The notes under the pieces are model-generated. The model saw nothing but the letters and a program-made list of their open reading frames with translations. It made no database searches and was not told where the DNA came from. The translations under genes were made by a program, and so were the position numbers. From Candidatus Edwardsiibacteriota bacterium (GTDB taxonomy: Bacteria > Edwardsbacteria > AC1 > EtOH8): DNA of 64,000 bases. The stretch covers positions 1 through 64,000 of the forward strand of contig JAGVNJ010000039.1 in NCBI GenBank assembly GCA_020053305.1, in the 5' to 3' direction. Positions 1 through 64,000 of this stretch are shown here, piece after piece. How positions within the stretch are numbered: position 1 is the first letter of the stretch; the number at the start of each line of letters is the position of its first letter.

Positions 1-17
1 CCATACCGATATGCCAT
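1..17 (-). CDS. 5' end of a gene leaving the window
   Basis: A minus-strand ATG at 17-15 begins a reading frame M-A-Y-R-Y that leaves the window after five codons. It is preceded by a clear ribosome site (AAGGAG, about 24-29) and by a good promoter at 45-73. These signals make a real gene start likely, but the product cannot be judged. Confidence 0.5.
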
Positions 18-44
18 TACCTGCTCCTTTTTTTATTACAGGCA

Positions 45-73
45 ATTATAGCATATTCAGCATCGCTTGTCAT
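45..73 (-). promoter_or_regulatory. Sigma70-type promoter for the leftward gene
   Basis: On the minus strand ATGACA (73-68) and TATAAT (50-45) are separated by 17 bases, lying just upstream of the ribosome site and ATG at 17. One mismatch to the -35 consensus and a perfect -10. Confidence 0.6.
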
Positions 74-279
74 TTCCTCCCTTATTATGACACAGTCTGT
101 GGGAGAGGGGTTTTGTAGTCCCGGCGGAAACCGGGCCACAACCGCCCAAACGGCCAAAATATAATAGCAACAAAACCAAGTTTTCCCGTTGACTTTTAAT
201 AGGGGTTGGATGTATTATTTTAAAAATGGCTATTATGCAATGAGCGTAAAATATAAGTATAGTTATTTATAAAAAATAC

Positions 280-306
280 TTGACAATGGCGTCGCAATAT
301 GATAAT
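280..306 (+). promoter_or_regulatory. Probable promoter of the HEPN/SecB-like operon
   Basis: TTGACA at 280-285 and GATAAT at 301-306, about 100 bases upstream of the first gene of the AT-rich operon. The spacer is only 15 bases, shorter than the 17 used by other promoters in the window, so the exact -10 is uncertain. Confidence 0.45.
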
Positions 307-387
307 TTGTATATACATTTGATGATTAAATATTGGAACAAGCAGAATTGTCGCCACGCTAATTTAAAAAAGCGCGGTGTTTTTTAA

Positions 388-405
388 TTTAAGTTAAAAC
401 TTAAA
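388..405. promoter_or_regulatory. Palindrome touching the start codon; possible operator
   Basis: A perfect inverted repeat with 8-base arms (TTTAAGTT and AACTTAAA) and a 2-base centre ends at the base before the ATG at 406. It occupies the place of a ribosome binding site; no Shine-Dalgarno sequence is visible. That position is typical of an autoregulatory operator or translational control site in toxin-antitoxin operons, which is inference. Confidence 0.45.
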
Positions 406-804
406 ATGAACAATTATAAAAACATATTGAGCAAAAGTAATAAAAGCTATGAAGCTGCTTGTGCTATTAATGATGGTTTAAGGGGTCAGTATTATCCGGA
501 TATTGCTATAAGTCGTTTTTATTATTCGGCACTTCAGTTAGCATGCTACACGGCTTTTATTACTGGACTTTCACCGGATGAACTATCAAATGACAAGTCA
601 CATGATGATATAATAAAACATATAAATAAACATGTAGATATAAGCATTTCGAGTTTGCTATGGCAACTAAAAAACAAGAGAAAAAAGGCGGATTATTACC
701 CTGAAGAATTTTTGCCAACCGAAGCAAACAATGTTTTGCAAGATGCACAAAGATGTAGAAGGGCTTTGACTGAATTTATTAGGAGTTTACAGAATGAGCA
801 ATAA
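406..804 (+). CDS. HEPN-domain-like protein (first gene of AT-rich operon)
   Basis: A 132-residue all-helical protein resembling the HEPN family (PF05168 type). Visible family features are a helix with RFYYSALQLACY (residues 37-48) and a later helix with RKKADY (92-97), matching the R-x-x-A-D-Y signature of HEPN proteins. Many HEPN proteins are RNases using R-x4-6-H; here no His follows Arg92 at that spacing, so catalysis is uncertain. HEPN proteins are common toxins, antitoxin-paired RNases or defence effectors. It overlaps the next gene by 11 bases, and the three-gene set is clearly AT-rich against its neighbours, suggesting transfer. No ribosome site is seen. HEPN membership is fairly likely; the role is inferred. 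Confidence 0.65.
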   Translation: MNNYKNILSKSNKSYEAACAINDGLRGQYYPDIAISRFYYSALQLACYTAFITGLSPDELSNDKSHDDIIKHINKHVDISISSLLWQLKNKRKKADYYPEEFLPTEANNVLQDAQRCRRALTEFIRSLQNEQ

Positions 805-1288
805 AATAAATGAAATATGTAATCGTATTGAAGAGGAATTTGGCAACGGCGTTATTGCTTCCACCTCAAAGTTACCGTTTCTATGCCCAGTTGAGGTTAA
901 TCCTACCATAGAAGTCTATAATATACCCGACCAATTGGTCAATGAGTTTGACAAATGGGTAATGGTTCTGTGGGAAGAATATATGACTAATAACGACTTG
1001 TTTGTTAATATAATATCACATGCTAAAAGTGCAACGGATAAATATTACCAATCCGAAGTGTCGCGTATTTTGTTTATGCGTATGCTTTCTATGTCAAGCA
1101 ATAAACATAAAATACATTCAAAATATGTTTTTAATAGTTTGGGTATTATAACAACTCTTAATAAGAAGAGGAGCTTAGGTTTTTGCACATACTCCCAAGA
1201 TATTTTTGAAAGCCAAAAGGAACCAGATGGTTATAAAACCTTAAGACTTTCTGACTGCGGCAACTATAATTATGAACTGGCTGCGTAA
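794..1288 (+). CDS. Unknown protein between HEPN-like and SecB-like genes
   Basis: A 164-residue protein I do not recognise. It has no signal peptide or membrane segment. The first ~60 residues are acidic and mixed, the middle (about 65-110) is likely helical, and the C-terminal part has two Cys and several aromatic residues. It shows no nucleotidyltransferase G-S and D-x-D pattern, so it is not an obvious MNT partner of HEPN. It overlaps the upstream HEPN-like gene by 11 bases and ends one base before the likely start of the SecB-like gene, so the three are probably translationally coupled. By position it could be the antitoxin or client of the SecB-like chaperone; this is inference from gene order only. 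Confidence 0.6.
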   Translation: MSNKINEICNRIEEEFGNGVIASTSKLPFLCPVEVNPTIEVYNIPDQLVNEFDKWVMVLWEEYMTNNDLFVNIISHAKSATDKYYQSEVSRILFMRMLSMSSNKHKIHSKYVFNSLGIITTLNKKRSLGFCTYSQDIFESQKEPDGYKTLRLSDCGNYNYELAA

Positions 1289-1289
1289 A

Positions 1290-1700
1290 ATGGATAATAA
1301 AAAACAACCCGGTATAATATTTACAGGCACAACCATAAAAAAGTTGAGCTTTGAATTAAACTCAAAATTCACACAGCCTAAAGAGCCTATACAACTTGGC
1401 GTACACCTTGAACACAAGAATAATATAATAGGCAATAAGCTTGAATGTGAATTGTATATAGAATTATTTAAAAATGTTGAAAACGCCCCTTTTAAATTAG
1501 AAATTGCATTATTGGGAATATTCGAAAAGAGTGAGCAACCCAATATGGAACTTGAGGAGTTCGGGAAAGTAAATGCACCAGCATTGATGATTCCGTATTT
1601 AAGGGAGTTAGTAGATAATATTTCAAGCAGGACATTTCTACCACCTATTTTGTTGCCACCAATTAATATTGCGGCATTTATTAACGAGGAATCAAAGTAA
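1290..1700 (+). CDS. SecB-like chaperone of a possible toxin-antitoxin-chaperone operon
   Basis: A 136-residue protein resembling the SecB export-chaperone fold. The N-terminal strand ends in KKLSFELN (residues 18-25). The C-terminal part has NAPALMIPYLRELVDNISSR followed by FLPPILLPPINIAAF, matching the SecB pattern of an inner helix and a proline-rich PP-x-x-LPP-[IV]-N tail. SecB binds unfolded preproteins; SecB-like proteins encoded next to toxin-antitoxin pairs guard the antitoxin (for example the Mycobacterium SecB-TA system). Here it is the last gene of a three-gene AT-rich operon. I chose ATG 1290, one base after the previous stop; an in-frame ATG at 1272 would add six residues and overlap the upstream gene. 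The SecB-like call is reasonable; the system-level role is inference. Confidence 0.6.
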   Translation: MDNKKQPGIIFTGTTIKKLSFELNSKFTQPKEPIQLGVHLEHKNNIIGNKLECELYIELFKNVENAPFKLEIALLGIFEKSEQPNMELEEFGKVNAPALMIPYLRELVDNISSRTFLPPILLPPINIAAFINEESK

Positions 1701-1718
1701 ATCCATAATATTAAATTT

Positions 1719-1749
1719 AAAAGCGGCTGGAGTTTCTCCAGCCGCTTTT
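1719..1749. terminator. Bidirectional hairpin terminator
   Basis: Perfect 14-base arms (AAAAGCGGCTGGAG / CTCCAGCCGCTTTT) with a 3-base loop, A-rich on one side and T-rich on the other. It separates the converging SecB-like gene (plus) and ABC permease gene (minus) and can serve both. Confidence 0.85.
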
Positions 1750-1765
1750 AGTTTTTCAATGTCAA

Positions 1766-3430
1766 TCACACCTGCATCTCTTTTATCTTCTTCAACCCGA
1801 ACCGCAAGGGAAGATACATGGCGAGGCCAGATAATAATAAAAATATCCCGAAAGAAATCACCAGGGCCTGGCCGTAGTTTATCCGATGCCGCCATTGGCT
1901 GAGGGCATACAGGTAGGCCGGCCAGGCCAGCACCACGATAGACAACGCCACATAGGCCAAGCCGGCCAAAGCCGCCAGCAGGCCGCCCAGCCCGGAGGCG
2001 ATCTTGCTGGGGTTGCGCTCCTTGAAATCCGGCATCATGGCCCCCAGGCCCAGGGTCAGGCTGGTCAGCACCAAGCACATCAGCCCCAGGCTGATATGGC
2101 TGATCACCTTCAACCCCGGCATGGTGTGCAGCAGCTGGTTGGATATCAAACTCAATGTCTCGGTCAGCACCAGGGCCACGATGATGCTGACGAAGGCCTT
2201 TTCGGCGAACAACCTGTATCCCTTGATGGGGGAGGATTTGATGAACCACAGGGTGGGCCCCTCCAGGCTAATCACCGGGAAGACGAACCGCACCGAGAGG
2301 GTGGCCAGGATGTAACCGGCGAAGGCGAAGTTGATGAAGGTGATCACTACCTTCCACATGGGAAAGGTGAAGAACATGGGGTAGCGGTGCAGGCTGCCCA
2401 GGTAGATCACCAGCAGGGAGATGAAGATCAGGCCCTGGGCCCACTGGGTGGGGTCGCGCAGGAACAGCAGGCTGTCCTTGGCGGCGATGGGAAATTTTCG
2501 GGCCCACCAGGAGGTCAGCCGGCGATTGGAGCCGTAACTCTCCATCGGGGAGCTGGTCACCCGGGTGGTCAGGCTGTTAAGATAGAACCTTTGGCTCAGG
2601 TAATAACAGAGCGAGGTCAAAAACAGGGCGGTGATGGCCAGCAGCCAGAGCCGGCCCAGGGCCGTCGAAAGCCCACCCCGCACCCCGGCCATCAGCCCTT
2701 CGGTGATCCAGGTGCTGGGCAGCAGGGGCGAATTGACCACCGCCAGGGACGACAGGTAGCTCTCCAGTTCGGGCATGGTGTTTATCTGGGCGATGGACAT
2801 TCCCTGGGGCCGGACAAAGGCGAAAAAGGCCCAGGAGGCCATGGCCAGAAAGGCTAAAAGCCCGGCCAGCAGATGCCGCAGGCTCAGTTTGGGAAAGATC
2901 CTCACCGCCACCAGCAGCAGCGAGACCGCCAGGGCGGCCGGGATGACCACGAAAGGCGGCAGCAGGGCCAGGCCCAGCAGGATGCCCCAGAGGCTGGCCT
3001 TAAGGGTCACCAGCAGGGCCACGGTCAGCGGCAGCCCCAGGATCAAGGTGGCCCAGGAACTGTAGAAGAAGGTTTTGTAAAAGCTGTATTCAAAAAGGGC
3101 CCGGGAGGGCAGGGGGGTGGACAGCAGGAAATCCACCTCCCGGGAGCGGAACAGGGTGGACAGCGAGGTTATCAGATTGCTTAAAAAAAGCATGATGAAG
3201 AAGGTCAGGAACGACGAGGACAGCAGGCGGAACAGCAGGGACCGTCCGATGTCCTCCAGGGCCAGCAGATAGGCGAACAGCCGGTGGAACAGCAGGTAGC
3301 CGCCGGCCAGGAATAATGTCATGGCGAACAGGTACGATGCCAGCTGGATGAACCGGCCCGGCCGGGGCTCCAGCAGTTTCCCAAAGGAGGCCCGCAGGGT
3401 CTGGCCATTGATGTAGAGCGGCAGGTTCAT
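1766..3430 (-). CDS. ABC exporter permease (ABC-2-like, large)
   Basis: A 554-residue membrane protein with roughly a dozen hydrophobic segments spread over the whole length. It resembles the putative ABC exporter permease families that act with a separate ATPase. The N-terminal half contains a soluble R-S-R-E-V-D-F-L-L-S-T-P-L region, the coupling-type element seen in ABC-2 exporters. Its ATG overlaps the stop of the upstream DUF4388 gene by 4 bases, so the two are co-translated. The likely ATPase partner is encoded at 5699-6427 on the same strand, separated by DUF4388 and a repeat-rich gap. The substrate is unknown. The convergent terminator at 1719-1749 ends the unit. Confidence 0.75.
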   Translation of the reverse strand: MNLPLYINGQTLRASFGKLLEPRPGRFIQLASYLFAMTLFLAGGYLLFHRLFAYLLALEDIGRSLLFRLLSSSFLTFFIMLFLSNLITSLSTLFRSREVDFLLSTPLPSRALFEYSFYKTFFYSSWATLILGLPLTVALLVTLKASLWGILLGLALLPPFVVIPAALAVSLLLVAVRIFPKLSLRHLLAGLLAFLAMASWAFFAFVRPQGMSIAQINTMPELESYLSSLAVVNSPLLPSTWITEGLMAGVRGGLSTALGRLWLLAITALFLTSLCYYLSQRFYLNSLTTRVTSSPMESYGSNRRLTSWWARKFPIAAKDSLLFLRDPTQWAQGLIFISLLVIYLGSLHRYPMFFTFPMWKVVITFINFAFAGYILATLSVRFVFPVISLEGPTLWFIKSSPIKGYRLFAEKAFVSIIVALVLTETLSLISNQLLHTMPGLKVISHISLGLMCLVLTSLTLGLGAMMPDFKERNPSKIASGLGGLLAALAGLAYVALSIVVLAWPAYLYALSQWRHRINYGQALVISFGIFLLLSGLAMYLPLRFGLKKIKEMQV

Positions 3431-5010
3431 TTTATCCGGGCGCCGCCGGGGAGGCGGTCGAACTGGTCCCGGGAGATGGCCGTGATGTTGTCCAGCTGGA
3501 ACAGCCAGCGGACGTCGTTGACCTTGCGCTTCAGGAAGGCCAGGCGGGGGGCGGGCGGCAGGCGCATCAGCACCTGGACGGTCTTCTCGATATACTTCTC
3601 CCGGCCGCCCCGGCTGTACACCCCGAAAGCCTTCTCGGCGGAGTTCTCGGCCTCCTCCAGTTTCAAAATATCCTCCGGGGTAAGGGGCGGGGCCGGCAGC
3701 TTGATCACCTGCTGCAGGCTCTGGAACAGGTGCCGGCTGTTTTTCTGCCTGAGGGCCTCGTTATCCTGGTCGTCCAGCAGCTCCAGGAAGCGGCTGGGGA
3801 CCACGAATATCCGCTCGCTTTGCATCATCGGCTCATGACGCTGCCGGGAATGCTCGATCCGGATGTGGGGCAAAGGATGCCCTTTTATCAGCGATGCCAG
3901 CCCGTCCAGCATCTGCACCAGGTCGGAGGGCATGGCCAGCAGATAGGCGAAAGTTCGGAGTTCGTCGCTCTTCAGCTGGGGCAGGAACTCCAGCTTCTCT
4001 ATCTGGCGCTGGCTCAAGTACAGGCCGAAATGGGTGATCAACTCGTGCCGGGGATCGATGGCCTGGCCGTTAATTTTGGCGCCGTCCAGGCCGGGGACGA
4101 TGGACAGCCCCTCCTCGGCCAGCCCCAGACCGTTGAACAGGTAGAAGAACTCCTCCAGGGCCGACAGCACCCGGGGATTGTTGAAGGGATAGATGGACAG
4201 ACGACGGATCACCGAGCCCAGGTGCTTGAGCATCAGGCTGATGACGCTGGCCTGGGCCGCGGCGCTGAATCCCGGAACCCCCGTTTTGGCCGGCTCCGGC
4301 CGGGTCTGAATGATGTCGACGGCGCCCATCTCGGCCAGCTCGACGATGGTCTGGCAGGTGACGAACTTGCCCAGGCCGCTGATCTCCACCAACTTGCCGG
4401 CCGCCAGATGCCGGGATCCCAGGAATTCCAGGATCTTCTCCTGCTCGGGGTTGAGCCCCTCCGTTCGGAAGCCGGGTTTGAGGTGGATCATAGTCTCGGA
4501 GGAGGGGATCAGAACCCGGATCCTCATCCACTCGTCCAGCCGCCGCATGCCCTCCAGCAGAAAGCCGTCGGTATCCAGCTTGACCGGGTATTTGCTCCGG
4601 GTGTACAGCCGGGTCTTCAGGTCGAAGGTATAATGCCCCTCCACCCAGATAAAGACCTCGTCCATGATCTCCTGTATCTTGAAGCGGATGACCTCGGTGA
4701 AATCCTCCTGGGAGATGAAACCCTTCTCGATCAGCACCTCTTCCAACGGGATGTTCAGGCGTTCCTGCTGGGCCTCGGCCTGGGCCAGGGCGCTCTCGGT
4801 GATCAGCCCGGTCTTGAACAGGTAGCCGCCCAGGAATTCCTGGCGGTCCTTCCGGCGGTAGAACCCGCCGGTGATCTTTCCCTCTTCGAAATCGAAGGCG
4901 GCGGAATCACCCTCCTGCTCCAGCTGCAGGACCCCGGTCTTGCGCTGGCTGGACAGCAGCTGCAGTATCTCCGGCAGGCTGAATTCCGATATGTTTCCTT
5001 CAAGAGCCAT
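3427..5010 (-). CDS. DUF4388 (PATAN) domain protein
   Basis: A 527-residue cytoplasmic protein whose N-terminus (MALEGNISEFSLPEILQLLS, then RKTGVLQLEQ and FDFEEGKITGG) matches the DUF4388/PATAN domain, found in bacterial signalling proteins tied to gliding, polarity or surface attachment. Residues about 60-160 resemble the following helical linker seen in these proteins. The C-terminal ~250 residues are not recognised. It overlaps the ABC permease start by 4 bases, linking it to an exporter. The start has no clear ribosome site; the upstream 40 bases are low-complexity TTTAG-type sequence, so the original leader may have been replaced. Family is fairly clear; function is unknown. Confidence 0.75.
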   Translation of the reverse strand: MALEGNISEFSLPEILQLLSSQRKTGVLQLEQEGDSAAFDFEEGKITGGFYRRKDRQEFLGGYLFKTGLITESALAQAEAQQERLNIPLEEVLIEKGFISQEDFTEVIRFKIQEIMDEVFIWVEGHYTFDLKTRLYTRSKYPVKLDTDGFLLEGMRRLDEWMRIRVLIPSSETMIHLKPGFRTEGLNPEQEKILEFLGSRHLAAGKLVEISGLGKFVTCQTIVELAEMGAVDIIQTRPEPAKTGVPGFSAAAQASVISLMLKHLGSVIRRLSIYPFNNPRVLSALEEFFYLFNGLGLAEEGLSIVPGLDGAKINGQAIDPRHELITHFGLYLSQRQIEKLEFLPQLKSDELRTFAYLLAMPSDLVQMLDGLASLIKGHPLPHIRIEHSRQRHEPMMQSERIFVVPSRFLELLDDQDNEALRQKNSRHLFQSLQQVIKLPAPPLTPEDILKLEEAENSAEKAFGVYSRGGREKYIEKTVQVLMRLPPAPRLAFLKRKVNDVRWLFQLDNITAISRDQFDRLPGGARIK

Positions 5011-5206
5011 AGTTTAGATTATAGGTTTTAGTTGTTAGATTTTAGGGTTTATGTATTCTGTCATTCTGAACCCGGCACGCCTGTAGATCGAATCCGGGTC
5101 GCATCAGCTCTGCTGCTGAACCAAGAAGGCCGTTAACCCCGCCAGGGCGGGGAGGCCATCATTAATGCAGCCACCAAGCAGAGGTGCAGCGACGAGTTCT
5201 CTTTGC

Positions 5207-5274
5207 AACTTTCTCTTCAAAGAGAAAGTTGGATGGCCGATACCTCTCTTACTTTTCTGAAGGCCAGAAAAGTA
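5207..5274. repeat. Twin hairpin repeat element
   Basis: Two perfect palindromes in a row: 5207-5230 with 11-base arms (AACTTTCTCTT) and a 2-base loop, and 5250-5274 with 10-base arms (TACTTTTCTG) and a 5-base loop. The pairing and spacing resemble the dispersed non-coding repeats found between genes in many bacteria. Confidence 0.6.
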
Positions 5275-5648
5275 ACAAAAGCATGTCCTGAGCAAGACCC
5301 ATGCAAAGCAAACGAAGGAAGCCTTTACCGCCCAGCAATTTCCGGAGTAATGATAACAACGGCCTAAATTCCTTGACCAGGGCGGGGAGAGAAGCTCTGC
5401 AATGAATTCCCCTGCCTACGCAGGGGCAGGCTTTACGCCCGTTTCTGTCTGGGCAAAATTGCTGAAGGCGGGGAACCGAAGAACTTTCCATTGTGAAAAC
5501 CGTGGTCATTTCAGGATGACTATGTGATCAGGTTATAGATCCGGTTTCGTCATTCCGGCACTTCATCTAATTCAGTGTAAACCCTGAGCCAGCAGGGCTT
5601 GCTTGCCTTACTCAGGGCAGGTTTCCAGCAGGAATCCATATTCTTGCT

Positions 5649-5675
5649 GGATTCCCGTCTGCACGGGAATGACAT
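5649..5675. repeat. Dispersed palindromic repeat, copy 1
   Basis: GGATTCCCGT-CTGC-ACGGGAATGACAT, a hairpin with a near-identical second copy at 44151-44177 in this window (differences only in the paired positions next to the loop, which keep the pairing). A dispersed intergenic repeat family. Confidence 0.7.
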
Positions 5676-5698
5676 GAGAGACTCAAGACAAAGAAAAA

Positions 5699-6427
5699 TT
5701 AGGCCGTGAATTCCAGGTACAGGTCCTCCAGCCCTTGGTGCTTCTTTTGGGATAGCTCCCGCAGTTCGTCCAGGGTTCCCAAAGCCACCAGGCGGCCCTG
5801 GGCGATGATCCCTATCCGGTGGCAGGCCGCCTCGGCCAGCGGCAGAACGTGGGTGGAGATCAGCAGGGCCTTGCCCCTGGCGGCCTCCCGCTTAAAGATA
5901 TTGCGCACCGTGATCATGCTGGCCGGGTCCAGGCCCACCATCGGCTCGTCTATCAGGTAGACCAGGGGGTCGTGCAGCATAGCCGCGGCGATGACCACCT
6001 TCTGGCGCATGCCGTGGGAATATCCCTCGGTGCGCTGGTCTAACCAGGCCACGGCATCGAGCTCCTCGGCCAGACGGTTTATTTGGGGCTCGATCTTATC
6101 CTGGGGGATCTGGTAGATAAGGGCCACCAGACGCAAAAATTCCCGGCCGGTCAGCAGTTCGTAGATGAAGGGGTCGTCCGGGATATAGCCCATCTGCATC
6201 TTGGCCTTTTCGGGCTCCTGATGAATGTCTATCCCGCAGATGGCGGCGCCGCCCTGGTCGGGCCTCATCAGACCGGCCAGCATCTTCAAGGAGGTGGTCT
6301 TGCCGGCCCCATTGGGGCCCAACAGCCCGAAGATCTCGCCCGGCGCCACGCTGATGCTGAGGCCGTCCACCGCAGTCTTGTTGCCGAATTTTTTAACGGC
6401 CCGGGTCAATTCTATTCCGGCGGTCAT
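5699..6427 (-). CDS. ABC transporter ATP-binding protein
   Basis: A 242-residue ABC ATPase. Walker A is GPNGAGKTT (residues 37-45), the signature loop is YSHGMRQK, Walker B is LVYLIDEP followed by the MVGLD D-loop, and the switch His lies in LLISTHVLP. This architecture fits the ATPase half of ABC-2 type exporters, and the permease at 1766-3430 is the natural partner. The ATG (6427-6425) overlaps the stop of the transglutaminase-like gene by 4 bases (ATGA), which fixes the start and couples the two; a longer frame upstream runs through that gene and is discarded. Confidence 0.9.
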   Translation of the reverse strand: MTAGIELTRAVKKFGNKTAVDGLSISVAPGEIFGLLGPNGAGKTTSLKMLAGLMRPDQGGAAICGIDIHQEPEKAKMQMGYIPDDPFIYELLTGREFLRLVALIYQIPQDKIEPQINRLAEELDAVAWLDQRTEGYSHGMRQKVVIAAAMLHDPLVYLIDEPMVGLDPASMITVRNIFKREAARGKALLISTHVLPLAEAACHRIGIIAQGRLVALGTLDELRELSQKKHQGLEDLYLEFTA

Positions 6428-7881
6428 CGGGACTCCAATATCTCGATCCTTAAATTCCCCAAGGCCGGCAGCAGCCGGTTCTGCTGGGACAGGTCGCCTT
6501 CTATCATCCTCAATCTGGCGGCGTCGGCCGGATTGAGGCCGAAGGTGGGATCCAGCTCGATCCATCTGCCGCAGTAGACGGCGTTCCAGGCATGGTAATA
6601 AAACCGCCCGTCCATGTAGACAACGCCCAGACAGAGTTTGGCGGGTATGCCCGAGGCCCGGGCCAGGGCGGCGAACAACGTGGCGTGCTCGTTGCAATCG
6701 CCCCGCCGGGAGGACAGCACCTCCACCGCCGAAGGCAGGCTGACGGTCATCTGCTTGACCAGGTTCTTATTGACCCACTGGCTGATGGCCAAGGACTTTT
6801 CCCAGGCCGTCTTTTTGCCGCAGATGATCTGCCGGGCGGTCATTTTGATCCGGCTGTCCTCCGATTGGATCAAAGCGGTGGGCTCCAGATATTTTTTTAA
6901 ACTGTCGGGCAGAATGTCGTTCAATCCGTCCATCCGCTCTTGGGTGATGATAACTATCTGTTGACCGGCATCTGCAATCTGCTGCCGGCCTCCGGCAATG
7001 TCCATATTGTTTATAGCCAGCCCGGTTATCTTGATCTTTAAATATATAGCCTCCCGTGGTTTGTCCAATGCCGGCCCGGTGGCCGGCACCGAAAGCTGGG
7101 TCAACAGGTCTATCCCGGTGTCATCAGCCGGGATCTTTAAGGCTGACTCCTTGGCCTCCCGGACCAGGGTTATGCCCAGCGGGCCGTTCTCCTTCAAGGT
7201 ATTGCCGGCGGAATCCACCCAGATGGTGCTGGTGGTGCCGGCCATCTCCAGGCTCAGCTTGGTGGCCCAGTGTGTCCGGTCATCGATCTTAAGGCTTTCT
7301 TGTTCCATAACCTCGATCACCGCCGGCTGAAGCGACAGGGAGGTGGGGTCGAAGGTGGAGAAATTATATTTGTTGCCTTTTTTTATGCTTTTGTTGGCGA
7401 TCATCGGCTCGATGGCGTCCGGCAGGTATACCGGGCCGTCTAATTTAATGGTCTGCCGCTGTTTCTGTCCGCCGGTGTTTACCTCGATATCCAATTGCCG
7501 GCCGTTCACCCGGCCGTGGACGTTTATCTCGGCGGCCCCCTCCATCACGAAATCGAAGTCCTGCAAGTAAAAATTCTTGTCCAGCTGGTAGCTGGTGGCG
7601 GTCTTGATCTGCTGGGGGGTGTCCATCATGCTGATCCGTAAAAAAGCCCGGTTGCTGACCTTACGGCCGCCGCCATCCAGTCTTTGGGAGACGGTCACCG
7701 AATAGCCGGCCTTCTGCCCGGAGAAATAGATGCCGTGCCAGATCTCCTTGTAAGCGGTGGTGTCGCCCTTTAAGGTGGCGATAGGTTTCTGACAGCCGGC
7801 CTTTTGATATCCGAACCATCCTATGGAAACGATCCACAGGAATCCGAAGATAACCAGCGGTAAAATTTTTTTCATAAACAC
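6424..7881 (-). CDS. Secreted or membrane-anchored transglutaminase-like protein
   Basis: A 485-residue protein with an N-terminal hydrophobic segment (residues 5-25) that should direct export or anchor it. The middle ~300 residues are beta-rich and not recognised. The C-terminal ~110 residues are a transglutaminase/protease-like domain with Cys396 (in RRGDCNEHA), His430 (YYHAWN) and Asp444 (ELDPTFG), the intact catalytic triad. Such domains act as cysteine proteases or amide-forming enzymes in the cell envelope. It is the first gene of the exporter cluster, coupled to the ATPase gene by a 4-base overlap, so it may process or mature something related to that exporter (inference). Confidence 0.85.
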   Translation of the reverse strand: MFMKKILPLVIFGFLWIVSIGWFGYQKAGCQKPIATLKGDTTAYKEIWHGIYFSGQKAGYSVTVSQRLDGGGRKVSNRAFLRISMMDTPQQIKTATSYQLDKNFYLQDFDFVMEGAAEINVHGRVNGRQLDIEVNTGGQKQRQTIKLDGPVYLPDAIEPMIANKSIKKGNKYNFSTFDPTSLSLQPAVIEVMEQESLKIDDRTHWATKLSLEMAGTTSTIWVDSAGNTLKENGPLGITLVREAKESALKIPADDTGIDLLTQLSVPATGPALDKPREAIYLKIKITGLAINNMDIAGGRQQIADAGQQIVIITQERMDGLNDILPDSLKKYLEPTALIQSEDSRIKMTARQIICGKKTAWEKSLAISQWVNKNLVKQMTVSLPSAVEVLSSRRGDCNEHATLFAALARASGIPAKLCLGVVYMDGRFYYHAWNAVYCGRWIELDPTFGLNPADAARLRMIEGDLSQQNRLLPALGNLRIEILESR

Positions 7882-7952
7882 ATCTAAATGTCCGTTTGAT
7901 TTGTTATTATACCATCTAAAAAAAAATAGTCAATAATTTTATAAATTAATGC

Positions 7953-7981
7953 TTGACATAAATGTTATCTAAATGTATTAT
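7953..7981 (+). promoter_or_regulatory. Strong promoter for the barrel protein gene
   Basis: TTGACA (7953-7958), 17-base spacer, TATTAT (7976-7981). The transcript would carry a leader of about 110 bases before the GGAGG site and ATG at 8099. Confidence 0.7.
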
Positions 7982-8098
7982 TATAACATTAAACACGAAA
8001 GGGGGTGAGGTTCCAATTCATCGTAATTTTTAGGTTAGGGATCAATAAAACTTACATTAATATCGTCAACCTAAAGCAAACTAATAATTGGAGGAAAA

Positions 8099-9760
8099 AT
8101 GAGAACAAAAATCGGTTTACTGGCCTTATCGCTGGTTTTGGTTGCCGGCAGCGGTTTTGCCGCGGAGGGTCTTCCCTGGTGGTCAAATCCCTGGACCGAA
8201 TCCTTCCGCAGCGCCTCGACCGCCAACCTGTTGGAGGACGATCTGGATCTAATGCTGGATCCCGCCCGGCTCTCTTCCATTGACGGCTACCGGCTGTACA
8301 CCAACCTGTCCAACATCGTTTCCAAAGAGGACGAAGTGTTCAGCAACAACAGTGATGGCTATTATCTGATCGGTGGTTCCGGCAAACTGATGGAATTGGG
8401 CCACGCCGGGCTTCTTTACGACAGATATCAGTATACCTATCGGGACACCACCAAAGTCAGCCAAACCACCGTTGTTGACCTGGACGCCAACGGCACCTAC
8501 GACCGGCGCACCGTCACCGATGTCACTTACAATGACCAAGGCAAATATTTCGATACCCATTGGTGGCTGGGCTATGGCCGCGAGATGGGTCCCGGAAAGC
8601 TGGGGGTGCTGTTCTATCACAGCGCCGAGAACGATCTGTCCCGTCCCTGGGGGGATAACTATGACGCCCATACAGTGGTAACCGACCTGCTGCTGAACAC
8701 CGTCACCAGCGATGTTGTCACCAACTACACCCACAGCACGCAGATAGACCGAAGCGTCAACGGCGGGGCCCTAAGCTACTGGATGCCGATGGGCGATCAG
8801 ATAGACCTGGGCCTGGCCGGAGGTATCAATATTTATCTGGCCAACCAGTACGACACCCTTACCTACCACAGCCGTTCATACAATCCCTCGGTGGCCACAG
8901 CCAACGGCATTACCATCGACAGCACCGCCTACCTGGATCTGATCCCCAACGACCATGTGGGCCTGGAGCTCAACGTCAGGGGAGCCATGGTCTACAAGTG
9001 GAGCGACAATGTCAAGACCCGCACCGACCTGATGTTTACCACCCTAAGCGGCGAAAGAGCCGACGGCTTTAGAAACAGCGAATATATCCGGGCCGACGTC
9101 TTCGCAGTGCCCACCGGATTGAACAGCACCAACACCACCAGGACCAACGGAAGCAACGCTGTCTTTCAGGACAATCACAGCATGGGGATGACGCTGTTCA
9201 GCAAGACCACCGCCCAGCTGGGCGATAAGGTGGAGATGTCCATGGGCCTGGGTTTGGGGACCTACACCAGGGACCACAGCATGGAATTCACCAGCGAGTA
9301 CAACGAGCGGATAGTTTACAACGACGGCGATCCGATCCTGCTTACCGACCAAACCACAATCACCACCGGCAGCTATCACTACAATGATATGTTTACCGAG
9401 GCGACCAAGATGATAGTGGCCCCGGTGGGGGTGGAGTTCCACATCACCAAGCCCTTCGTATTCCGTTTGGGCGCCTCCCCTGGTTTCGGTTATTCTGACA
9501 CTTCTCACACCTATACTTATGAGTTCACCCCCAACAAGGTCACCACTATCAACGCCACCAACGACACCACGGAGACTATGCCGGCCAACTATCCAAGCTT
9601 AAACGGCTATGTCAATAATAATCAAGAAAATTTTAGCTTTGTGAACTATACCTACGGGGCCGGCTGGAAGATCAGCGACAACCTGCAGATAGACCTGATG
9701 GGCTTTGTTGACTGGAACACCCTGGCGGACTGGAAGCTCTCGGCCACCTTCAAATTCTAA
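8099..9760 (+). CDS. Exported outer-membrane beta-barrel-like protein
   Basis: A 553-residue protein with a classical signal peptide (residues 1-22, ending GSGFAA). The rest is rich in alternating polar/hydrophobic strands, Tyr, Thr and Asn, and ends in WKLSATFKF; a terminal Phe after a short strand is typical of outer-membrane barrels recognised by the BAM complex. A TTGGAGG ribosome site precedes ATG 8099. The strong promoter at 7953 and a lipoprotein gene 27 bases downstream suggest an abundant envelope pair. I do not recognise the specific family. Barrel topology is inferred from composition and terminus. Confidence 0.7.
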   Translation: MRTKIGLLALSLVLVAGSGFAAEGLPWWSNPWTESFRSASTANLLEDDLDLMLDPARLSSIDGYRLYTNLSNIVSKEDEVFSNNSDGYYLIGGSGKLMELGHAGLLYDRYQYTYRDTTKVSQTTVVDLDANGTYDRRTVTDVTYNDQGKYFDTHWWLGYGREMGPGKLGVLFYHSAENDLSRPWGDNYDAHTVVTDLLLNTVTSDVVTNYTHSTQIDRSVNGGALSYWMPMGDQIDLGLAGGINIYLANQYDTLTYHSRSYNPSVATANGITIDSTAYLDLIPNDHVGLELNVRGAMVYKWSDNVKTRTDLMFTTLSGERADGFRNSEYIRADVFAVPTGLNSTNTTRTNGSNAVFQDNHSMGMTLFSKTTAQLGDKVEMSMGLGLGTYTRDHSMEFTSEYNERIVYNDGDPILLTDQTTITTGSYHYNDMFTEATKMIVAPVGVEFHITKPFVFRLGASPGFGYSDTSHTYTYEFTPNKVTTINATNDTTETMPANYPSLNGYVNNNQENFSFVNYTYGAGWKISDNLQIDLMGFVDWNTLADWKLSATFKF

Positions 9761-9787
9761 GAATAAATATTTAAAGAGGAGACAGAA

Positions 9788-11065
9788 ATGAATATAGGAA
9801 AATTCCTTAGGCTGGGATCGGCCCTGCTTCTGGTCCTGATGCTGGCGTTGGTGGGCTGCGGCAAAAAGGACAACCCCTTCGAGCCGGCCACCGATGCCGC
9901 GCAGGGAGTGTCCACCTCCAACCTCATCAACTCCGGATTGGTGACCATCACTCCCGGACTGGGCAACGCCCTGACGGATATCGATGGGGGCACCACCGGT
10001 ATCCAGGCCGAGATCGTCATCACCTTCCCGGTGTACATGGATCCGGCCACGTTAACTCTGACCAACATCACGGTGGAGAGCATCCAGAACGGCGTCATCA
10101 CCTACTACCCCGAACTGAAGAAGGCGGTGATCTTCGGCACCTGGAACGCCGGGGCTTACTGGTGCCGGGTGACCCTGACCACCGCTGTGCGGACCAAGGG
10201 CGGCGGCTACATCGACGGCAACGGCAACGGCCAGGGCGACGGCGCACCGTATGACAACAAGAGGCATTACGTCCGGGTGGGCGCACCAGCCACCCCGGCC
10301 CCGGACATCATCCATCCGGCCCTGGTAGATGGATCCCCCTATGGAGGATTTGTCAACCCGATATATCCCATGTTCTACTGTGCTTTTAATGCCAACGACA
10401 TCGACTCCAACCTGGTGAGGTCCAACTTCAGCGTCAAGGACAGCACCGGCCGGAGCATCTCCCTGAAATCTGGCGGAACCAACTGGACGGGCGCCACATT
10501 TTATGTCTATTTCCGGCCCACCGGGAGCGACTCGGTACTGATTTCCAACGCGCCCTACACGGTCAACGTCAACCTGAACTCCCTTGCTGATTCCAACGGC
10601 AACAAGGCGGTGTGGGTGAACTACGCCTATGTGGCCAACATTCCCAATGCGGTCTGGCCCTTCCGGACCTCCACCACCGTGGCCGGCGACTACACCCCGC
10701 TGAGATTGTCGGGAAACCCCAGTCTGACGGCCACCGAGATGATCATCACCTTCAACGACAGCTTAGACATGGCTACGGCCACTACCGGCAACATCATAGT
10801 GTACAAGACCAGCGGCGGCACCATAACCGGGGCCATCTCCGGACGGGTCTATGCCCAGCCCAGCGATATAGCGGCCAGGCAGGTGCGTTTCACCCTGGAG
10901 AACGCCCCGACGGGATCGGGCTCCTACCGGCTCTACCTGAACCGCCAGATGAAGGACAATGCCGGATTGATGCTTGACGGCAACGGCAACAACATAGGCG
11001 GCGAGGCCGGGATTCCGGGCTGGAACATCCCCTCGGATGACATCAGCTGGAACTTCAGCCGGTAA
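9788..11065 (+). CDS. Lipoprotein with Ig-like repeats
   Basis: A 425-residue predicted lipoprotein. The signal sequence ends in a lipobox (L-V-G-C24) followed by Lys and Asp. After it come at least two related segments of the Big_5/SbsA Ig-like kind: one beginning around ITPGLGNALTDIDGG with IVITFPVYMDPATLT, and a C-terminal one with MIITFNDSLDMATATTGNI and YRLYLNRQMKDNAGLMLDGN. These domains are common in surface proteins. It follows the barrel gene with an AGAGGAG site and is ended by the hairpin at 11091-11119, so the two form a two-gene unit. Specific function unknown. Confidence 0.75.
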   Translation: MNIGKFLRLGSALLLVLMLALVGCGKKDNPFEPATDAAQGVSTSNLINSGLVTITPGLGNALTDIDGGTTGIQAEIVITFPVYMDPATLTLTNITVESIQNGVITYYPELKKAVIFGTWNAGAYWCRVTLTTAVRTKGGGYIDGNGNGQGDGAPYDNKRHYVRVGAPATPAPDIIHPALVDGSPYGGFVNPIYPMFYCAFNANDIDSNLVRSNFSVKDSTGRSISLKSGGTNWTGATFYVYFRPTGSDSVLISNAPYTVNVNLNSLADSNGNKAVWVNYAYVANIPNAVWPFRTSTTVAGDYTPLRLSGNPSLTATEMIITFNDSLDMATATTGNIIVYKTSGGTITGAISGRVYAQPSDIAARQVRFTLENAPTGSGSYRLYLNRQMKDNAGLMLDGNGNNIGGEAGIPGWNIPSDDISWNFSR

Positions 11066-11090
11066 CCAACCGCCCCAGCTATTGCAACAT

Positions 11091-11119
11091 AAAGCCCCCC
11101 GCCTTGGGCGGGGGGCTTT
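11091..11119 (+). terminator. Rho-independent terminator
   Basis: Arms AAAGCCCCCCGCC / GGCGGGGGGCTTT with a 3-base loop and following T residues, just after the lipoprotein gene. Confidence 0.9.
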
Positions 11120-11189
11120 TGCTATTTACAATCTTAAAAAAATATGAGATAATTGAAACCGTTATATTATGCCTTTGGTCAAGACAGGA

Positions 11190-11218
11190 TTGACATAATT
11201 TATTGGATTATTTATAAA
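11190..11218 (+). promoter_or_regulatory. Promoter upstream of deoB
   Basis: TTGACA (11190-11195), 17-base spacer, TATAAA (11213-11218), 34 bases upstream of the deoB ATG, giving a short leader. Confidence 0.7.
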
Positions 11219-11252
11219 TTCTGTAAAATATTCGTTATCATATCGAACGCAT

Positions 11253-12425
11253 ATGAACAGGGCTATTCTGATAGTGCTGGACGGCTGCGGGGTGGGCGAA
11301 CTGCCCGATGCGGCAAAATACGGGGATAGCGGCAGCAATACCCTGGGCAATCTCTCCCTAAAAATACCGGGGGGATTTAAATTGCCCAATCTGCAAAAAT
11401 TGGGGCTGGGGAATATCATTCCCCTGGCCGGGATCGAGTCTGCTGTTGACCCCACTGCCAATTTCGGCAAAATGGCCGAAAAATCGCCGGGCAAGGACTC
11501 CACCGACGGACACTGGGAGATGGCCGGGCTGGTGACCGAAAAGCCCTTTCCCACCTATCCCCAAGGCTTTCCCCCGGAGGTCATAGAGCCTTTTAAAAAG
11601 GCCATCGGCCGGAATATCCTGGCCAACAAGCCCGCCTCGGGGACGGAGATCATCAAGGAACTGGGCGATCAGCATGTCAGGACGGGCTTTCCGATAATCT
11701 ACACCTCGGCCGACAGCGTCTTCCAGATAGCCTGCCATGAGGAGGTGGTCCCCCTGGAACAGCTTTATGATTGGTGCCGGATAGCCCGGAACATTTTGTC
11801 CGGTAAGCATGCGGTGGGACGGGTCATCGCCCGGCCCTTTATAGGAACCTCCGGCAATTACCAGAGGGTGGGCGGGCACCGCCAGGATTTCTCGCTCCAG
11901 CCGCCCAGGCCCACCATTCTGGATCATATCAAGAAAGCCGGGCTGGAGGTGGTGGGGGTGGGCAAGATCCACGACCTTTATGCCGGCCAGGGGCTTACCC
12001 AGAGCCTCCACAGCGACGACAACCATGACGGCATGGCCAAGATCCTCGAAGCCTGGTCCAGGCTCTCCCGGGGCCTGCTGATGGCCAACCTGGTGGAATT
12101 CGACATGACCTGGGGGCATCGCAATGATGCGCCGGGCTTTTATCAGGGCCTGCGGGATTTTGATGCCTGGTTACCCGGCCTGCTCAAAGTTATGACCAAA
12201 GAGGACATCTTGATAATCACCGCCGACCACGGCAACGACCCCACCACATCATCCACCGATCATTCCCGGGAATATGTGCCGTTGCTGGCTTACCGGCCGG
12301 GGGTAAAAAGCGGCATCAATTTGGGCACCAGGGAAAGTTTTTCCGACATAGCCGCCACCCTGGCGGAGATGTTCGGGATAACCGGCCTGGAGCATGGGCA
12401 GAGCTTCTTTAGGCAAATAATATAG
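11253..12425 (+). CDS. deoB: Phosphopentomutase
   Basis: A 390-residue enzyme interconverting (deoxy)ribose 1-phosphate and 5-phosphate in nucleoside salvage. It belongs to the alkaline-phosphatase-like metalloenzymes: the N-terminus [17 protein letters not shown] carries the first metal Asp, [11 protein letters not shown] holds the phosphothreonine loop, HSDDNHDGM lies in the cap region, and [24 protein letters not shown] gives the remaining metal His/Asp. Length is normal. Together with the downstream cytidine deaminase it makes a nucleoside-salvage pair, now separated by a four-helix-bundle gene. A promoter lies at 11190-11218; no strong ribosome site is visible before the ATG. Confidence 0.95.
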
Positions 12426-12430
12426 TTGAA

Positions 12431-12833
12431 AGGGTTTAGGGTTTAGTTTCTAGTATGGGCAAAAGTTATAAAGATTTGACAGTATGGCAGAAGTCGTATG
12501 CACTTTGCCTGTTGGTATACGGGATAACGAAAGCATTCCCCAAAAACGAGCAATATGGCTTGATAAGTCAATTGCGAAGATGCTCAGTATCCATTCCTTC
12601 GAATATTGCTGAAGGTTACAATCGGCGGCATAGAGGTGAATATGTACAATTTCTTTCGATTGCCTATGGCTCGGTGGCAGAGTTGGAAACCCAGATGCTG
12701 CTTTCCCGGGATTTACATTATTGTCCCCAAGAAAAATATGATATCGCTCAAAACCTAGTTATAGAGGTCAGTAAAATGCTAAGGGCACTTATGGAAAGTT
12801 TGAAAAATGGCTAAACCCTATCCCCTAAACCCT
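12431..12833. repeat. TTTAGGG-type inverted flanks around a four-helix-bundle gene
   Basis: Before the gene at 12455 lies AGGGTTTAGGGTTTAG (12431-12446). Overlapping its 3' end is the complementary type, CTAAACCCTATCCCCTAAACCCT (positions 12811-12833; key unit CTAAACCCT twice). The two flanks are imperfect inverted repeats of a telomere-like unit bracketing the gene, which looks like an inserted cassette. Confidence 0.55.
12455..12814 (+). CDS. Four-helix-bundle protein (23S rRNA intervening-sequence family)
   Basis: A 119-residue protein of the four helix bundle family (TIGR02436, the S23/intervening-sequence protein). Signatures are YKDLTVWQKSYALCLLVY at the start, YGLISQLRRCSVSIPSNIAEG in the middle and a Glu-rich helix with GSVAELETQ. 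Members occur inside 23S rRNA intervening sequences and scattered in genomes; their cellular function is not established. It sits between deoB and cdd, flanked by inverted TTTAGGG-type sequence, without a ribosome site. Its stop lies inside the cdd frame. Two further members are at 29583 and 63185, suggesting a mobile-cassette behaviour. Confidence 0.85.
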   Translation: MGKSYKDLTVWQKSYALCLLVYGITKAFPKNEQYGLISQLRRCSVSIPSNIAEGYNRRHRGEYVQFLSIAYGSVAELETQMLLSRDLHYCPQEKYDIAQNLVIEVSKMLRALMESLKNG

Positions 12834-13214
12834 AAAAGCCTGATCGAAGCTGCCCAAAAAACCCGCAATAAGGCTTATGCTCCCTATTCCAAATTCAAAG
12901 TGGGAGCCGCCCTGCTGGGCAAAAGCGGCAAAATATATACCGGCTGCAATGTGGAGAACGCCTCCTACGGCCTGGCCTGCTGTGCCGAAAGGAGCGCCGT
13001 GTTCAAAGCCCTCTCCGAGGGGGAAAGAGAATTCCGGGCCATCGCCATCGTGTCCGACAGCCCGGAGCCGACCGCCCCCTGCGGGGCCTGTCGCCAGGTG
13101 CTGAACGAATTCGCCCCGGATATATCGGTCATCATGCCGGGCAAGAAGAGGACCATCAAAACGACCCTGAAGAAATTACTGCCGTTTGCCTTTGGACCAA
13201 AATCACTAAAATAA
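12807..13214 (+). CDS. cdd: Cytidine deaminase
   Basis: A 135-residue homotetramer-type cytidine deaminase that converts cytidine and deoxycytidine to uridine forms in pyrimidine salvage. The zinc and catalytic motifs are intact: NVENASYGLACCAERSA (Cys-Ala-Glu, with the catalytic Glu) and APCGACRQVL (two zinc Cys). The first residues, MAKPYPLNPKS, are encoded by the CTAAACCCT-type repeat that flanks the upstream four-helix-bundle gene, and the ATG lies inside that gene's last codons. The cassette therefore seems to have supplied the current start; the family body begins about residue 12 (LIEAAQ). Confidence 0.92.
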   Translation: MAKPYPLNPKSLIEAAQKTRNKAYAPYSKFKVGAALLGKSGKIYTGCNVENASYGLACCAERSAVFKALSEGEREFRAIAIVSDSPEPTAPCGACRQVLNEFAPDISVIMPGKKRTIKTTLKKLLPFAFGPKSLK

Positions 13215-13235
13215 ATATAAAAGGAGGAGACCAAA

Positions 13236-13562
13236 TTGTTCGGAATAGCATTTGCATTGGGACAGGGCGGAGCGCCGTCCGGGGGAAGCTCCGGCGGGGG
13301 CTTGATGGGGCTGCTGCCCATCATCATCATGTTCGTGATCATTTATCTGCTGCTGATACTTCCCCAGCAGAAACAGCAGAAGAAGCACAAGGAGATGCTG
13401 AACACCCTGCAGAAGGGCGATAAGGTAGTGGCGGCCGGGGGCATCCATGGTACCATCGTCGGGGTAGACGAGCAGAGGAATGTGGTGGTGCTGAAGATAG
13501 ACGAGAACGTCAAGATAGAGGTCCAGAAATCAACCGTGGCCTCCAAGATCGAAAACAAGTAG
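13236..13562 (+). CDS. yajC: Preprotein translocase subunit YajC
   Basis: A 108-residue YajC, the small auxiliary subunit of the SecDF-YajC part of the protein-export complex. It has a Gly-rich N-terminus, one membrane helix (about residues 23-42, LMGLLPIIIMFVIIYLLLIL), then PQQKQQKKHKEML and the cytoplasmic domain with LQKGDKVVAAGGIHGTIVGV. Translation begins at TTG 13236, placed 6 bases after a strong AAGGAGGAG site at 13221-13229; no ATG in frame fits. secD and secF are not adjacent; the next gene is def. Confidence 0.92.
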   Translation: MFGIAFALGQGGAPSGGSSGGGLMGLLPIIIMFVIIYLLLILPQQKQQKKHKEMLNTLQKGDKVVAAGGIHGTIVGVDEQRNVVVLKIDENVKIEVQKSTVASKIENK

Positions 13563-13596
13563 GTATCTTCCAGTGACCGGCCAGGAAACAAAGATA

Positions 13597-14094
13597 ATGC
13601 CCATCAGGATCTTCGGCGATCCGGTGCTACGAAAAAAGGCCCAGGTTATCGAAAATATCGACGGCTCGATAGACCGGCTGGCCAGGGGAATGATGGAATC
13701 CCTCAACCAAGCCCGGGGGCTGGGGCTGGCGGCCCCGCAGGTGGGGCACTCCAAAGCGCTGTGCATCATAAACCTGCCATTGATGAATGAGAAGATCAAA
13801 CATCCGCTGGTGCTGATCAATCCGAAGATCCACCTGCGGGAAGGCGAAGTTAACTACGAGGAGGGATGCCTGAGCTTCCCCGGCATCTATGTCGATGTGA
13901 AACGGCCCCAAAAAATAGCTTTGACGGGACTGGACCTTGACGGCAACGAAATGGAATATGAAGCCGGCGATATCCTGGCCAGAGTGTTTCTGCATGAGAC
14001 GGATCATCTTAATGGCGTGTTGCTGATAGATCATTTGAGCACCATCAAAAGGCAGTTGTTAAAAAACAAATTGAAAAAATTGAAACAGGAATAG
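13597..14094 (+). CDS. def: Peptide deformylase
   Basis: A 165-residue deformylase that removes the N-formyl group from nascent proteins. All three family motifs are present: GLGLAAPQVG (motif 1), EGCLSFP (motif 2, metal Cys) and LHETDHLNG (motif 3, metal His and catalytic Glu). I chose ATG 13597, which gives the usual short N-terminus (MPIRIFGDPVLRKKA) with AGGAAA upstream; a GTG at 13573 would add eight residues. It lies between yajC and the TsaC fusion, all in one direction with short gaps, so probably one transcript. Confidence 0.93.
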   Translation: MPIRIFGDPVLRKKAQVIENIDGSIDRLARGMMESLNQARGLGLAAPQVGHSKALCIINLPLMNEKIKHPLVLINPKIHLREGEVNYEEGCLSFPGIYVDVKRPQKIALTGLDLDGNEMEYEAGDILARVFLHETDHLNGVLLIDHLSTIKRQLLKNKLKKLKQE

Positions 14095-14104
14095 TTTCAA
14101 GGTT

Positions 14105-15205
14105 ATGTTCCGAAGAAAAAAAGGGTTGATAATAAGGGTTGAGTCCGGGCAGCCGGACTCTTTTGCCATTGCCCGGGCGGCCCGGGTATTGGATGACCAG
14201 GGGATCATAGCCTTTCCCACCGATACCGTTTACGGCCTGGGGTGCCGGGCCGATTCGGCCAAGGCGGTCAGAGCGGTATATAAATTAAAGGGACGGGATT
14301 TTAAAAACCCCCTGATATTGTTTCTGGGAAAAACGGAGGAGCTGGGCCAATATTCCCAGGAACTTCCGGATTATGCCGGCAAACTGATCCGGGCCTTCTG
14401 GCCCGGCCCGTTGACCCTGGTGGTAAAGGCCTCTCAGGCGGTAAAACAATGGGGGCTTGACAAGGATGGGACCATCGGTTTGCGGATACCGGATTCCGCA
14501 CTATTGCAGGATATCATCAAAAAAACCGGTCGGCCGCTGGCCACCACCAGCGCCAACCGCAGCGGGGCCGGAGAGTCCTTTTCCGCCCAGGAGGTTATGG
14601 CCTCACTGCCGGGTCCGGTGGACCTGATGCTGGACGGGGGGGAGATAGCCAGGAATCATCCGTCGACCGTGCTGGATATCTCGGCAGGCCATCCGGTGAT
14701 CCTCCGCAAGGGGACCATCACCCTAAGCCGCATCCGGCAGGAGATCGGGATCCAGGTAAGACTCAAAAATATCCAGGTGCTGTTCGTATGTACCGGCAAT
14801 ACCTGCCGCAGCCCGATGGCCGAAGGATACCTGAGGCATATCCTTCCGAAGATATGGAAGGACAGGGTGGTGGTAAGATCGTGCGGAACCGGGGCCATGC
14901 CGGGAATGCCCGCCATGGGGAACTCGCAGCAGGCGGCCGCCCAGAACGGCTTTGACATAAGCCAGCACCGGTCATCGTCCTGCACCCAGGAACGGGTGCG
15001 GCAGTCGGACCTGATAATAGCCCTGGAGGAAAAGCACCGCCAGGATGTTAATAAACTGGCTCCCGAAAACGAAGTGAACCTGTTATCCCCCGGCGGGGTT
15101 CCCGATCCCATCGGGGGAACCCTGGAGGATTACTTGAAGACCCTGGAACTCATCAAGGCCGAGATGCCGGATGTTTTGGAGTTGATAAAAGAGAAACTGG
15201 ACTGA
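14105..15205 (+). CDS. TsaC/Sua5-type threonylcarbamoyl-AMP synthase fused to a low-molecular-weight tyrosine phosphatase
   Basis: A 366-residue two-domain protein. Residues ~10-215 are a YrdC/TsaC domain (AFPTDTVYGLGCRAD at 37-51, YKLKGRDFKNPL at 59-70, SANRSG at 149-154), which makes threonylcarbamoyl-AMP for the tRNA t6A modification. Residues ~222-366 are a low-molecular-weight protein tyrosine phosphatase/arsenate reductase-like domain with the P-loop C229-T-G-N-T-C-R235-S and the general-acid Asp334 in GVPDPIGG. Both active sites look intact. It directly follows def and is ended by the terminator at 15205-15231. A frameshift joining two genes is unlikely because the link region is smooth. 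Confidence 0.88.
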   Translation: MFRRKKGLIIRVESGQPDSFAIARAARVLDDQGIIAFPTDTVYGLGCRADSAKAVRAVYKLKGRDFKNPLILFLGKTEELGQYSQELPDYAGKLIRAFWPGPLTLVVKASQAVKQWGLDKDGTIGLRIPDSALLQDIIKKTGRPLATTSANRSGAGESFSAQEVMASLPGPVDLMLDGGEIARNHPSTVLDISAGHPVILRKGTITLSRIRQEIGIQVRLKNIQVLFVCTGNTCRSPMAEGYLRHILPKIWKDRVVVRSCGTGAMPGMPAMGNSQQAAAQNGFDISQHRSSSCTQERVRQSDLIIALEEKHRQDVNKLAPENEVNLLSPGGVPDPIGGTLEDYLKTLELIKAEMPDVLELIKEKLD

Positions 15206-15231
15206 CAGGGCGTTTGAGGCGCCCTGTTTTT
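15205..15231 (+). terminator. Rho-independent terminator
   Basis: Arms ACAGGGCG (15205-15212) and CGCCCTGT (15220-15227), loop of 7, then a T run. It overlaps the stop codon of the TsaC fusion gene and ends the yajC-def unit. Confidence 0.8.
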
Positions 15232-15354
15232 CAATTTGAAAAATGAAAAAGGATCAAATGAATGCAAGGCTTTTAAGTACGCTGCTATCCTCAGCCGTTT
15301 CGGGATAAATAAACCGTCAGATACAACCTTGTCAATCGATTAGGAAAAACTTAT

Positions 15355-18288
15355 ATGGCCATGGAATTGAACCGATCACAGGAAAGTGCTGTCAAGCACG
15401 GGAATGGGCCGCTGCTGATAATTGCCGGGGCCGGCACCGGCAAGACCAGGGTGATCACCGAGCGGATAAGGCATCTTATAGAGACGGGAAAGGCCAAGCC
15501 CTCGGAGATACTGGCCCTGACCTTTACCGAGAAGGCGGCCAGGGAGATGTCCGACCGGGTGGACGCCGGACTGCCCATCGGGCACGAGGAGATCTGGATA
15601 TCAACCTTTCATTCCTTCTGCGAGAGGCTGCTGCGCCAGGACGGCCTGGAGATAGGACTGGATACCAGTTACCGGATATTGACCGAGCCCGAGACCTGGC
15701 TTTTCGTCAGGCAGAATCTTTTCAAATTCCAACTTGATTATTACCGGCCGCTGTCAAATCCGGCCCAGTTCATCCATGCCCTGCTGAGGGTCATCTCCAG
15801 GGCCAAGGACGAGGACATCAACGCCGAAAAATATCTGCAATGGGCCGAAGACAGCCATCAAAAAGCATCCGATCTTAAAAACGATGATAAGGCGATGTTG
15901 GAAGAGGCTTCGAAGCAACTGGAAGTGGCCCGGGCTTATCTTGATTACCAAAAGCTGATGCTGGAACATGGTTTTATGGACTTTGCCGATCTTCAGACCT
16001 ACTGCCTGAAGGCCCTCAGAGAGAAACCCAGTCTCAGGAAAAAATACCAGAATCGCTTCAGGCACATACTGGTGGACGAGTACCAGGACACCAATTACAG
16101 CCAAAATCAGATGATGAAACTGCTGGTGGGCCCGGAAAAAAACATAACCGTCTGCGGGGATGACGACCAGTCCATTTACAAGTTCCGGGGGGCCTCCATC
16201 AGCAATATTATGCAATTCCGAAGTGATTATCCGGAAGCTAAAACGGTGGTTCTTACCGACAATTATCGGTCGGGCCAGAATATATTGGATGCCGCCTATC
16301 GTTTGATACAATTCAACAATCCCGATCGCCTGGAGGCATCGGAGAAGGTGGATAAAAAACTCAAGGCCTTCGTCGGTAAGACGGATAATGACATCCGGTA
16401 CCTGTCTTTCAAATCCGCCGAGGATGAGGCCTCCTGGGTGTCCGAAGAGATCTGGCGGCAGCTGCAGGACGGAGAACGGAAGCCCTCGGATTTCGCCATT
16501 TTGTCCCGTAACAACGATCACTTGCTGCCGTTCATAACCGCCTTGAAACAGCGGGGCATCCCTTACCAATTGGTGGGCAATCGCGGGCTGTATGACCTGG
16601 AAGAAGTGAAGAACCTGATAGCCTATATACAGGTGCTGTACAATTTTTACGATAATGCCGCCCTGTTCAGATTGTTGAATCTGGAATGCTTCGAGCTTCC
16701 GATGGAGGACATCACCCGTCTGTTGGCCCATTCCCGGCTGGTAAACCAGCCTTTGTACGAGACCATGGGCGCCGCGATCAACTACATAGAAGAGGGGGAA
16801 GACGGCTCTGAAGTTTCCACCGGCAAAGGCACAGAGAAAAAAGAATTTTCGACGCTGAAGGCCATTGCTCCGGAAAGCATAGAGAGAATCAAGAAAATAA
16901 AGGAACTGATAGAAACCCACCTGGAGCTGTCCCGCAGACAACCAGCCTCCCTGGTCCTGCTGGATTTCATCCGTCAGACCAATTATGCCCGGATCGGCGG
17001 CTTCCCCGAGACTCCGGAGGAGGAACTCCGGATCAAGAATATCGGCCTGTTCCTGGCCAAGCTCAACCAGTTCGAATCCTTAAGCGGCGACCGGACGGTG
17101 ATGGGATTTGCCGAGTGGCTTAAGTTGATGGACGAGGCCGGGGACGACCCGGCCCAGGCGGTGATCGAGGACGTGGATGTGGTGACGCTTTCCACGGTCC
17201 ATTCAGCCAAGGGGCTGGAATATCCGACGGTGTTCATGGTACAGCTGGCCCATCTGCGCTTCCCGGGCAGAAACCTGAGCGACCAGATAGAACTGCCGGA
17301 CGAGTTGATCCCCGAGGAAAGGCCGTCCGGCGATTTTCATGTCCAGGAGGAGAGGCGGCTTTTCTACGTGGGCCTGACCCGGGCCAGGGAGCAGCTGCAT
17401 CTGACCTCCGCCGAAATGTATACCGCCAAAAAGGTGTTCAGGCCGTCGGCCTTCATTGCCGAGGCCCTGGGGGAGACACGGCCTCAACTTATCCCGGCCG
17501 GGGTGGGGCTGCTGCCGGAAGCGGCCCAGACCAAATCATTAGTCTGGGAGCTGAGAAGTTCTCCGCAGACCACCGAGGTAAAGCGTTTTTCCTACAGCCA
17601 GCTTAAGGATTATGAAAAATGCCCCAGGTTCTACAAACTGAAATATATCCTCAAGATCCCGGAGACCCCGGCCCACAGTGCCAGCTTCGGTAAAAGCATC
17701 CACGATACTTTGAACGAATATCATCAAAGCATGGTCAAAGGCACAAGCATAAGCCAGGAACAGCTTTTAGAGATATACAAGAAGCGCTGGGTGCCGGTGG
17801 GATACAAAAGCAAGGAACATGAGAATGCCGTGTATCAGGAAGGCCTGGAACTGCTGGAAAAATACCACCAGATAGACGGTCAAAGGGATTCCACCCCGGA
17901 GATGCTGGAAAAGGAATTCTCCGTCCGGCTGGGAACCTGCCAGTTGGTGGGGCGGATCGACAGGATAGACCGACTGCCTGACGGTGATTACGAGGTGATA
18001 GACTACAAGACCGGAAAAAGCCGGCCCCAGAAAGAGGTGGACAAGGACGAGCAATTGACGGTGTATGCCCTGGCCTGCCATGAGGCTTTAGGTCTTAAGC
18101 CTAAGATATATTCGCTGTACTTCGTCAAGCAGGGGGAGAAGATAAGCACGGTAAGAAGCGAAAAACAGATAGAAGAGATAAAAAGCGCGGTCAACCGAAC
18201 GGTGGATGATATTCGGGCGGGTAACTTCAGGCCGGTCAAGAACGACCGGAATTGCGGGCAATGCGAGTACAAGATCATCTGCGGTTGA
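15355..18288 (+). CDS. UvrD/Rep-type helicase with C-terminal AddB-like Fe-S nuclease
   Basis: A 977-residue superfamily 1A DNA helicase. Walker A is AGAGTGKT (about 24-31), the Walker B region is VDEYQDTN (D241, E242), and DDDQSIYKFRGA and LTDNYRS follow. The C-terminal ~230 residues form a PD-(D/E)xK nuclease: GRIDRIDR (D869), then EVIDYKTGK (D883, K885). Four Cys (C756 in EKCPRFYK, then C967, C970 and C976) match the split Fe-S cluster of AddB/Cas4-type nucleases. A helicase and such a nuclease on one chain suggests AddAB/RecBCD-like end processing or a stand-alone repair or defence enzyme. No addB-like second subunit lies nearby. ATG 15361 is an alternative start. Confidence 0.9.
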   Translation: MAMELNRSQESAVKHGNGPLLIIAGAGTGKTRVITERIRHLIETGKAKPSEILALTFTEKAAREMSDRVDAGLPIGHEEIWISTFHSFCERLLRQDGLEIGLDTSYRILTEPETWLFVRQNLFKFQLDYYRPLSNPAQFIHALLRVISRAKDEDINAEKYLQWAEDSHQKASDLKNDDKAMLEEASKQLEVARAYLDYQKLMLEHGFMDFADLQTYCLKALREKPSLRKKYQNRFRHILVDEYQDTNYSQNQMMKLLVGPEKNITVCGDDDQSIYKFRGASISNIMQFRSDYPEAKTVVLTDNYRSGQNILDAAYRLIQFNNPDRLEASEKVDKKLKAFVGKTDNDIRYLSFKSAEDEASWVSEEIWRQLQDGERKPSDFAILSRNNDHLLPFITALKQRGIPYQLVGNRGLYDLEEVKNLIAYIQVLYNFYDNAALFRLLNLECFELPMEDITRLLAHSRLVNQPLYETMGAAINYIEEGEDGSEVSTGKGTEKKEFSTLKAIAPESIERIKKIKELIETHLELSRRQPASLVLLDFIRQTNYARIGGFPETPEEELRIKNIGLFLAKLNQFESLSGDRTVMGFAEWLKLMDEAGDDPAQAVIEDVDVVTLSTVHSAKGLEYPTVFMVQLAHLRFPGRNLSDQIELPDELIPEERPSGDFHVQEERRLFYVGLTRAREQLHLTSAEMYTAKKVFRPSAFIAEALGETRPQLIPAGVGLLPEAAQTKSLVWELRSSPQTTEVKRFSYSQLKDYEKCPRFYKLKYILKIPETPAHSASFGKSIHDTLNEYHQSMVKGTSISQEQLLEIYKKRWVPVGYKSKEHENAVYQEGLELLEKYHQIDGQRDSTPEMLEKEFSVRLGTCQLVGRIDRIDRLPDGDYEVIDYKTGKSRPQKEVDKDEQLTVYALACHEALGLKPKIYSLYFVKQGEKISTVRSEKQIEEIKSAVNRTVDDIRAGNFRPVKNDRNCGQCEYKIICG

Positions 18289-18312
18289 TCACTAAAACAC
18301 AGCAGAGGAACT

Positions 18313-18822
18313 ATGAACAACCAAAACACCGTCATCACAGTTACCATAGAGATCCCAAAGGGGTGCCGCAACAAATATGAATATGACAAGAAAAACGGCG
18401 CTATAAAATTCGACCGCATGCTATTCTCCTCAGTGCATTATCCCAGCGATTATGGTTTCATTCCCGAAACCCTGGCATTGGACGGCGATCCGCTGGATGT
18501 TCTGGTGCTGGTCTGGGAACCGACCTTCCCGGGATGTGTCATTGAGGCCAAGCCCATCGGGGTCTTCGTCATGTTCGATGAAAAAGGGCAGGATGAGAAG
18601 ATCCTCTGTGTTCCTACCACCGACCCTTTGTGGAACCATTGTAATTCGCTAAATGACGTGCCTCCGCACCTGTTAAAAGAAATAAACCATTTCTTCTCCA
18701 TCTACAAGGATCTGGAGGGAAAGAGCGTCCGGATCGAAGGCTGGCAGGACAGAGCTACGGCGGTTAGGGTAATCAAGGAAGCCGAGGATCGCTATAAAAA
18801 TGAGGGGCGGGCGAAACAATGA
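18313..18822 (+). CDS. ppa: Inorganic pyrophosphatase
   Basis: A 169-residue family I pyrophosphatase that hydrolyses pyrophosphate. The metal-binding motif DGDPLDVLVL is intact, along with IEIPKGCRNKYEYDK near the start, HYPSDYGFIPETL, and VPTTDP. Length is normal for bacterial family I enzymes. It starts 24 bases after the helicase gene with a GAGGA site, so probably shares its transcript. Confidence 0.95.
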   Translation: MNNQNTVITVTIEIPKGCRNKYEYDKKNGAIKFDRMLFSSVHYPSDYGFIPETLALDGDPLDVLVLVWEPTFPGCVIEAKPIGVFVMFDEKGQDEKILCVPTTDPLWNHCNSLNDVPPHLLKEINHFFSIYKDLEGKSVRIEGWQDRATAVRVIKEAEDRYKNEGRAKQ

Positions 18823-18904
18823 GGGACATGATGAAGATAATCTGGTCTTGATTTTAATTCCACGGATCAAATGAATCTGGCAGGTGATTATTAAGAGGAG
18901 CAGT

Positions 18905-19010
18905 TAATAGTAGTCTTTTTTAAACCGCAAAGGCGCAAAGATCTCCAAGAGGCTTTATCCTAGGGCTTTGTGTCCTTTGCATTTTAGCGAAGTATGAATC
19001 ACGACTACAA
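18905..19010. repeat. Degenerate dispersed repeat
   Basis: The stretch after ppa contains AACCGCAAAGGCGCAAAG and ends with related CCTTTGCATTTTAGCG, a style of intergenic repeat (CGCAAAGGCGC) known from many bacterial genomes. No coding signal. Confidence 0.35.
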
Positions 19011-19070
19011 TTAATCGCTCGGATTAATAATATGAAGAAATGAAAAGGATCTTGCCTTTTGACGCAATTA

Positions 19071-19099
19071 AAAAGACCGGCATAAAATGCCGGTCTTTT
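19071..19099 (-). terminator. Terminator of the XRE gene
   Basis: Perfect 13-base arms (AAAAGACCGGCAT / ATGCCGGTCTTTT) with a 3-base loop just after the minus-strand regulator gene. Confidence 0.85.
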
Positions 19100-19116
19100 C
19101 CGTTGGGCTGGGCTGA

Positions 19117-19482
19117 TTAATTGTCGTTCTCGACCGTGATCTTGATGATGCGCTCGATGTTCTTTAATTTGGTGTTGTCTATCTTGTTCAGATGGCGCAT
19201 GATCTTGGACAGGGTTTTCTCCCGCTCGGTGACTTGGGCGGGAACGCCTTTCTTGTTCTTGATGAGATCCTCCTGGCTGGGGCAAAGGTCACAAAGGTAT
19301 ACATTTAGGGCATTGGCAACCTTCTCCAGGGTCTTGATGGTGGGGTTGACCCTGGCCTGTTCAATAAAGCCGATATAGCGGTAATCAAAACCGGCCTTCT
19401 CCCCCAGTTTTTCCTGGGAAAGGCCCTGGGCTTTCCGCAGCTTGCGGACCCGGTCTCCCAACAGCCTTATGAAAGTATCCAT
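19117..19482 (-). CDS. XRE-family helix-turn-helix regulator
   Basis: A 121-residue DNA-binding protein. Residues about 8-65 are a Cro/C1-type HTH (RVRKLRKAQGLSQEKLGEKAGFDYRY then GFIEQARVNPTIKTLEKVANALNV), followed by a basic, helical C-terminal tail of ~50 residues. I chose ATG 19482, preceded by AAGGA 8 bases upstream; longer frames run into the upstream region. It stands alone, with its own terminator and a possible promoter. Targets are unknown; the short inverted GGATG/CATCC sequences in its own upstream region could be autoregulatory sites. Confidence 0.85.
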   Translation of the reverse strand: MDTFIRLLGDRVRKLRKAQGLSQEKLGEKAGFDYRYIGFIEQARVNPTIKTLEKVANALNVYLCDLCPSQEDLIKNKKGVPAQVTEREKTLSKIMRHLNKIDNTKLKNIERIIKITVENDN

Positions 19483-19504
19483 GATATTATCCTTATTTAT
19501 GGTT

Positions 19505-19533
19505 AAAATACATCTATTATGGATGTGTGCCAA
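19505..19533 (-). promoter_or_regulatory. Possible promoter of the XRE gene
   Basis: On the minus strand TTGGCA (19533-19528), 17-base spacer and TATTTT (19510-19505), 23 bases upstream of the XRE ATG. Confidence 0.4.
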
Positions 19534-19613
19534 TCCATCCAATAGCTTTCTTTATCATTATAAGGGTGAAAACTGCAAATGTAAATAGCCGGCAAAATAA
19601 TTTCATTTATATT

Positions 19614-19641
19614 AAAGGGATGCCGCAAGTGGCATCCCTTT
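19614..19641. terminator. Hairpin ending the tRNA-Glu array
   Basis: Arms AAAGGGATGCC / GGCATCCCTTT with a 6-base loop, immediately downstream (tRNA direction) of the last repeat copy. Probable terminator for the minus-strand tRNA-Glu transcript, with a weak T tail. Confidence 0.6.
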
Positions 19642-19644
19642 ATG

Positions 19645-19914
19645 TGGTAGCGCTACGGGGAATCCCCGCCTACGGCGGATCCGCCGCATATAACTGCTAT
19701 TATAATGTCTTAGGCGGAGAACCCCGGTTTTGCCGGGCTATCAAAAATCCAGGACAAAACTGGCCGGGCTTCATAAATATGGTAGCGCTACGGGGAATCC
19801 CCGCCTACGGCGGATCCGCCGCATATAACTGCTATTATAATGTCTTAGGCGGAGAACCCCGGTTTTGCCGAGCTATCAAAAATCCAGGACAAAACTGGCC
19901 GGGCTTCATAAATA
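19645..19914 (-). repeat. Two 135-base tandem copies of a T-arm-interrupted tRNA-Glu 3' half
   Basis: Copies 19645-19779 and 19780-19914 differ at one visible base and abut the CCA end of tRNA-Glu. Each ends (tRNA strand) with the tRNA's own 3' end, GATTCCCCGTAGCGCTACCA, and has the T-arm 5' strand CCGGGGTTC, but between TTC and GATTCCCC lies a 54-base insert (19665-19718 in copy 1) with complementary ends CCGCCTA / TAGGCGG. The T stem would extend into a long hairpin. The remaining ~50 bases of the unit are not tRNA. Reading frames through this array are artefacts. Confidence 0.9.
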
Positions 19915-19990
19915 TGGTAGCGCTACGGGGAATCGAACCCCGGTTTGATGGCTGAGAACCATCCGTCCTAGGCCACTAGACGATAGCGCC
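19915..19990 (-). tRNA. tRNA-Glu (CTC)
   Basis: A full cloverleaf on the minus strand: acceptor GGCGCTA pairing with TAGCGCT (one G-U), anticodon loop TTCTCAG (anticodon CTC), T-arm GGGGTTCGATTCCCC and an encoded CCA end (19917-19915). Two 135-base units derived in part from its 3' half follow directly downstream. Confidence 0.95.
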
Positions 19991-20171
19991 GTATTATTAT
20001 GCGGCTTTCACCCCTTTATGAACGATGTTCAGCCGTTATTCCAACTGAACACATAGATATTCTATAATATTATCCGTAAAAAGTCAATAGTTAAAAGAAT
20101 TGGGGTTTTTGCCAGATAGGATCTTGGTAAAAAACCGATAAAAGACATAACAGCACCCCTTTTCTTTCATC

Positions 20172-20200
20172 TTGTAATTGCCGGCCAATCAGTGTATACT
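20172..20200 (+). promoter_or_regulatory. Promoter of the zinc-ribbon gene
   Basis: TTGTAA (20172-20177), 17-base spacer, TATACT (20195-20200), 57 bases upstream of the start codon. Confidence 0.55.
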
Positions 20201-20256
20201 TAACTAAAAGGGAACAGCCGGTATTGATGGCCCTGACCTTTAGTAAATTATAAATA

Positions 20257-20673
20257 ATGAAAGAAAAAATGAAAAAATTCGACCGCGATAACAAATTTGA
20301 AAAAAAGGGTTCCAGCCGACCCCCTAGCCGGGGCCCCAAAAAATTCGGCCCCCGCGGAGGGAAGGATTTCGGCAAAGGGAGCTTTGACAAACAGATGCAC
20401 CCGGCAACCTGTGACAGTTGCGGGACAAGCTGCGAGGTCCCCTTCAAACCCACCGGAGGCAAGCCCATCTACTGCCGTGACTGCTTCCGGAAAATGGAGG
20501 GCTCGGAAGCCCCCCGGCGCTTCGACCGGCCCGAGCGCCCACGGTTTTCCAGGCCCGACCGGTTCACCCCCCGGGAGCATTCCGGCCCGAGCGGCGGGGA
20601 CCAGGTGCAAAAGGAGCTGGATAAGATAAATATAAAACTGGATAAGATCCTGCGGGCCCTGGAGGGTGAATAG
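20257..20673 (+). CDS. Small zinc-ribbon protein with basic N-terminus
   Basis: A 138-residue protein. The N-terminal ~45 residues are very rich in Lys, Arg, Gly, Pro and Ser. The central part has CDSCGTSC (C52, C55, C59) with EVPFKPTGGKPIYCRDCF, a zinc ribbon of the C-x2-C..C-x2-C type typical of small proteins in candidate-phylum bacteria. The C-terminal end has a short helix KELDKINIKLDKILRALE. The low-complexity basic part suggests nucleic-acid or ribosome binding, which is inference. The unit is alone, with promoter 20172-20200 and terminator 20687-20720. Confidence 0.75.
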   Translation: MKEKMKKFDRDNKFEKKGSSRPPSRGPKKFGPRGGKDFGKGSFDKQMHPATCDSCGTSCEVPFKPTGGKPIYCRDCFRKMEGSEAPRRFDRPERPRFSRPDRFTPREHSGPSGGDQVQKELDKINIKLDKILRALEGE

Positions 20674-20686
20674 GGCTGGGTATAAT

Positions 20687-20720
20687 AAGGGAGGGCTGAA
20701 GCGTGCTTCAGCCCTCCCTT
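20687..20720 (+). terminator. Rho-independent terminator
   Basis: Perfect 16-base arms (AAGGGAGGGCTGAAGC / GCTTCAGCCCTCCCTT) with a 2-base loop, just after the zinc-ribbon gene. Confidence 0.85.
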
Positions 20721-20969
20721 TACAGCCGCTTGTAGCGGAGACCGTTCTGACAGAGATCTACAATGACAGCGAATCGCCGAACCCTCTTGACATTAGAATC
20801 GAGCAGTGTCAAATTCGACGCTCATTTTAGCCGGCATCATATTTTGAAGCACTACACAAAAAACCGTGTTTTCCGGGGCGCTACTTGATAAATCAGTAAT
20901 GTAATGATCCCGCACTAACAAGGCTTGTTTCGGCCAGTAACGTCAAATAAAACAGTCAAGGAGGAGTCA

Positions 20970-22400
20970 ATGAAAAAAAAGCTTACCACTGACGCCGGGA
21001 TACCGGTCGGTGACAACCAGAACGCGCAGACTGCCGGGCCGCGCGGGCCGCTACTGGCCCAGGACTGGCAACTGTTCGAGAAGCACGCTCATTTTAACCG
21101 AGAACGGATCCCGGAGAGAGTGGTCCATGCCAAGGGCTCCGGTGCCTACGGCACACTGACCATCACCGGCGACATTACCAAATATACCAAAGCTGCCGTC
21201 TTCAAGCTGGGCGCCAAGACAGAGTGCTTTCTGCGGTTCTCCACGGTAGCCGGGGAGCGGGGAGCGGCCGATGCCGAGCGTGATGTCCGGGGATTCGCTA
21301 TGAAGTTTTACACATCCGAAGGAAATTGGGACATCGTGGGCAACAACACTCCGGTATTCTTCATCCGCGATCCTTACAAATTTCCGGACTTCATTCATAC
21401 CCAGAAGCGCGACCCCAAGACCAACCTGCGCAGCGCCACCGCCGCCTGGGATTTCTGGTCGCTGTCACCGGAATCGGTACAGCAGGTCACCATCCTGTTC
21501 TCGGATCGCGGCATCCCTAAAAGTTTCCGGCACATGAACGGCTACGGCTGCCATACCTTCAGCCTGTTCAACGACAAGGGCGAGCGGTTCTGGGTCAAGT
21601 TCCATTTCAAGACAATGCAGGGCATCCAGTGCCTGACCGACGAGGAGGCCGCCAGGATCATCGCGGCGGACCGCGAGAGCCACCAGCGCGACCTGTTCGA
21701 GTCCATCGCCAAGGGCGACTTCCCCAAGTGGAAGATGCAGGTCCAGATCATGCCCGAGCTGGACGCTGAGAAGGTGCCCTACCACCCGTTCGACATCACC
21801 AAGATCTGGCCACACAAGGATTATCCCTTGATCGATGTCGGCATCGTCGAATTGAACCGCAACCCGGAGAACTATTTCGCCGAGGTGGAGCAGGCGGCCT
21901 TCTGCCCCAAGGACGTGCCGCCGGGCATCGGCCACAGCCCCGACAAGATGCTGCAGCTGCGGATGACCTCCTATGCTGACGCCCAGCGCTACCGGCTGGG
22001 GGTCAATTACCAGAGCCTGCCGGTGAACAAGCCGCGTTGCCAGGTCGATAACTATTACAAGGACGGGACGATGCGGTTCGACGGCAACGGCGGCGGGGCG
22101 GTCAATTACGAACCCAACAGTTTCGACGGGCCGGCGGAGGACCCCCGGTTCAAGGAGCCGCCGCTGCGCATCAGCGGAGACGCCGGCCGCTATGACCATC
22201 GCGTCGGCAACGATGACTACACCCAGGCCGGCAACCTCTACCGGCTGATGCCACAGGATGAGCGAAACCGGCTGCATGCGGCGATCGCCGGGTCAATAAA
22301 GGACGTTCCCAAAGAGATCATTGAACGGCAACTGGGGCATTTCCAGAAAGCTGATCCTGCGTATGCTGAGGGGGTGCGAAAAGCATTGGGTGGCAAGTAG
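20970..22400 (+). CDS. katA: Monofunctional heme catalase
   Basis: A 476-residue small-subunit catalase that converts hydrogen peroxide to water and oxygen. The distal His53 ([11 protein letters not shown]), Asn126 ([11 protein letters not shown]) and proximal heme-ligand Tyr335 ([14 protein letters not shown]) are in place, and [23 protein letters not shown] is typical. The ligand motif has T-S-Y where F-S-Y is usual. ATG 20970 follows a strong AAGGAGGAG site at 20958-20966; an in-frame ATG at 20925 lacks one. It stands alone with a terminator at 22420-22452. It fits the oxygen-defence theme of the Bat operon elsewhere in the window. Confidence 0.95.
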
Positions 22401-22419
22401 GAAAACTCGTTGTTAAAAG

Positions 22420-22452
22420 AAAAGAGGTAACCTTTGAGGTTGCCTCTCTTTT
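22420..22452 (+). terminator. Rho-independent terminator
   Basis: AAAAGAGGTAACCT / AGGTTGCCTCTCTTTT hairpin with one G-U pair, then T-rich sequence, after the catalase gene. Confidence 0.75.
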
Positions 22453-22586
22453 ATTCAGTACGTACATTATATACGGGCTGAATTAAAATCCTAATACTCT
22501 ATCAACACTTGTAGAGCCTACTTGTAATTGCTTTTATTATCGCTTACAATTTGCCCACGAGTAATTTAAACAATAAGGAGTTTATT

Positions 22587-23015
22587 ATGAAATGGATAAC
22601 CCGTGCCCATGTTCATGTTGACCGCGTGGCCTGCCCCTGGCTTATCAAGCGGTTCGTAGATGCCGGGGCGGAGTTCGTTTTCGTCGCCAAGGACTTGGTT
22701 GACGCAGAGGCCAAACGGCTTAATGCCATACCGTTCGATGCGCCGGGCGTCGAGTTGGGACATCAGGACGGTCATTGCAGTTTCGTGTCGATAGTAAATA
22801 AATACAACCTCAAGGATCCGGCTCTTTTGAAACTGGCGGACGTGGTCAACGCCGCCGACACCAGCGCCATGGATAAGAACCCTTTCGCCGCCGGCCTGGA
22901 GGCCATTGCCCAAGGATATTCGTTGCTGTATCCCGATGACCATAAGAATATCGAACAACAGTTCCAGGTTTATGATGCCCTCTATAACTATTTCCGTCTG
23001 CAGGATTCGAAATGA
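22587..23015 (+). CDS. ChrB C-terminal-domain protein (chromate-resistance type)
   Basis: A 142-residue protein of the ChrB C-terminal domain family, recognised by MKWITRAHVHVDRVACPWLI, FVDAGAEFVFV and the GVELGHQDGHCSFVSIV segment with several His and Cys residues. In chromate-resistance operons this domain accompanies ChrA or transporters, and its reaction is not settled. ATG 22587 follows AAGGAG at 22575-22580. Its stop overlaps the MFS gene ATG by 4 bases, so it works with that transporter. No chrA is nearby, so chromate specificity is only suggested. Confidence 0.85.
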   Translation: MKWITRAHVHVDRVACPWLIKRFVDAGAEFVFVAKDLVDAEAKRLNAIPFDAPGVELGHQDGHCSFVSIVNKYNLKDPALLKLADVVNAADTSAMDKNPFAAGLEAIAQGYSLLYPDDHKNIEQQFQVYDALYNYFRLQDSK

Positions 23016-24223
23016 CAAATTTTAAGGGAAAGACATGGCGGGAAAAAGCTGTGGAGTTCCTGGGGCTGAAGAGGTCTATGGTGGCCCTGATGTCCATGGT
23101 TATCCTGGTGGGGCTGGGAGAGAAGATGGCCGAACGGTTCCTGCCGATATATCTGCTGGCGCTGGGCGGAGGGTTCCTGTCAGTGGGATTCCTCAACGGC
23201 ATGGACAACCTGCTGTCGGCATTATACTCTTTCCCCGGCGGGTATCTATCCGACCGTCTGGGGCACAAGAAGGCCCTGCTGGTTTTCAACCTGATCGCAC
23301 TGTTCGGCTATGCCATCGTCATCCTTTTCCCCTATTGGCCGGCAGTGTTCGCGGGCGCGGTGTTCTTCCTGTCCTGGACCGCCATTTCACTTCCAGCGGT
23401 CATGGGCCTGGTCTCCAAGGCATTGCCCCAGAACAAACGCACCATGGGCGTGTCCATGCATTCGCTGGTGCGGAGGATACCGATGGCGCTGGGCCCCCTG
23501 GTCGGAGGAGCCTTGATCGGGATATATGGAGAGAAAACCGGCGTCAGGATGGCTTTCATGGCTGCGTTTCTTTTGGGTATAGTTTCATTATTTGTCCAGC
23601 AGGTGATGATAAATGATGATATACCAATTAAAGGATCAGCCGAAAAGAACCCGTTCAAACTGTGGCGATTTATGGGCGCAGACCTTAAACGGCTGCTGGT
23701 ATCGGACATTCTGATCCGTTACGCCGAGCAGATACCTTATGCCTTCGTGGTGGTTTGGTGCCTTAAGAATAACACTATCTCCGCCTTCCAGTTCGGAATG
23801 CTGACGGCCATCGAAATGGTGGTCGCCATGCTGGTATACATCCCGGTGGCCTACCTGGCCGACAAGTCCACCAAGAAGCCCTTTGTATTGATCACCTTTT
23901 TCAATTTCACGGTGTTTCCGCTGTTTTTGCTGTTCTCGCACTCGTTCCCGATGATGGTTCTGGCGTTCGTCATCCGGGGCCTTAAGGAGTTCGGAGAGCC
24001 CACCCGGAAAGCGCTGATCATGGACCTGGCTCCCGAGGACAAGAAGGCCGGGATGTTCGGGCTGTACTACCTGGTGCGGGATGTGATCGTGTCCCTGGCG
24101 GCCTTTGGCGGGGCGTTCCTTTGGCAAGTATCCCCGGCTGCCAATCTGCTAACGGCAACCGGTTTTGGTCTGCTAGGGACGTTGTACTTTTGGGCATTCG
24201 GCCGCGACCTAAAAAGCGTTTAA
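23012..24223 (+). CDS. MFS transporter coupled to the ChrB-domain gene
   Basis: A 403-residue major facilitator protein with about 12 membrane segments. The cytoplasmic loop 2-3 motif is GGYLSDRLGHKKALL, a good match to MFS motif A. A larger central loop (about residues 195-230) separates the halves. It overlaps the ChrB-domain gene by 4 bases, a pairing also seen in other genomes where MFS proteins replace ChrA. The substrate, possibly a metal oxyanion or a sugar, is unknown. A convergent hairpin at 24267-24299 ends the unit. Confidence 0.85.
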   Translation: MTNFKGKTWREKAVEFLGLKRSMVALMSMVILVGLGEKMAERFLPIYLLALGGGFLSVGFLNGMDNLLSALYSFPGGYLSDRLGHKKALLVFNLIALFGYAIVILFPYWPAVFAGAVFFLSWTAISLPAVMGLVSKALPQNKRTMGVSMHSLVRRIPMALGPLVGGALIGIYGEKTGVRMAFMAAFLLGIVSLFVQQVMINDDIPIKGSAEKNPFKLWRFMGADLKRLLVSDILIRYAEQIPYAFVVVWCLKNNTISAFQFGMLTAIEMVVAMLVYIPVAYLADKSTKKPFVLITFFNFTVFPLFLLFSHSFPMMVLAFVIRGLKEFGEPTRKALIMDLAPEDKKAGMFGLYYLVRDVIVSLAAFGGAFLWQVSPAANLLTATGFGLLGTLYFWAFGRDLKSV

Positions 24224-24266
24224 ATTCAGTTAGATTAAACACAGATTATGCACCGCGGTCCAATAT

Positions 24267-24299
24267 AAAAAGAGGCAACCTTTTGGGTTGCCTCTTTTT
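24267..24299. terminator. Bidirectional hairpin terminator
   Basis: Perfect 14-base arms AAAAAGAGGCAACC / GGTTGCCTCTTTTT with a 5-base loop, between the plus-strand MFS gene and minus-strand tRNA-Gln. Confidence 0.85.
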
Positions 24300-24321
24300 A
24301 TTTGGTTCGGATGTTATATCT

Positions 24322-24395
24322 TGGCTGGGGGACAGGGATTCGAACCCCGATACCATGGTCCAGAGCCATGTGTCCTGCCGTTGGACGATCCCCCA
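24322..24395 (-). tRNA. tRNA-Gln (CTG)
   Basis: A complete cloverleaf on the minus strand: acceptor TGGGGGA / TCCCCCA, anticodon loop CTCTGGA (anticodon CTG), T-arm CGGGGTTCGAATCCCTG and an encoded CCA (24324-24322). Its 5' end is 3 bases after the GIY-YIG stop codon. A second, T-arm-split copy lies at 24636-24785. Confidence 0.95.
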
Positions 24396-24398
24396 GTT

Positions 24399-24641
24399 TT
24401 ATTTGATTATTTTTTTCAGTACTTCGCGGCCCTTGCCGGATTTTAAATATCTTTCTCTTCGCAAGGCTTCGGCTTTGGCTGTGAATTCCTCTTTATGTAC
24501 CAGTACCCAGGGACGATATCCCTTGGTAAAATTGCTTCGTCCGGCATTATGGTCGGACAATCTCTTCTGCACATCCGAAGCGGAGCCAACGTACTGGGTT
24601 CCCTTGCTTAGGCTTTTTATCACATATACGTAATATGGCAT
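24399..24641 (-). CDS. Small GIY-YIG nuclease-domain protein next to tRNA-Gln
   Basis: An 80-residue single-domain protein of the UPF0213/GIY-YIG superfamily. The signature reads YYVYVIKS followed by YVGSASDVQKRLSDHNAG; the catalytic Arg (KRL) is present, and HKEEFTAKAEALRRERYLK carries the usual Glu. GIY-YIG domains cut DNA in homing endonucleases and repair enzymes, but the role of these tiny proteins is not known. Its ATG (24641) overlaps the CCA end of the split tRNA-Gln copy (codon 2 is CCA), and its stop lies 3 bases before the intact tRNA-Gln. The gene is therefore sandwiched exactly between two tRNA-Gln copies. Confidence 0.85.
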   Translation of the reverse strand: MPYYVYVIKSLSKGTQYVGSASDVQKRLSDHNAGRSNFTKGYRPWVLVHKEEFTAKAEALRRERYLKSGKGREVLKKIIK

Positions 24642-24785
24642 AGGGTGGGGATTCCCCGCCTAGGTGATGACATAAGGCATGATAAGCGGCGGGTCAGCCG
24701 CCGCTGTGCTGCGTGCATGGCATCAGGCTGAGAACCCCGATACCATGGTCCAGAGCCATGTGTCCTGCCGTTGGACGATCCCCCA
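24636..24785 (-). pseudogene. tRNA-Gln copy split by a 77-base T-loop insert
   Basis: On the minus strand the sequence from 24785 matches tRNA-Gln from acceptor through anticodon (CTG) to GGGGTTC, then a 77-base insert (24655-24731), then GAATCCCC and a diverged acceptor ending in CCA at 24636. The insert begins (plus strand) CCCGCCTA and ends GGCTGA, close to the CCCGCCTA..GGCGGA ends of the tRNA-Glu inserts, and sits at the same T-loop point. It contains nested complementary stretches (TGATG/CATCA, GCGGCGG/CCGCCGC). Unlikely to work as a tRNA; possibly a structured RNA or a scar. Confidence 0.85.
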
Positions 24786-24884
24786 ATATATAAACGATCA
24801 AGAAGATTAATTATATATCAAATCAAGGTTCTTGTCAATTAAGAAGATCAATAATTAAGAAGATCAAGAACAATAACTGCCGGA

Positions 24885-24916
24885 TGTTAAATTTGGTGGG
24901 TGTTAAATTTGGTGGG
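24885..24916 (+). repeat. Perfect 16-base tandem repeat abutting a -35 box
   Basis: TGTTAAATTTGGTGGG twice in a row (24885-24900, 24901-24916), ending exactly at the TTGACA of the promoter at 24917. A good place for a regulator of the aminotransferase gene to bind. Just upstream, AATTAAGAAGATCA also occurs twice. Confidence 0.7.
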
Positions 24917-24945
24917 TTGACACTAATCGATAATTCTGTTAAAAT
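24917..24945 (+). promoter_or_regulatory. Promoter of the first aminotransferase gene
   Basis: TTGACA (24917-24922), 17-base spacer, TAAAAT (24940-24945), 50 bases upstream of the ATG, with a tandem repeat immediately upstream. Confidence 0.7.
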
Positions 24946-24995
24946 ATAGTGCTTTAGCGAGTAAATTTATAATACCACATAGAAGGGATCCTGCC

Positions 24996-26336
24996 ATGAA
25001 AGTGTTGAAAAAACCGATCTTGAGGGGCGCCTTCCCCGGACCCAAGGCTAGGGCCATCGTTGATAGAGACCATAAATCATTATCGCCTTCCTATACCCGC
25101 TCATATCCGGCGGTCATCGAAAAGGCCCAGGGCGTCTGGATGACCGATGTGGACGGTAACGTGCTGCTGGACTTCTGCGCCGGCATCGCCGTGAATGCCA
25201 CCGGACATAGCCATCCCCAGGTGGTAAAGGCCATCACCGAGCAGGCTAATAAATTCCTGCACTATTCCGGTACCGATTTCTATTATTCACCGGAGGTGGA
25301 ACTGGCCGAGCGACTGAATGCCATCTCCCCTACCGGCAAGGACAACCGGGTGTTCTTCTGTAATTCCGGGGCCGAGGCGGTCGAAGGGGCCTTGAAGCTG
25401 GCCAGATATTACACCAAGCGTCCCCAGTTCATCGCATTCATCGGGGCCTTTCACGGCCGGACCATGGGGGCGGTGTCCTGCACCGGCTCCAAGACCACCC
25501 AGAAAAAGGGCTTCTTCCCCACCATGCCGGGCGTGACCCATGTGCCGTACCCCAACTGCTATCACTGCGTTTTCAACAAGACCTATCCCGGCTGCAAGCT
25601 GGAGTGCGTCAAATACATTGAAGATGTCGTTTTAAAAACCATCCTGCCGCCGGAGGAGGTGGCGGCCATAGTATTCGAGCCCATCCAGGGCGAGGGCGGA
25701 TATGTGGTGCCCCCCAAGGAGGCAGTGGTGGCCCTTCGGAAACTGGCCGACAAGCACGGCATGCTGCTGATCTCCGACGAGATCCAGGCCGGCATGGGGC
25801 GGACCGGCAAGTGGTTTGGCATCGATCATTTCGGGGTGAAGCCCGACATCATCACCATGGCCAAGGGCCTGGCCTCGGGCATGCCGATGGGCGCCATCAT
25901 AGCCTCTTCCCAGGTCATGAGCTGGAAGCCGGGATCCCATGGCAACACCTTCAGCGGCAACCCGGTGTGCTGTGCGGCCGGCATCGCCACTTACGATTTG
26001 GTCAAGAAAGACCTGATGAAGAACTCGGTGGTGGTGGGCAACTACATGATGGCCGAACTGAAGAAGATGCAGAGGAAGCATCCGGTCATCGGCGACATCC
26101 GCGGCAAGGGGCTGATGATCGGGGTGGAGCTGGTCAAGGACCGCAAGACCAGGGAAAAAGACCACGACCTGATGGAGGCGGTGATCCAGGAGGCCTTCAA
26201 GCGCGGCCTGTTGATGCTGGGCTGCGGCACCAACACCCTTAGAATCTGCCCGCCGCTGATCATCACCAAGCAGGAGGCCAAGGTGGGCCTGGATATCCTG
26301 GATCAGGTGCTGAAAAAGGTCGCTAAGAAGAGATAA
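24996..26336 (+). CDS. Class III aminotransferase (4-aminobutyrate aminotransferase-like)
   Basis: A 446-residue PLP enzyme of the acetylornithine/4-aminobutyrate aminotransferase group. Visible parts are DFCAGIAVNATGHSHPQV, NSGAEAVEGALKLAR, GAFHGRTMGAVSCTGS, FEPIQGEGGY, ISDEIQAGMGRTGKWF and the PLP-lysine region ITMAKGLASGMPMGA. The insertion YPNCYHCVFNKTYPGCKLECV is characteristic of a branch well represented in Thermococcales, where members include broad amino-acid racemases as well as GABA aminotransferases. So racemase activity is a real alternative. Downstream lie rocD and iorA/iorB, pointing to amino-acid catabolism. A promoter with tandem repeats precedes it. Confidence 0.88.
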   Translation: MKVLKKPILRGAFPGPKARAIVDRDHKSLSPSYTRSYPAVIEKAQGVWMTDVDGNVLLDFCAGIAVNATGHSHPQVVKAITEQANKFLHYSGTDFYYSPEVELAERLNAISPTGKDNRVFFCNSGAEAVEGALKLARYYTKRPQFIAFIGAFHGRTMGAVSCTGSKTTQKKGFFPTMPGVTHVPYPNCYHCVFNKTYPGCKLECVKYIEDVVLKTILPPEEVAAIVFEPIQGEGGYVVPPKEAVVALRKLADKHGMLLISDEIQAGMGRTGKWFGIDHFGVKPDIITMAKGLASGMPMGAIIASSQVMSWKPGSHGNTFSGNPVCCAAGIATYDLVKKDLMKNSVVVGNYMMAELKKMQRKHPVIGDIRGKGLMIGVELVKDRKTREKDHDLMEAVIQEAFKRGLLMLGCGTNTLRICPPLIITKQEAKVGLDILDQVLKKVAKKR

Positions 26337-26361
26337 CGGCTGATACGTAAGTTTAATCTTT

Positions 26362-26400
26362 GGGCAGAGTGCCGTTAAAAACAAATGGACTCTGCCCTTT
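26362..26400 (+). terminator. Probable terminator
   Basis: GGGCAGAGT (26362-26370) pairs with ACTCTGCCC (26389-26397) across an 18-base loop, followed by TTT. It lies between the two aminotransferase genes. Confidence 0.55.
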
Positions 26401-26485
26401 GTTCTGCGGTGATAGTCTTAGAGTCACTTACCTATCGTAAATTTACACAATATTAAATGAGAAACATCTAGTACAGGAGAGAGAA

Positions 26486-27688
26486 ATGGCCAGCAGCAAA
26501 GAGCTGATCAGGATCACCGAGAAATACGGGGCCCACAACTACCATCCCCTGCCGGTGGTGATATCCAAAGCCAAAGGCATCTGGGTGTGGGATGTGGAGG
26601 GTAAAAAATATCTGGACATGCTTTCCGCCTATTCGGCGGTCAATCAGGGACATCGCCATCCGGCGGTGCTTAAAGCTTTAAAAGACCAGATGGAGAGGGT
26701 AACCCTCACCAGCCGGGCTTTTCATAATGACAAGCTGGGACCGTTCCTGCAGAAGCTCTGCAAGGTATCGCAGATGGAAGTAGCCCTGCCAATGAATACC
26801 GGGGCCGAGGCGGTAGAGACCGCCATCAAACTGGCCCGTAAATGGGGCTACGAGGTCAAGCGGGTGCCCAAGAACAAGGCCGAGATCATCGTCTGTGCCG
26901 AGAATTTCCACGGCCGCACCTCCACCATCGTGGGATTCTCCACCGACCCCGACGCCTATACCGGCTTCGGGCCGGCCATGCCCGGATTCAAGATAATCCC
27001 TTATGACGATACCAAGGCCCTGGAGAATGCCATCACCAAGAATACGGTAGGATTTTTAGTGGAACCCATCCAGGGAGAGGCCGGGGTCAAGGTCCCTGCC
27101 AAGGGATATCTGGCCAAGGTCAAGCAGATCTGCAGAAAGCACAATGTCCTGTTCATAGCCGACGAGGTCCAGACCGGATTCTGCCGCACCGGGAAGTGGT
27201 TCTGCTGGCAGCATGAGAATGCCAAGCCGGACATCATGATCGTGGGCAAGGCTCTGGGCGGTGGAGTATATCCCGTCTCAGCCATCCTCAGTTCCTGGAA
27301 TATCATGAAGGTCATCAAGCCCGGCCAGCATGGCAGCACCTTCGGAGGCAATCCTCTGGCCTGTGCCGTCGGCACTGCGGCCCTGGATGTTCTGGCCCAG
27401 GAGAAACTGGATGTAAGATCCCAGCAGTTGGGCGAATATTTCCGTTCTCAACTGGGCAAGATCAAGACCAAGAAGATAAAAGACATCCGGGGCAAGGGAT
27501 TGCTGACCGGTATGGAACTTCACACTTCGGCCGGAAAGGCCAGGCCCTACTGCCTGAAAATGAAGGAAATGGGGATGCTGGCCAAGGATACGCATGAACA
27601 GACCATACGCTTTGCCCCGCCGCTGGTGATAACCAAGAAGGAAGTGGACTGGGCAATTAAAGTGATCGCTAAAGCCTTGGAAGGCTGA
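26486..27688 (+). CDS. rocD: Ornithine--oxo-acid aminotransferase
   Basis: A 400-residue class III PLP aminotransferase that moves the delta-amino group of ornithine to 2-oxoglutarate. The family fit is strong: KYGAHNYHPLPVVISKAKGIWVWDVEGKKYLDMLSAYSAVNQGHRHP, MNTGAEAVETAIKLARKWGY, ENFHGRT, ADEVQTGFCRTGKWF and the PLP-Lys region IVGKALGGGVYPVSA. Length matches RocD. A CAGGAGAG site precedes the ATG. With the aminotransferase upstream and indolepyruvate:ferredoxin oxidoreductase downstream it forms an amino-acid degradation neighbourhood that feeds 2-oxo acids to IorAB (inference). Confidence 0.92.
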   Translation: MASSKELIRITEKYGAHNYHPLPVVISKAKGIWVWDVEGKKYLDMLSAYSAVNQGHRHPAVLKALKDQMERVTLTSRAFHNDKLGPFLQKLCKVSQMEVALPMNTGAEAVETAIKLARKWGYEVKRVPKNKAEIIVCAENFHGRTSTIVGFSTDPDAYTGFGPAMPGFKIIPYDDTKALENAITKNTVGFLVEPIQGEAGVKVPAKGYLAKVKQICRKHNVLFIADEVQTGFCRTGKWFCWQHENAKPDIMIVGKALGGGVYPVSAILSSWNIMKVIKPGQHGSTFGGNPLACAVGTAALDVLAQEKLDVRSQQLGEYFRSQLGKIKTKKIKDIRGKGLLTGMELHTSAGKARPYCLKMKEMGMLAKDTHEQTIRFAPPLVITKKEVDWAIKVIAKALEG

Positions 27689-27696
27689 TATCCCAA

Positions 27697-27722
27697 GCAG
27701 CCCAGGCTAAAGCCTGGGCTGC
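27697..27722. repeat. Intergenic palindrome
   Basis: GCAGCCCAGGCT / AGCCTGGGCTGC with a 2-base loop, directly after rocD. There is no T tract, so it may be an RNA-stability or processing hairpin rather than a terminator. Confidence 0.6.
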
Positions 27723-27761
27723 GTAGTTAAATCAAATATATATATCATTGCGGAGACTTTT

Positions 27762-29531
27762 ATGAAAATGTTCCTATCGGGAAACGAAGCCGTGGCCAGG
27801 GGCGCCTGGGAGGCCGGGGTCAATGTGGTCTCGGCCTATCCCGGCACGCCGTCCACTGAGATCCTGGAAAACCTGGGAAAATACAAGGAGATCTACGCCG
27901 AATTGGCCACCAACGAAAAAGTGGGGTTGGAAGTGGCGGCCGGGGCCTCCTTTGCCGGGGCCCGGGCCCTGACCTGCATGAAGCATGTGGGCTTGAACGT
28001 GGCTGCCGACCCGCTGTTCTCCATGGCCTATATCGGTGTCAAGGGCGGATTCGTGGTGGTCAGCGCCGACGATCCCGGAATGCATTCGTCACAGAACGAG
28101 CAGGACAACCGCTATTACGCCAAGATGGCCAAGATACCATGTCTGGAACCCTCGGACAGCCAGGAATGCCTGGAGATGGCCAAGCTGGCTTTTAGCCTTT
28201 CCGAAAAATTCGATACGCCAGTCCTTTTAAGGTTGACCACCCGAATTTCCCACTCCAAAGGGGTAGTGGAAGTAGGCGAAAGAAAGGAACACAAACCCAC
28301 CGGTTATGTCAAAGATATTGTCAAGAACATTACCATTCCCGCCCATGCCCGGAAGATGCATGTCAAGGTTGAAGAGCGGCTTAAGAAGCTGGCCGATTAC
28401 GGCGAAAGCTTTTCCTATAACCGGGTGGAGAAAGGCGACAAGAAGCTGGGGATCATCACCAGCGGCATTTCCTATCAATATTCCAAGGATGTCTTTCCAG
28501 AAGCTTCTTTCTTAAAGCTGGCATTAACATTTCCCCTGCCGTCCAAGATGATCTCCGAATTCATAAATTCGGTCGACGAGATATATGTGGTTGAGGAGAA
28601 CGACACTTTCCTGGAGGAGCAGATCAAAGCCCTGGGCTATAAGGTCTCCGGCAATTGCGCCTATGAGAAGGAGATCATCGGTAAGTCCAAAATACCCATT
28701 GTGGGAGAACTCGATCCTACGGTTCTGGCCAGGGCCTTCGGCCTGCAGAAAGAATCTCCATACAAACCTTTGGAACTGCCGGCGAGGCCACCGGTGTTGT
28801 GCCCAGGATGCCCGCACCGCGGTGTTTTTTATGCCCTCAACAAGCTTAAGCTGACCGTCACCGGAGACATCGGCTGCTATACCCTGGGCATGATGGAGCC
28901 GCTTAATGCCATGGACACCGTGATCTGCATGGGCGGAAGCGTCACCGCGGCCATGGGGCTGGAAAAGGCCCTGGGGCCGGAGATGGCCAAAAAGACAGTG
29001 GCGGTTATCGGCGATTCCACCTTCTTTCATTCCGGCATCACCGGGCTAGTGGATATGGTCTACAATAACTCCCAGGGAACGGTCATCATACTCGATAACC
29101 GTATCACTGCCATGACAGGACATCAGGAGAACCCCGGCACCGGCAAGACCCTGCGGGGGCACGAGGCTCCGATAATCGAACTGGAACCACTGGTCAGATC
29201 CTGCGGAGTGGAGCATATTCAGATAATAGATCCTCTGGACCTGAAGCAAACCGAGGCGGCCATAAAAGAAGCGATCAATAACCCCGTGGTCTCCGTTATC
29301 ATTGCCAAGTCGCCCTGCATACTGATCGAGAAAAAATTCAAACCTGCCTTGAAGGTGGATGAGAATAAATGCGTGGGCTGCAAGATCTGCCTGAAGCTAG
29401 GATGTCCGGCCATTTCATTCGATAAGTCCAAAAAGAAATCCCAGATCGACCCCATGTTCTGCATAGGCTGCGAGGTATGCGCTTCGCTTTGCCCCAAACA
29501 GGCCATGGGCCGGGGCGAAGTAGTAGCGTAG
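27762..29531 (+). CDS. iorA: Indolepyruvate:ferredoxin oxidoreductase, alpha subunit
   Basis: A 589-residue subunit of the enzyme that oxidatively decarboxylates aryl 2-oxo acids to acyl-CoA while reducing ferredoxin. It has the pyrimidine-type N-terminal domain (GNEAVARGAWEAGV, SAYPGTPSTEI), the thiamine-diphosphate part (GDIGCYTLGMMEPL, VIGDSTFFHSGITGLVDMVYN), and a C-terminal 2x[4Fe-4S] ferredoxin domain with CVGCKICLKLGCP and CIGCEVCASLCPK. Start ATG follows GGAG. Its partner iorB is 464 bases downstream, separated by a four-helix-bundle gene. This enzyme is typical of anaerobic peptide- and amino-acid-fermenting organisms. Confidence 0.95.
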   Translation: MKMFLSGNEAVARGAWEAGVNVVSAYPGTPSTEILENLGKYKEIYAELATNEKVGLEVAAGASFAGARALTCMKHVGLNVAADPLFSMAYIGVKGGFVVVSADDPGMHSSQNEQDNRYYAKMAKIPCLEPSDSQECLEMAKLAFSLSEKFDTPVLLRLTTRISHSKGVVEVGERKEHKPTGYVKDIVKNITIPAHARKMHVKVEERLKKLADYGESFSYNRVEKGDKKLGIITSGISYQYSKDVFPEASFLKLALTFPLPSKMISEFINSVDEIYVVEENDTFLEEQIKALGYKVSGNCAYEKEIIGKSKIPIVGELDPTVLARAFGLQKESPYKPLELPARPPVLCPGCPHRGVFYALNKLKLTVTGDIGCYTLGMMEPLNAMDTVICMGGSVTAAMGLEKALGPEMAKKTVAVIGDSTFFHSGITGLVDMVYNNSQGTVIILDNRITAMTGHQENPGTGKTLRGHEAPIIELEPLVRSCGVEHIQIIDPLDLKQTEAAIKEAINNPVVSVIIAKSPCILIEKKFKPALKVDENKCVGCKICLKLGCPAISFDKSKKKSQIDPMFCIGCEVCASLCPKQAMGRGEVVA

Positions 29532-29582
29532 ACCAGTAGCAGAGTAGACCAGCAGGCAAGTAGGAATGAGAGGACAGTTAAG

Positions 29583-29942
29583 ATGAATAAGTTTCGCGAT
29601 CTTAAAGTGTATCAAAAAGGAATAAAATTTTCTCAACATATCTATGATCTTACCGCGTGCTTCCCTAAAAGCGAGATTTTTGGTTTGACCTCCCAATTGC
29701 GAAGAGCGGCATGCTCCATCGTATTAAATATTGCCGAGGGAGCGGGTAGCGATTCCAACCGGGAGTTCGTCAGATATTTGGAGCACAGCCAGAAATCAAC
29801 CTTTGAAATGATGGCTGGAATGGATATTGCCAAAGAGATTGGGTATGTAAACTCCAGCGACTACGATGCTTGCCAACAGGAACCAACAGAAATAAGCGTG
29901 ATGTTGAAGGGATTGCAGCAAAGCCTAAAGAAAAGGCTGTAA
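29583..29942 (+). CDS. Four-helix-bundle protein (intervening-sequence family), second copy
   Basis: A 119-residue member of the same family as 12455-12814: FRDLKVYQKGIKFSQHIYDL, FGLTSQLRRAACSIVLNIAEGAG, then EFVRYLEHSQKSTFEMMAGMDIAKEIGY. It breaks the iorA-iorB pair, which normally lie next to each other. The left flank is rich in AGTAG/AGCAG units and the right flank in CTAC/TACT units, a loose inverted pattern like the TTTAGGG flanks at 12431. Function unknown. It is less than half identical by eye to the other two copies, so these are not recent duplicates. Confidence 0.85.
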   Translation: MNKFRDLKVYQKGIKFSQHIYDLTACFPKSEIFGLTSQLRRAACSIVLNIAEGAGSDSNREFVRYLEHSQKSTFEMMAGMDIAKEIGYVNSSDYDACQQEPTEISVMLKGLQQSLKKRL

Positions 29943-29994
29943 TCGCCTTTACTACATTACTGCTATATTACACTAATACTTACCAAGGAGAACA

Positions 29995-30570
29995 ATGGAC
30001 ACAGTAAATATACTTATCTGCGGCGTCGGAGGCCAGGGGGTGCTGCTGGCCGGTGACATCATCGCCGAGACCGCCATCGCCAGCGGGTTCGACGCCAAGA
30101 AGAGCGAGGTCCACGGCATGGCCCAGCGGGGCGGCAGCGTGGTCAGCCATGTCCGCTTCGGTCAGAAGGTAAATTCCCCGCTGATCCGCCAGGGAGAGGC
30201 CGATGTTATTTTGTCATTCGAGGAGATGGAGACTGCCCGTTACCTGCAGTTCCTGAAAGCCGATGGCTGCCTGATTATCAACCGCCAGCAGATAATACCC
30301 ATGTCGGTGGCCACCGGCCAGGCGGAATATCCGGTTGACATTGTCGAAAAGATAAAACAGCAGGTGAAGAACGTGGTGCTGTGCCCCGGCATGGAACTGG
30401 CCGAGAAGGCCGGCAGCGCCAAGGCTGTCAATACAGTACTGTTAGGGGCTCTAGCCAAGAAACTGGAGTTGGCTCCCGATAAGTGGCAGGGAATCATCTC
30501 CCAGAGGGTGCCGGCCAAGACGGTGGAAATGAATAAAAAAGCCTTTGAATCTGGCTACGATCAGCAGTAA
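29995..30570 (+). CDS. iorB: Indolepyruvate:ferredoxin oxidoreductase, beta subunit
   Basis: A 191-residue gamma-type oxidoreductase subunit. The N-terminus NILICGVGGQGVLLAGDIIAETA and SEVHGMAQRGGSVVSHVRFG are diagnostic of IorB and related 2-oxo-acid:ferredoxin oxidoreductase gamma chains. It completes the enzyme begun by iorA upstream. A CAAGGAG site precedes ATG 29995. Five further genes follow closely in the same direction up to mnmA, with small gaps or overlaps, so it may head a longer transcript. Confidence 0.93.
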   Translation: MDTVNILICGVGGQGVLLAGDIIAETAIASGFDAKKSEVHGMAQRGGSVVSHVRFGQKVNSPLIRQGEADVILSFEEMETARYLQFLKADGCLIINRQQIIPMSVATGQAEYPVDIVEKIKQQVKNVVLCPGMELAEKAGSAKAVNTVLLGALAKKLELAPDKWQGIISQRVPAKTVEMNKKAFESGYDQQ

Positions 30571-30584
30571 ACTATAAGAAAACT

Positions 30585-31331
30585 GTGAGACCGTTTACCG
30601 ATATATCATCCTATTATGACCTGCTGATGCAGGATGTGGATTACCGGGAATGGACCGGCTACATAGTCCATTTGATCCAGCGGGCGGGGACGCCCAAAGA
30701 TAGTGCCCTGCTGGATCTGGCTTGTGGCACCGGGACATCGGCCTTGCTGTTTGCCAGGGCGGGATATAAGGTAAGCGGAAGGGATTTGTCACGAGGGATG
30801 CTGGACGCCGCCCAGGCCAAAGCGAAAAAAAGCGGACTAAAAATTAAATTCCAACCAGGCGATATCCGAAAATTTTCCACCAAAGATAAGTATTCGATAA
30901 TTACCTGCCTTTTTGACAGCATGAATTACCTGCTTAAGGAGGAGGAATTCCTCAGTGCCTGCAGATGTGCCCAAGAGGCCTTGTCCGGGCCGGGGCTATT
31001 CATATTTGACGTTAATACCATCTTTGCCCTCACCAAATATTGGGATCAGAGGCTGGAGGTGAAAGAAGCCGAAGGAGTGGTTTCCATTTGGCGGAACAGC
31101 TACGATTTCGTAAGCCATCATGCCAATCTATCTCTGACGCTGTTCGTCCCGCGTGGAAAGGGGTATAAGAGGATAGATGAATTCCACCAGGAGAAGGCCT
31201 TCCCTTTGGATGATGTGAAGTCAATGCTTAAAAAAGCCGGTTTCGAAAAAATAGAGGTATTCAAGCACTTGACCCTAGAGCCGGCCCAGCCCAACACCAT
31301 CCGGGCCACCATAATCGCCTATAAGAAATAA
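30585..31331 (+). CDS. SAM-dependent class I methyltransferase
   Basis: A 248-residue methyltransferase. The SAM-binding loop is LLDLACGTGTSALLFARAGY, followed by SGRDLSRGMLDAAQ and FQPGDIRKF. The C-terminal half resembles small-molecule methyltransferases with VVSIWRNSYDF. The start is GTG 30585, 15 bases after iorB; no better ATG is in frame before the SAM motif. Substrate unknown. Confidence 0.85.
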   Translation: MRPFTDISSYYDLLMQDVDYREWTGYIVHLIQRAGTPKDSALLDLACGTGTSALLFARAGYKVSGRDLSRGMLDAAQAKAKKSGLKIKFQPGDIRKFSTKDKYSIITCLFDSMNYLLKEEEFLSACRCAQEALSGPGLFIFDVNTIFALTKYWDQRLEVKEAEGVVSIWRNSYDFVSHHANLSLTLFVPRGKGYKRIDEFHQEKAFPLDDVKSMLKKAGFEKIEVFKHLTLEPAQPNTIRATIIAYKK

Positions 31332-31332
31332 T

Positions 31333-32583
31333 ATGCGCTTCATCGCCGACCTCCATATCCACTCCAAGCACAGCCGGGCCACCAGCCCGGATATGGACCT
31401 GGAGCATATAACCGAATGGGCCCAATACAAAGGTCTGGACCTCGTGGGCAGCGGCGACTTCACCCATCCCGACTGGTTTAAGGAGCTGAGGTTCAAACTG
31501 GAATCCAGGGATAACGGCATCTACCATTATCGGGGGGTTGACTTCATGCTGACCGCCGAGGTATGCAACATATTTACCAAGAACGGAAAGAGCCGTAAAA
31601 TACACAACATGATCTTTGCCCCGTCATTCGAAGTGGTGGAACAGATCAATCGCCAGCTTAAACGCCATGCCGATCTTTCCATGGACGGACGGCCCATAGT
31701 CAACCTGTATGCCTCCCGGCTGGTGGAATTGGTGATGGGCATCTCCCCAGATTGCCTGGTAATCCCGGCCCATGTCTGGACCCCGCATTACTCGCTGTTC
31801 GGAGCAAATTTCGGCTTTGACAGCCTGGAGGAATGCTACGAGGACCAATCCGAGAATATCCACGTTTTGGAGACGGGGCTTTCCTCCGACCCCGCCATGA
31901 ACTGGCGGCTTAGCAAACTGGACAAACGTTGCCTGATATCCAATTCTGATGCCCATAGCCCTTCAAAACTGGGACGGGAGGCCAATGTTTTCGATTGCGA
32001 CCTGGACTATAAAACCATATGCCAGGCTTTAAAGAGACAGGATGTCTCTCGGTTGCTTTATACCATAGAATATTTTCCCGAGGAGGGAAAATATTTTCAT
32101 GACGGGCATCGTAAATGCAGTTCCCGGCTGTCAACTAAAGAGGCGATGGACGGCGATAATAATTGCCCGGTTTGCGGAAAAAAACTGACCATTGGTGTGA
32201 TGCACCGGATCGAGGAACTGGCCGACAGATCGGCAGGGGTAAAGCCGGCCAACGCCATTCCCTTCAGGCATCTGGTGCCGCTGGAGGAGATAATAGCCCT
32301 GTCCTTCGGCCTGGGAACCGGGACCCAGACGGTGCTGCATGAATACCATAAGCTGGTAAATGGCTTCGGCAACGAATTCACCGTTTTGCTGGAGGCCACC
32401 AAGGCCGAGCTGAACGAAGTGACCAACAACAAAGTGGCCGAAGGGATCGTCCGGGTGCGGCAGGGAAAGGTCCATATCACACCGGGCTACGACGGGGAAT
32501 TCGGCAAGCTGAACATATTTGACGGGGATCGCCGCCAAGCACATAAAACAAATGAACCGGAAGAACAGTTGGAGATTTTTTAA
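31333..32583 (+). CDS. Endonuclease Q-like PHP-domain nuclease
   Basis: A 416-residue protein with an N-terminal PHP metal-binding domain (ADLHIHSKHSRATS, VGSGDFTHPDW, IPAHVWTPHYS, SNSDAHSPSKLGREAN). It is followed by a zinc-finger part with HRKCSSRLS and CPVCGKKLTIGVMHRIEELADR, and a C-terminal part with LVPLEEIIALSFGLGTGTQTV. This order and the CPVCG-x-LT-x-GV-x-HR signature fit endonuclease Q, which nicks DNA 5' of deaminated bases (uracil, hypoxanthine) and was first found in Thermococcales and some Bacillus. It begins one base after the methyltransferase stop and overlaps the HAD gene by one base. Confidence 0.82.
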   Translation: MRFIADLHIHSKHSRATSPDMDLEHITEWAQYKGLDLVGSGDFTHPDWFKELRFKLESRDNGIYHYRGVDFMLTAEVCNIFTKNGKSRKIHNMIFAPSFEVVEQINRQLKRHADLSMDGRPIVNLYASRLVELVMGISPDCLVIPAHVWTPHYSLFGANFGFDSLEECYEDQSENIHVLETGLSSDPAMNWRLSKLDKRCLISNSDAHSPSKLGREANVFDCDLDYKTICQALKRQDVSRLLYTIEYFPEEGKYFHDGHRKCSSRLSTKEAMDGDNNCPVCGKKLTIGVMHRIEELADRSAGVKPANAIPFRHLVPLEEIIALSFGLGTGTQTVLHEYHKLVNGFGNEFTVLLEATKAELNEVTNNKVAEGIVRVRQGKVHITPGYDGEFGKLNIFDGDRRQAHKTNEPEEQLEIF

Positions 32584-33377
32584 TGGGTGTCTTGGGAAAC
32601 AGCGCCGGACCGAAATGGGTGTTCCTTGACATGGGGAATGTGATATTTTACGATCTGCCCCTATTGGCCAGAATCTGGAGATATTTTTATCTGACCTTGA
32701 AGGAAGGCGGGCTCGGGTTGTCATTTGAGGAGGTGCTCCGGGAAAGAGAGAAAGTCCTAGAGAACAATCCCCCGGAGATGAATCCCAGAAAGATGATCGC
32801 CGACAAATTTGCCGGGCACATAGATCGGGAAATAGTGGACCGGGCGGTCAATCAATGGCTGCAGGTCTATTCGGGCTCAAACTTTCCGGTGGCCGGCATC
32901 AATGATGCGCTGGAAAGCCTCCGAGAAAACTACAACCTGGGGATAATTGCCAACCAGCCGCCGCTGGCCATGGACGAGCTCAAGAAACACCGGTTGGAAG
33001 GTTATTTCCAACATATCATAATCAGTGATATGGTGGGCTTCCATAAGCCGGATCCCAGAATATTCCAGTATGCCGTCGAACTGGCCGGGGCAAAGTCAGA
33101 TCAGTGTTTAATGGTGGGAGACCGGATAGATAATGATGTACGCCCGGCAAAAATCACCGGGATGAGGACTGTCTGGCTGAATATGGATTACCACCAGATG
33201 GATTACCAACCGGCGGACAATTATGAAAAACTATATATCGAAAGCTACCTGAGGATAACGGGGATAGCCCAGTCCTATAAGGGGTCGGGCTATGAACCGG
33301 ATGCCGTCATAAAAAACTTAGGCGAGTTGCCGCAGGCGGTTGAATCGATATTGTCGGAGCAGGGGGTGGCCGGATGA
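32583..33377 (+). CDS. HAD-family hydrolase
   Basis: A 264-residue haloacid-dehalogenase-like protein with a helical cap. Motif I is FLDMGNVIFYD, where the nucleophile Asp is followed by M-G instead of the usual x-D, as in the DLGNV/DLGGV branch (YihX-like). Motif III is in GFHKPDPRIFQYA and motif IV in LMVGDRIDNDVRPAK. The missing acid at position +2 leaves the catalytic mode uncertain. It starts inside the stop of endonuclease Q (TAATG) and overlaps the HIT gene by 4 bases, so these are tightly coupled. Confidence 0.85.
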   Translation: MGVLGNSAGPKWVFLDMGNVIFYDLPLLARIWRYFYLTLKEGGLGLSFEEVLREREKVLENNPPEMNPRKMIADKFAGHIDREIVDRAVNQWLQVYSGSNFPVAGINDALESLRENYNLGIIANQPPLAMDELKKHRLEGYFQHIIISDMVGFHKPDPRIFQYAVELAGAKSDQCLMVGDRIDNDVRPAKITGMRTVWLNMDYHQMDYQPADNYEKLYIESYLRITGIAQSYKGSGYEPDAVIKNLGELPQAVESILSEQGVAG

Positions 33378-33946
33378 AAAAATTATGGGCCCCTTGGCGG
33401 ATGAAATATATCACCAGCGCCGCTGATAAAAACCAGTCAGGCTGCATTTTCTGCAAAAAACTAAAAAGCAAAGCCGATCATAATAATTACATCCTGCACC
33501 GCGGCAATAAGGCGTTCGTTATGTTGAACATTTTTCCCTACAACAACGGGCATCTGATGATTGCGCCCTGCCGCCATATGGGAGATTTTACCGCCCTGAA
33601 CGATGCGGAGCTTCTGGAGATCATGCAGCTGGCCCAGGCCTGCCAGAAGGCCATGGCAGCGGTGTTGAAGCCCCAAGGATACAATCTGGGATTCAACCTG
33701 GGCCGGGTGGCGGGGGCCGGTATAGAGGACCATGTCCATCTGCATCTGGTGCCTCGCTGGAACGGCGATACCAATTTCATGCCGGTGTTGGGTGACACCA
33801 AAGTAGTTTCGGAAGCTTTGGAGGACAGCTTTAAAAAGCTGAAAAAAGCTTTAGCTGAATATTTCAGAATGAAAAAAAGAGCGACCTCCCCCCGAATTAA
33901 AAGGAACAAGAAAGATAAAAAATCATTACCAGATGCAAAATACTAA
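33374..33946 (+). CDS. HIT-family hydrolase (Ap4A phosphorylase-like)
   Basis: A 190-residue histidine-triad protein. CIFCKKL near the N-terminus resembles the Cys pair of these proteins, then NNGHLMIAPCRHMGDF and the catalytic triad in EDHVHLHLVPRWNGDTNFMPVLG. The signature resembles bacterial HIT proteins related to Ap4A phosphorylases that cleave dinucleoside polyphosphates. The C-terminal tail is very basic. It overlaps the HAD gene by 4 bases and mnmA by 14 bases. Not the same subgroup as the HIT protein at 61764. Confidence 0.88.
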   Translation: MKKLWAPWRMKYITSAADKNQSGCIFCKKLKSKADHNNYILHRGNKAFVMLNIFPYNNGHLMIAPCRHMGDFTALNDAELLEIMQLAQACQKAMAAVLKPQGYNLGFNLGRVAGAGIEDHVHLHLVPRWNGDTNFMPVLGDTKVVSEALEDSFKKLKKALAEYFRMKKRATSPRIKRNKKDKKSLPDAKY

Positions 33947-35000
33947 CCGACATATAACAATGGCGGTGGCCATGTCCGGCGGGGTGGACAGCAGCGTGGC
34001 GGCATCTCTGCTGGTAAAAAAGGGCTTCAGGGTCATCGGGCTGACCATGAAGCTTTTTTCTTCACCCGGGGAGCAGTCACCTACCGGCTATTGTGCTGAT
34101 GAAACAATTGCAGCTGCCGAAAGGGCGGCGTCAGCGCTGGGTATCGAACATCGGGTAATAGATTTCCGGAATGAATTTAAAGAAAGAGTGATAGGTAATT
34201 TTCTCAATGAATACGCCAATGGCCGGACGCCCAACCCCTGCGTGGTTTGCAACAAAAGCATCAAATTCGGCCTGCTGATGGAGAAAGCCCTGGATTTGGG
34301 CTGCACCCGCCTGGCGACGGGCCATTATGCTCGTATTAGCCAAAGAAAGGGAAGATATGTTTTGACCAAAGCAAAGGATAAGCAGAAGGATCAGTCATAT
34401 TTTTTGTGGATGCTGAGCCAGAAGCAATTAAAATCCATCGCTTTCCCTTTAGGACATTATGAAAAACAACAGGTCAGGGAAATGGCCGTATCTCTTGGCC
34501 TTGAGGCGGCGAATAAACCTGAAAGTCAGGAAATATGCTTCATTTCCCAGGGGCATTACACTGACTATATGAATAATACCATGACTATTTCCGGCGGAGA
34601 TATAGTCGACATTAATGGGAAAATCCTAGGCCAGCACCGAGGGATAATCAACTATACCATAGGTCAACGGGAAGGATTGGGCATAGCATTGGGGAAACCG
34701 CAATATGTGATAGGTCTTGATCCTTCAAAGAATCTGGTGATCGTAGGGGACGACCAGCTCCTGTATAAGACCATCCTGGGTGTTACCGAGGTGAATTGGT
34801 TTATCAAAGTTCCCAGCCGCCAGATAAAGATTTTGGTAAAGATAAGGAACCAACACCAAGGCTCTCCAGCTCTAATAAAACCTCTTGACGGCAGAAACGC
34901 CCAAGTTGCTTTCCTGGAAAAACAAAGGGCCATCACTCCGGGACAGTCGGCGGTATTTTACCAGGGGGATCTGGTTCTGGGCGGCGGATTGATAAAGTAA
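33933..35000 (+). CDS. mnmA: tRNA 2-thiouridine synthetase MnmA
   Basis: A 355-residue enzyme that adds sulfur to U34 of tRNA-Lys, -Glu and -Gln. The PP-loop MSGGVDSSVAA, the catalytic Cys in PNPCVVCNK, the second Cys in ESQEICFI, and the PTGY..DQSYFLW and GLGIALGKPQYVIGLDP segments are all present. Length is normal. ATG 33933 overlaps the HIT gene by 14 bases; a start at MAVAMSGG (33960) is possible. It is the last gene before the terminator at 34999-35029. Confidence 0.95.
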   Translation: MQNTNRHITMAVAMSGGVDSSVAASLLVKKGFRVIGLTMKLFSSPGEQSPTGYCADETIAAAERAASALGIEHRVIDFRNEFKERVIGNFLNEYANGRTPNPCVVCNKSIKFGLLMEKALDLGCTRLATGHYARISQRKGRYVLTKAKDKQKDQSYFLWMLSQKQLKSIAFPLGHYEKQQVREMAVSLGLEAANKPESQEICFISQGHYTDYMNNTMTISGGDIVDINGKILGQHRGIINYTIGQREGLGIALGKPQYVIGLDPSKNLVIVGDDQLLYKTILGVTEVNWFIKVPSRQIKILVKIRNQHQGSPALIKPLDGRNAQVAFLEKQRAITPGQSAVFYQGDLVLGGGLIK

Positions 35001-35029
35001 GAGGTTCGGTCATTATGACCGAACCTCTT
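34999..35029. terminator. Bidirectional hairpin terminator
   Basis: Perfect 14-base arms (AAGAGGTTCGGTCA / TGACCGAACCTCTT) with a 3-base loop, between the converging mnmA and the LolA-like gene. Confidence 0.85.
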
Positions 35030-35044
35030 TGGATCACCAGGCAG

Positions 35045-35854
35045 CTAGTCCCCTCCGGGAGCCATGCCTTTGAACACATCTTTGAACCCGGCTTTCTTTT
35101 CGGTTTTGCCAATCTCAAAAAGGGCATCCGCCACTCCTTTGTTGACATCCACAGATTTGACTATGACCGTTGAAATAAGCTGATTGTCTTTTTCAGCAAA
35201 CATTTCTGTTTTAAAGGCCATCTCCCAGTTGCCCGGAACCTTGCGGAAATCAGAATATAGAACGACAGCCTTCTTCTTTTTTTCAACCATCATTTCGGCT
35301 TTGACCTGCACCAGGTTGTCCATATCTATCCACATTTTGGTGAAGGGAGCCGTGGCTCCCTTCTTATCGTCCTTGTCGGACACATACTCTATTACATAGC
35401 AATTCCGGTCCCCTATCTTTTCGATTCCGGTGATCTTGCCGTTTTTGGCCAGGTCCGACCACCATTTCCATGATCGATCTTTCTGGTATTGCTGCTGGTC
35501 CTTTTCGGATATCTTCTTTTTGCCCATAAATGGAGCGATCATCCACATATCCGTTCCATCGAAAAGTATGGTGGTCTCCATGTTCATAGCCTCCTTTTGG
35601 CCGGCATTGGTCTTGATGTCCATCCGGAACTTTTCCCCCTTGTAGTAATAAGAGGCATTGCTGACAATGTTGCCTTTTTCGCTGACCATAGTTATCTCTT
35701 GGATCATGGTCATATCCTTGATCTGCTTCTCCAGCTTGCCGTAGCGGTCCTGAAACTTTTGGGCCAGCTCGGAAATATCCTGAGCAGAAATGCTGGCCGC
35801 GGGAAGGAATAACAGCACGGCGGATAAGATGGGTAAAAGCAATTTGTTTCGCAT
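35045..35854 (-). CDS. Exported LolA-like (outer-membrane lipoprotein sorting-like) protein
   Basis: A 269-residue protein with a signal peptide ending ASISA-QD (about residue 24). The body matches the DUF4412/LolA-like fold: alternating strands with ASYYYKGEKFRMDI, TTILFDGTDMWMIAPF and KMWIDMDNLVQVKAEM, then KVPGNWEMAFKTEMF. Such proteins bind lipids or hydrophobic ligands in the periplasm. It is encoded alone and is convergent with mnmA. LolA itself is shorter, so lipoprotein carriage is only a possibility. Confidence 0.75.
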   Translation of the reverse strand: MRNKLLLPILSAVLLFLPAASISAQDISELAQKFQDRYGKLEKQIKDMTMIQEITMVSEKGNIVSNASYYYKGEKFRMDIKTNAGQKEAMNMETTILFDGTDMWMIAPFMGKKKISEKDQQQYQKDRSWKWWSDLAKNGKITGIEKIGDRNCYVIEYVSDKDDKKGATAPFTKMWIDMDNLVQVKAEMMVEKKKKAVVLYSDFRKVPGNWEMAFKTEMFAEKDNQLISTVIVKSVDVNKGVADALFEIGKTEKKAGFKDVFKGMAPGGD

Positions 35855-35951
35855 GGCTTACTCCAATTATTATGGTTTGTAATTGTTTGAATCGTATCGT
35901 TGAAGATAATATATACTACTACCGGACAAAATGCAATAGTGTTATTTCAGG

Positions 35952-37493
35952 TTATAACTTGAGCTGGCAAATATATATATGGGGTGAATCGGAAATAACA
36001 TTCAGGCCGGGAATATTTCGGATATCCTCAAGGCTGGGCAAGAATGGCTTGGAAACCTTTTGTTTGAAAAATATCAAATAAATACTCTTTTTGCCATATA
36101 CAAGAAGATCGGGGCCTGCCGGTCTTGTCAGACTGGAAAGTATTTGTTTGTTTAGAAGGAGAGGCTCCTTACCGGTCAGTGCATAGAAAAGCTCCGGATC
36201 GTTTGTCAAATAAGCGCCCTCGTTTGGCAATCCAGCCAGAATACGCATTGAATCCATTTTATGCCAATTAAAACGCTGATAAGCATCCCATTTAACGGAA
36301 TTGGTCCGGTCCAATCCCCACCAGATACCATAGGCGGATGAGGAAACCGTCCAAATTACGAAGAGTGATGTTAACCTCCGGTTTAATTTAACTGGTTTTA
36401 AGATCATGGGAAATAAAAGAAGCAAAAGGATATAGACCGGAGAGAGTATCCGATAATCAAGCATGATGGCGGGATCTAAAAAAAGGATAGAGGCAAGCAG
36501 GGAGGTGATGTATGAAGCCAAACATAAAAGAATAAAAATGTATGATTTCAAAAAATTTGGTAATAACCGTTTCTGGGACAAAACCGTTATTTGAGGGGCC
36601 CAATATTTAAACAAAAGGAACAAAATCAAGAAAAAAGAAATAAATCTTACATAACCCAAAAAATTCATGTCTGCTTCAAACATCAGCCACCACAAGGCCG
36701 TCTGAACACCTTTAAGCAAGGATAGTTTGGCCACCGGATAAACAGCCAACGTTCGGTCGGCAGCTGAAAAGGTATGATGGATGTTTCTGACAACCCAGAA
36801 TATCAAACCGGAAAAGGAGACAAGAATGAACGAAGCGGCCCTAAGGAAAGTTGCTTTATATGCTCCGGTCCTGAATGAAAAAAGAAATATAAGTTCGGAT
36901 ATAATAAAAGCAACGCCGATATATCGGGAGAGCGAAGCCAGACCCAAAAAAAATCCCGACAATAAAAGTGCGGAAAATGAACCGTTGGCCATATGCCGTA
37001 AAAAAAACCAGATCCCAAGCAAGACAAGCATAATGAAAATCGGTTCGGAAACGGCCATCATGTGGATTAACAGTAAATGAGTGGAAAATATGAACAGCAG
37101 AGAGGAAATGACGGCGGAGAATCTCCACCGGATAAGTTCTGCGGAGATAAGACCGGTTAAAAATATATTCAAACCGAAAAGAATTGCATTCAACCATCTT
37201 GATGCAGTTAATATATCTAAACCAAGTTTGTCGGCATAGGCCAGCAGAAGAGGGTATAGGGGAGGGAAATGAATCATGGGTTTTATCTGGCCGCTGGCGG
37301 CCCATTCACCAAGCCCGGCGCCGCGGGAATAATTCAAGGCCGAGGCCAAATATACCGTGGAATCATTATTTATGGCAATGCCCCATCGGGTAAGCCAGAG
37401 AATGATCAATATCCCGGCAAAGGAAACCAGTGGCAAAAAATAGAACGGGAAAACAGCTGGGCAATATTTGTCGATTCTATAAAGCATGGTCAA
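35952..37493 (-). CDS. GT39-like integral-membrane glycosyltransferase
   Basis: A 513-residue membrane protein with about 11 hydrophobic segments. The first loop carries NDSTVYLASALNYSRG followed by IHFPPLYPLLLAY, a layout typical of the PMT/ArnT-like (GT39/GT83) lipid-linked sugar transferases, where an acidic residue in that loop is catalytic; here it is N-D-S. The C-terminal soluble part has KQILSSLTRPAGPDLLVYGKKS. The sequence is AT-richer than its neighbours. The donor and acceptor are unknown. ATG 37493 is used; ATG 37487 is also possible. Confidence 0.75.
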   Translation of the reverse strand: MTMLYRIDKYCPAVFPFYFLPLVSFAGILIILWLTRWGIAINNDSTVYLASALNYSRGAGLGEWAASGQIKPMIHFPPLYPLLLAYADKLGLDILTASRWLNAILFGLNIFLTGLISAELIRWRFSAVISSLLFIFSTHLLLIHMMAVSEPIFIMLVLLGIWFFLRHMANGSFSALLLSGFFLGLASLSRYIGVAFIISELIFLFSFRTGAYKATFLRAASFILVSFSGLIFWVVRNIHHTFSAADRTLAVYPVAKLSLLKGVQTALWWLMFEADMNFLGYVRFISFFLILFLLFKYWAPQITVLSQKRLLPNFLKSYIFILLCLASYITSLLASILFLDPAIMLDYRILSPVYILLLLLFPMILKPVKLNRRLTSLFVIWTVSSSAYGIWWGLDRTNSVKWDAYQRFNWHKMDSMRILAGLPNEGAYLTNDPELFYALTGKEPLLLNKQILSSLTRPAGPDLLVYGKKSIYLIFFKQKVSKPFLPSLEDIRNIPGLNVISDSPHIYICQLKL

Positions 37494-37571
37494 TGATAAT
37501 ATATTTCAGCCCGAGAATACAAGCCCAAAATCCATGGATCATTTGTACAAGCAAATAAAATTATTTATAAC

Positions 37572-37600
37572 TTGATTTTGTGATATATAAATTGTATAGT
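37572..37600 (+). promoter_or_regulatory. Promoter of the histidine kinase cluster
   Basis: TTGATT (37572-37577), 17-base spacer, TATAGT (37595-37600), 30 bases before the kinase ATG. Confidence 0.6.
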
Positions 37601-37629
37601 TATTCCAATGAAGATGGTATAAGCGTATT

Positions 37630-39774
37630 ATGGTTACGCAGATAAAGAACATATGGAATGATTTTGTTAGCAGCGGGCTTGGCGAAGAAGTTGACCGCAT
37701 TTATTTAAGGCGGATCAAATTTGCCAATGCCCTTTCTTTTTGGGGGATCCTGACCCTGCTGGGTTTTGGTACCGTTAGGATGATTTCGGGAGATCACCTG
37801 ATCGGATTGGCCGATTTGGCAGTAGGTGGTTTCATGATACTGAATCTGATAGTGCTCAGATTCAGTAAAAAGGTAATGTTGGCAAGCTCCCTTGGCACCG
37901 GCTGTCTGTTGATTTTGATACTGTTCCTTTTCATCACTGGCGGTGCGGACCGAACTGGTATCTACTGGATCTATTTTTTCCCCGTCGTTTCATTTTTTTT
38001 ATATGGAATAAGAGGGGGATTCATATGGATGGGTATTTTATATATATCTATTTTGGGACTTCAGGTGGCGTCATGGGGCAGAGTTATTTCCTTGGCGTAT
38101 GATTTTGGAACGACCATACAGGTGCTGGCGAGCCTTTTGATGGAATCCGCCTTGGTTTGTTACTATGCCAAAGTAATGGAGAATGAAGAGAAGGTTGTTG
38201 AAGCAAATAATCTGAAACTTCGAGAGACAAGCCAAATAATGCAGAACGAAATGGCCCAAAGACAGAAAGCAGAGGATGAGCTGCTCAGGATCAGCCAGGC
38301 AGTTAGAAGTTCCAGCGATGCCATTGCCATAGAAGATATTGACGGGACCCACTTGTACCATAATAAGGCCTTTTATAACCTGTTCAATTTTTCCGTTTCC
38401 GGGCTCAACGCATACGGTGGATTTGCCCAATTATTCAGCGATCCCACAGCGGGAAAGACAATTCAGGAGATTGTAAAAAGGGGGGGATCCTGGACCGGTG
38501 AAGTTGAGGTTAGAAGGAAGGATAGCAGTACGGTCCAAACGTATCTACGGATTAATGCCATAAAGGACCATGCCGGCAGTACCATCGGCAGCGTATTCAT
38601 ATATACCGATGTAAGCGAAAAGAAGAAATGGGAAAATGCCCTGGTTTCCAGCGAAGAAAGATTCAGAAAAGTGATCGCCTCGATAAGCGACCATATATAT
38701 ATGACCAATTATTCATCGGAGGGTATTCCGACCAACGCCTATGTTTCACCGAATGTGGAAAAGCTGACGGGCTATCCCCATTCCCGGTTCCTTGAGGATT
38801 GGGGATTCTGGGCAAATGACCTTATCCACCCAGAGGATCGGGCTGCAGCCAGGGTCCAGGTGGAAAATTTTAAAAAGGGGTGGGATAGCCAGGTGGAGTA
38901 CCGCATTACTAGGAACGATGGGGAGTCCATCTGGGTCAGGGACAGCGGGCGGGTGGAGAAGCAAAACGGCAATATTACGGTTTATGGAGTGGTCAGCGAT
39001 ATCTCCGCCAATAAATACCAGGAAGAAATTAAGGAATCCCTCCTGCAAGAGCTTAAAAAAGCCAATCGGGAACTGGCTGAATTTGCTTACATAGTTTCTC
39101 ACGACTTAAAAGCACCCCTGAGGGCAATATCCTCCCTAGCCCAGTGGCTCGGCGAGGATTATAAGGATGCCCTGGATAAAGAAGGACAAGAAAAGATAGA
39201 CCTTTTACTGGGCCGCGCCAAACGGATGCATAACTTGATAGAGGGCGTACTGGCATACTCCCGACTGGGCCGTATGAAACCGACCATGAGTCGGGTAGAC
39301 AGCCACGAAGAGACAAGGCAGGTAATCGATCTATTGTCCCCGCCCGGCCATATAAAAATCTCCATCGCCGAGAAGCTCCCGGTAATAATATATGACCGGA
39401 TCCAGTTTAACCAAATTATGCAAAACCTGATCAGCAATGCCATAAAATATAACGATAAGGATTGCGGCCAGATCAATATCTCCTGCCGGCAATCAGAAGG
39501 ATATTGGGAATACCTGGTTTCGGATAACGGATTGGGTATCGAAGAGCAGCATTTCGACAGGATCTTCAAAATATTTCAAAGCCTTAAATCCCGGGATGAA
39601 TTTGAATCTACCGGCATTGGATTGACCATTGTCAAGAAGATAGTCGAATATTACGGGGGAACTATCAAATTGGCCTCGCAGCCCGGCAGGGGTAGTGAGT
39701 TCCGTTTCACTGTCCCCGGGAACCTGCAGCCGGAACCCGAGGAAAGCGGCAAACAATTATTGGGAGGACAATAA
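37630..39774 (+). CDS. Membrane-bound PAS sensor histidine kinase
   Basis: A 714-residue sensor. Residues ~30-180 contain about six membrane helices, then a coiled coil (~185-220), two PAS domains (~220-340 and ~345-475, the second with a PAC-type end EYRITRNDGESIWVRDSGRV), a HisKA domain with His491 in YIVSHDLKAPLRAISS, and a HATPase domain (QNLISNAIKYN, DNGLGI, GIGLTIVKKIVEYYGG). The HisKA type is that of bacteriophytochrome-like kinases, whose partners are small Rcp1-like receivers; exactly such a receiver follows one base later. It heads a three-gene signalling unit ending in an HD-GYP protein. The signal is unknown. Confidence 0.92.
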   Translation: MVTQIKNIWNDFVSSGLGEEVDRIYLRRIKFANALSFWGILTLLGFGTVRMISGDHLIGLADLAVGGFMILNLIVLRFSKKVMLASSLGTGCLLILILFLFITGGADRTGIYWIYFFPVVSFFLYGIRGGFIWMGILYISILGLQVASWGRVISLAYDFGTTIQVLASLLMESALVCYYAKVMENEEKVVEANNLKLRETSQIMQNEMAQRQKAEDELLRISQAVRSSSDAIAIEDIDGTHLYHNKAFYNLFNFSVSGLNAYGGFAQLFSDPTAGKTIQEIVKRGGSWTGEVEVRRKDSSTVQTYLRINAIKDHAGSTIGSVFIYTDVSEKKKWENALVSSEERFRKVIASISDHIYMTNYSSEGIPTNAYVSPNVEKLTGYPHSRFLEDWGFWANDLIHPEDRAAARVQVENFKKGWDSQVEYRITRNDGESIWVRDSGRVEKQNGNITVYGVVSDISANKYQEEIKESLLQELKKANRELAEFAYIVSHDLKAPLRAISSLAQWLGEDYKDALDKEGQEKIDLLLGRAKRMHNLIEGVLAYSRLGRMKPTMSRVDSHEETRQVIDLLSPPGHIKISIAEKLPVIIYDRIQFNQIMQNLISNAIKYNDKDCGQINISCRQSEGYWEYLVSDNGLGIEEQHFDRIFKIFQSLKSRDEFESTGIGLTIVKKIVEYYGGTIKLASQPGRGSEFRFTVPGNLQPEPEESGKQLLGGQ

Positions 39775-39775
39775 A

Positions 39776-40207
39776 ATGAGAGATAATATTCCGGTTCTTT
39801 TGGTGGATGACGATCAAGTCGATATCATGACCGTTCAAAGGGCGTTCAAGGTCAACAATATTTCCAATCCCTTAAATATCGTGGGAAATGGCCGGGAGGC
39901 GCTGGATTATTTGAAGCAGGATGGAAAATATAAAAATCCCAAAATTTCCCCTCGGCCCGGCATAATCTTGCTGGACTTAAACATGCCCATTATGAACGGA
40001 ATCGAATTTCTGAAAATCGCCAAGGCCAACAAAGAGTTAAAAAAAATCCCGATGATCGTGTTGACAACCTCAAAAGAAGAAAACGACAGGGTGGAAAGTT
40101 TCAATTTAAGCGTGGCGGGATATATCATCAAACCTGTCGAGTTTGAAAAGTTTGTCGAGGCGGTAAGGGTGCTTAACCTGTACTGGACCCTGAGCGAATT
40201 ACCATAA
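39776..40207 (+). CDS. Rcp1-like single-domain response regulator
   Basis: A 143-residue stand-alone receiver domain. The acidic pocket is VDDDQVD (D11, D12), phosphoacceptor Asp67 in IILLDLNMP, with VLTTSKEE and the conserved Lys in GYIIKPVEF. Its style (LLDLNMPIMNGIEFL, KKIPMIVLTTSKEENDR) is that of Rcp1, the partner of phytochrome-type kinases. ATG 39776 begins one base after the kinase stop, with GGGAGGA upstream. It should take the phosphate from the kinase encoded before it and pass the signal on, perhaps to the HD-GYP protein. Confidence 0.92.
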   Translation: MRDNIPVLLVDDDQVDIMTVQRAFKVNNISNPLNIVGNGREALDYLKQDGKYKNPKISPRPGIILLDLNMPIMNGIEFLKIAKANKELKKIPMIVLTTSKEENDRVESFNLSVAGYIIKPVEFEKFVEAVRVLNLYWTLSELP

Positions 40208-40221
40208 CAGGAAGGTGTTTT

Positions 40222-41586
40222 ATGGAATTAGATAAACTAAGGATACTTCTCCTGGACGATGATGAGGTCGACAGAATGGCCGTCAAACGCTTGGTCGAGA
40301 AAGACGGACTGCCGTATGAAATAGATCTGGCTGTTTCGATAGCCGAGGCCACCCAAAAACTGGCCGATCGCTACTACGATCTGGCCCTGCTGGATTATCT
40401 GCTGCCGGACGGCCGGGGACTAGACCTGCTAAAGATAACCGGAGAAGTACCGGTGATCTTTGTGACCGGTAGCGGCGACGAAAACATAGCCGTGCAGGCC
40501 CTGCGGGGCGGGGCCTATGATTATTTAATAAAAGACCCGGAAAGGAACTATCTGATAGTGCTGCCGGCGACTATAAACAATGTCATGGAAAGGAAAAAGG
40601 CGGAGAACGCTCTTAAGGAAAGCGAGATCAAACACCGGGTTCTTTTAAACTGCATTAAAACACCTATTCTGGCACTTAAAGAGGATATTACTATATTCTA
40701 CTGCAACGATACTTATGCAGAATTCGTAAAACTGCCCATTGAACAGCTGGAGGGAAAGAAATTAATTGAAGTCTTTCCCAGAATTAACGGTTCGGAAACC
40801 TATAAGACCTATCTTGACGTATTAAAGACCGGCAAGACCCTGGTGGTTGAGGGAAAATTTGAGAACCGCTATCTAAGTTCCAGCATCTATCGTACTCCCT
40901 GGGGTATCCTGGCGGTGGCCGAGGATATTACCGAGCGCAAAGTTGCCCAGGAGGCGCTGGTTAGGGCAAACGAAGAACTGGAAAGGCGGGTGGCGGAGAG
41001 GACGGCGGAATTGGCCGAGGCCAATTCCGAACTGCAGAGGAGCTACAATGACACCATAGGGGCTATTACTGCGGCCATGGATGCCAAGGATTCCTATACC
41101 AGGGGCCATTCCGAAAGGGTTCGGGATATCGCTATGCTAATTGGGCATAAACTGGATCTTTCCGAGGAATCGCTGAAGAAACTATCCTATGCTTCGTTAT
41201 TGCACGATATCGGCAAGATAGGAATCTGTGATGTTGTGTTAACAAAAAAAACCGCATTAACCAGACAGGAATACGAGGAAATCAAAAAGCATCCAGAGAT
41301 AGGCGGGAAGCTGGTGGGTGAGATTGAGCTTTTACGGGAAGTAGCGCCGTTAATCGCCGCACATCATGAAAATTTCGACGGCAGCGGGTATCCCAAAGGA
41401 TTGAAAGGAGAGGATATACCGATAGAAGCCAGGATAATCGGAGTGGCGGATGCCTATGAATCGATGATCTCCGACCGTCCCTACCGCAAGGCATATGACG
41501 ATAAAGAGGTGCTGAAAAGGTTGGATGGAGCAACCGGAACACAGCTGGATCCCTTGATTGTAGACAAACTTAAGGAATGCATCTAA
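40222..41586 (+). CDS. Response regulator with PAS and HD-GYP domains (cyclic-di-GMP phosphodiesterase-like)
   Basis: A 454-residue protein. Residues 1-120 are a receiver domain (LLLDDDEVDR, D58 in LALLDYLLPDG), 130-240 a PAS-like domain, 240-275 a coiled coil (NEELERRVAERTAELAEANSE), and 275-454 an HD-GYP domain with GHSERVRD, LLHDIGKIG, HPEIGGKL, HHENFDGSGYPKGL and GVADAYESMISDRPYR, all metal and catalytic residues in place. HD-GYP proteins degrade cyclic-di-GMP. With the upstream kinase and receiver it gives a pathway from a membrane signal to second-messenger breakdown. A bidirectional terminator follows at 41601-41631. Confidence 0.93.
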   Translation: MELDKLRILLLDDDEVDRMAVKRLVEKDGLPYEIDLAVSIAEATQKLADRYYDLALLDYLLPDGRGLDLLKITGEVPVIFVTGSGDENIAVQALRGGAYDYLIKDPERNYLIVLPATINNVMERKKAENALKESEIKHRVLLNCIKTPILALKEDITIFYCNDTYAEFVKLPIEQLEGKKLIEVFPRINGSETYKTYLDVLKTGKTLVVEGKFENRYLSSSIYRTPWGILAVAEDITERKVAQEALVRANEELERRVAERTAELAEANSELQRSYNDTIGAITAAMDAKDSYTRGHSERVRDIAMLIGHKLDLSEESLKKLSYASLLHDIGKIGICDVVLTKKTALTRQEYEEIKKHPEIGGKLVGEIELLREVAPLIAAHHENFDGSGYPKGLKGEDIPIEARIIGVADAYESMISDRPYRKAYDDKEVLKRLDGATGTQLDPLIVDKLKECI

Positions 41587-41600
41587 AAACCGCTACAATT

Positions 41601-41631
41601 AAAAAAACCCCGATTTGATCGGGGCTTTTTT
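41601..41631. terminator. Bidirectional hairpin terminator
   Basis: CCCCGAT / ATCGGGG with a 3-base loop, flanked by a run of A on the left and T on the right. Serves the HD-GYP gene (plus) and the end of the bat operon (minus). Confidence 0.85.
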
Positions 41632-42343
41632 AATAAACCTTACCCAGGTTGTCCTTTTTTATCCAGCCGCCGGTACCTCCAGCCAGCTGAATTAATAGAT
41701 AATCGTTCCGCTGTTCCCTTATCAGCAGTTCAGTGCCGTCGTGCAGTAAAAGTATCTGTTTGAATTCTTCCCCCGGCCCGCTGAAAGCATTGGCTTCCGG
41801 CACTATTATAACTGCCGGGATGTTTCTCTTTTCGCTTTGCCAAGAGAGCAGACTAATCAATAAAAGCAAAACAAACAGAGCTGGGATAGATGAAGAATAT
41901 AAATAAATGCGTCGTTGCTTAAGGATGAATAGTGAAATAAATATGGAGAATAAACCGAGGAAGGCGAGGCATAGCCAAAAGGATTCGGTCAAGGAGATTG
42001 AGTGAAGCAGTCGATAGATAAGATTATCAAGCGGGCCTGGGGTGGCAAGTACCTTATCAATCCTGTAATTACGGGCGAATAAAAGATTGTTGTTTATATC
42101 AATATCCCGGGGGCTTAAAAATCGGGCGCGGCGATAATTGATTATCGCCTGGCCGATCTGGCCGTTTTTAAAATAGGCATTGCCCAGATTGTAGTAAATG
42201 TGCGAGGACGAGAAAGAGGTTAAAGCCCTTTGATATTCCGCAATTGCTTCCGAATAATCCCCGTTTTCATAATATTTATTTCCCTGGTTGTACGAGTCAA
42301 CCGGGGAAATAGTTAAAAGAGCCAATAACAAGAGCTGCATCAT
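41630..42343 (-). CDS. batE: BatE-like TPR and SH3 protein (end of bat operon)
   Basis: A 237-residue protein with an N-terminal signal/anchor, two or three TPR units (SYNQGNKYYENGDYSEAIAEYQRAL, IYYNLGNAYFKNGQIGQAIINYRRA), two membrane helices (~110-160) and a C-terminal SH3-like domain (PEANAFSGPGEEFKQILLLHDG ... GWIKKDNLGKVY). This layout is that of BatE, last gene of the Bacteroides aerotolerance operon. It overlaps batD by 4 bases. Bat proteins are thought to form an envelope complex helping cells survive oxygen and envelope stress; the biochemistry is not settled. Confidence 0.85.
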   Translation of the reverse strand: MMQLLLLALLTISPVDSYNQGNKYYENGDYSEAIAEYQRALTSFSSSHIYYNLGNAYFKNGQIGQAIINYRRARFLSPRDIDINNNLLFARNYRIDKVLATPGPLDNLIYRLLHSISLTESFWLCLAFLGLFSIFISLFILKQRRIYLYSSSIPALFVLLLLISLLSWQSEKRNIPAVIIVPEANAFSGPGEEFKQILLLHDGTELLIREQRNDYLLIQLAGGTGGWIKKDNLGKVY

Positions 42344-44121
42344 AATTGACTCAATGTCTCCCGGGTTTTTTTCATAAATTTAACAGGATCCGATTCCGGT
42401 ACGGCTGAGGGTGAAAAACGGGCTAGGTCACAGCTATCAATCAACGCCAGAAGATCGGATATGCTGTTTTCCGGAACGTTGTGTGAGGCCAGGCTCATTT
42501 TCAGTTGGTCTATAGTCAGGACACCGGTATCCAGGTTATAGCGATCGCCGATAAACCCAAGGATGGCCTGAGAAAGTGATGAATAGAAGTTTTTGATATC
42601 GTTTGCTTTCAGATGTCTTTCGGATTGACGCAATCGCTTTTTTACCAGACCATCGGAGCGGTGTTTGCGGGCATATCCCTTATCGGTGGTCAGCTTTTCC
42701 TGATGGCCGCGATACCAGAAGGCGGATAATATCATAGCTGGAAACAACAGATACATCAACCAAGCCCAAAGCGGGATATCAAAAGAAGCGTTGCTTAAAG
42801 CCAAAACATCGGGTTTGATGTAATTTATATCGGTGCCCAACACCTTCAGTCCGGTTGCTTCCACCAAGGGAGTGTTTTGAGAACAGCCCGAAGCAGTGCA
42901 TTCAACCGGCTGGGACTGGATGGTATGATAACTTTTATCGCCGGGGTCAAAATAGGTCATTTTTACCGCGGGGATGACATACTTTCCGTCAGCCTGGGGT
43001 ATTATGGGAAAGGTGAAGGTCTTGCTGCCTTTAATGATATCCCCTGAAGCCTGGATGTTCTCTTTCACTTCGGGATCCATTATTTTCAGGCCGGGCATAT
43101 TGGCGATAATGGGTTTTTCTATTAAGCGGATATTCCCAGTGCCGGTTATTTTGACGGTCAGGTTTACGGGTTCATTTCCGGTGGCGGTGTTCTTGTCCAA
43201 AGAGGCTTGGATGGAGAATTTGCCGACCCCGCCGGTGAATTCAGTCGGTTTGTCGCCAGGCAGGGATAAGGCCGTGATGATGATGGGTTTGGATTCTATT
43301 TTAACGGTTTTATTGCTTCCGAAAAAATCAAAAAAGTCCCGTGAAGCCTGGACCACGGCAATGTTCAGCGCCATGGGGCTTACGGCCAGCTCCCCGCTGG
43401 ACATGGGAAACAAGGCCGCTTTTTTTAGCGTCATATATTGATAATGTTTGCCGTCAAGGGTCTTTTGCTGCCAATTGAATTTTTCGGCATCAAATACTTT
43501 TTCCGCCCAGAAACCGCTGAAAGTCGGCATCTCGGCGATGCGGGCATCCGCTATCTGAAAACGGTTATAAAGCGTGAAATCCACCGTCACCTGTTCGCCT
43601 ACATAGACCGTCTTTCTGCTGGCGTTGGCAGAAAGAAAAAGGTTTCCCTCGATAGGAATATTTGATTGCACTGTCGATGTGCGTCCCGGTGCTGCCGGCT
43701 GGGCCCTGGCCGTGGAGGATTTCCCCACCTCAACCTCGATAGGCTGAGAGCGGTATTCCTGATCCTTATATTTAATCAAACAGGGACCGATGGTCAGCTT
43801 CCCCAGTTTTTTGGCGCTGAGATAATAAATGAAATTAACCGAAGCCTGCTTGGACATCTTCCCGTTTATAAACTGAATGTTGGTGGATTGGGAGGACGAG
43901 TTGCCCAGCAGATTGAATTCGGGCAGATCCGGCAATTCCGGCTTGGGGACGCTGGCCATATCCTGCCCCTGAACGGTGACGGTAAGAACAAAATCCTCAC
44001 CCAGTCCGACCGTTGAGCGGTCCACCGAAGCATTGAATTCGATCTCCGCGGCCTGGGCAAGCGTAACGGTTAGAATGGTCAGAACAAGCGTCAGAAGATA
44101 TTTTAGTTTCAAGTCAACCAT
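42340..44121 (-). CDS. batD: BatD (oxygen-tolerance) protein
   Basis: A 593-residue BatD-type protein with a signal peptide (LKYLLTLVLTILTVTLAQAAE), beta-sandwich repeats (AEIEFNASVDRSTVGLGEDFVLTVTVQG at the start; a second similar module after NLFLSANASRKTVYVGEQVTVDFTLYN; a third after FTGGVGKFSIQASLDKNTATGNEPVNL), one membrane helix (~residue 455-475) and a cytoplasmic C-terminal helical region. The module start A-S-x-x-x-V-x-V-G-E is typical. It lies between the VWA/TPR gene and batE and overlaps batE. Confidence 0.88.
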   Translation of the reverse strand: MVDLKLKYLLTLVLTILTVTLAQAAEIEFNASVDRSTVGLGEDFVLTVTVQGQDMASVPKPELPDLPEFNLLGNSSSQSTNIQFINGKMSKQASVNFIYYLSAKKLGKLTIGPCLIKYKDQEYRSQPIEVEVGKSSTARAQPAAPGRTSTVQSNIPIEGNLFLSANASRKTVYVGEQVTVDFTLYNRFQIADARIAEMPTFSGFWAEKVFDAEKFNWQQKTLDGKHYQYMTLKKAALFPMSSGELAVSPMALNIAVVQASRDFFDFFGSNKTVKIESKPIIITALSLPGDKPTEFTGGVGKFSIQASLDKNTATGNEPVNLTVKITGTGNIRLIEKPIIANMPGLKIMDPEVKENIQASGDIIKGSKTFTFPIIPQADGKYVIPAVKMTYFDPGDKSYHTIQSQPVECTASGCSQNTPLVEATGLKVLGTDINYIKPDVLALSNASFDIPLWAWLMYLLFPAMILSAFWYRGHQEKLTTDKGYARKHRSDGLVKKRLRQSERHLKANDIKNFYSSLSQAILGFIGDRYNLDTGVLTIDQLKMSLASHNVPENSISDLLALIDSCDLARFSPSAVPESDPVKFMKKTRETLSQL

Positions 44122-44150
44122 TATTATGAAATCAATTATTGTTCAAGCAT

Positions 44151-44177
44151 GGATTCCCATCTGCATGGGAATGACAT
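44151..44177. repeat. Dispersed palindromic repeat, copy 2
   Basis: GGATTCCCAT-CTGC-ATGGGAATGACAT, the partner of the copy at 5649-5675, with compensatory changes that keep the stem. It lies in the 72-base gap between batD and the VWA/TPR gene, inside the operon, where it could act as an RNA hairpin. Confidence 0.7.
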
Positions 44178-44193
44178 TGTGATTATAGCCATT

Positions 44194-45885
44194 TTACCAG
44201 TCTTTGTCCACCGTTTCCGGCTTTTTAGGCTGCCCTTTTTGTTTTTTCATATTCTCTTTTTCCTTGTTCTGCAGAGCCTGCAGGATGCGGTCGGCCTCGT
44301 CTTTGTTCATCTGGCCCTTTTGGGGCTGAGGTTTGGGCTGCTGACCGTGCTGTTTTTGCTGATCTTGGTTTTTCTGTTGTTGTTTCTGCTGTTGATCCTG
44401 TTTTTGGTCCTGTTTAGTTGAATCGCTCTGAGATTGCTGTTGTTCTTTCTGTTTTAAACAGAATTCCAGATTCTGCTTGGTTTTCATGTCATTGGGGTTA
44501 AGCAGCAGCGATGAAACATAGCTATTGATGGCGTCGTCAAGCTTACCCTGTTTGAAATGGCAATTCCCGATATTATAAAACGTTTTGGCCTGAAAATATT
44601 TATCCTTAGTCAGTAAGCCAAGCTGAAATTCGGATATTGCCTCGGGGTATTTTTGCAATTTGTATAAAGCAAGGCCTACGTTGTAATGGATCTTTTCATT
44701 ATCCGGCTCATGGACCAAGGCTTCCTGGTATTTCTCCAAGGCCTGCTCGATGTTTCCCTTATTCAGGGCCTTATTGCCGGCTCTCATGCTCGAACCGACT
44801 CCGGCGTTTGCAGAAGAAGAATAAAAAATGCAAAATATAGGAATCAAAATGAATAGTTTGGACCGGGATATTCCCAAAGACGGAAACCATTTTCCACGAC
44901 GGTCGCTGATAAAGAGACCCAGAAAGATGAATAGGAATGAGATCGCCAGAAAATACTGGTACCGTTCCACGTAATCGACATACTCTCCGCCTTCCAGTTC
45001 CTTCTTCTTCATGCTTTCCAATTCGGAAATCAGATTATTGGCATTTAAGCCCTCTGCCCGGTAATAACGGCCATCAGTAGCTTTGGCCATAACCAACAGC
45101 AGGCGCTCTGCCAGTCTCGAGACCACGATCTTATCTTCGTTATCCTTCTTATAAGAAATTAGATTGCCGCGGGAATCGGTCTCGGGTATGGTTGATCCCT
45201 GCAAAGTACCGATACCGATTATATAAAGCCTGATGCCCAGCTCGGCGGCCTGCTTGACGGCGGCCATGGGATCGCCCTCTAGGTTATCGCCATCGGTGAC
45301 CAGTATCAGCGCCTTTGAGGTCCCTTGCTTGGGATTGAACAACGACCCCGATACTTCCACCGCTCTTTGAATATTGGTGCCAGGCTTGGGAATGTTGTCG
45401 GGCTCGATGATATCCATGAACAGTTTGGCCGCCTCGACATCGGAGGTCATGGGGCACATAACATAACACTCCCCGGCAAAGGCGGTGATGGCCACCTGAT
45501 TGGTGCTCAGATTATCCAGCAGGGAAGATGCCTGCATCTTGGCCCATCCCAGGCGCGACGGCTTTATATCCTGGGAATTCATGCTCTTGGAGGCATCCAG
45601 GCAAAGAACGATATCAATGCCGCGCCCCTTGTATATCTGAAGCTTTTCACCCCATTTGGGACGGGCCAGGCCCAGGATCAGGAACAGCAATCCTATGACC
45701 AACAGGGCCGACTTAAGCCACCACAGTTTGGCGTTGAACGTATCCGCCAGTCGGGGGATCAGATGGGCATCGGCCAAGGCTTTGAAAGATCTTTTTTTCA
45801 TGACATAAGCTACACTGATCCCCAGTATCACCAGGGGGATGGAGAACAATAAATAAAGGTATTGTGAAGCGGCCCATTTGATCAT
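44194..45885 (-). CDS. VWA-TPR protein (BatB fused to BatC)
   Basis: A 563-residue membrane protein joining two Bat functions. Residues ~1-330 are BatB-like: two N-terminal membrane helices, a von Willebrand A domain with the MIDAS sequence CLDASKSMNSQDIKPSRLG (D-x-S-x-S), VTDGDNLEG, and a further membrane segment. Residues ~370-480 are TPR repeats (LNKGNIEQALEKYQEALVHEPDNEKIHYNVG; FYNIGNCHFKQGKLDDAINSYVSSLLLNPND) as in BatC. The tail (~480-563) is almost all Gln, Lys and Asp, low-complexity. It overlaps batA by 4 bases. Confidence 0.9.
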   Translation of the reverse strand: MIKWAASQYLYLLFSIPLVILGISVAYVMKKRSFKALADAHLIPRLADTFNAKLWWLKSALLVIGLLFLILGLARPKWGEKLQIYKGRGIDIVLCLDASKSMNSQDIKPSRLGWAKMQASSLLDNLSTNQVAITAFAGECYVMCPMTSDVEAAKLFMDIIEPDNIPKPGTNIQRAVEVSGSLFNPKQGTSKALILVTDGDNLEGDPMAAVKQAAELGIRLYIIGIGTLQGSTIPETDSRGNLISYKKDNEDKIVVSRLAERLLLVMAKATDGRYYRAEGLNANNLISELESMKKKELEGGEYVDYVERYQYFLAISFLFIFLGLFISDRRGKWFPSLGISRSKLFILIPIFCIFYSSSANAGVGSSMRAGNKALNKGNIEQALEKYQEALVHEPDNEKIHYNVGLALYKLQKYPEAISEFQLGLLTKDKYFQAKTFYNIGNCHFKQGKLDDAINSYVSSLLLNPNDMKTKQNLEFCLKQKEQQQSQSDSTKQDQKQDQQQKQQQKNQDQQKQHGQQPKPQPQKGQMNKDEADRILQALQNKEKENMKKQKGQPKKPETVDKDW

Positions 45886-46859
45886 GGCAGCCTCCGAAGC
45901 AGGGTGAATGATAAGATCAGGTTCAGCAGGAAAAACACCAAAGCGGTCAGCATGAATATTCCGGCTTTTTCGGAATATACGGTATGGCGGGTTACTTTGT
46001 AAGTGGTGGGTTCCATGCGGTTGATCTCGTCGTAAATCAGCTTCAGGGCTTCGGCATCGCTGGCCAGGAAAGACTGTCCGCCGGTAAGAAGGGATATCTC
46101 CTCCAGGGCGGCCATATCCAGATCGAGCTGGACCTGGGCATAGCGGCGGCCGAAGACAGGGTCGTCAACCGGGAACGGTACCGGGCCCTTGGAGCCAACG
46201 CCTACGCTGTATATCTTGATCCCATAGGTCTGGGCCAGTTTTGCCGCCGTCAGGGGATCAATCTCTCCGGCGTTGTTCAGGCCATCGGTCAACAGCACGA
46301 TAATCCGGCTCTTTGATTTGGAATCCTTCAGCCGTCCCACCGCCGAGGCCAGGCCCATTCCGATGGCCGTGCCGTCTGCCACCAGGCCGAAGTTGATGCG
46401 ATCGATCAGATCGGCCAGGATCTTTTTATCCGAGGTCAGCGGACATTGAGTTAGGGACTGCCCGGCGAATACCACCAAGCCGATCCGGTCGCCCTTGCGT
46501 TTGCCAACGAATTCCTTGGCTCGTTCCTTGGCCACGAACAAGCGGTTCTTGGGGCTGAAATCCTCGGCCTGCATGGTTCCGGAGATGTCCATGCATAGCA
46601 TGATATCTATTCCCTTGTCCTCCATCTCCTCATAGACCCGGCCTTTTTGAGGGCGAGCCAGGGCGATTATCATGAATAACAAGGCAGCAACGCTCAAGAC
46701 AAAGGAGGCAGGCCTGATATATCTGCCGTAGCTGGGATTCTTTTTAAAGAAATCGGTATTGGAAAATCTGACGGCAGCGGTTCTTTTTTTCAGCTCCAGC
46801 CAGATCAGTCCAGCCAGCGGTATTAAAAGGAGAAGATATGCAGGAGAAGCGAAACGCAT
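45882..46859 (-). CDS. batA: BatA-like VWA membrane protein
   Basis: A 325-residue protein with two N-terminal membrane helices, a VWA domain with intact MIDAS (MLCMDISGTMQAEDFSPKNR; D-x-S-G-T), VVFAGQSLTQCPLTSD and LLTDGLNNAGEI, and a C-terminal membrane helix. It is the BatA of the aerotolerance operon and a likely binding partner of the MoxR ATPase. It overlaps the next gene (VWA/TPR) by 4 bases and follows a membrane protein gene by 2 bases. Confidence 0.9.
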   Translation of the reverse strand: MRFASPAYLLLLIPLAGLIWLELKKRTAAVRFSNTDFFKKNPSYGRYIRPASFVLSVAALLFMIIALARPQKGRVYEEMEDKGIDIMLCMDISGTMQAEDFSPKNRLFVAKERAKEFVGKRKGDRIGLVVFAGQSLTQCPLTSDKKILADLIDRINFGLVADGTAIGMGLASAVGRLKDSKSKSRIIVLLTDGLNNAGEIDPLTAAKLAQTYGIKIYSVGVGSKGPVPFPVDDPVFGRRYAQVQLDLDMAALEEISLLTGGQSFLASDAEALKLIYDEINRMEPTTYKVTRHTVYSEKAGIFMLTALVFFLLNLILSFTLLRRLP

Positions 46860-46861
46860 AT

Positions 46862-47770
46862 CTAGTTTCTCCCTTTACGGGCATCATCGATTATTTCGGG
46901 CTTTTCTTCGGGAGTGGTTTTTTGCACCAGTTCTTTGGCCTGATGCAGTGCTTCTTCGATCTCCTGATAGGTGGGGATCAGTTTGGCATATTTGACCCGG
47001 TCGGCCTTGTTCAAAAAGCCGCTGAATTCCTCTCGGCAAGGGATCTTGTTTGCTTTGAGATCATAAATTATCTCGGTGGTAGTTTGCTCCAACGCGTTGA
47101 ACTCAAAACGCCGCCCGATATATCTTTTTATTATTTCGGAAAGTGCGTAGTAATATCTCTGGACCTGGCCCTTATCCAGCCATTCCTTAAAAGGCAGGCT
47201 GTTCAGGAAATTCATGGCCTCGATCCAGGGGGGCAGGGGAGCCTGGGCCAGCTCCTGGATCTTTTTTATCTTCAGATAAATCCGGTAACCAAGGTATCCC
47301 AGCAAGGCCAGCAAAAATATGGCCGTTGGTATCAGCCACAGCCAATAGTTGGGAAATTTCTCCTCGGGTTTGATATCATTGATATCCGACATCTTGGCTG
47401 GCATTACGCTGGAGATGGTCACTTTCAGGGTGTCGCTATAGAGGGTATCAACGCGGTTTTTATCGTTGATCAGAAATTTGAAACGGGGCAGGGTCGTTTC
47501 TCCGGTTTTGAATCCGGCCAGCTTCAGCCGGCAGGTATTGGTATTGAAACCTTTATGGCTTTTGGTACTCACCTTCTGACCGATGACCAGGAATGAACCG
47601 GTGGAATCCGCCATGGGACCTAGCGGTTTGGCGGTGTTGGGGTAATTGACGTCTATTAACAATTCAAAAGGAGTGCCCACCGAAAGCTTACGGGCAACGA
47701 CCGTGGTGTTCAAAGAGGGCTTCCCCTGCAGCTGGGAGACTAATATGACGGTTAATAATATTTGATGCAT
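46862..47770 (-). CDS. Bat-operon membrane protein between DUF58 and batA
   Basis: A 302-residue protein with an N-terminal signal-like segment (HQILLTVILVSQLQG), an extracytoplasmic domain (to ~150) resembling a single BatD-type sandwich (TPFELLIDVNYPNT), one membrane helix (WLWLIPTAIFLLALLGYLGYRIYL, about 165-188) and a cytoplasmic helical domain. Proteins with this layout are regularly found between DUF58 and batA in moxR-bat operons (DUF4381-type). It lies 2 bases from batA. Role inferred from position. Confidence 0.75.
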   Translation of the reverse strand: MHQILLTVILVSQLQGKPSLNTTVVARKLSVGTPFELLIDVNYPNTAKPLGPMADSTGSFLVIGQKVSTKSHKGFNTNTCRLKLAGFKTGETTLPRFKFLINDKNRVDTLYSDTLKVTISSVMPAKMSDINDIKPEEKFPNYWLWLIPTAIFLLALLGYLGYRIYLKIKKIQELAQAPLPPWIEAMNFLNSLPFKEWLDKGQVQRYYYALSEIIKRYIGRRFEFNALEQTTTEIIYDLKANKIPCREEFSGFLNKADRVKYAKLIPTYQEIEEALHQAKELVQKTTPEEKPEIIDDARKGRN

Positions 47771-47784
47771 AGATGTTCAATTAT

Positions 47785-48678
47785 TCAATGGAACCTTCTG
47801 GAACGCAGCTGAAAGAATTTATGCAGCTTGGGAACGAAATCCTCGTCGGTGAAAAGGCTGATGCTGTCTATGTTCAGGGACTTGAAAAGCCGCTCACGTT
47901 TCTGCCTTTCGAGCAGATTATACTGCAAGTATCCCTGCTGCAAAGAGGGATCGGAGGTGTTGATGGTCATCGTCTCTCCGGTCTCCAGGTCCTCGAAGTC
48001 TACCAACCCGGCCTTGGGCAGACGGCTTTCGGCCGGGTCCGAGATCTCGATGGCCACCAGGTCGTGTTTGCGGGCGGCTATGCCCAGGGGGGTCTTGAAT
48101 CTTTCCGGGGAAAACCCTTTGCCGGAAAAATCGCTGATGAAAAAGATGATGGCCCGATGTTTCAAGATGTGCATCAATGATTCCAGGGCAGTTGACGGCT
48201 GGGTGCCTTTGTTCTGCGGCTTAAAGTAGAGGATGTCCCGGATCAGGCGCATCACATGCAACCGGCCCTTCTTGGGAGGTATGTATTTCTCCACCTGGTC
48301 GGTAAAGAACATCAATCCTACCTTATCGCTGTTCTTGACCGCCGAGAAGGCCAGGGTAGCCGCCACCTGGGCCGCCTGCTCCAGTTTGAATTGGGTTTTG
48401 GTTCCGAAATAGCCCGAGCCGGAGGCGTCCACGCACAGTATAACGGTCAACTCACGCTCCTCCACGAATTTTTTGACGAAAGGCCGGCCCATCCGGGCGG
48501 TGACCTTCCAGTCTATGGAGCGAACATCGTCACCGGGCAGGTATTCCCGCACGTCCACGAACTCCATGCCGGTGCCCTTGAAGGTGGATTTGTATTCCCC
48601 GGCAAAGGTGGTATTGACGATCTTCTTGGTGTGAAGTTCAATCTGGCGGATCTTTTTTATGAATTCTGGTGACAGCAT
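47785..48678 (-). CDS. DUF58 domain protein of the moxR-bat operon
   Basis: A 297-residue DUF58 protein. The signature VDVREYLPGDDVRSIDWKVTARMGRPFVKKFVEERELTV is strongly diagnostic, and VILCVDASGSGYFGT is a VWA-like metal-site motif. DUF58 proteins accompany MoxR ATPases and Bat proteins. The gene is on the minus strand between moxR and the membrane-protein gene, but a 569-base gap with a GIY-YIG cassette now separates it from moxR. Confidence 0.9.
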   Translation of the reverse strand: MLSPEFIKKIRQIELHTKKIVNTTFAGEYKSTFKGTGMEFVDVREYLPGDDVRSIDWKVTARMGRPFVKKFVEERELTVILCVDASGSGYFGTKTQFKLEQAAQVAATLAFSAVKNSDKVGLMFFTDQVEKYIPPKKGRLHVMRLIRDILYFKPQNKGTQPSTALESLMHILKHRAIIFFISDFSGKGFSPERFKTPLGIAARKHDLVAIEISDPAESRLPKAGLVDFEDLETGETMTINTSDPSLQQGYLQYNLLERQKRERLFKSLNIDSISLFTDEDFVPKLHKFFQLRSRRFH

Positions 48679-48690
48679 GATCTTATTTTA

Positions 48691-49237
48691 TGTCATCCTG
48701 AGTATGACATCACTTCAAACAAATCGAAGGATGGGTCAGACATTCGGATAAATCTCTCCAGTTTTTATTATTTAACTCAATCAAAGTAATTTTCTTTTGG
48801 CGACGCCAACCTTTTATTTGCTTTTCTCTTGCGATAGCAAATCTAACGTCCCTAAAATGCTGATAATAAACAAGGCAATCACACCTATAGATTTTACAAA
48901 ATCCTGGAAGTAATTTTTGCTTGTGCTCAAAAATACCTCTCGTTAAATTATTAGTAACGCCTACATAAAATACCTTGGATTTGTTGGCAACAATATATAC
49001 GTAATAATCTTTCATGTAATAACGTTCATCCCTGAAACTGTAAGGCAGGTGAGCAGTCTATGGATGACGCCGTTTTTATTGTCATCCAGAGTATTGTTGC
49101 TGGTTTGACTAACCGAAGAATGGCTATTAACGAATCCCTTAGCTTGTGAAGCGGGTATGCCTCCTTGGAATGATATATAGTTTGATTAGTATATTCATCC
49201 TTCAGCTTGTCTGGCAGGATGTTTTCTCAGGATGACA
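48691..49237. mobile_element. GIY-YIG cassette bounded by perfect 12-base inverted repeats
   Basis: TGTCATCCTGAG at 48691-48702 and its exact complement CTCAGGATGACA at 49226-49237 bracket the GIY-YIG gene at 48710. The stretch fills the gap between DUF58 (start 48678) and moxR (stop 49248), genes that are normally adjacent. Another related repeat, GTCATCCAGAG, lies at about 49081. The ends resemble a widespread GTCATCCTGAG dispersed repeat family, so the bracket could be two independent copies of it rather than true transposon ends. Confidence 0.5.
48710..49015 (-). CDS. Small GIY-YIG nuclease-domain protein inside the moxR-bat operon
   Basis: A 101-residue UPF0213-type GIY-YIG protein: KDYYVYIVANKSKVFYVGVTNNLTRGIFEHKQK gives the two strands and the following helix; the usual catalytic Arg after the helix start is T-R-G here, and REKQIKGWRRQKK carries the Glu region. 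AT-rich relative to the operon. Same superfamily as the gene at 24399 but distinct. Both sit where they interrupt older arrangements, consistent with selfish small nucleases; no function is proven. Confidence 0.85.
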   Translation of the reverse strand: MKDYYVYIVANKSKVFYVGVTNNLTRGIFEHKQKLLPGFCKIYRCDCLVYYQHFRDVRFAIAREKQIKGWRRQKKITLIELNNKNWRDLSECLTHPSICLK

Positions 49238-49247
49238 GAACAATTTA

Positions 49248-50246
49248 TCACGGTACTTCCACGCCGGCCAGGATCTTCTGGATAATGTCATCGGTGGTAA
49301 TATCCTCGGCCTCGGCCTCGTAGGAAAGGATTATCCGGTGACGCAGGATGTCGGCGGCCAGCTCCTTGATGTCCTCCGGGATCACGAAGCCGCGGCGTTT
49401 TAAAAAGGCCAAAGCCCGGGCGGTGGTGGTCAGATTTATTGAGGCCCTGGGAGAGGCCCCGAATCGGATCATTCCCTTAAGTTCTGACAGGCCGTATTTC
49501 TCAGGCTCCCGGGTGGCGAATATCAGGTCTATGATGTAATCCTTGATCTTCTGATCAATATATATTTCCTTGCACAGCTCCCGGGCCTTGATTATCTCGG
49601 CCGGGGTGATGACAGCCTTGATGGACGGCTCGCCCTGCACGGCGATTCGCTCTACGATCTCCTTTTCCTCATCCTTGGTGGGGTAATCGATCTTTATCTT
49701 CAGCAGAAAGCGGTCCAACTGGGCTTCCGGCAGGGGATAGGTGCCCTCCTGCTCGATGGGGTTCTGGGTAGCCAGCACCAGGAACGGATCATCCAGCTTG
49801 AATGTCTGCTCGCCGATGGTGATCTGGCGTTCCTGCATGGCCTCCAACAGGGCGCTCTGGACCTTGGGCGGGGTGCGGTTGATCTCGTCGGCCAGGATCA
49901 GGTTGGCAAAGATGGGGCCCTTGCTGGTGATGAACTCTCCGGTCTTCTGGTTATATATCATGGTGCCGATGATGTCGGCCGGCAGCAGATCCGGGGTGAA
50001 CTGAATTCGCTGATACTTGGCCTTGATGGCGGAGGATACCGTCCGGACGGCATAGGTTTTGGCCAGTCCGGGCACCCCTTCGATAAGGATATGGCCGTTG
50101 GCTAAAAGCCCCACCAACAAGCGGCTGACAAGATAGTTCTGCCCGACGATAGCCTTGCTTATCTCGGCGGTGATGGTCTGGACCATGATGCTTTTCTTTT
50201 CGATCTCTTCGTTTATCCGCTTGATCTGGTCGCTGTGGTTTTCCAT
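49248..50246 (-). CDS. moxR: MoxR-type AAA+ ATPase
   Basis: A 332-residue AAA+ protein of the MoxR group. Walker A is EGVPGLAKTY, Walker B LILADEINRTPPKVQSALLEAMQER, sensor ATQNPIEQEGTYPLPEAQLDRFLLKI, then FGASPRASINLTTTARALAFLKRR. MoxR ATPases work with VWA proteins such as BatA, remodelling or inserting cofactors. It is the first gene of the minus-strand bat operon, with a GGAGGAAA ribosome site and a consensus promoter at 50315-50343. Confidence 0.95.
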   Translation of the reverse strand: MENHSDQIKRINEEIEKKSIMVQTITAEISKAIVGQNYLVSRLLVGLLANGHILIEGVPGLAKTYAVRTVSSAIKAKYQRIQFTPDLLPADIIGTMIYNQKTGEFITSKGPIFANLILADEINRTPPKVQSALLEAMQERQITIGEQTFKLDDPFLVLATQNPIEQEGTYPLPEAQLDRFLLKIKIDYPTKDEEKEIVERIAVQGEPSIKAVITPAEIIKARELCKEIYIDQKIKDYIIDLIFATREPEKYGLSELKGMIRFGASPRASINLTTTARALAFLKRRGFVIPEDIKELAADILRHRIILSYEAEAEDITTDDIIQKILAGVEVP

Positions 50247-50314
50247 GAAAGTTTCCTCCGGAAATATATATTTAACTGTTGATTATTATCAAAAAAATAC
50301 GAATACAACTTTAC

Positions 50315-50343
50315 ATTATAAAAAAATATCCTGCATGTGTCAA
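50315..50343 (-). promoter_or_regulatory. Consensus promoter of the moxR-bat operon
   Basis: On the minus strand TTGACA (50343-50338), exactly 17 bases, TATAAT (50320-50315): a perfect sigma70 promoter about 70 bases upstream of moxR. This suggests strong constitutive expression unless repressed. Confidence 0.85.
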
Positions 50344-50435
50344 GTGGGTTGTAATTATATAACAGGAACGTGTCGTTACTTTGACTAATTGTGCCCTTAA
50401 AGGGTTTAAAATATATCAGTAAAATTAAGGATTAA

Positions 50436-50464
50436 ATAAAAAAGGGGCAGTCATTACCTGCCCC
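50436..50464 (-). terminator. Rho-independent terminator
   Basis: On the minus strand GGGGCAG / CTGCCCC with a 7-base loop, followed by a run of seven or more T, just after the dehydrogenase gene. Confidence 0.85.
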
Positions 50465-50481
50465 GTAGGTCCGAATAATAA

Positions 50482-51651
50482 TTATTTGGTTCTGATACGC
50501 TCCTTCAATTTAAAACCCCGCTTTTTGAAATCGACCACAAAGGCATCAGAATCGATGGCCAGCTCCAGGGGTATGGCTCCCTTGGGGGCTTTCCCCTGCA
50601 CCAGATGGTGGGCCACGATGGCTGCCGGGAAGCCGGTGGTGCGCTCCATGGCGGTAAACCCGGTCCGGTCATCCTGGTAATCTATCAGGTCATAGACGAT
50701 CTCGGTCTCCCGGCCGTTCTTTTTGCCTAGGGCCGTAACCCTCAGCACTATCAGGTCCTTGTCCTTGGGAAAATCTATCTTTTTGGTCAGCAGGACATGG
50801 CTCAAATGGCGGGGAACTATTTTACAGCCTTTGACATCCGCCGGCTCCTGCTCAAAAAATCCCAGCTCCAGCAATGTCTTGATCTTTTCGTAGTGCCCGG
50901 CATAGCGGACGGTTTTGTAATCATATTCCTTGACGATGCCCTCCAATGTCCAGGGGCAGGTGGAGCTTCCGCCGCTGGTGACGAAGGCCTCGCATCTGCC
51001 GACGGGCTTGGGAAATTCGATCTGCTCCAATTCCGAAAAGGTGGGGACCGCGGCAGCCTTTCCTTTTCTGATTATATGAGCGGTGCCGAAATATTCATTG
51101 ATCAGCCCTTCCACCGAAAAGACCAGTTTGTAATTCAAGGGTGGCCGGGGCTTTTGGGGCAAACCGCCGCAGCGGATATGGACCTCTCTGGGCTGATCCA
51201 GTTTTTTGATGGCATGAACTGCCAGGGTGTTGCCCATGCCGGGCATCAGGCCAGTGTCCGGCACCAGGGTGACCCCGGCTTTCTTGGCCTGCTGGTACAA
51301 GGAAAGCTCCTTTAATACCACGCCGGTATTACCGCCCAGATCGCAGAAATTACAGCCGGAGTCTATGGCGGCCTTGGCCACGCCATAATTGAAGTGATAG
51401 GGAACGGCGCTGATCACGCAGTCCATTCCCTTGAAAAGTTTTTTCAATGATGCCGGGTTTCCGGCATCGGCTTTCTGGGCTCTGACGATCTTGTTCTTCA
51501 ACAGGGCATTGACCTTTTTGGCCCCGGCGGAGGAAACCTTGCCGTCAAAATCGGCAACGGTGACACTTCTGGCCTGGCAGAATTTAGCCAGATCATAAGC
51601 GATGGCCAGACCCTGCCGACCGGCTCCCAGGACAAAATATTTGTAACCCAT
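50482..51651 (-). CDS. Saccharopine dehydrogenase-family protein (lysine 6-dehydrogenase-like)
   Basis: A 389-residue oxidoreductase with an N-terminal Rossmann fold (KYFVLGAGRQGLAIAYDLAKF) and VISAVPYHFNYGVAKAAIDSGCNFCDLGGNTGV, the typical saccharopine-dehydrogenase-family substrate loop; DTGLMPGMGNTLAVHAIKKL follows. The closest known activity by layout is lysine 6-dehydrogenase, which oxidises the epsilon-amino group of lysine; saccharopine-type reductases are an alternative. I chose ATG 51651 (MGYKYFVLG), with AAAGG upstream; an in-frame ATG at 51687 adds 12 residues. It has its own promoter and terminator. Confidence 0.85.
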   Translation of the reverse strand: MGYKYFVLGAGRQGLAIAYDLAKFCQARSVTVADFDGKVSSAGAKKVNALLKNKIVRAQKADAGNPASLKKLFKGMDCVISAVPYHFNYGVAKAAIDSGCNFCDLGGNTGVVLKELSLYQQAKKAGVTLVPDTGLMPGMGNTLAVHAIKKLDQPREVHIRCGGLPQKPRPPLNYKLVFSVEGLINEYFGTAHIIRKGKAAAVPTFSELEQIEFPKPVGRCEAFVTSGGSSTCPWTLEGIVKEYDYKTVRYAGHYEKIKTLLELGFFEQEPADVKGCKIVPRHLSHVLLTKKIDFPKDKDLIVLRVTALGKKNGRETEIVYDLIDYQDDRTGFTAMERTTGFPAAIVAHHLVQGKAPKGAIPLELAIDSDAFVVDFKKRGFKLKERIRTK

Positions 51652-51698
51652 GGTTTTGCCTTTCGCAAAAATTGGTCTTTGAAACAATCTGAGACCTG

Positions 51699-51727
51699 AT
51701 TATATGCCATTGTAGGTTTGTTTGCAA
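51699..51727 (-). promoter_or_regulatory. Promoter of the dehydrogenase gene
   Basis: On the minus strand TTGCAA (51727-51722), 17 bases, TATAAT (51704-51699), 48 bases before the ATG at 51651. Confidence 0.6.
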
Positions 51728-51776
51728 GGCAATTGTGATTATGCTCCGGGACGATCCGGTTTTCCAGATATTTGTA

Positions 51777-51806
51777 TTGACAGAAGACTATGTTGAATGC
51801 TATATT
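51777..51806 (+). promoter_or_regulatory. Promoter of the alpha-2-macroglobulin/pbpC unit
   Basis: TTGACA (51777-51782), 18-base spacer, TATATT (51801-51806), 48 bases before the ATG at 51854; back to back with the promoter of the leftward dehydrogenase gene. Confidence 0.65.
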
Positions 51807-51853
51807 CGTTGCCAAGTCCTCAAAAACATTTAAAACCAAAATACAGAGGGGCT

Positions 51854-54800
51854 ATGTTCAACATTAAATTGAACAAGTGGGTCTATCTGGGGGTCGCAGG
51901 GTTGCTATTGACAATAATAATGGCAGCCGTTTTCTTTTTCTTTCGAAGCAAGGGAGTGAGCGGGCGGCGGGAACGGGGGCTTGAGGTGACCGCCCAGCCC
52001 GGGGGTGAATTACGCGACATTCCGGGGGAAATATCGTTTTATTTCTCAAGGTCATTCATGGGAGCCGAAGGCATAGAGATTCCGGCTGACAGCATGGGTA
52101 ATTATATTGAGATTGATCCGCCGCTGCCGGCCTCTGGCATCTGGGCCTCGGAAAGGCGGTTCGAACTGAGGTTCCTTAAAAAACCCCTTCCTGAGGTCAG
52201 GTATAATATCAAAATGAAGAGGCTGCCCCTGATGATAGAGGCGCCCAAGATGCCAACCTATAAATTCTGGTTCGCCACCCCAAAATTCGGGCTGAACAGC
52301 ATTGTGTTGAAATCGGTGGTGAACGAAATGGCCCAGATCACCATCTGTTTCAATTATCCTCCGGAAACCGACAACATCGAAAGATTCATTGAAATCAGGG
52401 ATTCAAAAAAGAAGAATGTCAAAATATCAAATGTCAGGATAGTAAATGACCGGGAGTTGATAATCACGGTTCCGGTGGCAAGCGCCCCGCAGCAGTATAC
52501 CGTAACGGTTAAGAAGGGACTTAAAAGCAAACTGGGGGTGTCGTTGCGGGATGAAACCGAAAAGCTGATACCGGTGGGGTTCAAGACAGGTCCAATGACC
52601 GTTGAGAATGCCCGGGCCGAAGAGATAGACGAAGGTTTCATGCTGTCATTCCGCATGTCCGCCATGGCAGCTCATGATGGAGAACTGGAGATATACGAGG
52701 ATAACCTGGCCGATCTGGTGGTGATCGATCCTGAGATCGATTACCAGGTCACCGCCTCCAACGCCGGCGTTTTCGTGACGGCCGATTTCATGCCGGAGAA
52801 GAGCTACAAGGTCACCCTTAAGGCCGGCGTCTCCTCACTGACCGGGGATATTTTGCAGCAGGATTATACCCAGGAATTTACCATGCCCAAGAGAAAAGAG
52901 AAACTCCAGTTCGTATATCGCGGCCGTTATTTCGGCAAGAACGGGGCCTGGACTCTGCCACTGAAGGTCTCCCAATTTCCGGAGGTTACCATAGATGTCA
53001 TTTATATGCCCCCGGAGAACGTTCTGTTCTGGCATCTCAAGGAATACGGCAATACCAGAAATATATCCAACCTGGGGGAAACAGTTGTCTCCGGTTACAA
53101 GGTCCCCTTGGAAAACGGCGCCAAGGAACAGGTGGCCGACATTGACCTGAGGGAACTGATAAAGGACCTGCATAAAGGGCTGTACCTGATAGAAGCCTCC
53201 GGCCGGAATAAGAACAAATACGGCTCCGATCGGGTGGCGGTGGTGATATCGGACATCTCGCTGATAGCCAAGTGGAATGAACGCACCATCTTCATCTGGG
53301 CGATGAATTCGGCCACCCTGAAGCCGGAGAGCGGGGTGGACATTGAAGTGCGCAGTTCCAAGAACTTCCTGGCCGGAAAGGGCAGCACCGACAACGGGGG
53401 TTTCTGCTCCATTCCGGTGCTCAAAGAAGGCCGAGATCCTTACGTGATCTTTGCCCAAAAAGGGAACGAGTGGACCTACGCTCACGTCAGTTCGCTAAGG
53501 CTGCCCATGGAGGCTTACGATGTATCGGGCGAGTCCCCGGATGCCCCGTACAACGCCTACCTTTATCCGGAGCGCGACCTGTACCGTCCGGGAGAGGAGG
53601 TAAAGTTCGGCATCCTGGTCAGGGAAAAGGGCACTTATCGCGGTCTTGCCATTCCGGTCCGGGTCAATGTCAGAGACCCGCAGGGGAGGGATTACCAGTC
53701 GCTTTCCGGGACCACCGACGACTGCGGCCTTAGGGAGTTCCGTTTTCCCACCGCTCCATCTTCGCCTACCGGAAAATACATGTTGCAACTGGTGATAGGC
53801 GATAGGACCATATATTCGAGCCATGTGATGGTGGAGACCTTCGTGCCGGAAAGAATGAGGGCGGAACAGAAATTCCCGGAGAAGCCGGATATATACAAAA
53901 AGATAAACATGAAGATAAACGCCGAATTCCTGTTCGGGGCGCCGGCATCGGATGAAGAATATAGCATCAAGCTTAGGGCAGAGGAAGTGCCGATGGCCGT
54001 TTCCGGGTATTACGGTTATTTCTTCGGACGAGTGCCGTTCGGAAAAGACAAAACACCGTCATGGGAATCGGAAACAGAATCCGGCAGCCTGGACAGCAAA
54101 GGCAAGGCAGAGGTTGATTTTCAGGTGGGAAGTTCCGTCAAATTCGACCAGCCAGTCAGACTCAGGAGCCTGCTGACCGTGACCGAGGGAGGCAGTGGCC
54201 GGGTCACTTCCAGGATGACTGAGAAAATGGCCTACACCAGGCCGTTCTACATCGGGATCAAGCCGACCGGCACCAGGATAGCGGCCGGAGTGCCGATGGA
54301 GGTCAAGGGCATCCTGCTGGGCCAGGACCAGTCGCTTTATACCAGGAAGGCCAAACTGTATTACCGGGTATATCGGCTTTCATATTATTACAACTACGGC
54401 TATGATGACGACTATTATTATGACGATTATTACTGGAGCGCCCGGGTCAATAAACTTCCGGTGACCTCCAAGAAACAGGTGACCGCGGCGGACGGGAAAT
54501 TCAGCTTCAATTTTACCCCCAACACCAACTACAACGATTATCTGGTGGAAGTGGTTGACGAGGGCAACGGGACGGTGTCCCAGGCTAAGATCTCCGGCTG
54601 GGGTTGGTGGTACGGCGGCGAGGAGAAGGTGCAGTCACCCGAGGTGATTCCGATCCGTTTGGATAAGAAGGAATACGATGCCGGCGATGAGGTGAAGGTC
54701 GAGGCCCTGGTTCCCTTCGATGGGAACGTTCTGTGGACGGTCGAGTTGGACACGGTGTACATCACCGAGTGGAGCCAGGCCAAAGGAGAGGTGGCTTCGT

Positions 54801-57202
54801 GGAGTTTCAAGGCCCCCAAGGGAGTTTCCACCGTCTATGTCAGCGCGTTGCTGGTCAGATCGGGCGGGAACTATATGGTCCAGCGCGGTTTCGGGGTGCA
54901 GCGGGTCAGGATCCGTCCTGTCAGCCTGAAGCTGGACCTGACCTTGGAGACACCGGATAAGATAAAACCCGGAGAGGAACTGACCGTCAAGGTCAGGACC
55001 GGCGGCCAATTCAAGGGAACCATCGCGGTGGTGGACGAGGGCATCCTCCAGATAACCGATTTCCAGACGCCTGACCCGTTCAGCGGCATCCTGAGGGATC
55101 TGCGGCTGTATATCAAATCGGCCGAATCCTTCGGCTGGATCATGAAAAAGTTCATGGACAGGACCGGCGGGGACTTCGCCGCCAGAGAGAAAGAATTCCC
55201 CGAAGCCAGGTTCGCCAGGATAGTGTCATCGTGGAGCGGTATTCTGGAAAGCGGCCGGGACGGGGTCATTATCTATAAGGTGAAGATCCCTGAATATAAC
55301 GGAAAACTTAGGGTGATGGCGGTGGGGGCCAGCGATAGCAGGTTCGGCTCCTGCCAGGCCGATGTCATTGTAAAGAGCGACGTGATAGTAACGCCCACCA
55401 TCCCGCGTTTCATGTACACCGGCGATGAGTTCAGCTTCCCGGTGACTCTGATCAACACCACCAACACTTCTCGGAGTGTCTCGCTTTCCGTCAACCCCAA
55501 AGGCTTCAGTGTGAAAGGCGACAGAAAGGCGTCTGTAGCGCTGAAGGCTCAGGAGAAAGTCACCCAATGGGTGGAGTGTATCGCCGGCGAGGATCCCGGT
55601 TCACTGGAGATGACGATCGAAGCCTCAACGCAGGGCGTGAGCTATAAAGACCAGTTTACCATTCCGCTGTATCCGAACGTGCCGTTCATAACCGAGACTG
55701 AATACCACGATATCAAATCCGGGGGAAAGCTCGACTTAAAAGCATATTTCAACGACTGGTATCCCCGGGCCCATCAGGCCAGGGTGATGGTATCGGTGCT
55801 GCCGGGCCTGTCCAGGCTGAACCATTTCCAGTACGTGATCCATTATCCCTACGGCTGCATAGAGCAGACATCGACATCGACCCTAGTTCTGCTGCGACTT
55901 TCCTCCCTTCTTCCGGCAATAGCCCCGGAGATCGAAAAGGAGAAATATACCTCCATGGTCAATCACGGCATCAATCGCCTGGTATCCATGCAGACCATCT
56001 CTGGGGGTTTTGCCTACTGGCCGGGCAATAGCGAGCCGTGTAAATGGGGGAGCGGTTATGCTACCCTGGTACTGCTGGAGGCTAAAAAGGCCGGTTTTGT
56101 AGTGCCTGATGGAGCGCTTAATGCGGCCCTGAACTATCTTGACGCCATGCCGGAAAAATCCGGCCTGGTTTATTATGTGCTGGCGCGCGGCGGAGTCCTT
56201 CAGAAGAAGCCAGAAGCCGTTGACCGGATAATAACCCTGGCTCAGAAGGGCGATTACAGCGCCTTGGGAATGCTATGGGCCGCAGGGACGGCCTTTGAGT
56301 CGGGGCGGACAGAACAGGCCAAGGCCATCCTCCGGGCCGCGCTTAACAGGACCCCGGAGAATGTCCGCCGATATAGCGACGATTTTTACAGCCGGATGCA
56401 GTATGGCGGAATCAAACTGTACATGATAGAGAACATAGAGCCCGGGACCGAGGCCGAGAAGCAAGCGGTGCTTCAGGTCTCCCAGGACCTTTCGGGCAAG
56501 TGGAGCTGGTATTATTCCACCCAGGACCTGGCTTGGAACCTGCTGAGCCTGGGGCTGTATGCCGATAAACATCCGGCCGGTGGTCAGCTGGGCGAACTTA
56601 GGGTGGACGGCAAGGTTCAGAAGCCCAGAGACCTGAAGACGGTCAGTTCGTGGACGCTGTCCAATCCGGGAAACAGCGGAGAGCTCGAGCTCAAGTCGTT
56701 GTCCGGGTCCGATCTGTTCGTCAGCATTGAGAACAAGGGATTTTCCAAGACCAGGAAGGCCTTTGAGGCGTCTTCCACTGGCCTTGTCATCGAAAAAACC
56801 CTGCTCTCTTATACCGGTTCGGCGGTAACCTCGGCCAGGCAGGGCGATATCCTGCTGATGAAGATAGCAGTGAAGACCGTCAGCGGGTATTATGATAACG
56901 TAGCTGTGGAGGCCCCATTGCCAGGAGGATTGGAAATAGAGAACCCCCGGCTGGGCAGAGGCGACCTGCCGCAATGGACCAGCGACAGCCGTAATTTGTG
57001 GATGCCTGATTATGTCGATGTCAGGGATGACAGGGTGATCATCTTCGGGCGTCTCTCCTACGGCCTCCAGTATTATTATGTTCTGCTCAGGGCGGTCACC
57101 CCGGGCAAATATTTCCTGCCGCCGGCCAGTGCGGTTATCATGTACGATCCCGAAAAGAATGCCCATACAGGTGCGGGTAGCTTTGATATATATAAACGGT
57201 AA
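51854..57202 (+). CDS. Bacterial alpha-2-macroglobulin (YfhM-like)
   Basis: A ~1782-residue protein with an N-terminal membrane anchor (YLGVAGLLLTIIMAAVFFFF, about residues 10-32). It has many MG-type sandwich domains (MG2-like region with YLYPERDLYRPGEEVKFGILVRE) and a thioester motif YPYGC1335-I-E-Q in the terpenoid-cyclase-like domain. Such proteins trap attacking proteases in the periplasm through the reactive thioester. A striking Tyr/Asp tract, YYNYGYDDDYYYDDYYW (residues 844-860), lies in the middle region. ATG 51854 follows GAGGGG; a longer start at 51797 lacks support. It overlaps pbpC, the classic partner that repairs peptidoglycan. Confidence 0.93.
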   Translation: MFNIKLNKWVYLGVAGLLLTIIMAAVFFFFRSKGVSGRRERGLEVTAQPGGELRDIPGEISFYFSRSFMGAEGIEIPADSMGNYIEIDPPLPASGIWASERRFELRFLKKPLPEVRYNIKMKRLPLMIEAPKMPTYKFWFATPKFGLNSIVLKSVVNEMAQITICFNYPPETDNIERFIEIRDSKKKNVKISNVRIVNDRELIITVPVASAPQQYTVTVKKGLKSKLGVSLRDETEKLIPVGFKTGPMTVENARAEEIDEGFMLSFRMSAMAAHDGELEIYEDNLADLVVIDPEIDYQVTASNAGVFVTADFMPEKSYKVTLKAGVSSLTGDILQQDYTQEFTMPKRKEKLQFVYRGRYFGKNGAWTLPLKVSQFPEVTIDVIYMPPENVLFWHLKEYGNTRNISNLGETVVSGYKVPLENGAKEQVADIDLRELIKDLHKGLYLIEASGRNKNKYGSDRVAVVISDISLIAKWNERTIFIWAMNSATLKPESGVDIEVRSSKNFLAGKGSTDNGGFCSIPVLKEGRDPYVIFAQKGNEWTYAHVSSLRLPMEAYDVSGESPDAPYNAYLYPERDLYRPGEEVKFGILVREKGTYRGLAIPVRVNVRDPQGRDYQSLSGTTDDCGLREFRFPTAPSSPTGKYMLQLVIGDRTIYSSHVMVETFVPERMRAEQKFPEKPDIYKKINMKINAEFLFGAPASDEEYSIKLRAEEVPMAVSGYYGYFFGRVPFGKDKTPSWESETESGSLDSKGKAEVDFQVGSSVKFDQPVRLRSLLTVTEGGSGRVTSRMTEKMAYTRPFYIGIKPTGTRIAAGVPMEVKGILLGQDQSLYTRKAKLYYRVYRLSYYYNYGYDDDYYYDDYYWSARVNKLPVTSKKQVTAADGKFSFNFTPNTNYNDYLVEVVDEGNGTVSQAKISGWGWWYGGEEKVQSPEVIPIRLDKKEYDAGDEVKVEALVPFDGNVLWTVELDTVYITEWSQAKGEVASWSFKAPKGVSTVYVSALLVRSGGNYMVQRGFGVQRVRIRPVSLKLDLTLETPDKIKPGEELTVKVRTGGQFKGTIAVVDEGILQITDFQTPDPFSGILRDLRLYIKSAESFGWIMKKFMDRTGGDFAAREKEFPEARFARIVSSWSGILESGRDGVIIYKVKIPEYNGKLRVMAVGASDSRFGSCQADVIVKSDVIVTPTIPRFMYTGDEFSFPVTLINTTNTSRSVSLSVNPKGFSVKGDRKASVALKAQEKVTQWVECIAGEDPGSLEMTIEASTQGVSYKDQFTIPLYPNVPFITETEYHDIKSGGKLDLKAYFNDWYPRAHQARVMVSVLPGLSRLNHFQYVIHYPYGCIEQTSTSTLVLLRLSSLLPAIAPEIEKEKYTSMVNHGINRLVSMQTISGGFAYWPGNSEPCKWGSGYATLVLLEAKKAGFVVPDGALNAALNYLDAMPEKSGLVYYVLARGGVLQKKPEAVDRIITLAQKGDYSALGMLWAAGTAFESGRTEQAKAILRAALNRTPENVRRYSDDFYSRMQYGGIKLYMIENIEPGTEAEKQAVLQVSQDLSGKWSWYYSTQDLAWNLLSLGLYADKHPAGGQLGELRVDGKVQKPRDLKTVSSWTLSNPGNSGELELKSLSGSDLFVSIENKGFSKTRKAFEASSTGLVIEKTLLSYTGSAVTSARQGDILLMKIAVKTVSGYYDNVAVEAPLPGGLEIENPRLGRGDLPQWTSDSRNLWMPDYVDVRDDRVIIFGRLSYGLQYYYVLLRAVTPGKYFLPPASAVIMYDPEKNAHTGAGSFDIYKR

Positions 57203-59495
57203 CATACGCAAACTGACGGCATATTGCCTGCCGGCACTGGCGGTTTCCTGTTTGCTGGGTCTTTTGCTGTGGCCGTTGCCAGAATCAATTGCTCCGTCCT
57301 ATTCCAGGGTGGTCCGGTTCTCCGACGGCAGCGTGATGAGGACCTATATCTCAACTGACCAAAAGTGGAGGATCTTTCTGCCGCTGGAGAAAATCGACCC
57401 GTTGTATATCAGGACAACACTGGCCTATGAGGATCGGTGGTTCTACTGGCACCAGGGAGTCAATCCGGTGTCATTGGCCAGGGCCCTCTACCTTAACTTA
57501 ATGGCCGGACGTGTGGTCTCCGGCGGGTCTACCATCTCCATGCAGCTGGCCAGACTTTCGGAGCCTAAACCACGCACGGTCGTTTCAAAATTATGGGAGA
57601 TCTTCAGGGCTTTCCAGTTCGAGCTGCGCCTGGGCAAGAGGAGGATATTTGAGCTCTATCTTAACCTGGCCCCGTACGGCGGGAACGTTGAGGGGATCGG
57701 GGCAGCCTGCTTGGGCTATTATGGACGGCTGCCGGACAGGATGACCCCTGAGGAATCGGCCTTCCTGGTATGGCTGCCGCGCTCGCCCTCGCTGAAAAGG
57801 CGCAGGGATAAGACCTCGCCTATCGACGGGCGTGATAAGGTGCTGGACATTATGCGCCGGCGCGGTCTGATCGATGACGGGCAATACCGGCGCAGCCTGA
57901 AAGCCGCCATACCATCGAAATTCAGGCAGTTTCCCTGCATGGCCCCGCACATGGCCGATTACCTGGTGCAGTCATACCAGGAAAGGAACGATATTATCAG
58001 CACTATCGACCGAGATATTCAGCTTAAATCCGAAAGCATACTCAGATCTTACGACAAGAAGATGGAGCTGGCCGGAGCCTCGAACGCCAGCCTAGTGGTT
58101 ATCGATAACCGGACCCGCCGGGTCAGGGCGGTGGTGGGATCGCTGGATTATTTTGACAGTCAGAGACAGGGACAGGTGCGCGGCTTCGCTTCGTTCCGTT
58201 CTCCGGGATCGACCCTAAAACCGTTTCTTTACATACTTTCGCTTGAAAGGGGGCTGATAAATCCGGAAATGCTGTTGGAGGACGCTCCCTACAAATTCGG
58301 AGCCTTTTCCCCGGTCAATTTTTCTGAGAACTGGAGCGGATTGGTCAGGGCCGAGGACGCCCTGTCCCGTTCACTCAATCTTCCCTTCGTAATGATGCTC
58401 AGAAGGTACGGATATTCCCGGTTCGAAAAAAAAATAAGGGAGCTGGGTCTGATCGGGCCGCTGGAATATGGCAGCTACGGGCTTCCGATCATAACCGGCG
58501 GCATGGATGTCCGGCTGCTGGACCTGGCCAACGCCTATGCCAGCCTGGCAAAAGGGGGAAGTCACGGAAAACTGCTGCTGCTGGAAACCGATACTGCTGG
58601 AGACGAAAAGCAGGTATTCAGGCCTGGTGCGGTTTGGCTGGCCCTGCAGGCGCTGGGAAAGAAGGATCGGCCGGACGCGCCCAATGTCTCCCGTTACACC
58701 ATGCCCAAAGGCAGGATATTCTGGAAGACAGGCACATCCTTCGGCCGGCGGGATGCCTGGAGCCTGGGTTTTCTCAAGGACTACACCGTAGGGATCTGGA
58801 CTGGCAACTTCTCCGGAGAGGGTTCGGACAGCATCGTGGGAGCGCTGGCTGCGGCGCCGGTGATGTTCGATGTTCTCAGGGCGCTGGAAGATAATTTCCC
58901 TCGAGAACTCCCCTGGGAAAGAGAAGCCAAATCCGAGATAGACATCATTCCGGTCTGCGCCTATTCGGGATATAAGGCGGGACCGTACTGCCCGAAGACC
59001 AAGCTGGTAAAATCCCTTAAGAATGCCGAACCTTTCCAGCCCTGCCCCTTTCACCAGAATTTCATCGTCGAAAAAAGAACCGGCTACCGGGCCAGTCCCT
59101 GGAAGAACTACCAAAAAGGGGAACTGACCGAAAAGGTATTTTTGGTCTATCCCTCGCAGGTTCAGTTGGTGATGGCAGGGCAGGGACGGGAGCCCCAGTT
59201 TGGTCCTCAGCAAAGAGTAGACAAGAATAAAAAGAGTCTGGAACTGGTCAGTCCGGTCGACGGATCCCTCTATCTGGTCCCGTTTGGGGTCAGAAACACC
59301 GGCAGCATTCCCCTACAAGCTTTCACTGCCGGTGGAGGGAAGATACACTGGTTCGTCAACGATGTCTATGTAGGCGACACGGAATCCTGGGAGATACTGG
59401 AGTTGGAACCCAAAGGATCGCTAGTCAGGATAACGGCCCAGGACGATATGGGCACCAGTAGGTCGGCCAGAGTGGAAATACGAACTGAGAGATAA
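57159..59495 (+). CDS. pbpC: Penicillin-binding protein 1C
   Basis: A ~778-residue bifunctional cell-wall enzyme. After a membrane anchor comes the glycosyltransferase domain (LAYEDRWFYWHQGVNP with the catalytic Glu, GGSTISMQLARL, GKRRIFELYLNLAPYGG), then the transpeptidase domain with the serine box SPGSTLKPF (S-T-L-K), SLN in LSRSLNLPF, KTG in FWKTGTSFGRRDAW, and the C-terminal BiPBP domain (KSLELVSPVDGSLYLVPFG). Length matches E. coli PBP1C. The start is not certain: ATG 57159 gives a 44-base overlap with the macroglobulin gene, and GTG 57171 or TTG 57183 are possible. Confidence 0.93.
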   Translation: MPIQVRVALIYINGNIRKLTAYCLPALAVSCLLGLLLWPLPESIAPSYSRVVRFSDGSVMRTYISTDQKWRIFLPLEKIDPLYIRTTLAYEDRWFYWHQGVNPVSLARALYLNLMAGRVVSGGSTISMQLARLSEPKPRTVVSKLWEIFRAFQFELRLGKRRIFELYLNLAPYGGNVEGIGAACLGYYGRLPDRMTPEESAFLVWLPRSPSLKRRRDKTSPIDGRDKVLDIMRRRGLIDDGQYRRSLKAAIPSKFRQFPCMAPHMADYLVQSYQERNDIISTIDRDIQLKSESILRSYDKKMELAGASNASLVVIDNRTRRVRAVVGSLDYFDSQRQGQVRGFASFRSPGSTLKPFLYILSLERGLINPEMLLEDAPYKFGAFSPVNFSENWSGLVRAEDALSRSLNLPFVMMLRRYGYSRFEKKIRELGLIGPLEYGSYGLPIITGGMDVRLLDLANAYASLAKGGSHGKLLLLETDTAGDEKQVFRPGAVWLALQALGKKDRPDAPNVSRYTMPKGRIFWKTGTSFGRRDAWSLGFLKDYTVGIWTGNFSGEGSDSIVGALAAAPVMFDVLRALEDNFPRELPWEREAKSEIDIIPVCAYSGYKAGPYCPKTKLVKSLKNAEPFQPCPFHQNFIVEKRTGYRASPWKNYQKGELTEKVFLVYPSQVQLVMAGQGREPQFGPQQRVDKNKKSLELVSPVDGSLYLVPFGVRNTGSIPLQAFTAGGGKIHWFVNDVYVGDTESWEILELEPKGSLVRITAQDDMGTSRSARVEIRTER

Positions 59496-59519
59496 TACAT
59501 TTTGCGTCCTGGTTAGGGC

Positions 59520-59548
59520 TTGCTTTTTTTGTCTTTTAAGTGTATAGT
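59520..59548 (+). promoter_or_regulatory. Promoter of the nitronate monooxygenase-like gene
   Basis: TTGCTT (59520-59525), 17-base spacer, TATAGT (59543-59548), about 160 bases upstream of the ATG; the leader contains a loose inverted GCCGG..CCGGC repeat. Confidence 0.5.
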
Positions 59549-59709
59549 TACCATACAACAGTCGCACTTCTTTTGGATGGGCCGGCGGATATTTCGATGG
59601 GTGATTTCCGGCGACACCAGGCAGTGGGGCAATATCAGCCATAGCCTGCCGGATATCACCACAGAACCGCCGGCTTGCTATGCATAAGCCTTCAAAGGAT
59701 GATTTGCAC

Positions 59710-60792
59710 ATGAATGAAATAAAAGAATTAAAGATAGGCGATCTGGCCATAAAACTCCCCATAATTCAGGGCGGTATGGGGGTTGGTGTTTCCCTGGCAG
59801 GCTTGGCTTCGGCGGTGGCCAATAATGGCGGAGTGGGCACCATAGCGACCGCCGGCATTGGGATGTTCGAACCGGATTTCAATACCAATTATCTGGAGGC
59901 CAATATCCGGGCCTTAAAGAAGGAGATCCAAAAAACCAGAAGACTTACCAAAGGCATCCTGGGAGTCAATATCATGGTGGCCCTTTCCAACTATGCCGAC
60001 CTGGTCAAGACATCCATCGAAGAGGAGATCGATATAATCTTCTCCGGGGCCGGACTGCCATTCAACCTGCCGGAGTTCTTAAACAGGGATTCCAAGACCA
60101 AGCTGGTGCCGATCGTCTCCTCCGGCCGAGCGGCGGCCATCATCGCTAAAAAATGGTCCGATAAATACAACTACCCTCCCGATGCCATAGTGGTGGAGGG
60201 CCCCAAAGCCGGAGGGCATCTGGGGTTCAAGGCAGAGCACCTGGACGATCCCCGTTATACCCTGGAGAATCTGATCCCCGAAGTCATCGAGGCCATTAAA
60301 CCTTATGCCGAAAAGTACGGGAGGCCCATTCCGGTGATCGCCGCCGGCGGGATATATACCGGGGAGGATATCTGTAAATTCCTGTTGATGGGAGCCGCCG
60401 GGGTCCAGATGGGCACCCGTTTCGTCACCACGACGGAGTGCGACTCGTCCATAAAATTCAAGCAGGCCTATATTGATTCAAATCAAAACGATGTGACCAT
60501 AATCAAAAGCCCGGTGGGAATGCCGGGCCGAGCCATCCGCAACAAGTTTATCGAGGATGTCAGCCGGGGGGAGAGAAAGCCGTTCACCTGTCCGCATCAC
60601 TGCATTATAACCTGCGACTTCAAGAACACCCCGTATTGCATCGCCCTGGCGCTGATAAACGCCCAAAAGGGACTGCTGGATGAAGGTTTCGCCTTTGCCG
60701 GCGCCAATGCCTACCGGGCCACGGAGATCATCTCGGTCAAGGAATTGATGGATACTATAATGGAGGAATACCGCCAGGCCTGCCAGAACTGA
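59710..60792 (+). CDS. Nitronate monooxygenase / FabK-like flavoprotein
   Basis: A 360-residue FMN-dependent TIM-barrel enzyme. The N-terminus has LPIIQGGMGVGVSLAGLASAVANNGGVGTIATAG, then GAGLPFNLPEF, IVVEGPKAGGHLG (catalytic His region), IPVIAAGGIYTGEDICKFLLMGAAGVQMGTRFV and KSPVGMPGRAIRNKF. This is the 2-nitropropane dioxygenase/nitronate monooxygenase family, which also includes FabK enoyl reductases. The C-terminal Cys-containing part (CPHHCIITCDFKNTPYCIALAL) is typical of a subgroup of unknown substrate in anaerobes. ATG 59710 is chosen, with AAAGGATG upstream. Confidence 0.88.
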   Translation: MNEIKELKIGDLAIKLPIIQGGMGVGVSLAGLASAVANNGGVGTIATAGIGMFEPDFNTNYLEANIRALKKEIQKTRRLTKGILGVNIMVALSNYADLVKTSIEEEIDIIFSGAGLPFNLPEFLNRDSKTKLVPIVSSGRAAAIIAKKWSDKYNYPPDAIVVEGPKAGGHLGFKAEHLDDPRYTLENLIPEVIEAIKPYAEKYGRPIPVIAAGGIYTGEDICKFLLMGAAGVQMGTRFVTTTECDSSIKFKQAYIDSNQNDVTIIKSPVGMPGRAIRNKFIEDVSRGERKPFTCPHHCIITCDFKNTPYCIALALINAQKGLLDEGFAFAGANAYRATEIISVKELMDTIMEEYRQACQN

Positions 60793-60842
60793 TCAGGCCC
60801 TGGTTCATATGTCGGCAAATGGCCGGTTTGGATCTATACCGT

Positions 60843-60875
60843 AAGCTCTGCGTTTTAACTGCGCAGGGCTTTTTG
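60843..60875 (+). terminator. Rho-independent terminator
   Basis: AAGCTCTGCG / CGCAGGGCTT with a 9-base loop and one G-U pair, then TTTT, after the nitronate monooxygenase-like gene. Confidence 0.7.
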
Positions 60876-61077
60876 TTTGTCATTCTCGAGAAACTTGTCC
60901 TCGCGGAGGCGGGGATCGGTAATCCATGGTTTAATGGGACGCTGATTTTCGCAGATTTTACTGATTTGGTTTATCCACTCCGCCAAAGGCGGATCGAAGT
61001 GGCACTAAGACTTATTTTAAAACTTTAAACAATTTACATCTGCTATGCAGCTACCATTGATGTTATTTAATATTTCC
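60876..61077. other. Intergenic stretch with degenerate repeats
   Basis: No credible gene. It begins with a GTCATTCTCGAG motif of the dispersed GTCATyCTGAG kind, continues with GCGGAGGCGGGG and later CTCCGCCAAAGGCGGAT, which resemble the CCGCC/GGCGG ends seen in the tRNA inserts and the gap at 5011. It looks like accumulated repeat debris. Confidence 0.4.
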
Positions 61078-61107
61078 TTGATTTTATCGACACTTTAAGT
61101 GTATATT
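61078..61107 (+). promoter_or_regulatory. Promoter of tdk
   Basis: TTGATT (61078-61083), 18-base spacer, TATATT (61102-61107), 27 bases before the ATG at 61135. Confidence 0.55.
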
Positions 61108-61134
61108 TATTCCAACTTAATCGTTAGGATCGAA

Positions 61135-61743
61135 ATGCAACAGGGACAAATCGAGGTTATCTGCGGATGCATGTTCAGCGGCAAGACCGAGGAGCTGATC
61201 CGCCGGCTCAAGCGGGCCACCTACGCCAGGCAGAAAGTACAGATATTCAAGCATTCGTTCGATACCCGCTACGATGAGTTGTGCATCACCACTCATTACG
61301 GCCTGAAACTTCCCACCGTCACCTGCCTGACCGCCGGTGATATCATAGGCGCAGTGGATAATAAAATTCAGGTGGTGGGCATAGACGAGGTGCAATTTTA
61401 CGGGGACGATATAATTCCGGCCATCGAGGAGATAGCCCATCAGGACATCCGGGTGATAATCTCCGGGCTGGATATGGATTTCCGGGGCGAGCCCTTCGGG
61501 CCGATGCCGCAGCTGTTGACTCTGGCCGAAAAGGTGGACAAGCTCTCTGCCATCTGTTCAATATGCGGCGAGCCGGCCACCCGCACCCAGCGGCTTTTGG
61601 ACGGCCATCCGGCGCCCTATGACAGCGAGGTGGTCTCGGTGGGCTCCACCGAGAAGTACGAGGCCCGCTGCCGTAAATGCCACGTAGTACCCAATAAACC
61701 GGGCAAACAGCCGTTCAGCATGTCGCCCCAGATGGAGATCTAA
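61135..61743 (+). CDS. tdk: Thymidine kinase
   Basis: A 202-residue TK1-type thymidine kinase that phosphorylates thymidine for dTTP salvage. The P-loop is GCMFSGKTEELIRRL, the catalytic/Mg region VVGIDEVQFYG, the lasso region LDMDFRGEPFGPMPQLL, and zinc Cys pairs are in CSICGEPATRTQR and CRKCH. ATG 61135 (MQQGQIEVICG) matches the family N-terminus and follows TAGGAT; an in-frame ATG at 61099 would add 12 residues and overlap the promoter. Confidence 0.95.
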   Translation: MQQGQIEVICGCMFSGKTEELIRRLKRATYARQKVQIFKHSFDTRYDELCITTHYGLKLPTVTCLTAGDIIGAVDNKIQVVGIDEVQFYGDDIIPAIEEIAHQDIRVIISGLDMDFRGEPFGPMPQLLTLAEKVDKLSAICSICGEPATRTQRLLDGHPAPYDSEVVSVGSTEKYEARCRKCHVVPNKPGKQPFSMSPQMEI

Positions 61744-61763
61744 ATCTAAGTGAAGGTAAAAGT

Positions 61764-62243
61764 ATGAAATGGAAATCGCCCCAAGAGTGGGCCAAGCTTA
61801 AAGCAGGCATAGATTGTCCGATGTGTCTGGAAAGTGGCATGGAGGAAAATCAACACAGTTATAAGGTAATCGAACTCAAACAGTCCATCGTTCGATTCAA
61901 CAAGAACCAATATATGCCTGGCTGGACCACTTTAATCTTAAAACGGCATGTTACGGAGTTGTTCGAATTGTCTCCTGAGGAAAGGGCAGGGTTTTGGGAT
62001 GAAGTGTCCATTGTGGCAAAGGCCCTTTATCAGATTTATAACCCGGCTAAGATAAATTACTGCATTTGGGGCAACCACATGCCGCATATACATTGCCATC
62101 TATTTACACAAACATTTGACGATGACCCAGGCAAGCCAATAAATCAGAACGAAAAGGAAATATTTCTGGATAAAAATGAATACCTTCAAAAGATTAAAAA
62201 AATAACCTATGAAATACATAAAACAACCGAAACAAAATCATAA
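61764..62243 (+). CDS. HIT-family protein
   Basis: A 159-residue histidine-triad protein. CPMCLESG near the N-terminus recalls a metal site, PGWTTLILKRHVTELFELS is the central strand-helix, and the triad is in NHMPHIHCHLFTQTFDDDPGKP. This subgroup resembles small HIT nucleotide hydrolases. It follows tdk by 20 bases with a GAAGGT site, so they probably share a transcript. AT-richer than tdk. Distinct from the Ap4A-type HIT gene at 33374. Confidence 0.85.
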   Translation: MKWKSPQEWAKLKAGIDCPMCLESGMEENQHSYKVIELKQSIVRFNKNQYMPGWTTLILKRHVTELFELSPEERAGFWDEVSIVAKALYQIYNPAKINYCIWGNHMPHIHCHLFTQTFDDDPGKPINQNEKEIFLDKNEYLQKIKKITYEIHKTTETKS

Positions 62244-62299
62244 CTTGGGCGTATTTTTTTATATAAAACAACACTATTCAATCAATACTGAGGTGTTAT

Positions 62300-63025
62300 A
62301 TGAAAAAACCAACGGTCAGGAACGCGGTCTTTCTGTCCATCGGCATAATCGCCATAGGCTGGATCCAAAAGATCTTCAATTATATCTCCACCAAGCCTTC
62401 TTTGCCCGAACAACTAGGACTGAAGGTCAAACTTAGCGAAAATCTGCCACAAGCCTCGCTGTATATCTTAACGGTGGGGGTTTTCACCTTTCTGCTGGTC
62501 TACTACCTGCTCAAACTGACCGATGAAAATTTCGGTTCCCTGGGGTTCAATAAAAATAAGTTAGGAAAACAGATAGCCATAGGCGCGTTGTTCGGGATCG
62601 GCATTTTTGCCCTGGATACCTTCCTGATCAGCCCGGTTCTGGAAGCATTGCTGCCCAACGCCGTGGCCGAAGGTGAAAACATAAAGTATCTATTCAGTAA
62701 ATTGTATTACATTCCAATCTTATTGTTCATGGGCATCTTCAAGGGAGGGTTTCTGGAGGAACTCTGGCGGATATTCGTTCTAACCCGGTTCGAGAAGGCC
62801 TTTAAGACAGCCGGTATGATCTTTGCCCTGGTGTTTTTCTCGGTAATGTTCGGGCTGGGGCACGCCTATCAGGGAACCTCCGGGATAATATCCACCGCAA
62901 TACTGGGTTTGCTTGACGGACTGGTCTACCTAAGGAAGAGGAATGCCATGGAGGCGGTAACGGCCCACGCGGTGTTCGATTTGATTGCCATGACGGTGGG
63001 GTTCATTATTTACTACGGGAAGTAA
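62300..63025 (+). CDS. CPBP-family intramembrane protease
   Basis: A 241-residue membrane protein with about seven hydrophobic helices. The CPBP (Rce1/Abi-like) motifs are complete: FLEELWRIFVLTRF (E-E-x-x-R), FGLGHAYQG (F-x-x-x-H) and TAHAVFDLIA (H-x-x-x-[DNB]). Such glutamic proteases process prenylated or bacteriocin-type peptides, or other membrane proteins. GAGGTG precedes the ATG. It ends with the hairpin at 63048-63077. No peptide substrate gene is apparent next to it. Confidence 0.9.
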   Translation: MKKPTVRNAVFLSIGIIAIGWIQKIFNYISTKPSLPEQLGLKVKLSENLPQASLYILTVGVFTFLLVYYLLKLTDENFGSLGFNKNKLGKQIAIGALFGIGIFALDTFLISPVLEALLPNAVAEGENIKYLFSKLYYIPILLFMGIFKGGFLEELWRIFVLTRFEKAFKTAGMIFALVFFSVMFGLGHAYQGTSGIISTAILGLLDGLVYLRKRNAMEAVTAHAVFDLIAMTVGFIIYYGK

Positions 63026-63047
63026 AGTTAGATATTGTTAAAAACAA

Positions 63048-63077
63048 AAAGCCCGAATGATCTCTCATTCGAGCTTT
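63048..63077. terminator. Hairpin terminator between CPBP gene and tRNA-His
   Basis: AAAGCCCGAATGA / TCATTCGAGCTTT (one mismatch) with a 4-base loop, A-rich before it. Likely serves both converging transcripts. Confidence 0.65.
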
Positions 63078-63088
63078 CGTATATTTGG

Positions 63089-63166
63089 TGGGGTGGATGA
63101 GGGGATTCGAACCCCCGACCTTCGGATCCACAATCCGACGTTCTAACCAGCTGAACTACATCCACC
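63089..63166 (-). tRNA. tRNA-His (GTG)
   Basis: A full cloverleaf with the extra G at -1 typical of tRNA-His: acceptor (G)GTGGATG / CATCCAC(C), anticodon loop TTGTGGA (anticodon GTG), T-arm GGGGGTTCGAATCCCC and an encoded CCA end at 63091-63089. Confidence 0.95.
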
Positions 63167-63184
63167 GTGATACTATGGGATTTG

Positions 63185-63580
63185 TTATTTGATGGTTGGG
63201 TTTAGGGCTTTGTTTTGCTGCATTTTAGATTTTAGGCTTTTTTTTAGCCCGCATATCATTTTGCTGATGTCGGTGCAGGTCCCGATTCTGATTTCTGAAA
63301 TCGCAGAGTCAAGATACCTTAAATCACGAATTTTATAAAACCAATTTTCGCTTTCGGCCGTGCTTCTTCGGGCAATGTCCAGATAATGAATGTATTCTTT
63401 GGTAGAAGCTGCGTTGAACCCCTCAGATATATTGGCGCTGACGGAACCGCTGCTACGCAGTATCTGATCGGATATTATTTTTGCCACCCTGGTTGAAGGA
63501 TATTTCTCAACATCAACAGTGATGTCTAAAAACAATCTGTGCGCTTTTTGCCACACTTCAAGCTCGGTAAAACTTTTCAC
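63185..63580 (-). CDS. Four-helix-bundle protein (intervening-sequence family), third copy
   Basis: A ~131-residue member of the same family as those at 12455 and 29583: VKSFTELEVWQKAHRLFLDI, KIISDQILRSSGSVSANISEGF, then EYIHYLDIARRSTAESENWFYKI. I prefer GTG 63580 because the homologous part begins there and a GAGAGGAG site lies just upstream; an ATG at 63649 would add 23 residues. It lies between tRNA-Arg and tRNA-His. Its 3' end runs into TTTAGATTTTAGG and GGGTTTAGGG low-complexity sequence like that flanking the copy at 12455. Confidence 0.8.
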   Translation of the reverse strand: MKSFTELEVWQKAHRLFLDITVDVEKYPSTRVAKIISDQILRSSGSVSANISEGFNAASTKEYIHYLDIARRSTAESENWFYKIRDLRYLDSAISEIRIGTCTDISKMICGLKKSLKSKMQQNKALNPTIK

Positions 63581-63659
63581 TCCACTCCTCTCGTCATACA
63601 CAAAATTAAAACCACAACCCTCGCACAAATCACACAAATCTATTCCCAATTCCCTAGAA

Positions 63660-63736
63660 TGGTACGCCTGACAGGATTCGAACCTGTGACCCTCTGCTTA
63701 GAAGGCAGATGCTCTATCCAACTGAGCTACAGGCGC
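63660..63736 (-). tRNA. tRNA-Arg (TCT)
   Basis: A full cloverleaf on the minus strand: acceptor GCGCCTG / CAGGCGT (one G-U pair), anticodon loop CTTCTAA (anticodon TCT), T-arm CAGGTTCGAATCCTG and an encoded CCA (63662-63660). Confidence 0.95.
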
Positions 63737-63854
63737 ATTTCTGATAACAGATCAAGGATATTTGGATAATTGGGAAAACAACATCAATTAGCGGATTATT
63801 TTCCGGTATCCCTAATCAAGCATCTAAAATCCATCCGTTACTCCCGGCGTAAAA

Positions 63855-63950
63855 TGGTCGGGGAGACCCCGATTTTATCGGGGCGACCCCCATAGATTAA
63901 AATGGTCGGGGAGACCCCGATTTTATCGGGGCGACCCCCATAGATTAAAA
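63855..63950 (-). repeat. Two 48-base tandem copies of a tRNA-Pro 3' end with a replaced T-arm
   Basis: Copies 63855-63902 and 63903-63950 are identical and abut the CCA end of tRNA-Pro. Each has (tRNA strand) GGGGGTCG, then CCCCGATAAAATCGGGG, then TCTCCCCGACCA. The intact tRNA has the same flanks around its T-arm, GAGGTTCGAATCCTC, so the 15-base T-arm has been replaced by a different 17-base hairpin while the 3' end and CCA are kept. Three further bases of flank complete the unit. Confidence 0.88.
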
Positions 63951-64000
63951 TGGTCGGGGAGAGAGGATTCGAACCTCCGACCCCCTGGTCCCGAACCAGG
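63951..64000 (-). tRNA. tRNA-Pro (CGG), cut by the window end
   Basis: The 3' 50 bases of a minus-strand tRNA: anticodon stem-loop CCTGG-TTCGGGA-CCAGG (anticodon CGG), T-arm GAGGTTCGAATCCTC, acceptor 3' strand TCTCCCCG and CCA at 63953-63951. The D-arm and 5' end lie beyond 64000. Two 48-base tandem units derived from its 3' end follow. Confidence 0.92.

Follow-up and report, generated by a model that had tools for sequence, protein, structure and literature searches.

Toxin-antitoxin-chaperone (TAC) systems encode a toxin, an antitoxin and a SecB-like chaperone in this order, as in HigBA-SecB and CmdTAC. TAC antitoxins have been described as ending in LAA, and in the CmdTAC system the chaperone CmdC protects the antitoxin CmdA from ClpP until the T4 capsid protein triggers the system (PMC11618068). 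In Mycobacterium tuberculosis, the antitoxin HigA1 ends in Val-Ala, and one tail holds both its ClpX degron and the site at which the chaperone acts (PMC8165232). The ChADs of the TACs tested show no significant mutual similarity (PMC5105189), and homologues of CmdTAC combine a conserved first gene with widely variable antitoxins (PMC9519451). The TAC toxins described in the literature that we searched belong to the HigB, MqsR, HicA and CmdT families. A 2024 paper in Cell Host & Microbe reportedly deals with HigBAC and CmdTAC and may list further TAC toxins.

Here we analysed a 64,000-nucleotide stretch of DNA from a Candidatus Edwardsiibacteriota bacterium (the window), which opens with a three-gene operon (Table 1). 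The first-pass annotation had read this operon as a HEPN toxin, an unknown antitoxin and a dedicated SecB-like chaperone, and that is now the best-supported reading, based on the SecB profile, the HEPN fold and the conservation of the gene order in a second genome of the genus, G003, the three points on which that annotation had declared itself refutable. We hold it likely that the operon is a TAC with a HEPN-fold toxin and a chaperone-protected, degron-tailed antitoxin, from which release by ClpXP would abort infection; its function is probably abortive-infection defence.

Table 1. Features of the operon and its flanks (positions in the window)
Feature	Position	Strand	Remarks
Promoter-like element, genus-wide	154..223	+	core TTGACT-N18-TATTAT at 187-218; copies in congeners
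Inverted repeat, 8-bp arms, by first ATG	388..405	.	not beyond chance
Gene 1, HEPN-T type protein, proposed toxin	406..804	+	132 aa; R92..D96-Y97, conserved H66
Gene 2, orphan protein, proposed antitoxin with proposed C-terminal chaperone-addiction and degron tail	794..1288	+	164 aa
Codons of GNYNYELAA, near-copy of own-genome tmRNA tag GNYNYALAA	1259..1285	+	ARAGORN on tmRNA locus L029
Gene 3, SecB-like chaperone	1290..1700	+	136 aa; closest defence models CmdC (PD-T4-9_C)
Bidirectional terminator hairpin, right edge of variable insert	1717..1751	.	common to permease locus of three congeners

The first and third genes of the operon

The operon had been described as three overlapping or abutting A+T-rich genes with no ribosome site before the first, and this description holds. 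All three genes are co-directional, genes 1 and 2 overlap by 11 bases, and GC content is 0.33-0.34 in each of them as against about 0.49-0.64 in the following kilobases. By inspection of the sequence, gene 1 has no Shine-Dalgarno, and gene 2 is preceded by AGGAG at good distance. The start of gene 3 was set at ATG 1290 and not at 1272 because the G003 homologue aligns from 1290. The window begins at a contig end (G000:C36, G000 being the source genome), and its positions 1-110 are repeated at the extreme ends of two other G000 contigs and five times in G006; the contig break therefore probably coincides with a repeat, which may be mobile.

In order to place protein 1, for which the first-pass annotation claimed a resemblance to HEPN, we relied on structure. 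An AlphaFold model built from a two-row alignment had a mean pLDDT of 85.8 and a pTM of 0.81. The leading Foldseek rows with this model were HEPN proteins, the best being 2hsb (AF0298; TM 0.72) at E 0.022, with all other E-values worse. VIA-align also placed 2hsb first, with a Z of 15.0 and an rmsd of 2.6 over 119 residues, at a sequence identity of 18-20%. For helical bundles a VIA-align Z under about 13 can be unspecific; two rows score higher, 2hsb and 2q00, and PMC3710099 counts both among the HEPN-T structures. By sequence, protein 1 itself has no HEPN match in a Pfam search, and a HEPN sequence profile found no match in the PDB at E <= 10; its G003 homologue passes PF05168 with 27.7 bits (cut-off 22). 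Together with this homologue, the model bears out the claimed resemblance, and protein 1 as modelled has the helical fold of the HEPN superfamily.

Two details of the early description could be read directly. The R-x-x-A-D-Y reported at 92-97 is R92-K-K-A-D-Y, and the usual catalytic His is indeed missing, protein 1 having no Rx4-6H and no His at the motif place in the alignment. The ten genomes of the phylum hold 16 PF05168 matches, in seven of them. We aligned protein 1 and its homologue with 10 of the 15 other matches (four were not included and L022 was omitted as incomplete); R92 is present in 12/12 of these proteins and H66 in 11/12, and D96-Y97 is shared by the G003 homologue and four of the ten phylum proteins. 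In Table 1 of PMC3710099 (Anantharaman et al.), several HEPN-T proteins have D in place of the motif H, and Rx4-6H is not universal in the superfamily. According to the same source, HEPN-T proteins of the AF0298 type retain the R but not the motif His, and a conserved His further upstream is a possible alternative active site. Protein 1 displays this combination, with R92 kept, the motif His missing, H66 conserved N-terminal to it and 2hsb as best fold match. By analogy with the proposal for the AF0298 type, we propose that H66 may offset the missing His; given the absence of Rx4-6H, protein 1 could also be catalytically dead. Small as the phylum is, it has many HEPN-MNT pairs (L013-L024), and the MNT motif is present in 9 of the 12 HEPN loci examined; the exceptions are the G003 operon (L019), L018 and L022.

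The last protein, said to resemble SecB, matches PF02556 with 51.7 bits (cut-off 26, 1.1e-13) in a Pfam profile search, and thus a SecB-family chaperone is encoded in the same operon, by a gene overlapping or abutting its neighbours. Its best PADLOC models are those of PD-T4-9_C, that is CmdC, the CmdTAC chaperone (PDLC04072, 2.6e-11). When the protein and its G003 homologue were combined in a sequence profile, export SecB proteins (1fx3, 5.1e-10) came out as the closest solved structures, and the SecB of the M. tuberculosis TAC (5mtw) lies far lower in the same search (0.41).

The first-pass annotation also suggested looking for this gene order elsewhere, and it does recur, though once and in the same genus. 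G003 carries a second three-gene operon at another locus, beside umuDC-like genes (judged by eye), which encodes a 128-aa HEPN protein, a 156-aa orphan ending SYCKAA and a 139-aa SecB. SecB was found in two of the ten phylum genomes, and both copies stand third in the order HEPN-x-SecB, and therefore the pairing is unlikely to be due to chance. Between G000 and G003, the HEPN pair is 30% and the SecB pair 28-29% identical, both above all 500 shuffles. Apart from the G003 protein, relatives of protein 1 were absent from plasmids, phages, viral contigs and genome contigs (tblastn and pattern scans). Likewise, no relative of protein 2 was found in plasmids (tblastn) or viral contigs; the tblastn of P0007 covered plasmids. 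No second HEPN TAC was found outside the genus by single-protein and alignment scans of viral and genome contigs or by tblastn of plasmids and phages; pattern-based scans require near-exact short stretches and may miss relatives. The evidence base is thin, consisting of two operons from one genus.

These findings also bear on the possibility that the operon is a metabolic or export module, in which SecB would be an export chaperone and its neighbours clients or accidental. Gene 3 is the only SecB of its genome, and the chaperones of TACs are able to stand in for the SecB of E. coli (PMC5105189), both of which would suit such a role. However, eight of the ten phylum genomes have no SecB, so that export there needs none, and the AT-rich, foreign composition, the return of the HEPN-x-SecB order at a different locus in G003 and the CmdC models as closest defence matches all argue against it; we consider this explanation very improbable.

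The middle protein and its C-terminal tail

The middle protein, called unknown at first, has no convincing family in Pfam, NCBIfam, PADLOC or PHROGs, and a Pfam-level family search gave no match to HigA, MqsA or HicB. Its single-sequence structure model had a pLDDT of 34 and was discarded. We rejected an MNT-like antitoxin as the identity of gene 2, the nucleotidyltransferase motif (GS-x8..12-SDxD) being absent from window 1-1800 and from L010 3901-5400. Homology between the middle proteins of G000 and G003 is unsupported: the observed score was equalled or beaten by 232 and 467 of 500 shuffles when aligned locally (z about 0) and by 17 and 85 of 500 when aligned globally (z 1.0-1.9), and the MAFFT alignments were set aside.

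The last nine residues of protein 2, GNYNYELAA, are 8/9 identical to the tag GNYNYALAA of the tmRNA of its own genome, found by RF00023. A DNA pattern allowing either form of the tag has four matches in the ten genomes, namely the tmRNAs of G000, G001 and G003 and gene 2, and a reversed control pattern has none in the same genomes. Random draws from the composition of protein 2 reached at least five of six identities with GNYNYA in 4 of 2,000,000 cases. At the DNA level, the first 14 bases of the tail (GGCAACTATAATTA) are identical to those of the tmRNA tag and 23/30 bases agree overall, synonymous and other changes following after the identical stretch; this likeness is suggestive of a capture of the tag as DNA by gene 2, though not decisive.

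Because the ending is a near-copy of the host tag, we read the C terminus of protein 2 as a ClpXP degron; it probably acts as one, as in other TAC antitoxins, and so the C-terminal ClpXP-type degron of a TAC antitoxin is found here on the basis of sequence. ClpX is encoded in all ten phylum genomes and full-length ClpP in nine, the source genome included; G009 (89% complete) has a distant ClpP fragment only. The SspB adaptor was rejected as reader of the tag, none being found in 10/10 genomes. The proposed antitoxin role of protein 2 is drawn from its position between toxin and SecB and from its tail.

An alternative assignment of roles has to be weighed at this point, in which the middle protein would be the toxin, regulated by HEPN and SecB, and protein 1 would bind RNA or serve as an adaptor without catalysis. 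Protein 1 lacks the His of Rx4-6H, a non-catalytic action is possible for HEPN proteins that have lost the motif (PMC3710099), protein 2 is an orphan and the CmdTAC toxin alone is not highly toxic (PMC11445053), all of which would fit. Nevertheless, the degron-like tail and the place before SecB suit an antitoxin, as in the six other loci compared below, and H66 and R92 are conserved in protein 1. In addition, G000 and G003 resemble each other more in the first protein than in the middle one, as is reported for CmdTAC with its variable antitoxins (PMC9519451). We therefore judge this exchange of roles unlikely and keep to the HEPN protein as proposed toxin and protein 2 as proposed antitoxin.

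We compared the tail with those of the middle proteins of six other SecB-adjacent three-gene loci (L003, L004, L007, L009, L047 and L048); a seventh SecB locus (L008) has no TAC-like neighbour. On two Acinetobacter plasmids (L003 and L004) the middle proteins end ANDDEYLLAA, and a Thiodictyon TAC-like middle protein ends ANEEPFPLAAS. On the Polaromonas plasmid pW10NP1 (L047 2211-2489) the ending is AANDERFALAA, to all appearances an entire tmRNA tag of the proteobacterial kind; ANDERFALAA is presumably a Burkholderiales tag, and a text search of the literature found no paper with it. The middle protein of phage contig L007 ends SEDYFAAAA and that of phage Turba SYAYAA. Four of these six tails resemble proteobacterial tags over at least 6/10 residues and two are unlike them. 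The two TAC-like operons on the Acinetobacter plasmids adjoin a gene annotated as a member of an abortive-infection family.

Universal host-matching of TAC tails was rejected by this comparison: just 5/8 reach at least 6 identities with the host or host-class tag, a count in which two are near-identical Acinetobacter plasmid genes, the extra final Ser of Thiodictyon is ignored, and the Polaromonas, Acinetobacter and Thiodictyon tails are scored against published tags (PMC12493166, Table 1). The tails below this threshold are those of phage contig L007, phage Turba and G003, the last matching its own tmRNA tag at only 3/9 positions; the Val-Ala end of M. tuberculosis HigA1 (PMC8165232) also speaks against universal matching. 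A tentative idea, which we find doubtful, is that the tail of the antitoxin arose by capture of the host tmRNA tag or by selection for a copy of it, and that such host-matching is common among TAC antitoxins (AANDERFALAA in Polaromonas, ANDDEYLLAA in Acinetobacter, GNYNYELAA in this phylum). If true, TACs would be wired into trans-translation, with a chaperone client site that resembles every ssrA-tagged protein. If stalled ribosomes suddenly produced many tagged proteins, these could then titrate the chaperone away and set the HEPN toxin free, and RNA cleavage by HEPN would yield more tagged proteins. The question raised is whether the tail is tuned to the host degradation tag and whether tagged proteins are able to trigger the switch.

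The upstream element and the variable site

The first-pass annotation placed a perfect palindrome and a promoter upstream of gene 1. The palindrome is TTTAAGTT-AA-AACTTAAA, two 8-bp arms around an unpaired centre, and arms of 8 arose in 32 of 300 dinucleotide shuffles of 181-405; being within chance, it was rejected as operator evidence and the description as perfect does not stand. The promoter stands in part: a generic scan gave what chance would give (11 versus 8.8 +/- 2.7 expected), but the promoter-like core at 187-218 is conserved. The surrounding element of ~66 bp has six other copies in the genus, 82-91% identical, three in G001, two in G002 and one in G003 (L055 1439-1510, 6305-6364 and 7185-7248; L056 1683-1748; L057 1884-1953; L058 2078-2149), every one of them upstream of an ORF. 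In G001 the three copies precede an MTase-REase fusion and two AT-rich genes that were not identified; the two of G002 precede genes for a SIR2-TPR and a TPR protein, and that of G003 precedes an MTase-REase fusion near Shedu-like and GajB-like genes. In 4/6 copies the gene directly downstream is recognised by PADLOC. Several defence-type genes of the genus are thus preceded by one promoter-like element, which may be a promoter or operator that defence genes have in common. The distance from element to operon is ~180 bases in the window versus ~20-100 bases in the other copies. Just below the element, this ~180-base leader holds a five-codon frame (MAIMQ) at 226-243, which may be nothing. The defence cluster around the G003 copy (L058, G003:C5:448500-453000) comprises, besides the MTase-REase fusion, an NTPase whose C-terminal domain is Shedu (SduA) and a fragment of a GajB-like helicase.

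At the other end of the operon, the strong terminator that had been claimed was located (Table 1). Three congeners have it next to their orthologous permease, so it counts as chromosomal, and it could act on both strands; the permease itself is matched in 10/10 genomes. Past this shared terminator, the site (window 1718-1750; orthologous sites L038, L039 and L040 in the congeners) varies in content: the TAC operon in G000, an AT-rich TIR-effector-like gene in G001 (PADLOC 1.9e-10), an AT-rich PADLOC-TPR gene in G002 and DNA of ordinary GC in G003.

The same mechanism could also serve a stress-response or addiction TAC that is not anti-phage, its trigger being protein stress or loss of the element. 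Type II toxin-antitoxin modules can serve the stability of mobile DNA, which would favour such a role. The M. tuberculosis TAC is stress-responsive (PMC6377645, PMC8165232), and this would favour it too, whereas anti-phage activity has been reported for two TACs in E. coli (PMC9519451). The genomic setting also weighs against it, with the shared element upstream of restriction, SIR2 and PADLOC-TPR genes and a variable site that carries the TIR-effector-like gene in G001 and the PADLOC-TPR gene in G002. Altogether, we regard a stress or addiction role as rather improbable and favour the anti-phage TAC.

Proposed mechanism and relation to known systems

Under the anti-phage reading, the HEPN protein would be a ribonuclease toxin, which the orphan protein would bind and silence. 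The C terminus of the antitoxin would double as docking site of the SecB-like chaperone and as ClpXP degron, and the antitoxin would be stable as long as the chaperone covers the tail. Once the chaperone is drawn off, the likeliest cause being a phage protein made in large amounts, as in CmdTAC, the tail would be exposed and ClpXP would destroy the antitoxin; the freed HEPN toxin would then cleave RNA, stop translation and abort the infection. The sequences and models themselves show the gene order and its recurrence, the HEPN fold, the SecB membership, the degron-like tail, ClpX and ClpP in the genome and the setting; toxicity, RNase activity, inhibition, chaperone dependence and the trigger are what we infer.

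CmdTAC (PD-T4-9) of E. coli is like this operon in its toxin/antitoxin/SecB-like chaperone order, in its chaperone, whose models gene 3 matches, and in its highly variable antitoxin, which ends in LAA (PMC11618068). It differs in its toxin, CmdT being an mRNA ADP-ribosyltransferase and gene 1 encoding, as modelled, a HEPN helical bundle; PADLOC gave no match, and thus no CmdT-type toxin, for genes 1 and 2. The classical HigBA-, MqsRA- and HicAB-SecB systems have a chaperone-addicted antitoxin with a C-terminal extension to which gene 2 can be likened (PMC5105189), but other toxin and antitoxin families. HEPN-MNT (HepT-MntA) pairs, of which the phylum has many, share the HEPN-fold toxin; in contrast to them, this operon has no nucleotidyltransferase motif (nor has that of G003), places the toxin first, lacks Rx4-6H and has a SecB partner. 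The best structural match of gene 1 is 2hsb. We know of no TAC context for 2hsb. In its residue pattern, too, gene 1 follows the AF0298 HEPN-T type, in which the motif His is replaced (PMC3710099).

The first-pass annotation knew of no described system with this gene order. This part does not stand, the order being the standard TAC order, but a HEPN toxin in a TAC is undescribed in the literature that we searched, and the same search, which covers subscription papers poorly, found no full tmRNA-tag copy in a TAC antitoxin. If the reading is true, a HEPN toxin joins the toxin-antitoxin systems under chaperone control, and does so in a small phylum, represented here by 10 genomes; and with a tail that is a near-complete copy of the host tmRNA tag and not a bare LAA, the question 'why LAA?' becomes testable. 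As compared with known systems, the TAC architecture is already known, and the novelty lies in the HEPN toxin, the orphan antitoxin and the near-complete tag copy.

Follow-up and report, generated by a model that had tools for sequence, protein, structure and literature searches.

Transfer RNA genes are classic landing sites for mobile DNA, and their known users are large islands with integrases. Tyrosine-integrase islands, for example, integrate inside tRNA genes, in the T loop or the anticodon loop, and the sequence they carry restores the tRNA. A free-standing GIY-YIG homing nuclease at tRNA genes is already known as well. SegB of phages T4 and T6 is such an enzyme of the tRNA region, is linked to many isotypes, cuts preferentially at RAWTSGAAC and promotes tandem amplification of tRNA genes (PMC13096335). 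In REP/RAYT systems, a small nuclease is linked to dispersed palindromes (PMC2817692, PMC3116915).

The window, meaning the whole stretch of DNA analysed here, comprises 64,000 nt of contig JAGVNJ010000039.1 from a Candidatus Edwardsiibacteriota bacterium, designated G000 in genome comparisons. On the minus strand of its tRNA-Gln locus, a promoter is followed by a broken tRNA-Gln(CTG) copy, a GIY-YIG gene and an intact tRNA-Gln. The coordinates and order given for this locus in an earlier note all hold on re-examination, and the features are as follows.

24810..24838, minus strand: promoter TTGACA-17-TATAAT (12/12 consensus), native for tRNA-Gln and now preceding the split copy
24732..24785, minus strand: 5' part of tRNA-Gln, 54 nt, with a T-loop break after GGGGTTC; 100% identity to the intact copy
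24694..24731, minus strand: insert hairpin 1, TCAGCC(26)GGCTGA, 38 nt, read from the sequence
24655..24693, minus strand: insert hairpin 2, CCCGCC(27)GGCGGG, 39 nt, read from the sequence
24636..24654, minus strand: GAATCCCC and a degenerate remnant of the tRNA 3' part, overlapping the ORF start, read from the sequence
24399..24641, minus strand: GIY-YIG nuclease gene, 80 aa (PF01541, E=5.6e-17; dN/dS about 0.16 against G001; catalytic Tyr, Tyr, Arg and Glu kept)
24322..24395, minus strand: intact tRNA-Gln(CTG), 3 nt past the GIY-YIG stop codon (ARAGORN and Rfam)
24268..24298, minus strand: stem-loop with a T tail, 3' of the intact tRNA-Gln, a probable terminator (16-bp perfect inverted repeat)

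The 77-nt insert in the split copy (24731-24655) consists of two inverted repeats in succession. RNA family searches gave no match to a known RNA or group I intron within this insert, and neither a group I intron nor another intron family was found at E<=1 in 24200-25000. The GIY-YIG ORF is the sole gene between the tRNA copies; there is no site-specific recombinase gene inside the element, and the remaining ORFs overlapping the interval are short, mechanical ones. Like a tyrosine-integrase island, the element lies in a tRNA gene that is restored by carried sequence, but its only gene is a nuclease rather than an integrase, it is shorter than 400 bp, and some layouts duplicate the 5' part of the tRNA. 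The earlier note had also read codon 2 of the GIY-YIG gene as the CCA of the split copy. This is judged a coincidence, since the codon is TCA in G003 and TTT in G005 and since, from GAATCCC up to CCA, the tail bears no match to the tRNA. Upstream of the promoter (24837-24913), the window has short tandem duplications of CCACCAAATTTAACA and TTGATCTTCTTAAT units, which are present in G000 and absent from G001, G002 and G003.

Four genomes of the same genus (the window's own, G001, G002 and G003) share the region upstream of tRNA-Gln(CTG) and could be compared there. In G002 and G003, the promoter, which in the window is a perfect sigma-70-type match, is kept immediately 5' of the tRNA and runs straight into a single uninterrupted tRNA-Gln; these are empty sites. 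In G000 and G001, the same upstream flank enters the broken copy. Because the sister genomes have the promoter directly before one tRNA-Gln, the occupied sites carry an insertion of about 390 bp after GGGGTTC, with a 54-bp direct repeat of the tRNA. Over all 74 nt, the intact tRNA-Gln of the occupied site matches the uninvaded one exactly (100%). A second pair of sites is found at tRNA-Asn, where G000 and G001 share the promoter region and the downstream sequence. Between these flanks G000 has a single tRNA, whereas in G001 a broken copy is followed by the intact tRNA, a GIY-YIG gene and another broken copy. The gene is thus present or absent at homologous sites (Gln, Asn), at or next to its presumed target, as is typical of homing endonucleases. 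The leader and terminator stem are also repeated at tRNA-Asn and tRNA-Phe, and tandem duplication of the tRNA unit is therefore part of the process.

The 80-aa protein belongs to the GIY-YIG superfamily, given both its match to PF01541 (62.3 bits against a cut-off of 22.6, spanning residues 3-71) and its catalytic Tyr, Tyr, Arg and Glu. In an alignment of tRNA-linked proteins, Y6, Y17, G19 and E63 are invariant and R27 nearly so. The nuclease is under purifying selection (dN/dS 0.16 and 0.18). SegB has an additional DNA-binding region, and such a domain is usual in homing endonucleases; the 80 residues here hold no DNA-binding region besides the catalytic domain. The closest solved structures are UPF0213 (YazA/YhbQ-type) proteins, 1zg2 (E=4e-17) and 1ywl, with Slx1 more distant. 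A phage- or plasmid-borne element was considered and rejected, as the matches are weak and all below 45% identity.

A first survey, by protein search of 60 relatives, gave 91 matches. Within 250 bp of a tRNA gene lay 22 of the 28 top-scoring matches and 7 of the other 63 (Fisher p ~4e-10). This sets the present gene apart from the other GIY-YIG relatives in the same genomes, which are mostly located away from tRNAs, only one clade being tRNA-linked. The presence of the nuclease is patchy even within one genus. In a second survey, a profile of the tRNA-linked proteins (A1) was run over 386 genomes, and 63 homologues outside the window's bacterial family were picked by score alone, regardless of tRNAs. 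The earlier note had proposed a check for enrichment of such GIY-YIG genes at tRNA genes, and the enrichment proved strong: for 42 of the 63 homologues a tRNA or tmRNA gene lies no more than 250 bp away, against an expectation of about 1.5% (p ~1e-61), an outcome that excludes a lack of enrichment. The strand bias is complete, with the same strand in all 49 homologues that have a tRNA or tmRNA gene within 500 bp. Above 85 bits, 23 of 24 homologues lie within 250 bp of such a gene; the share without a tRNA inside 250 bp (21 of the 63) rises with distance from the query.

Fourteen isotypes are represented among the linked tRNAs (Cys, Pro, Asp, Glu, Ala, Asn, Tyr, Met, Ser, Arg, Leu, Gln, Lys and Phe), along with tmRNA. 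On a tree of 90 nuclease proteins, whose shortness leaves many forks unresolved, isotypes cluster, requiring 45 changes where shuffles require 67.6. When the window's family is reduced to only one genome, 39 changes are needed, fewer than in any of 300 shuffles (lowest value 41), although such shuffle controls leave some shared ancestry in the clustering. Some clade members (L345, L355, L336, L408 and L410) follow a tmRNA gene on the same strand at a distance of about 130-200 bp, and several of the tmRNA-linked members fall in a subclade that also holds Glu, Ala, Leu and Phe neighbours. A related GIY-YIG gene (L165, G060:C79:4386-4613) is located inside a 23S rRNA gene, between the complementary arms CACCTAAATCACT and GTGATTTAGGTG, in the manner of an intervening sequence.

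Two layouts recur. In layout A, as at the Gln locus, the order is a hairpin-bearing 5' tRNA copy, the gene and then the intact tRNA, and the ORF ends a median of 11 bp before that tRNA, overlapping it in some cases. In layout B, the gene lies between the intact tRNA, upstream, and a 3' copy. The arrangement was found in genomes including those of Lewinella sp. W8, a Falkowbacteria, another Patescibacteria and an Opitutales. A same-strand partial copy of the same tRNA is present at 50 of 73 loci and an opposite-strand one at 6 of 73, and none of the 13 control tRNAs, a small set, has a partial copy. Four broken copies stand in tandem at each of three loci (L316, L335 and L347). An assembly artefact is ruled out by the recurrence of the layout in genomes that are independent of one another, among them the 9-contig G003 and the isolate-deposited Lewinella sp. 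W8, whose element (L411) is at tRNA-Ala.

In many copies, a perfect hairpin replaces or splits a tRNA stem-loop, whether the anticodon arm, the D arm or the T loop. In a Pro copy (L312), for example, CTGCGTTCGGGACGCAG has become TCCGCCGGAGGCGGA, and in a Lys copy (L318) CGGCCTTTTAAGCCGG has become CCCGCCTTTTGGCGGG. Among the 28 breaks that could be resolved automatically, in D, anticodon and T arms, the insert folds better than at least 95% of shuffles in 17. Folded as RNA or as DNA, the split copies form hairpins (z about -1.2 to -2.7), which is compatible with a role at either level. The earlier note had envisaged a small element that targets the T loop of tRNA genes, duplicates the tRNA and carries a GIY-YIG nuclease. 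Targeting of tRNA genes, partial duplication of the tRNA and the nuclease gene are supported by the enrichment and the pairs of empty and occupied sites, but the T loop is not a general target. It is the break point in the Gln lineage and in the tail elements described below, while many relatives are broken in the anticodon or D arm, and it is thus ruled out that all members of the clade share one T-loop specificity. An initial pattern scan of contigs with TAGGCGGGGAWTCCC was too unspecific, and among its loci only two from Patescibacteria have a split T arm after a tRNA. At two loci (L073 and L138; Patescibacteria, Candidatus Falkowbacteria), a T arm split into GAGGGTTC, a palindrome and GATTCCCTC lies just 3' of tRNA-Leu(CAA) and is followed by an acceptor-like tail with a stem unlike that of the neighbouring tRNA-Leu.

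The inserted hairpins resemble, in sequence, the dispersed palindromes of the host genome. The hairpin of the Asn and Asp copies in G010, TCCCGANNNNTCGGGA, occurs at 226 sites in that genome (2.5 Mb, estimated 59% complete) and its reversed pattern at none; TCCGCCNNNGGCGGA occurs at 19 sites in G000, again with none for the reversed pattern. In G006 and G010, which belong to different families, the tRNA-Asn hairpins are at the same places and differ in sequence. By analogy, the pairing of a small nuclease with dispersed palindromes recalls REP/RAYT, except that a GIY-YIG enzyme takes the place of the Y1 (HUH) enzyme and palindrome mobilisation here is hypothetical. Two GIY-YIG genes away from tRNAs (L161 and L164) are flanked by inverted repeats (CCCCGTTAGAGAT..ATCTCTAACGGGG and TCATTGCGAG-type palindromes), so the association with palindromes may extend beyond the clade found at tRNAs.

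A second locus in the window, the Glu array, has a related layout.

19915..19990, minus strand: intact tRNA-Glu(CTC) (ARAGORN and Rfam)
19777..19911, minus strand: tail element 1, 135 bp, comprising a linker, GGGGTTC, two hairpins and a copy of the tRNA-Glu 3' tail, with no nuclease gene
19642..19776, minus strand: tail element 2, a tandem copy, 99% identical

At the end of each unit the tRNA-Glu 3' tail is repeated exactly, T loop through CCA, and Rfam matched nothing at the array beyond tRNAs. The earlier note was right that the array is broken at the same T-loop point as the Gln copy (between TTC and GA), and both 135-bp units have the two-hairpin layout. The array lacks a nuclease gene and may be described as a nuclease-free relative of the Gln element in layout; its connection to the nuclease is a putative one, drawn from the shared layout only. 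The shared split junction is not a product of chance, as the junction 12-mer GGGTTCTCCGCC occurs 5-10 times in every genome of the genus, while its reversed control occurs 0-1 times; most occurrences are immediately downstream of tRNA genes. The array belongs to a family of tail elements in the window's bacterial family. They lie 31-37 bp downstream of intact tRNAs for Ser, Ala and Gln, and at the Glu array 55 bp separate the intact tRNA from the junction 12-mer. In G000 as a whole, partial copies on the same strand exist for 15 of 44 tRNAs and on the other strand for 4 of 44. The same-strand copies are mostly tails beginning in the T loop, and most have no nuclease nearby.

As tandem units terminating in a tRNA 3' tail, the Glu array is of the rtT/tyrT type. 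The 178-bp repeats of E. coli tyrT/tyrV (rttR, tpr) are likewise tandem, each ending in a tRNA 3' tail. In E. coli K-12 (NC_000913.3, 1286000-1288000; L294), their T arm is split into AAGGTTC, a structured insert of about 68 nt and AATCCTTCCCCCACCACCA, and this split arm, AAGGTTC and AATCCTT on either side of the insert, precedes each tRNA tail. However, the E. coli repeats lack a nuclease gene and differ in sequence, and their relation to the Glu array is one of layout only.

The Gln locus is probably a minimal homing-type mobile element in a tRNA gene, consisting of a GIY-YIG gene, two hairpins and a duplicated tRNA half. The basis for this reading is insertion and tRNA duplication relative to empty sites, domain-wide same-strand linkage to tRNA genes, isotype clustering, purifying selection with catalytic residues intact, hairpin inserts and tandem arrays. 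According to such a model, the nuclease would cut the tRNA gene of its own isotype, in the Gln lineage at or near the T loop, between GTTC and GAA. Repair of the break would then use the locus with the element as its template, the two halves of the tRNA serving as homology arms. The target would thereby receive the hairpins, the gene and the tRNA half that it lacks, and an intact tRNA would be preserved. Repeated cutting and unequal repair could give rise to tandem arrays of broken tRNA copies. The nuclease would be expressed from the tRNA promoter, which is the proposed reason for the invariable same-strand arrangement. Homing with tRNA halves as arms would thus explain isotype fidelity, same-strand orientation, regeneration of the intact tRNA and tandem arrays. 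The hairpins presumably have a role in the element as well.

The main objection to homing is that the donor should be cut too, because the intact tRNA in the element is the uninvaded tRNA; unlike the usual homing endonuclease allele, this one keeps its presumed target whole. Homing would therefore require that the donor be cut only weakly, under regulation or in a particular DNA structure. A similar self-targeting problem is discussed for SegB (PMC13096335). Also against homing are the single 80-aa domain, the break points that differ between lineages, the many nuclease-free partial copies in G000 and the homologues that have no tRNA nearby.

It may be, instead, that a structure-specific nuclease cuts and swaps hairpins extruded from single-stranded DNA, with dispersed palindromes as its true substrates and tRNA arms hit because they are hairpins. 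The replacement of hairpin by hairpin would be better accounted for by such exchange than by homing. In favour of exchange, the new hairpins sit exactly at former tRNA hairpin positions (Pro in L312, Lys in L318 and Ala in L186), the inserts match host palindromes whose controls are absent, the nearest folds are UPF0213 and Slx1, and inverted repeats flank the two non-tRNA GIY-YIG genes mentioned above. However, the strict isotype match of the copies requires homology as well, and dependence of the dispersed palindromes on the nuclease is an assumption. We consider this explanation unlikely, if less so than the two that follow.

The nuclease could also be a passenger or domesticated gene, with tRNA genes duplicating and decaying independently and a housekeeping GIY-YIG gene carried along in a tRNA operon. 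The nuclease-free partial tails common in the window's own genome would fit, as would the E. coli tyrT repeats, where the split T-arm layout exists apart from any nuclease gene; but it is difficult to see why one nuclease clade should then be enriched at 14 isotypes and tmRNA in unrelated bacteria, always on the same strand, and yet be patchy inside one genus, and this reading is improbable. Least probable of all is a GIY-YIG protein that cuts tRNA itself, as a toxin or processing enzyme, with the broken copies serving as decoys or antitoxin-like RNAs. Co-orientation predicts the co-transcription that such a system would need, and the broken copies retain tRNA-like folding with the anticodon arm replaced. 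Nevertheless, GIY-YIG enzymes are known as DNA nucleases, the acceptor stem is often missing from the copies, and insertion polymorphism at empty sites would be left unexplained.

For the homing reading, SegB is a strong precedent by analogy. Both enzymes are GIY-YIG nucleases that are not intron-borne and adjoin tRNA genes of many isotypes, and in a comparison made here GTTCSAWTY, the reverse complement of the SegB motif, fits the T loops GTTCGAATC and GTTCGATTC. The present genes differ in being bacterial-chromosomal and single-domain (80 aa), in having a broken copy of a tRNA on one side and the intact copy on the other, and in the hairpin-substituted tRNA copies that accompany them; cleavage here is presumed. 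A search of open-licence papers found no description of these bacterial elements, which does not prove that none exists. As far as checked, three features are new: arms derived from tRNA, substitution by hairpins and breadth across bacteria.

The element class looks like widespread, tiny selfish DNA. A broader generalisation is possible and is put forward only tentatively: a new, bacteria-wide class of elements below 400 bp with single-domain GIY-YIG nucleases might move between tRNA and tmRNA genes of one isotype, use tRNA sequence alone as arms, swap stem-loops for host palindromes via recognition of DNA hairpins, and have nuclease-free derivatives that include the Glu array and possibly the long-unexplained E. 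coli tyrT repeats. If this is true, an 80-codon nuclease with near-universal tRNA sequence as its arms would explain isotype-specific spread across distant bacteria. Such elements would be a source of tandem and broken tRNA copies, perhaps the origin of the tRNA-tail repeats known since tyrT, and would be a chromosomal counterpart of SegB.

Follow-up and report, generated by a model that had tools for sequence, protein, structure and literature searches.

Arm-replaced tRNA copies and tRNA-linked small GIY-YIG nucleases in a Candidatus Edwardsiibacteriota bacterium: probable footprints of a little-known mobile element residing in tRNA genes

The stretch of DNA analysed here, to which we refer as the window, comprises the first 64,000 nucleotides of contig JAGVNJ010000039.1 (assembly GCA_020053305.1) of a Candidatus Edwardsiibacteriota bacterium. 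At its far end it reaches into a tRNA gene cluster with the order Pro(TGG)-Pro(CGG)-array-Arg(TCT)-His(GTG), all in one direction. The array joins the 3' end of tRNA-Pro(CGG) with zero gap and consists of two identical 48-bp units (Table 1; TRF: period 48, 2.4 copies, 100% match), as had been noticed in a sequence-only reading of the same DNA. Each unit has the order TTTTAATCTAT + GGGGGTCG + CCCCGATAAAATCGGGG + TCTCCCCGACCA, i.e. it retains the variable-loop side and the acceptor strand including CCA, and carries a palindrome of 17 nt (CCCCGATAAAATCGGGG) in the place where tRNA-Pro has the 15-nt GAGGTTCGAATCCTC, which bears out the earlier claim that the T-arm was exchanged while the flanking parts of the tRNA were kept. 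The 48-nt unit folds as a single hairpin (-22.8 kcal/mol, z -2.8). Between the tRNA-Arg and tRNA-His of the cluster lies an ORF for a 23S-rRNA intervening-sequence protein (four-helix bundle, PF05635, E 2e-25), and an ORF resembling it appears to be present behind tRNA-Met on contig C2 of the same genome; this protein is possibly another guest of tRNA loci.

Table 1. Coordinates of the features discussed (window positions)
Feature	Position	Strand	Remarks
Intact tRNA-Pro(CGG)	63951..64000 (3' part; contig 63951-64027)	minus	gene extends outside the window
Pro array unit 1 (48 bp)	63903..63950	minus	
GGGGGTCG, unit 1	63932..63939	minus	end of anticodon stem and variable loop, kept from tRNA-Pro
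CCCCGATAAAATCGGGG hairpin, unit 1	63915..63931	minus	replaces the T-arm
TCTCCCCGACCA, unit 1	63903..63914	minus	last 12 nt of tRNA-Pro
Pro array unit 2 (48 bp)	63855..63902	minus	identical to unit 1; hairpin 63867-63883, tail 63855-63866
Intact tRNA-Glu(CTC)	19915..19990	minus	
tRNA-Glu unit, first copy (135 bp)	19780..19914	minus	...AAACCGGGGTTC + 54-bp palindromic T-loop insert (19800-19853) + last 20 nt of the tRNA (19780-19799)
tRNA-Glu unit, second copy	19645..19779	minus	insert 19665-19718, tail 19645-19664
Altered tRNA-Gln(CTG) copy	24732..24785	minus	tRNA nt 1-54, up to T-loop ...GGGGTTC
77-bp core	24655..24731	minus	at T-loop centre of the altered tRNA-Gln copy
GIY-YIG nuclease ORF, 80 aa	24399..24641	minus	between altered and intact tRNA-Gln
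Intact tRNA-Gln(CTG)	24322..24395	minus	
Second GIY-YIG ORF	48791..49006	minus	non-tRNA lineage
23S-rRNA intervening-sequence protein ORF	63185..63580	minus	between tRNA-Arg and tRNA-His

Hairpins of the type CCCCGAT-N(0,24)-ATCGGGG match three times in the window, with 0.04 expected, and 24 times in the whole source genome, versus 0 for the reversed control pattern. The possibility that the hairpin is simply a common transcription terminator that happens to follow tRNAs, which the sequence-only reading had itself raised, fits a few copies: at window position 41608 and at C26:36639 the hairpin is followed by a T-run as in a normal terminator; in all, two of the three genomic matches away from tRNA and tmRNA loci resemble ordinary terminators. 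In the units, however, no T-run follows the hairpin and the T-arm is replaced exactly; a terminator scan at the Pro units yielded just a weak alternative hairpin, formed with the tRNA tail. Because the acceptor strand of the tRNA (TCTCCCCGACCA) follows the hairpin and 21 of the 24 genomic copies lie at tRNA or tmRNA loci, we reject the hairpin as a terminator only, an explanation that is hardly credible. A hairpin of this type also comes after the tmRNA gene (L078, G000:C23:5263-5367), as it does after several tRNAs.

Two other tRNA loci of the window had been read as carrying downstream copies altered at the T-arm. For tRNA-Glu(CTC) this is correct, in that two copies downstream of the intact gene carry a 54-bp insertion in the T-loop. 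The tRNA-Gln(CTG) locus is built differently: a promoter region is followed by a tRNA copy that is broken at the axis of the T-loop by a 77-bp core, then by an ORF for a GIY-YIG nuclease and only then by the intact tRNA, so that the altered copy is situated upstream. A group I intron in a tRNA gene can be set aside as an explanation, since the inserts (mostly 17-110 nt) sit in extra tRNA copies with an intact tRNA adjacent, and Rfam gave no group I or group II intron match in the Glu, Gln and Pro loci.

To place these loci in a genomic context, we analysed the source genome (G000; 2.59 Mb, 77 contigs, 43 tRNA genes) and two further genomes of the same genus (G001 and G003; 41 tRNAs each); counts outside the retrieved loci are based on pattern searches. 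In a strict test, which requires that 11 nt or more of a tRNA's own 3' end, including CCA, recur without mismatch within 800 bp downstream, copies were found behind 11 of 43 tRNAs in G000, 10 of 41 in G001 and 8 of 41 in G003. Together these are 29 of 125 tRNAs, versus 31 of 4,984 control pairs in which a tRNA was compared with the region downstream of a tRNA for another amino acid in the same genome (Fisher 4e-32). If imperfect copies, copies on the upstream side and units truncated at contig ends are included as well, about 19 of the 43 loci of G000 are affected, as judged by eye. A chance origin is ruled out by the tandem match, the excess of hairpins in the window and these statistics.

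The lengths of the 35 copies fall into classes: 21 are of 20 nt, 2 of 19 nt, 1 of 16 nt and 11 of 12-14 nt. Twenty nucleotides from the CCA end is the position between C56 and R57 of the T-loop, i.e. the axis of the palindrome GGTTC|GAATCC, and in this class an insert of approximately 50-150 bp, starting with TCCGCC or similar and ending with GGCGGA, is found at the axis. In the 12-14-nt class the T-arm has given way to CCCCGAT-n-ATCGGGG, namely at Pro, Ala-CGC, Val-TAC, Glu-TTC and Thr-CGT, and at Phe and Arg-CCT the same type of hairpin has taken the place of the anticodon arm. The core sequences are common to different tRNA loci and nearly absent elsewhere in G000, the core pattern being restricted to tRNA loci bar two chance matches in coding sequence. 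Inverted pieces of tRNA, replacements of the D-arm and 5'-side copies are also present within units. The argument that the same alteration at several tRNAs points to one mechanism, made originally from three loci, is thus strengthened by the number of affected tRNAs, by the recurrent breakpoints and by the presence of the same hairpin in the arms of seven tRNAs.

An exact tRNA 3' end that is displaced while an intact tRNA is retained is the classic outcome of integration by elements whose attachment site is a tRNA 3' end, and the T-loop is a known crossover position for integrases. The units might accordingly be footprints of integrase-driven elements, either island- or tycheposon-like or MITEs that are moved in trans by a tyrosine recombinase. 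We nevertheless regard this as very improbable: the units measure 48-750 bp and contain at most a GIY-YIG ORF and no integrase, the tail is particular to each tRNA, and the inverted tRNA pieces, the anticodon- and D-arm replacements and the 5'-side copies are not produced by tail-swapping integration.

Many contigs of G000 terminate 79-87 bp behind a tRNA, and repeat arrays at this position are places where short-read assemblies break. The arrays at Thr-CGT, Glu-TTC and Phe resume at the ends of other contigs with a matching unit, so the true arrays are longer than assembled. Contigs C5, C9, C17, C37, C47, C51, C58, C62 and C67 of G000 end at most about 90 bp behind a tRNA or within an array.

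Comparison of orthologous sites within the genus revealed that the units are polymorphic in their presence. The two 135-bp units at Glu-CTC in G000 have empty counterparts in both G001 and G003, and the Pro-CGG locus, with its two units in G000, is empty in G003 and shows signs of decay in G001, where the CCA ends of the array have deteriorated. Gly-CCC is filled in G001 only, Tyr is empty in G003, a 3'-side unit is found at Gln-TTG in G000 only and at Gln-CTG in G001 only, and Leu-CAA is a further locus with filled and empty orthologous sites. In each filled/empty pair the flank of the empty site comes right after the last displaced CCA, which fits the insertion of a block that ends in a tRNA 3' end. 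Outside these genomes, a Gln-CTG unit is present in G005 and the Ser-TGA unit in G008, from another genus of the same family, where both tRNA and unit read GAATCC instead of AAATCC. As the orthologous Pro locus of G001 has the CCCCGAT..ATCGGGG hairpin unit too, the Pro array is not an assembly artefact.

The same comparison bears on the idea that the units are selected as RNA, i.e. that they are transcribed with the tRNA operon and processed to CCA-ended hairpin RNAs, similar to rtT of E. coli, which would regulate the processing or charging of tRNAs or act there as decoys. The E. coli precedent, the shared orientation of the units and the surrounding tRNA cluster, the stable fold of the Pro unit and the retention of CCA ends and tRNA-complementary stretches in many units are all in line with it. 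Yet the presence of units differs freely among congeners, shuffled sequences fold as well as the 135-nt Glu unit (z -0.9), and the decay of the Pro array in G001 together with its absence from G003 argues against an essential function of the array, so that a selected RNA appears improbable.

At several loci an ORF of 80-99 aa for a GIY-YIG nuclease, which abuts or overlaps the 5' end of the tRNA, lies between the intact tRNA and a broken copy. Such ORFs are present at Gln-CTG (the window locus), Ser-GCT and Phe in G000, at Gln-TTG, Gln-CTG, Phe and Asn in G001, and at Gln-TTG and Ser-GGA in G003. The small ORFs score 43-69 bits against PF01541 (cut-off 22.6), which places them in the GIY-YIG superfamily; in their alignment Y6, Y17, H31 and E63 are invariant and R27 is nearly so, and the conserved GIY/YIG tyrosines, Arg and Glu presumably have the catalytic role that is known from I-TevI and UvrC. 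Of about 25 small GIY-YIG ORFs, nine have a tRNA at a distance of no more than 500 bp (binomial 3e-10). Those linked to tRNAs in the three genomes, among which L179 was assigned on the basis of flanking Ser-type repeats at a contig end, form one clade (support 98/94; 1 change vs 8.2 in shuffles), and they are under purifying selection (dN/dS 0.16-0.24 in three orthologous pairs). This clade is a candidate for the common agent behind the altered copies.

In a comparison of the nuclease profile with solved structures, UPF0213 and SLX1 were the best matches and the I-TevI domain was marginal (E 0.006). The ORFs comprise the catalytic domain only, without the separate C-terminal DNA-binding domain of GIY-YIG homing enzymes, and score far under the cut-off of the group I intron endonuclease model. 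A role as a defence system was considered and dropped, as PADLOC returned only weak matches. A phage vehicle was likewise rejected: only distant GIY-YIG relatives were found, and the three viral loci have no tRNA nearby.

Small GIY-YIG ORFs that are not linked to tRNAs tend to have other palindromes as flanks (GTCATTGCGAG..., GTCATTCCTGCG...), and small GIY-YIG genes may generally partner palindromic repeat families. For instance, inverted intergenic palindromes (GTCATTGCGAG..GCAATC or GTCATTCC..GGAATCC) adjoin the ORFs L189, L194, L183, L181 and L184 (G000/G001), L311, L242 and L243, all of which lie away from tRNAs. The second GIY-YIG ORF of the window belongs to the non-tRNA lineage and is closely followed by a sequence of the CTCAGGATGAC type.

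The association recurs outside the source family. We searched 60 genomes, one per family and all from other families, with a profile of the tRNA-linked ORFs, the ranking being blind to tRNAs, and the best matches turned out to sit at tRNA genes beside hairpin-altered copies. In G010 this holds for four of four matches: at tRNA-Asp the anticodon side is exchanged for TCCCGATGGTTCGGGA, at tRNA-Ala the anticodon arm is replaced, and at tRNA-Pro the T-arm is exchanged for TCCCGAAGCTTCGGGA upstream and for TCCCGAAAGTTCGGGA downstream, which is the same construction as found at the tRNA-Pro of the window. At tRNA-Asn the D-arm and anticodon arm are replaced in both G001 and G010, in each case by the genome's own palindrome. 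Further cases are tRNA-Pro in G081 (an altered copy with TCCGCCGGAGGCGGA), tRNA-Gly in G018, tRNA-Met in G054 and repeated broken tRNA copies in G068. In G010 and G018 the ORF overlaps the 5' end of the intact tRNA in such a way that its stop codon is the TAG of the D-loop, an arrangement seen in the ORFs L227, L229 and L255. In a tree of 63 proteins, adjacency to a tRNA is found for 20 of 23 members on one side of a weakly supported split (81/49) and for 4 of 40 on the other (p = 1e-9).

The arm-replacing palindrome is of each genome's own type. That of G010, TCCCGA-n(2-6)-TCGGGA (16-18 bp), occurs at 238 places genome-wide, mostly within intergenic repeats where sampled, unlike the palindrome of G000, which is nearly exclusive to tRNAs. 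Spread of the exact hairpin unit to other phyla was rejected, a strict pattern scan of contigs having produced two matches of chance or unassigned origin: one is at the start of a coding region in a Euryarchaeota MAG, and the other is in a Woykebacteria MAG (L097 5051-5084), where GGTCGCCCCGATCCAATCGGGGTCTCGCGCTCCA lies about 600 bp behind a tRNA-Gly and has a tail that differs from that tRNA. A third match, in G047, has no tRNA nearby. Outside the source family, sequences matching core B seem to be coding and are not more frequent than matches to the reversed control. In G060, a relative of the tRNA-linked ORFs (L238, G060:C79:4386-4625) is seemingly positioned within a 23S rRNA gene, as judged by eye from the flanks, between the complementary CACCTAAATCACTTC and GAGTGATTTAGGTG.

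Taken together, the arrays were probably left by a mobile element, so far little known, that resides in tRNA genes, and we estimate the probability that the Pro units are ORF-less remnants which originated from such a tRNA-dwelling GIY-YIG element at roughly 60%. The mechanism, like the single agent and its action, we infer from anatomy and association. In its full form the element would consist of a small GIY-YIG gene between an intact tRNA and at least one broken copy with a palindrome in the T-, anticodon or D-arm. In view of the similarity to UPF0213 and SLX1, the latter a nuclease of branched DNA, and the missing DNA-binding tail, the nuclease would open extruded or palindromic arms of tRNA genes, the commonest breakpoint being the T-arm's axis of dyad symmetry, TTC|GAA; this structure-specific cleavage step is a tentative proposal. 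Repair would then copy nearby homologous or palindromic DNA, i.e. element sequence plus a tRNA end, into the break, the outcome being an intact tRNA and a displaced second tRNA end. Recurrent cleavage and unequal repair could expand the units in tandem, template switching during repair would fit the inverted tRNA pieces, and at the Pro locus, where the ORF is absent, a 48-bp unit has been duplicated.

Several observations count against an element. Each displaced tail matches the local tRNA exactly, as would be expected from duplication in situ no less than from import; no GIY-YIG ORF is present at the tRNA-Pro locus, and hairpin units without an ORF outnumber those that bear one; the C-terminal part with which characterised GIY-YIG homing enzymes bind DNA is missing from the ORFs; and the G010 palindromes are dispersed away from tRNAs, with the 23/40 split of the tree being weak. 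It could thus be argued that no dedicated element exists: ordinary recombination would duplicate tRNA genes in tandem, the spare copies would decay, arms would be replaced by hairpins through template switching between palindromes during replication and insertion of dispersed mini-palindromes, and the GIY-YIG ORFs would be passengers. The exact tails and the dispersed palindromes agree with this, as do the inverted tRNA pieces, which fit template switching, and the decay of the units in G001. We nonetheless consider it unlikely in the light of the exact breakpoint at the T-loop dyad across many different tRNAs, the cores that are common to tRNA loci and nearly absent elsewhere in G000, and the specific GIY-YIG clade at tRNAs in several families.

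Returning to the mobile element, a still more speculative extension would be a widespread and undescribed class of elements in which a minimal, structure-specific GIY-YIG nuclease of the SLX1/UPF0213 type is guided by the capacity of DNA to form hairpins instead of by its sequence, opens the palindromes of tRNA arms at the dyad axis and swaps in the palindrome of the element, with duplicated tRNA genes as protected residences; other small GIY-YIG genes with GTCATTGCGAG-type flanks could then be sister lineages that have adapted to intergenic repeats.

The displaced T-loop end is already known from one classic locus. Behind tyrV of E. coli MG1655 we measured that the final 19 nt of tRNA-Tyr recur three times, at a spacing of 178 bp; as in these distal repeats of tyrTV (rtT/RttR RNA), the units at Glu-CTC and other loci are tandem and end in the tRNA's own T-loop-cut 3' end (20 nt), whereas the Pro units keep only 12 nt. 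The E. coli repeats concern one tRNA in one genome region with no nuclease ORF annotated, and the likeness drawn here is that of the displaced tRNA end. Short palindromes in many copies, possibly moved in trans by a nuclease, are also known as REP/BIME, REP-RAYT and Rickettsia palindromic elements; the palindromes described here resemble REP/BIME in these respects and differ in being concentrated in tRNA arms and linked to a GIY-YIG nuclease instead of a RAYT transposase.

A GIY-YIG gene among tRNAs is familiar from T-even phages, whose SegB protein is larger than the tRNA-linked ORFs. In the available excerpts of its descriptions, SegB is a free-standing homing endonuclease in a tRNA cluster that is implicated in cutting tRNA-containing DNA and drives tandem amplification of tRNA and segB, with microhomology between the 5' end of the tRNA and the 3' end of segB (PMC13096335; PMC2988022). 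The ORFs described here similarly abut or overlap the 5' end of the tRNA; unlike them, SegB is phage-borne, and those excerpts hold no swapped-arm broken tRNA copies. In fungal mitochondria, mobile ORFs (Allomyces atp6; Glomus atp6, atp9, cox2 and nad3) bring a substitute 3' end of the host gene along with an endonuclease, and the native end is displaced downstream (PMC3630166). There too the spare 3' end keeps the host gene functional; these elements occupy protein genes, however, and their inserted 3' ends are diverged, whereas those observed here are identical to the local tRNA. In the open-access collection searched, we came across neither arm-replaced tRNA copies nor a minimal GIY-YIG clade linked to tRNAs, which is weak evidence as subscription papers and preprints are mostly outside it.

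Genes for tRNAs are classic harbours of mobile DNA, known to accommodate islands that an integrase carries in and introns that splice themselves. The units described here point to an apparently common and nearly gene-free resident that breaks into hairpin arms and, in several bacterial families, goes together with a nuclease of only 80-100 residues. If true, this would explain the long-known odd repeats behind tyrT of E. coli, as well as assembly breaks just behind tRNA genes, and it would provide a function for many small GIY-YIG (UPF0213-like) genes that are now filed as DNA-repair or unknown. It would also connect the spread of short palindromes with a structure-specific nuclease in a way that can be tested.
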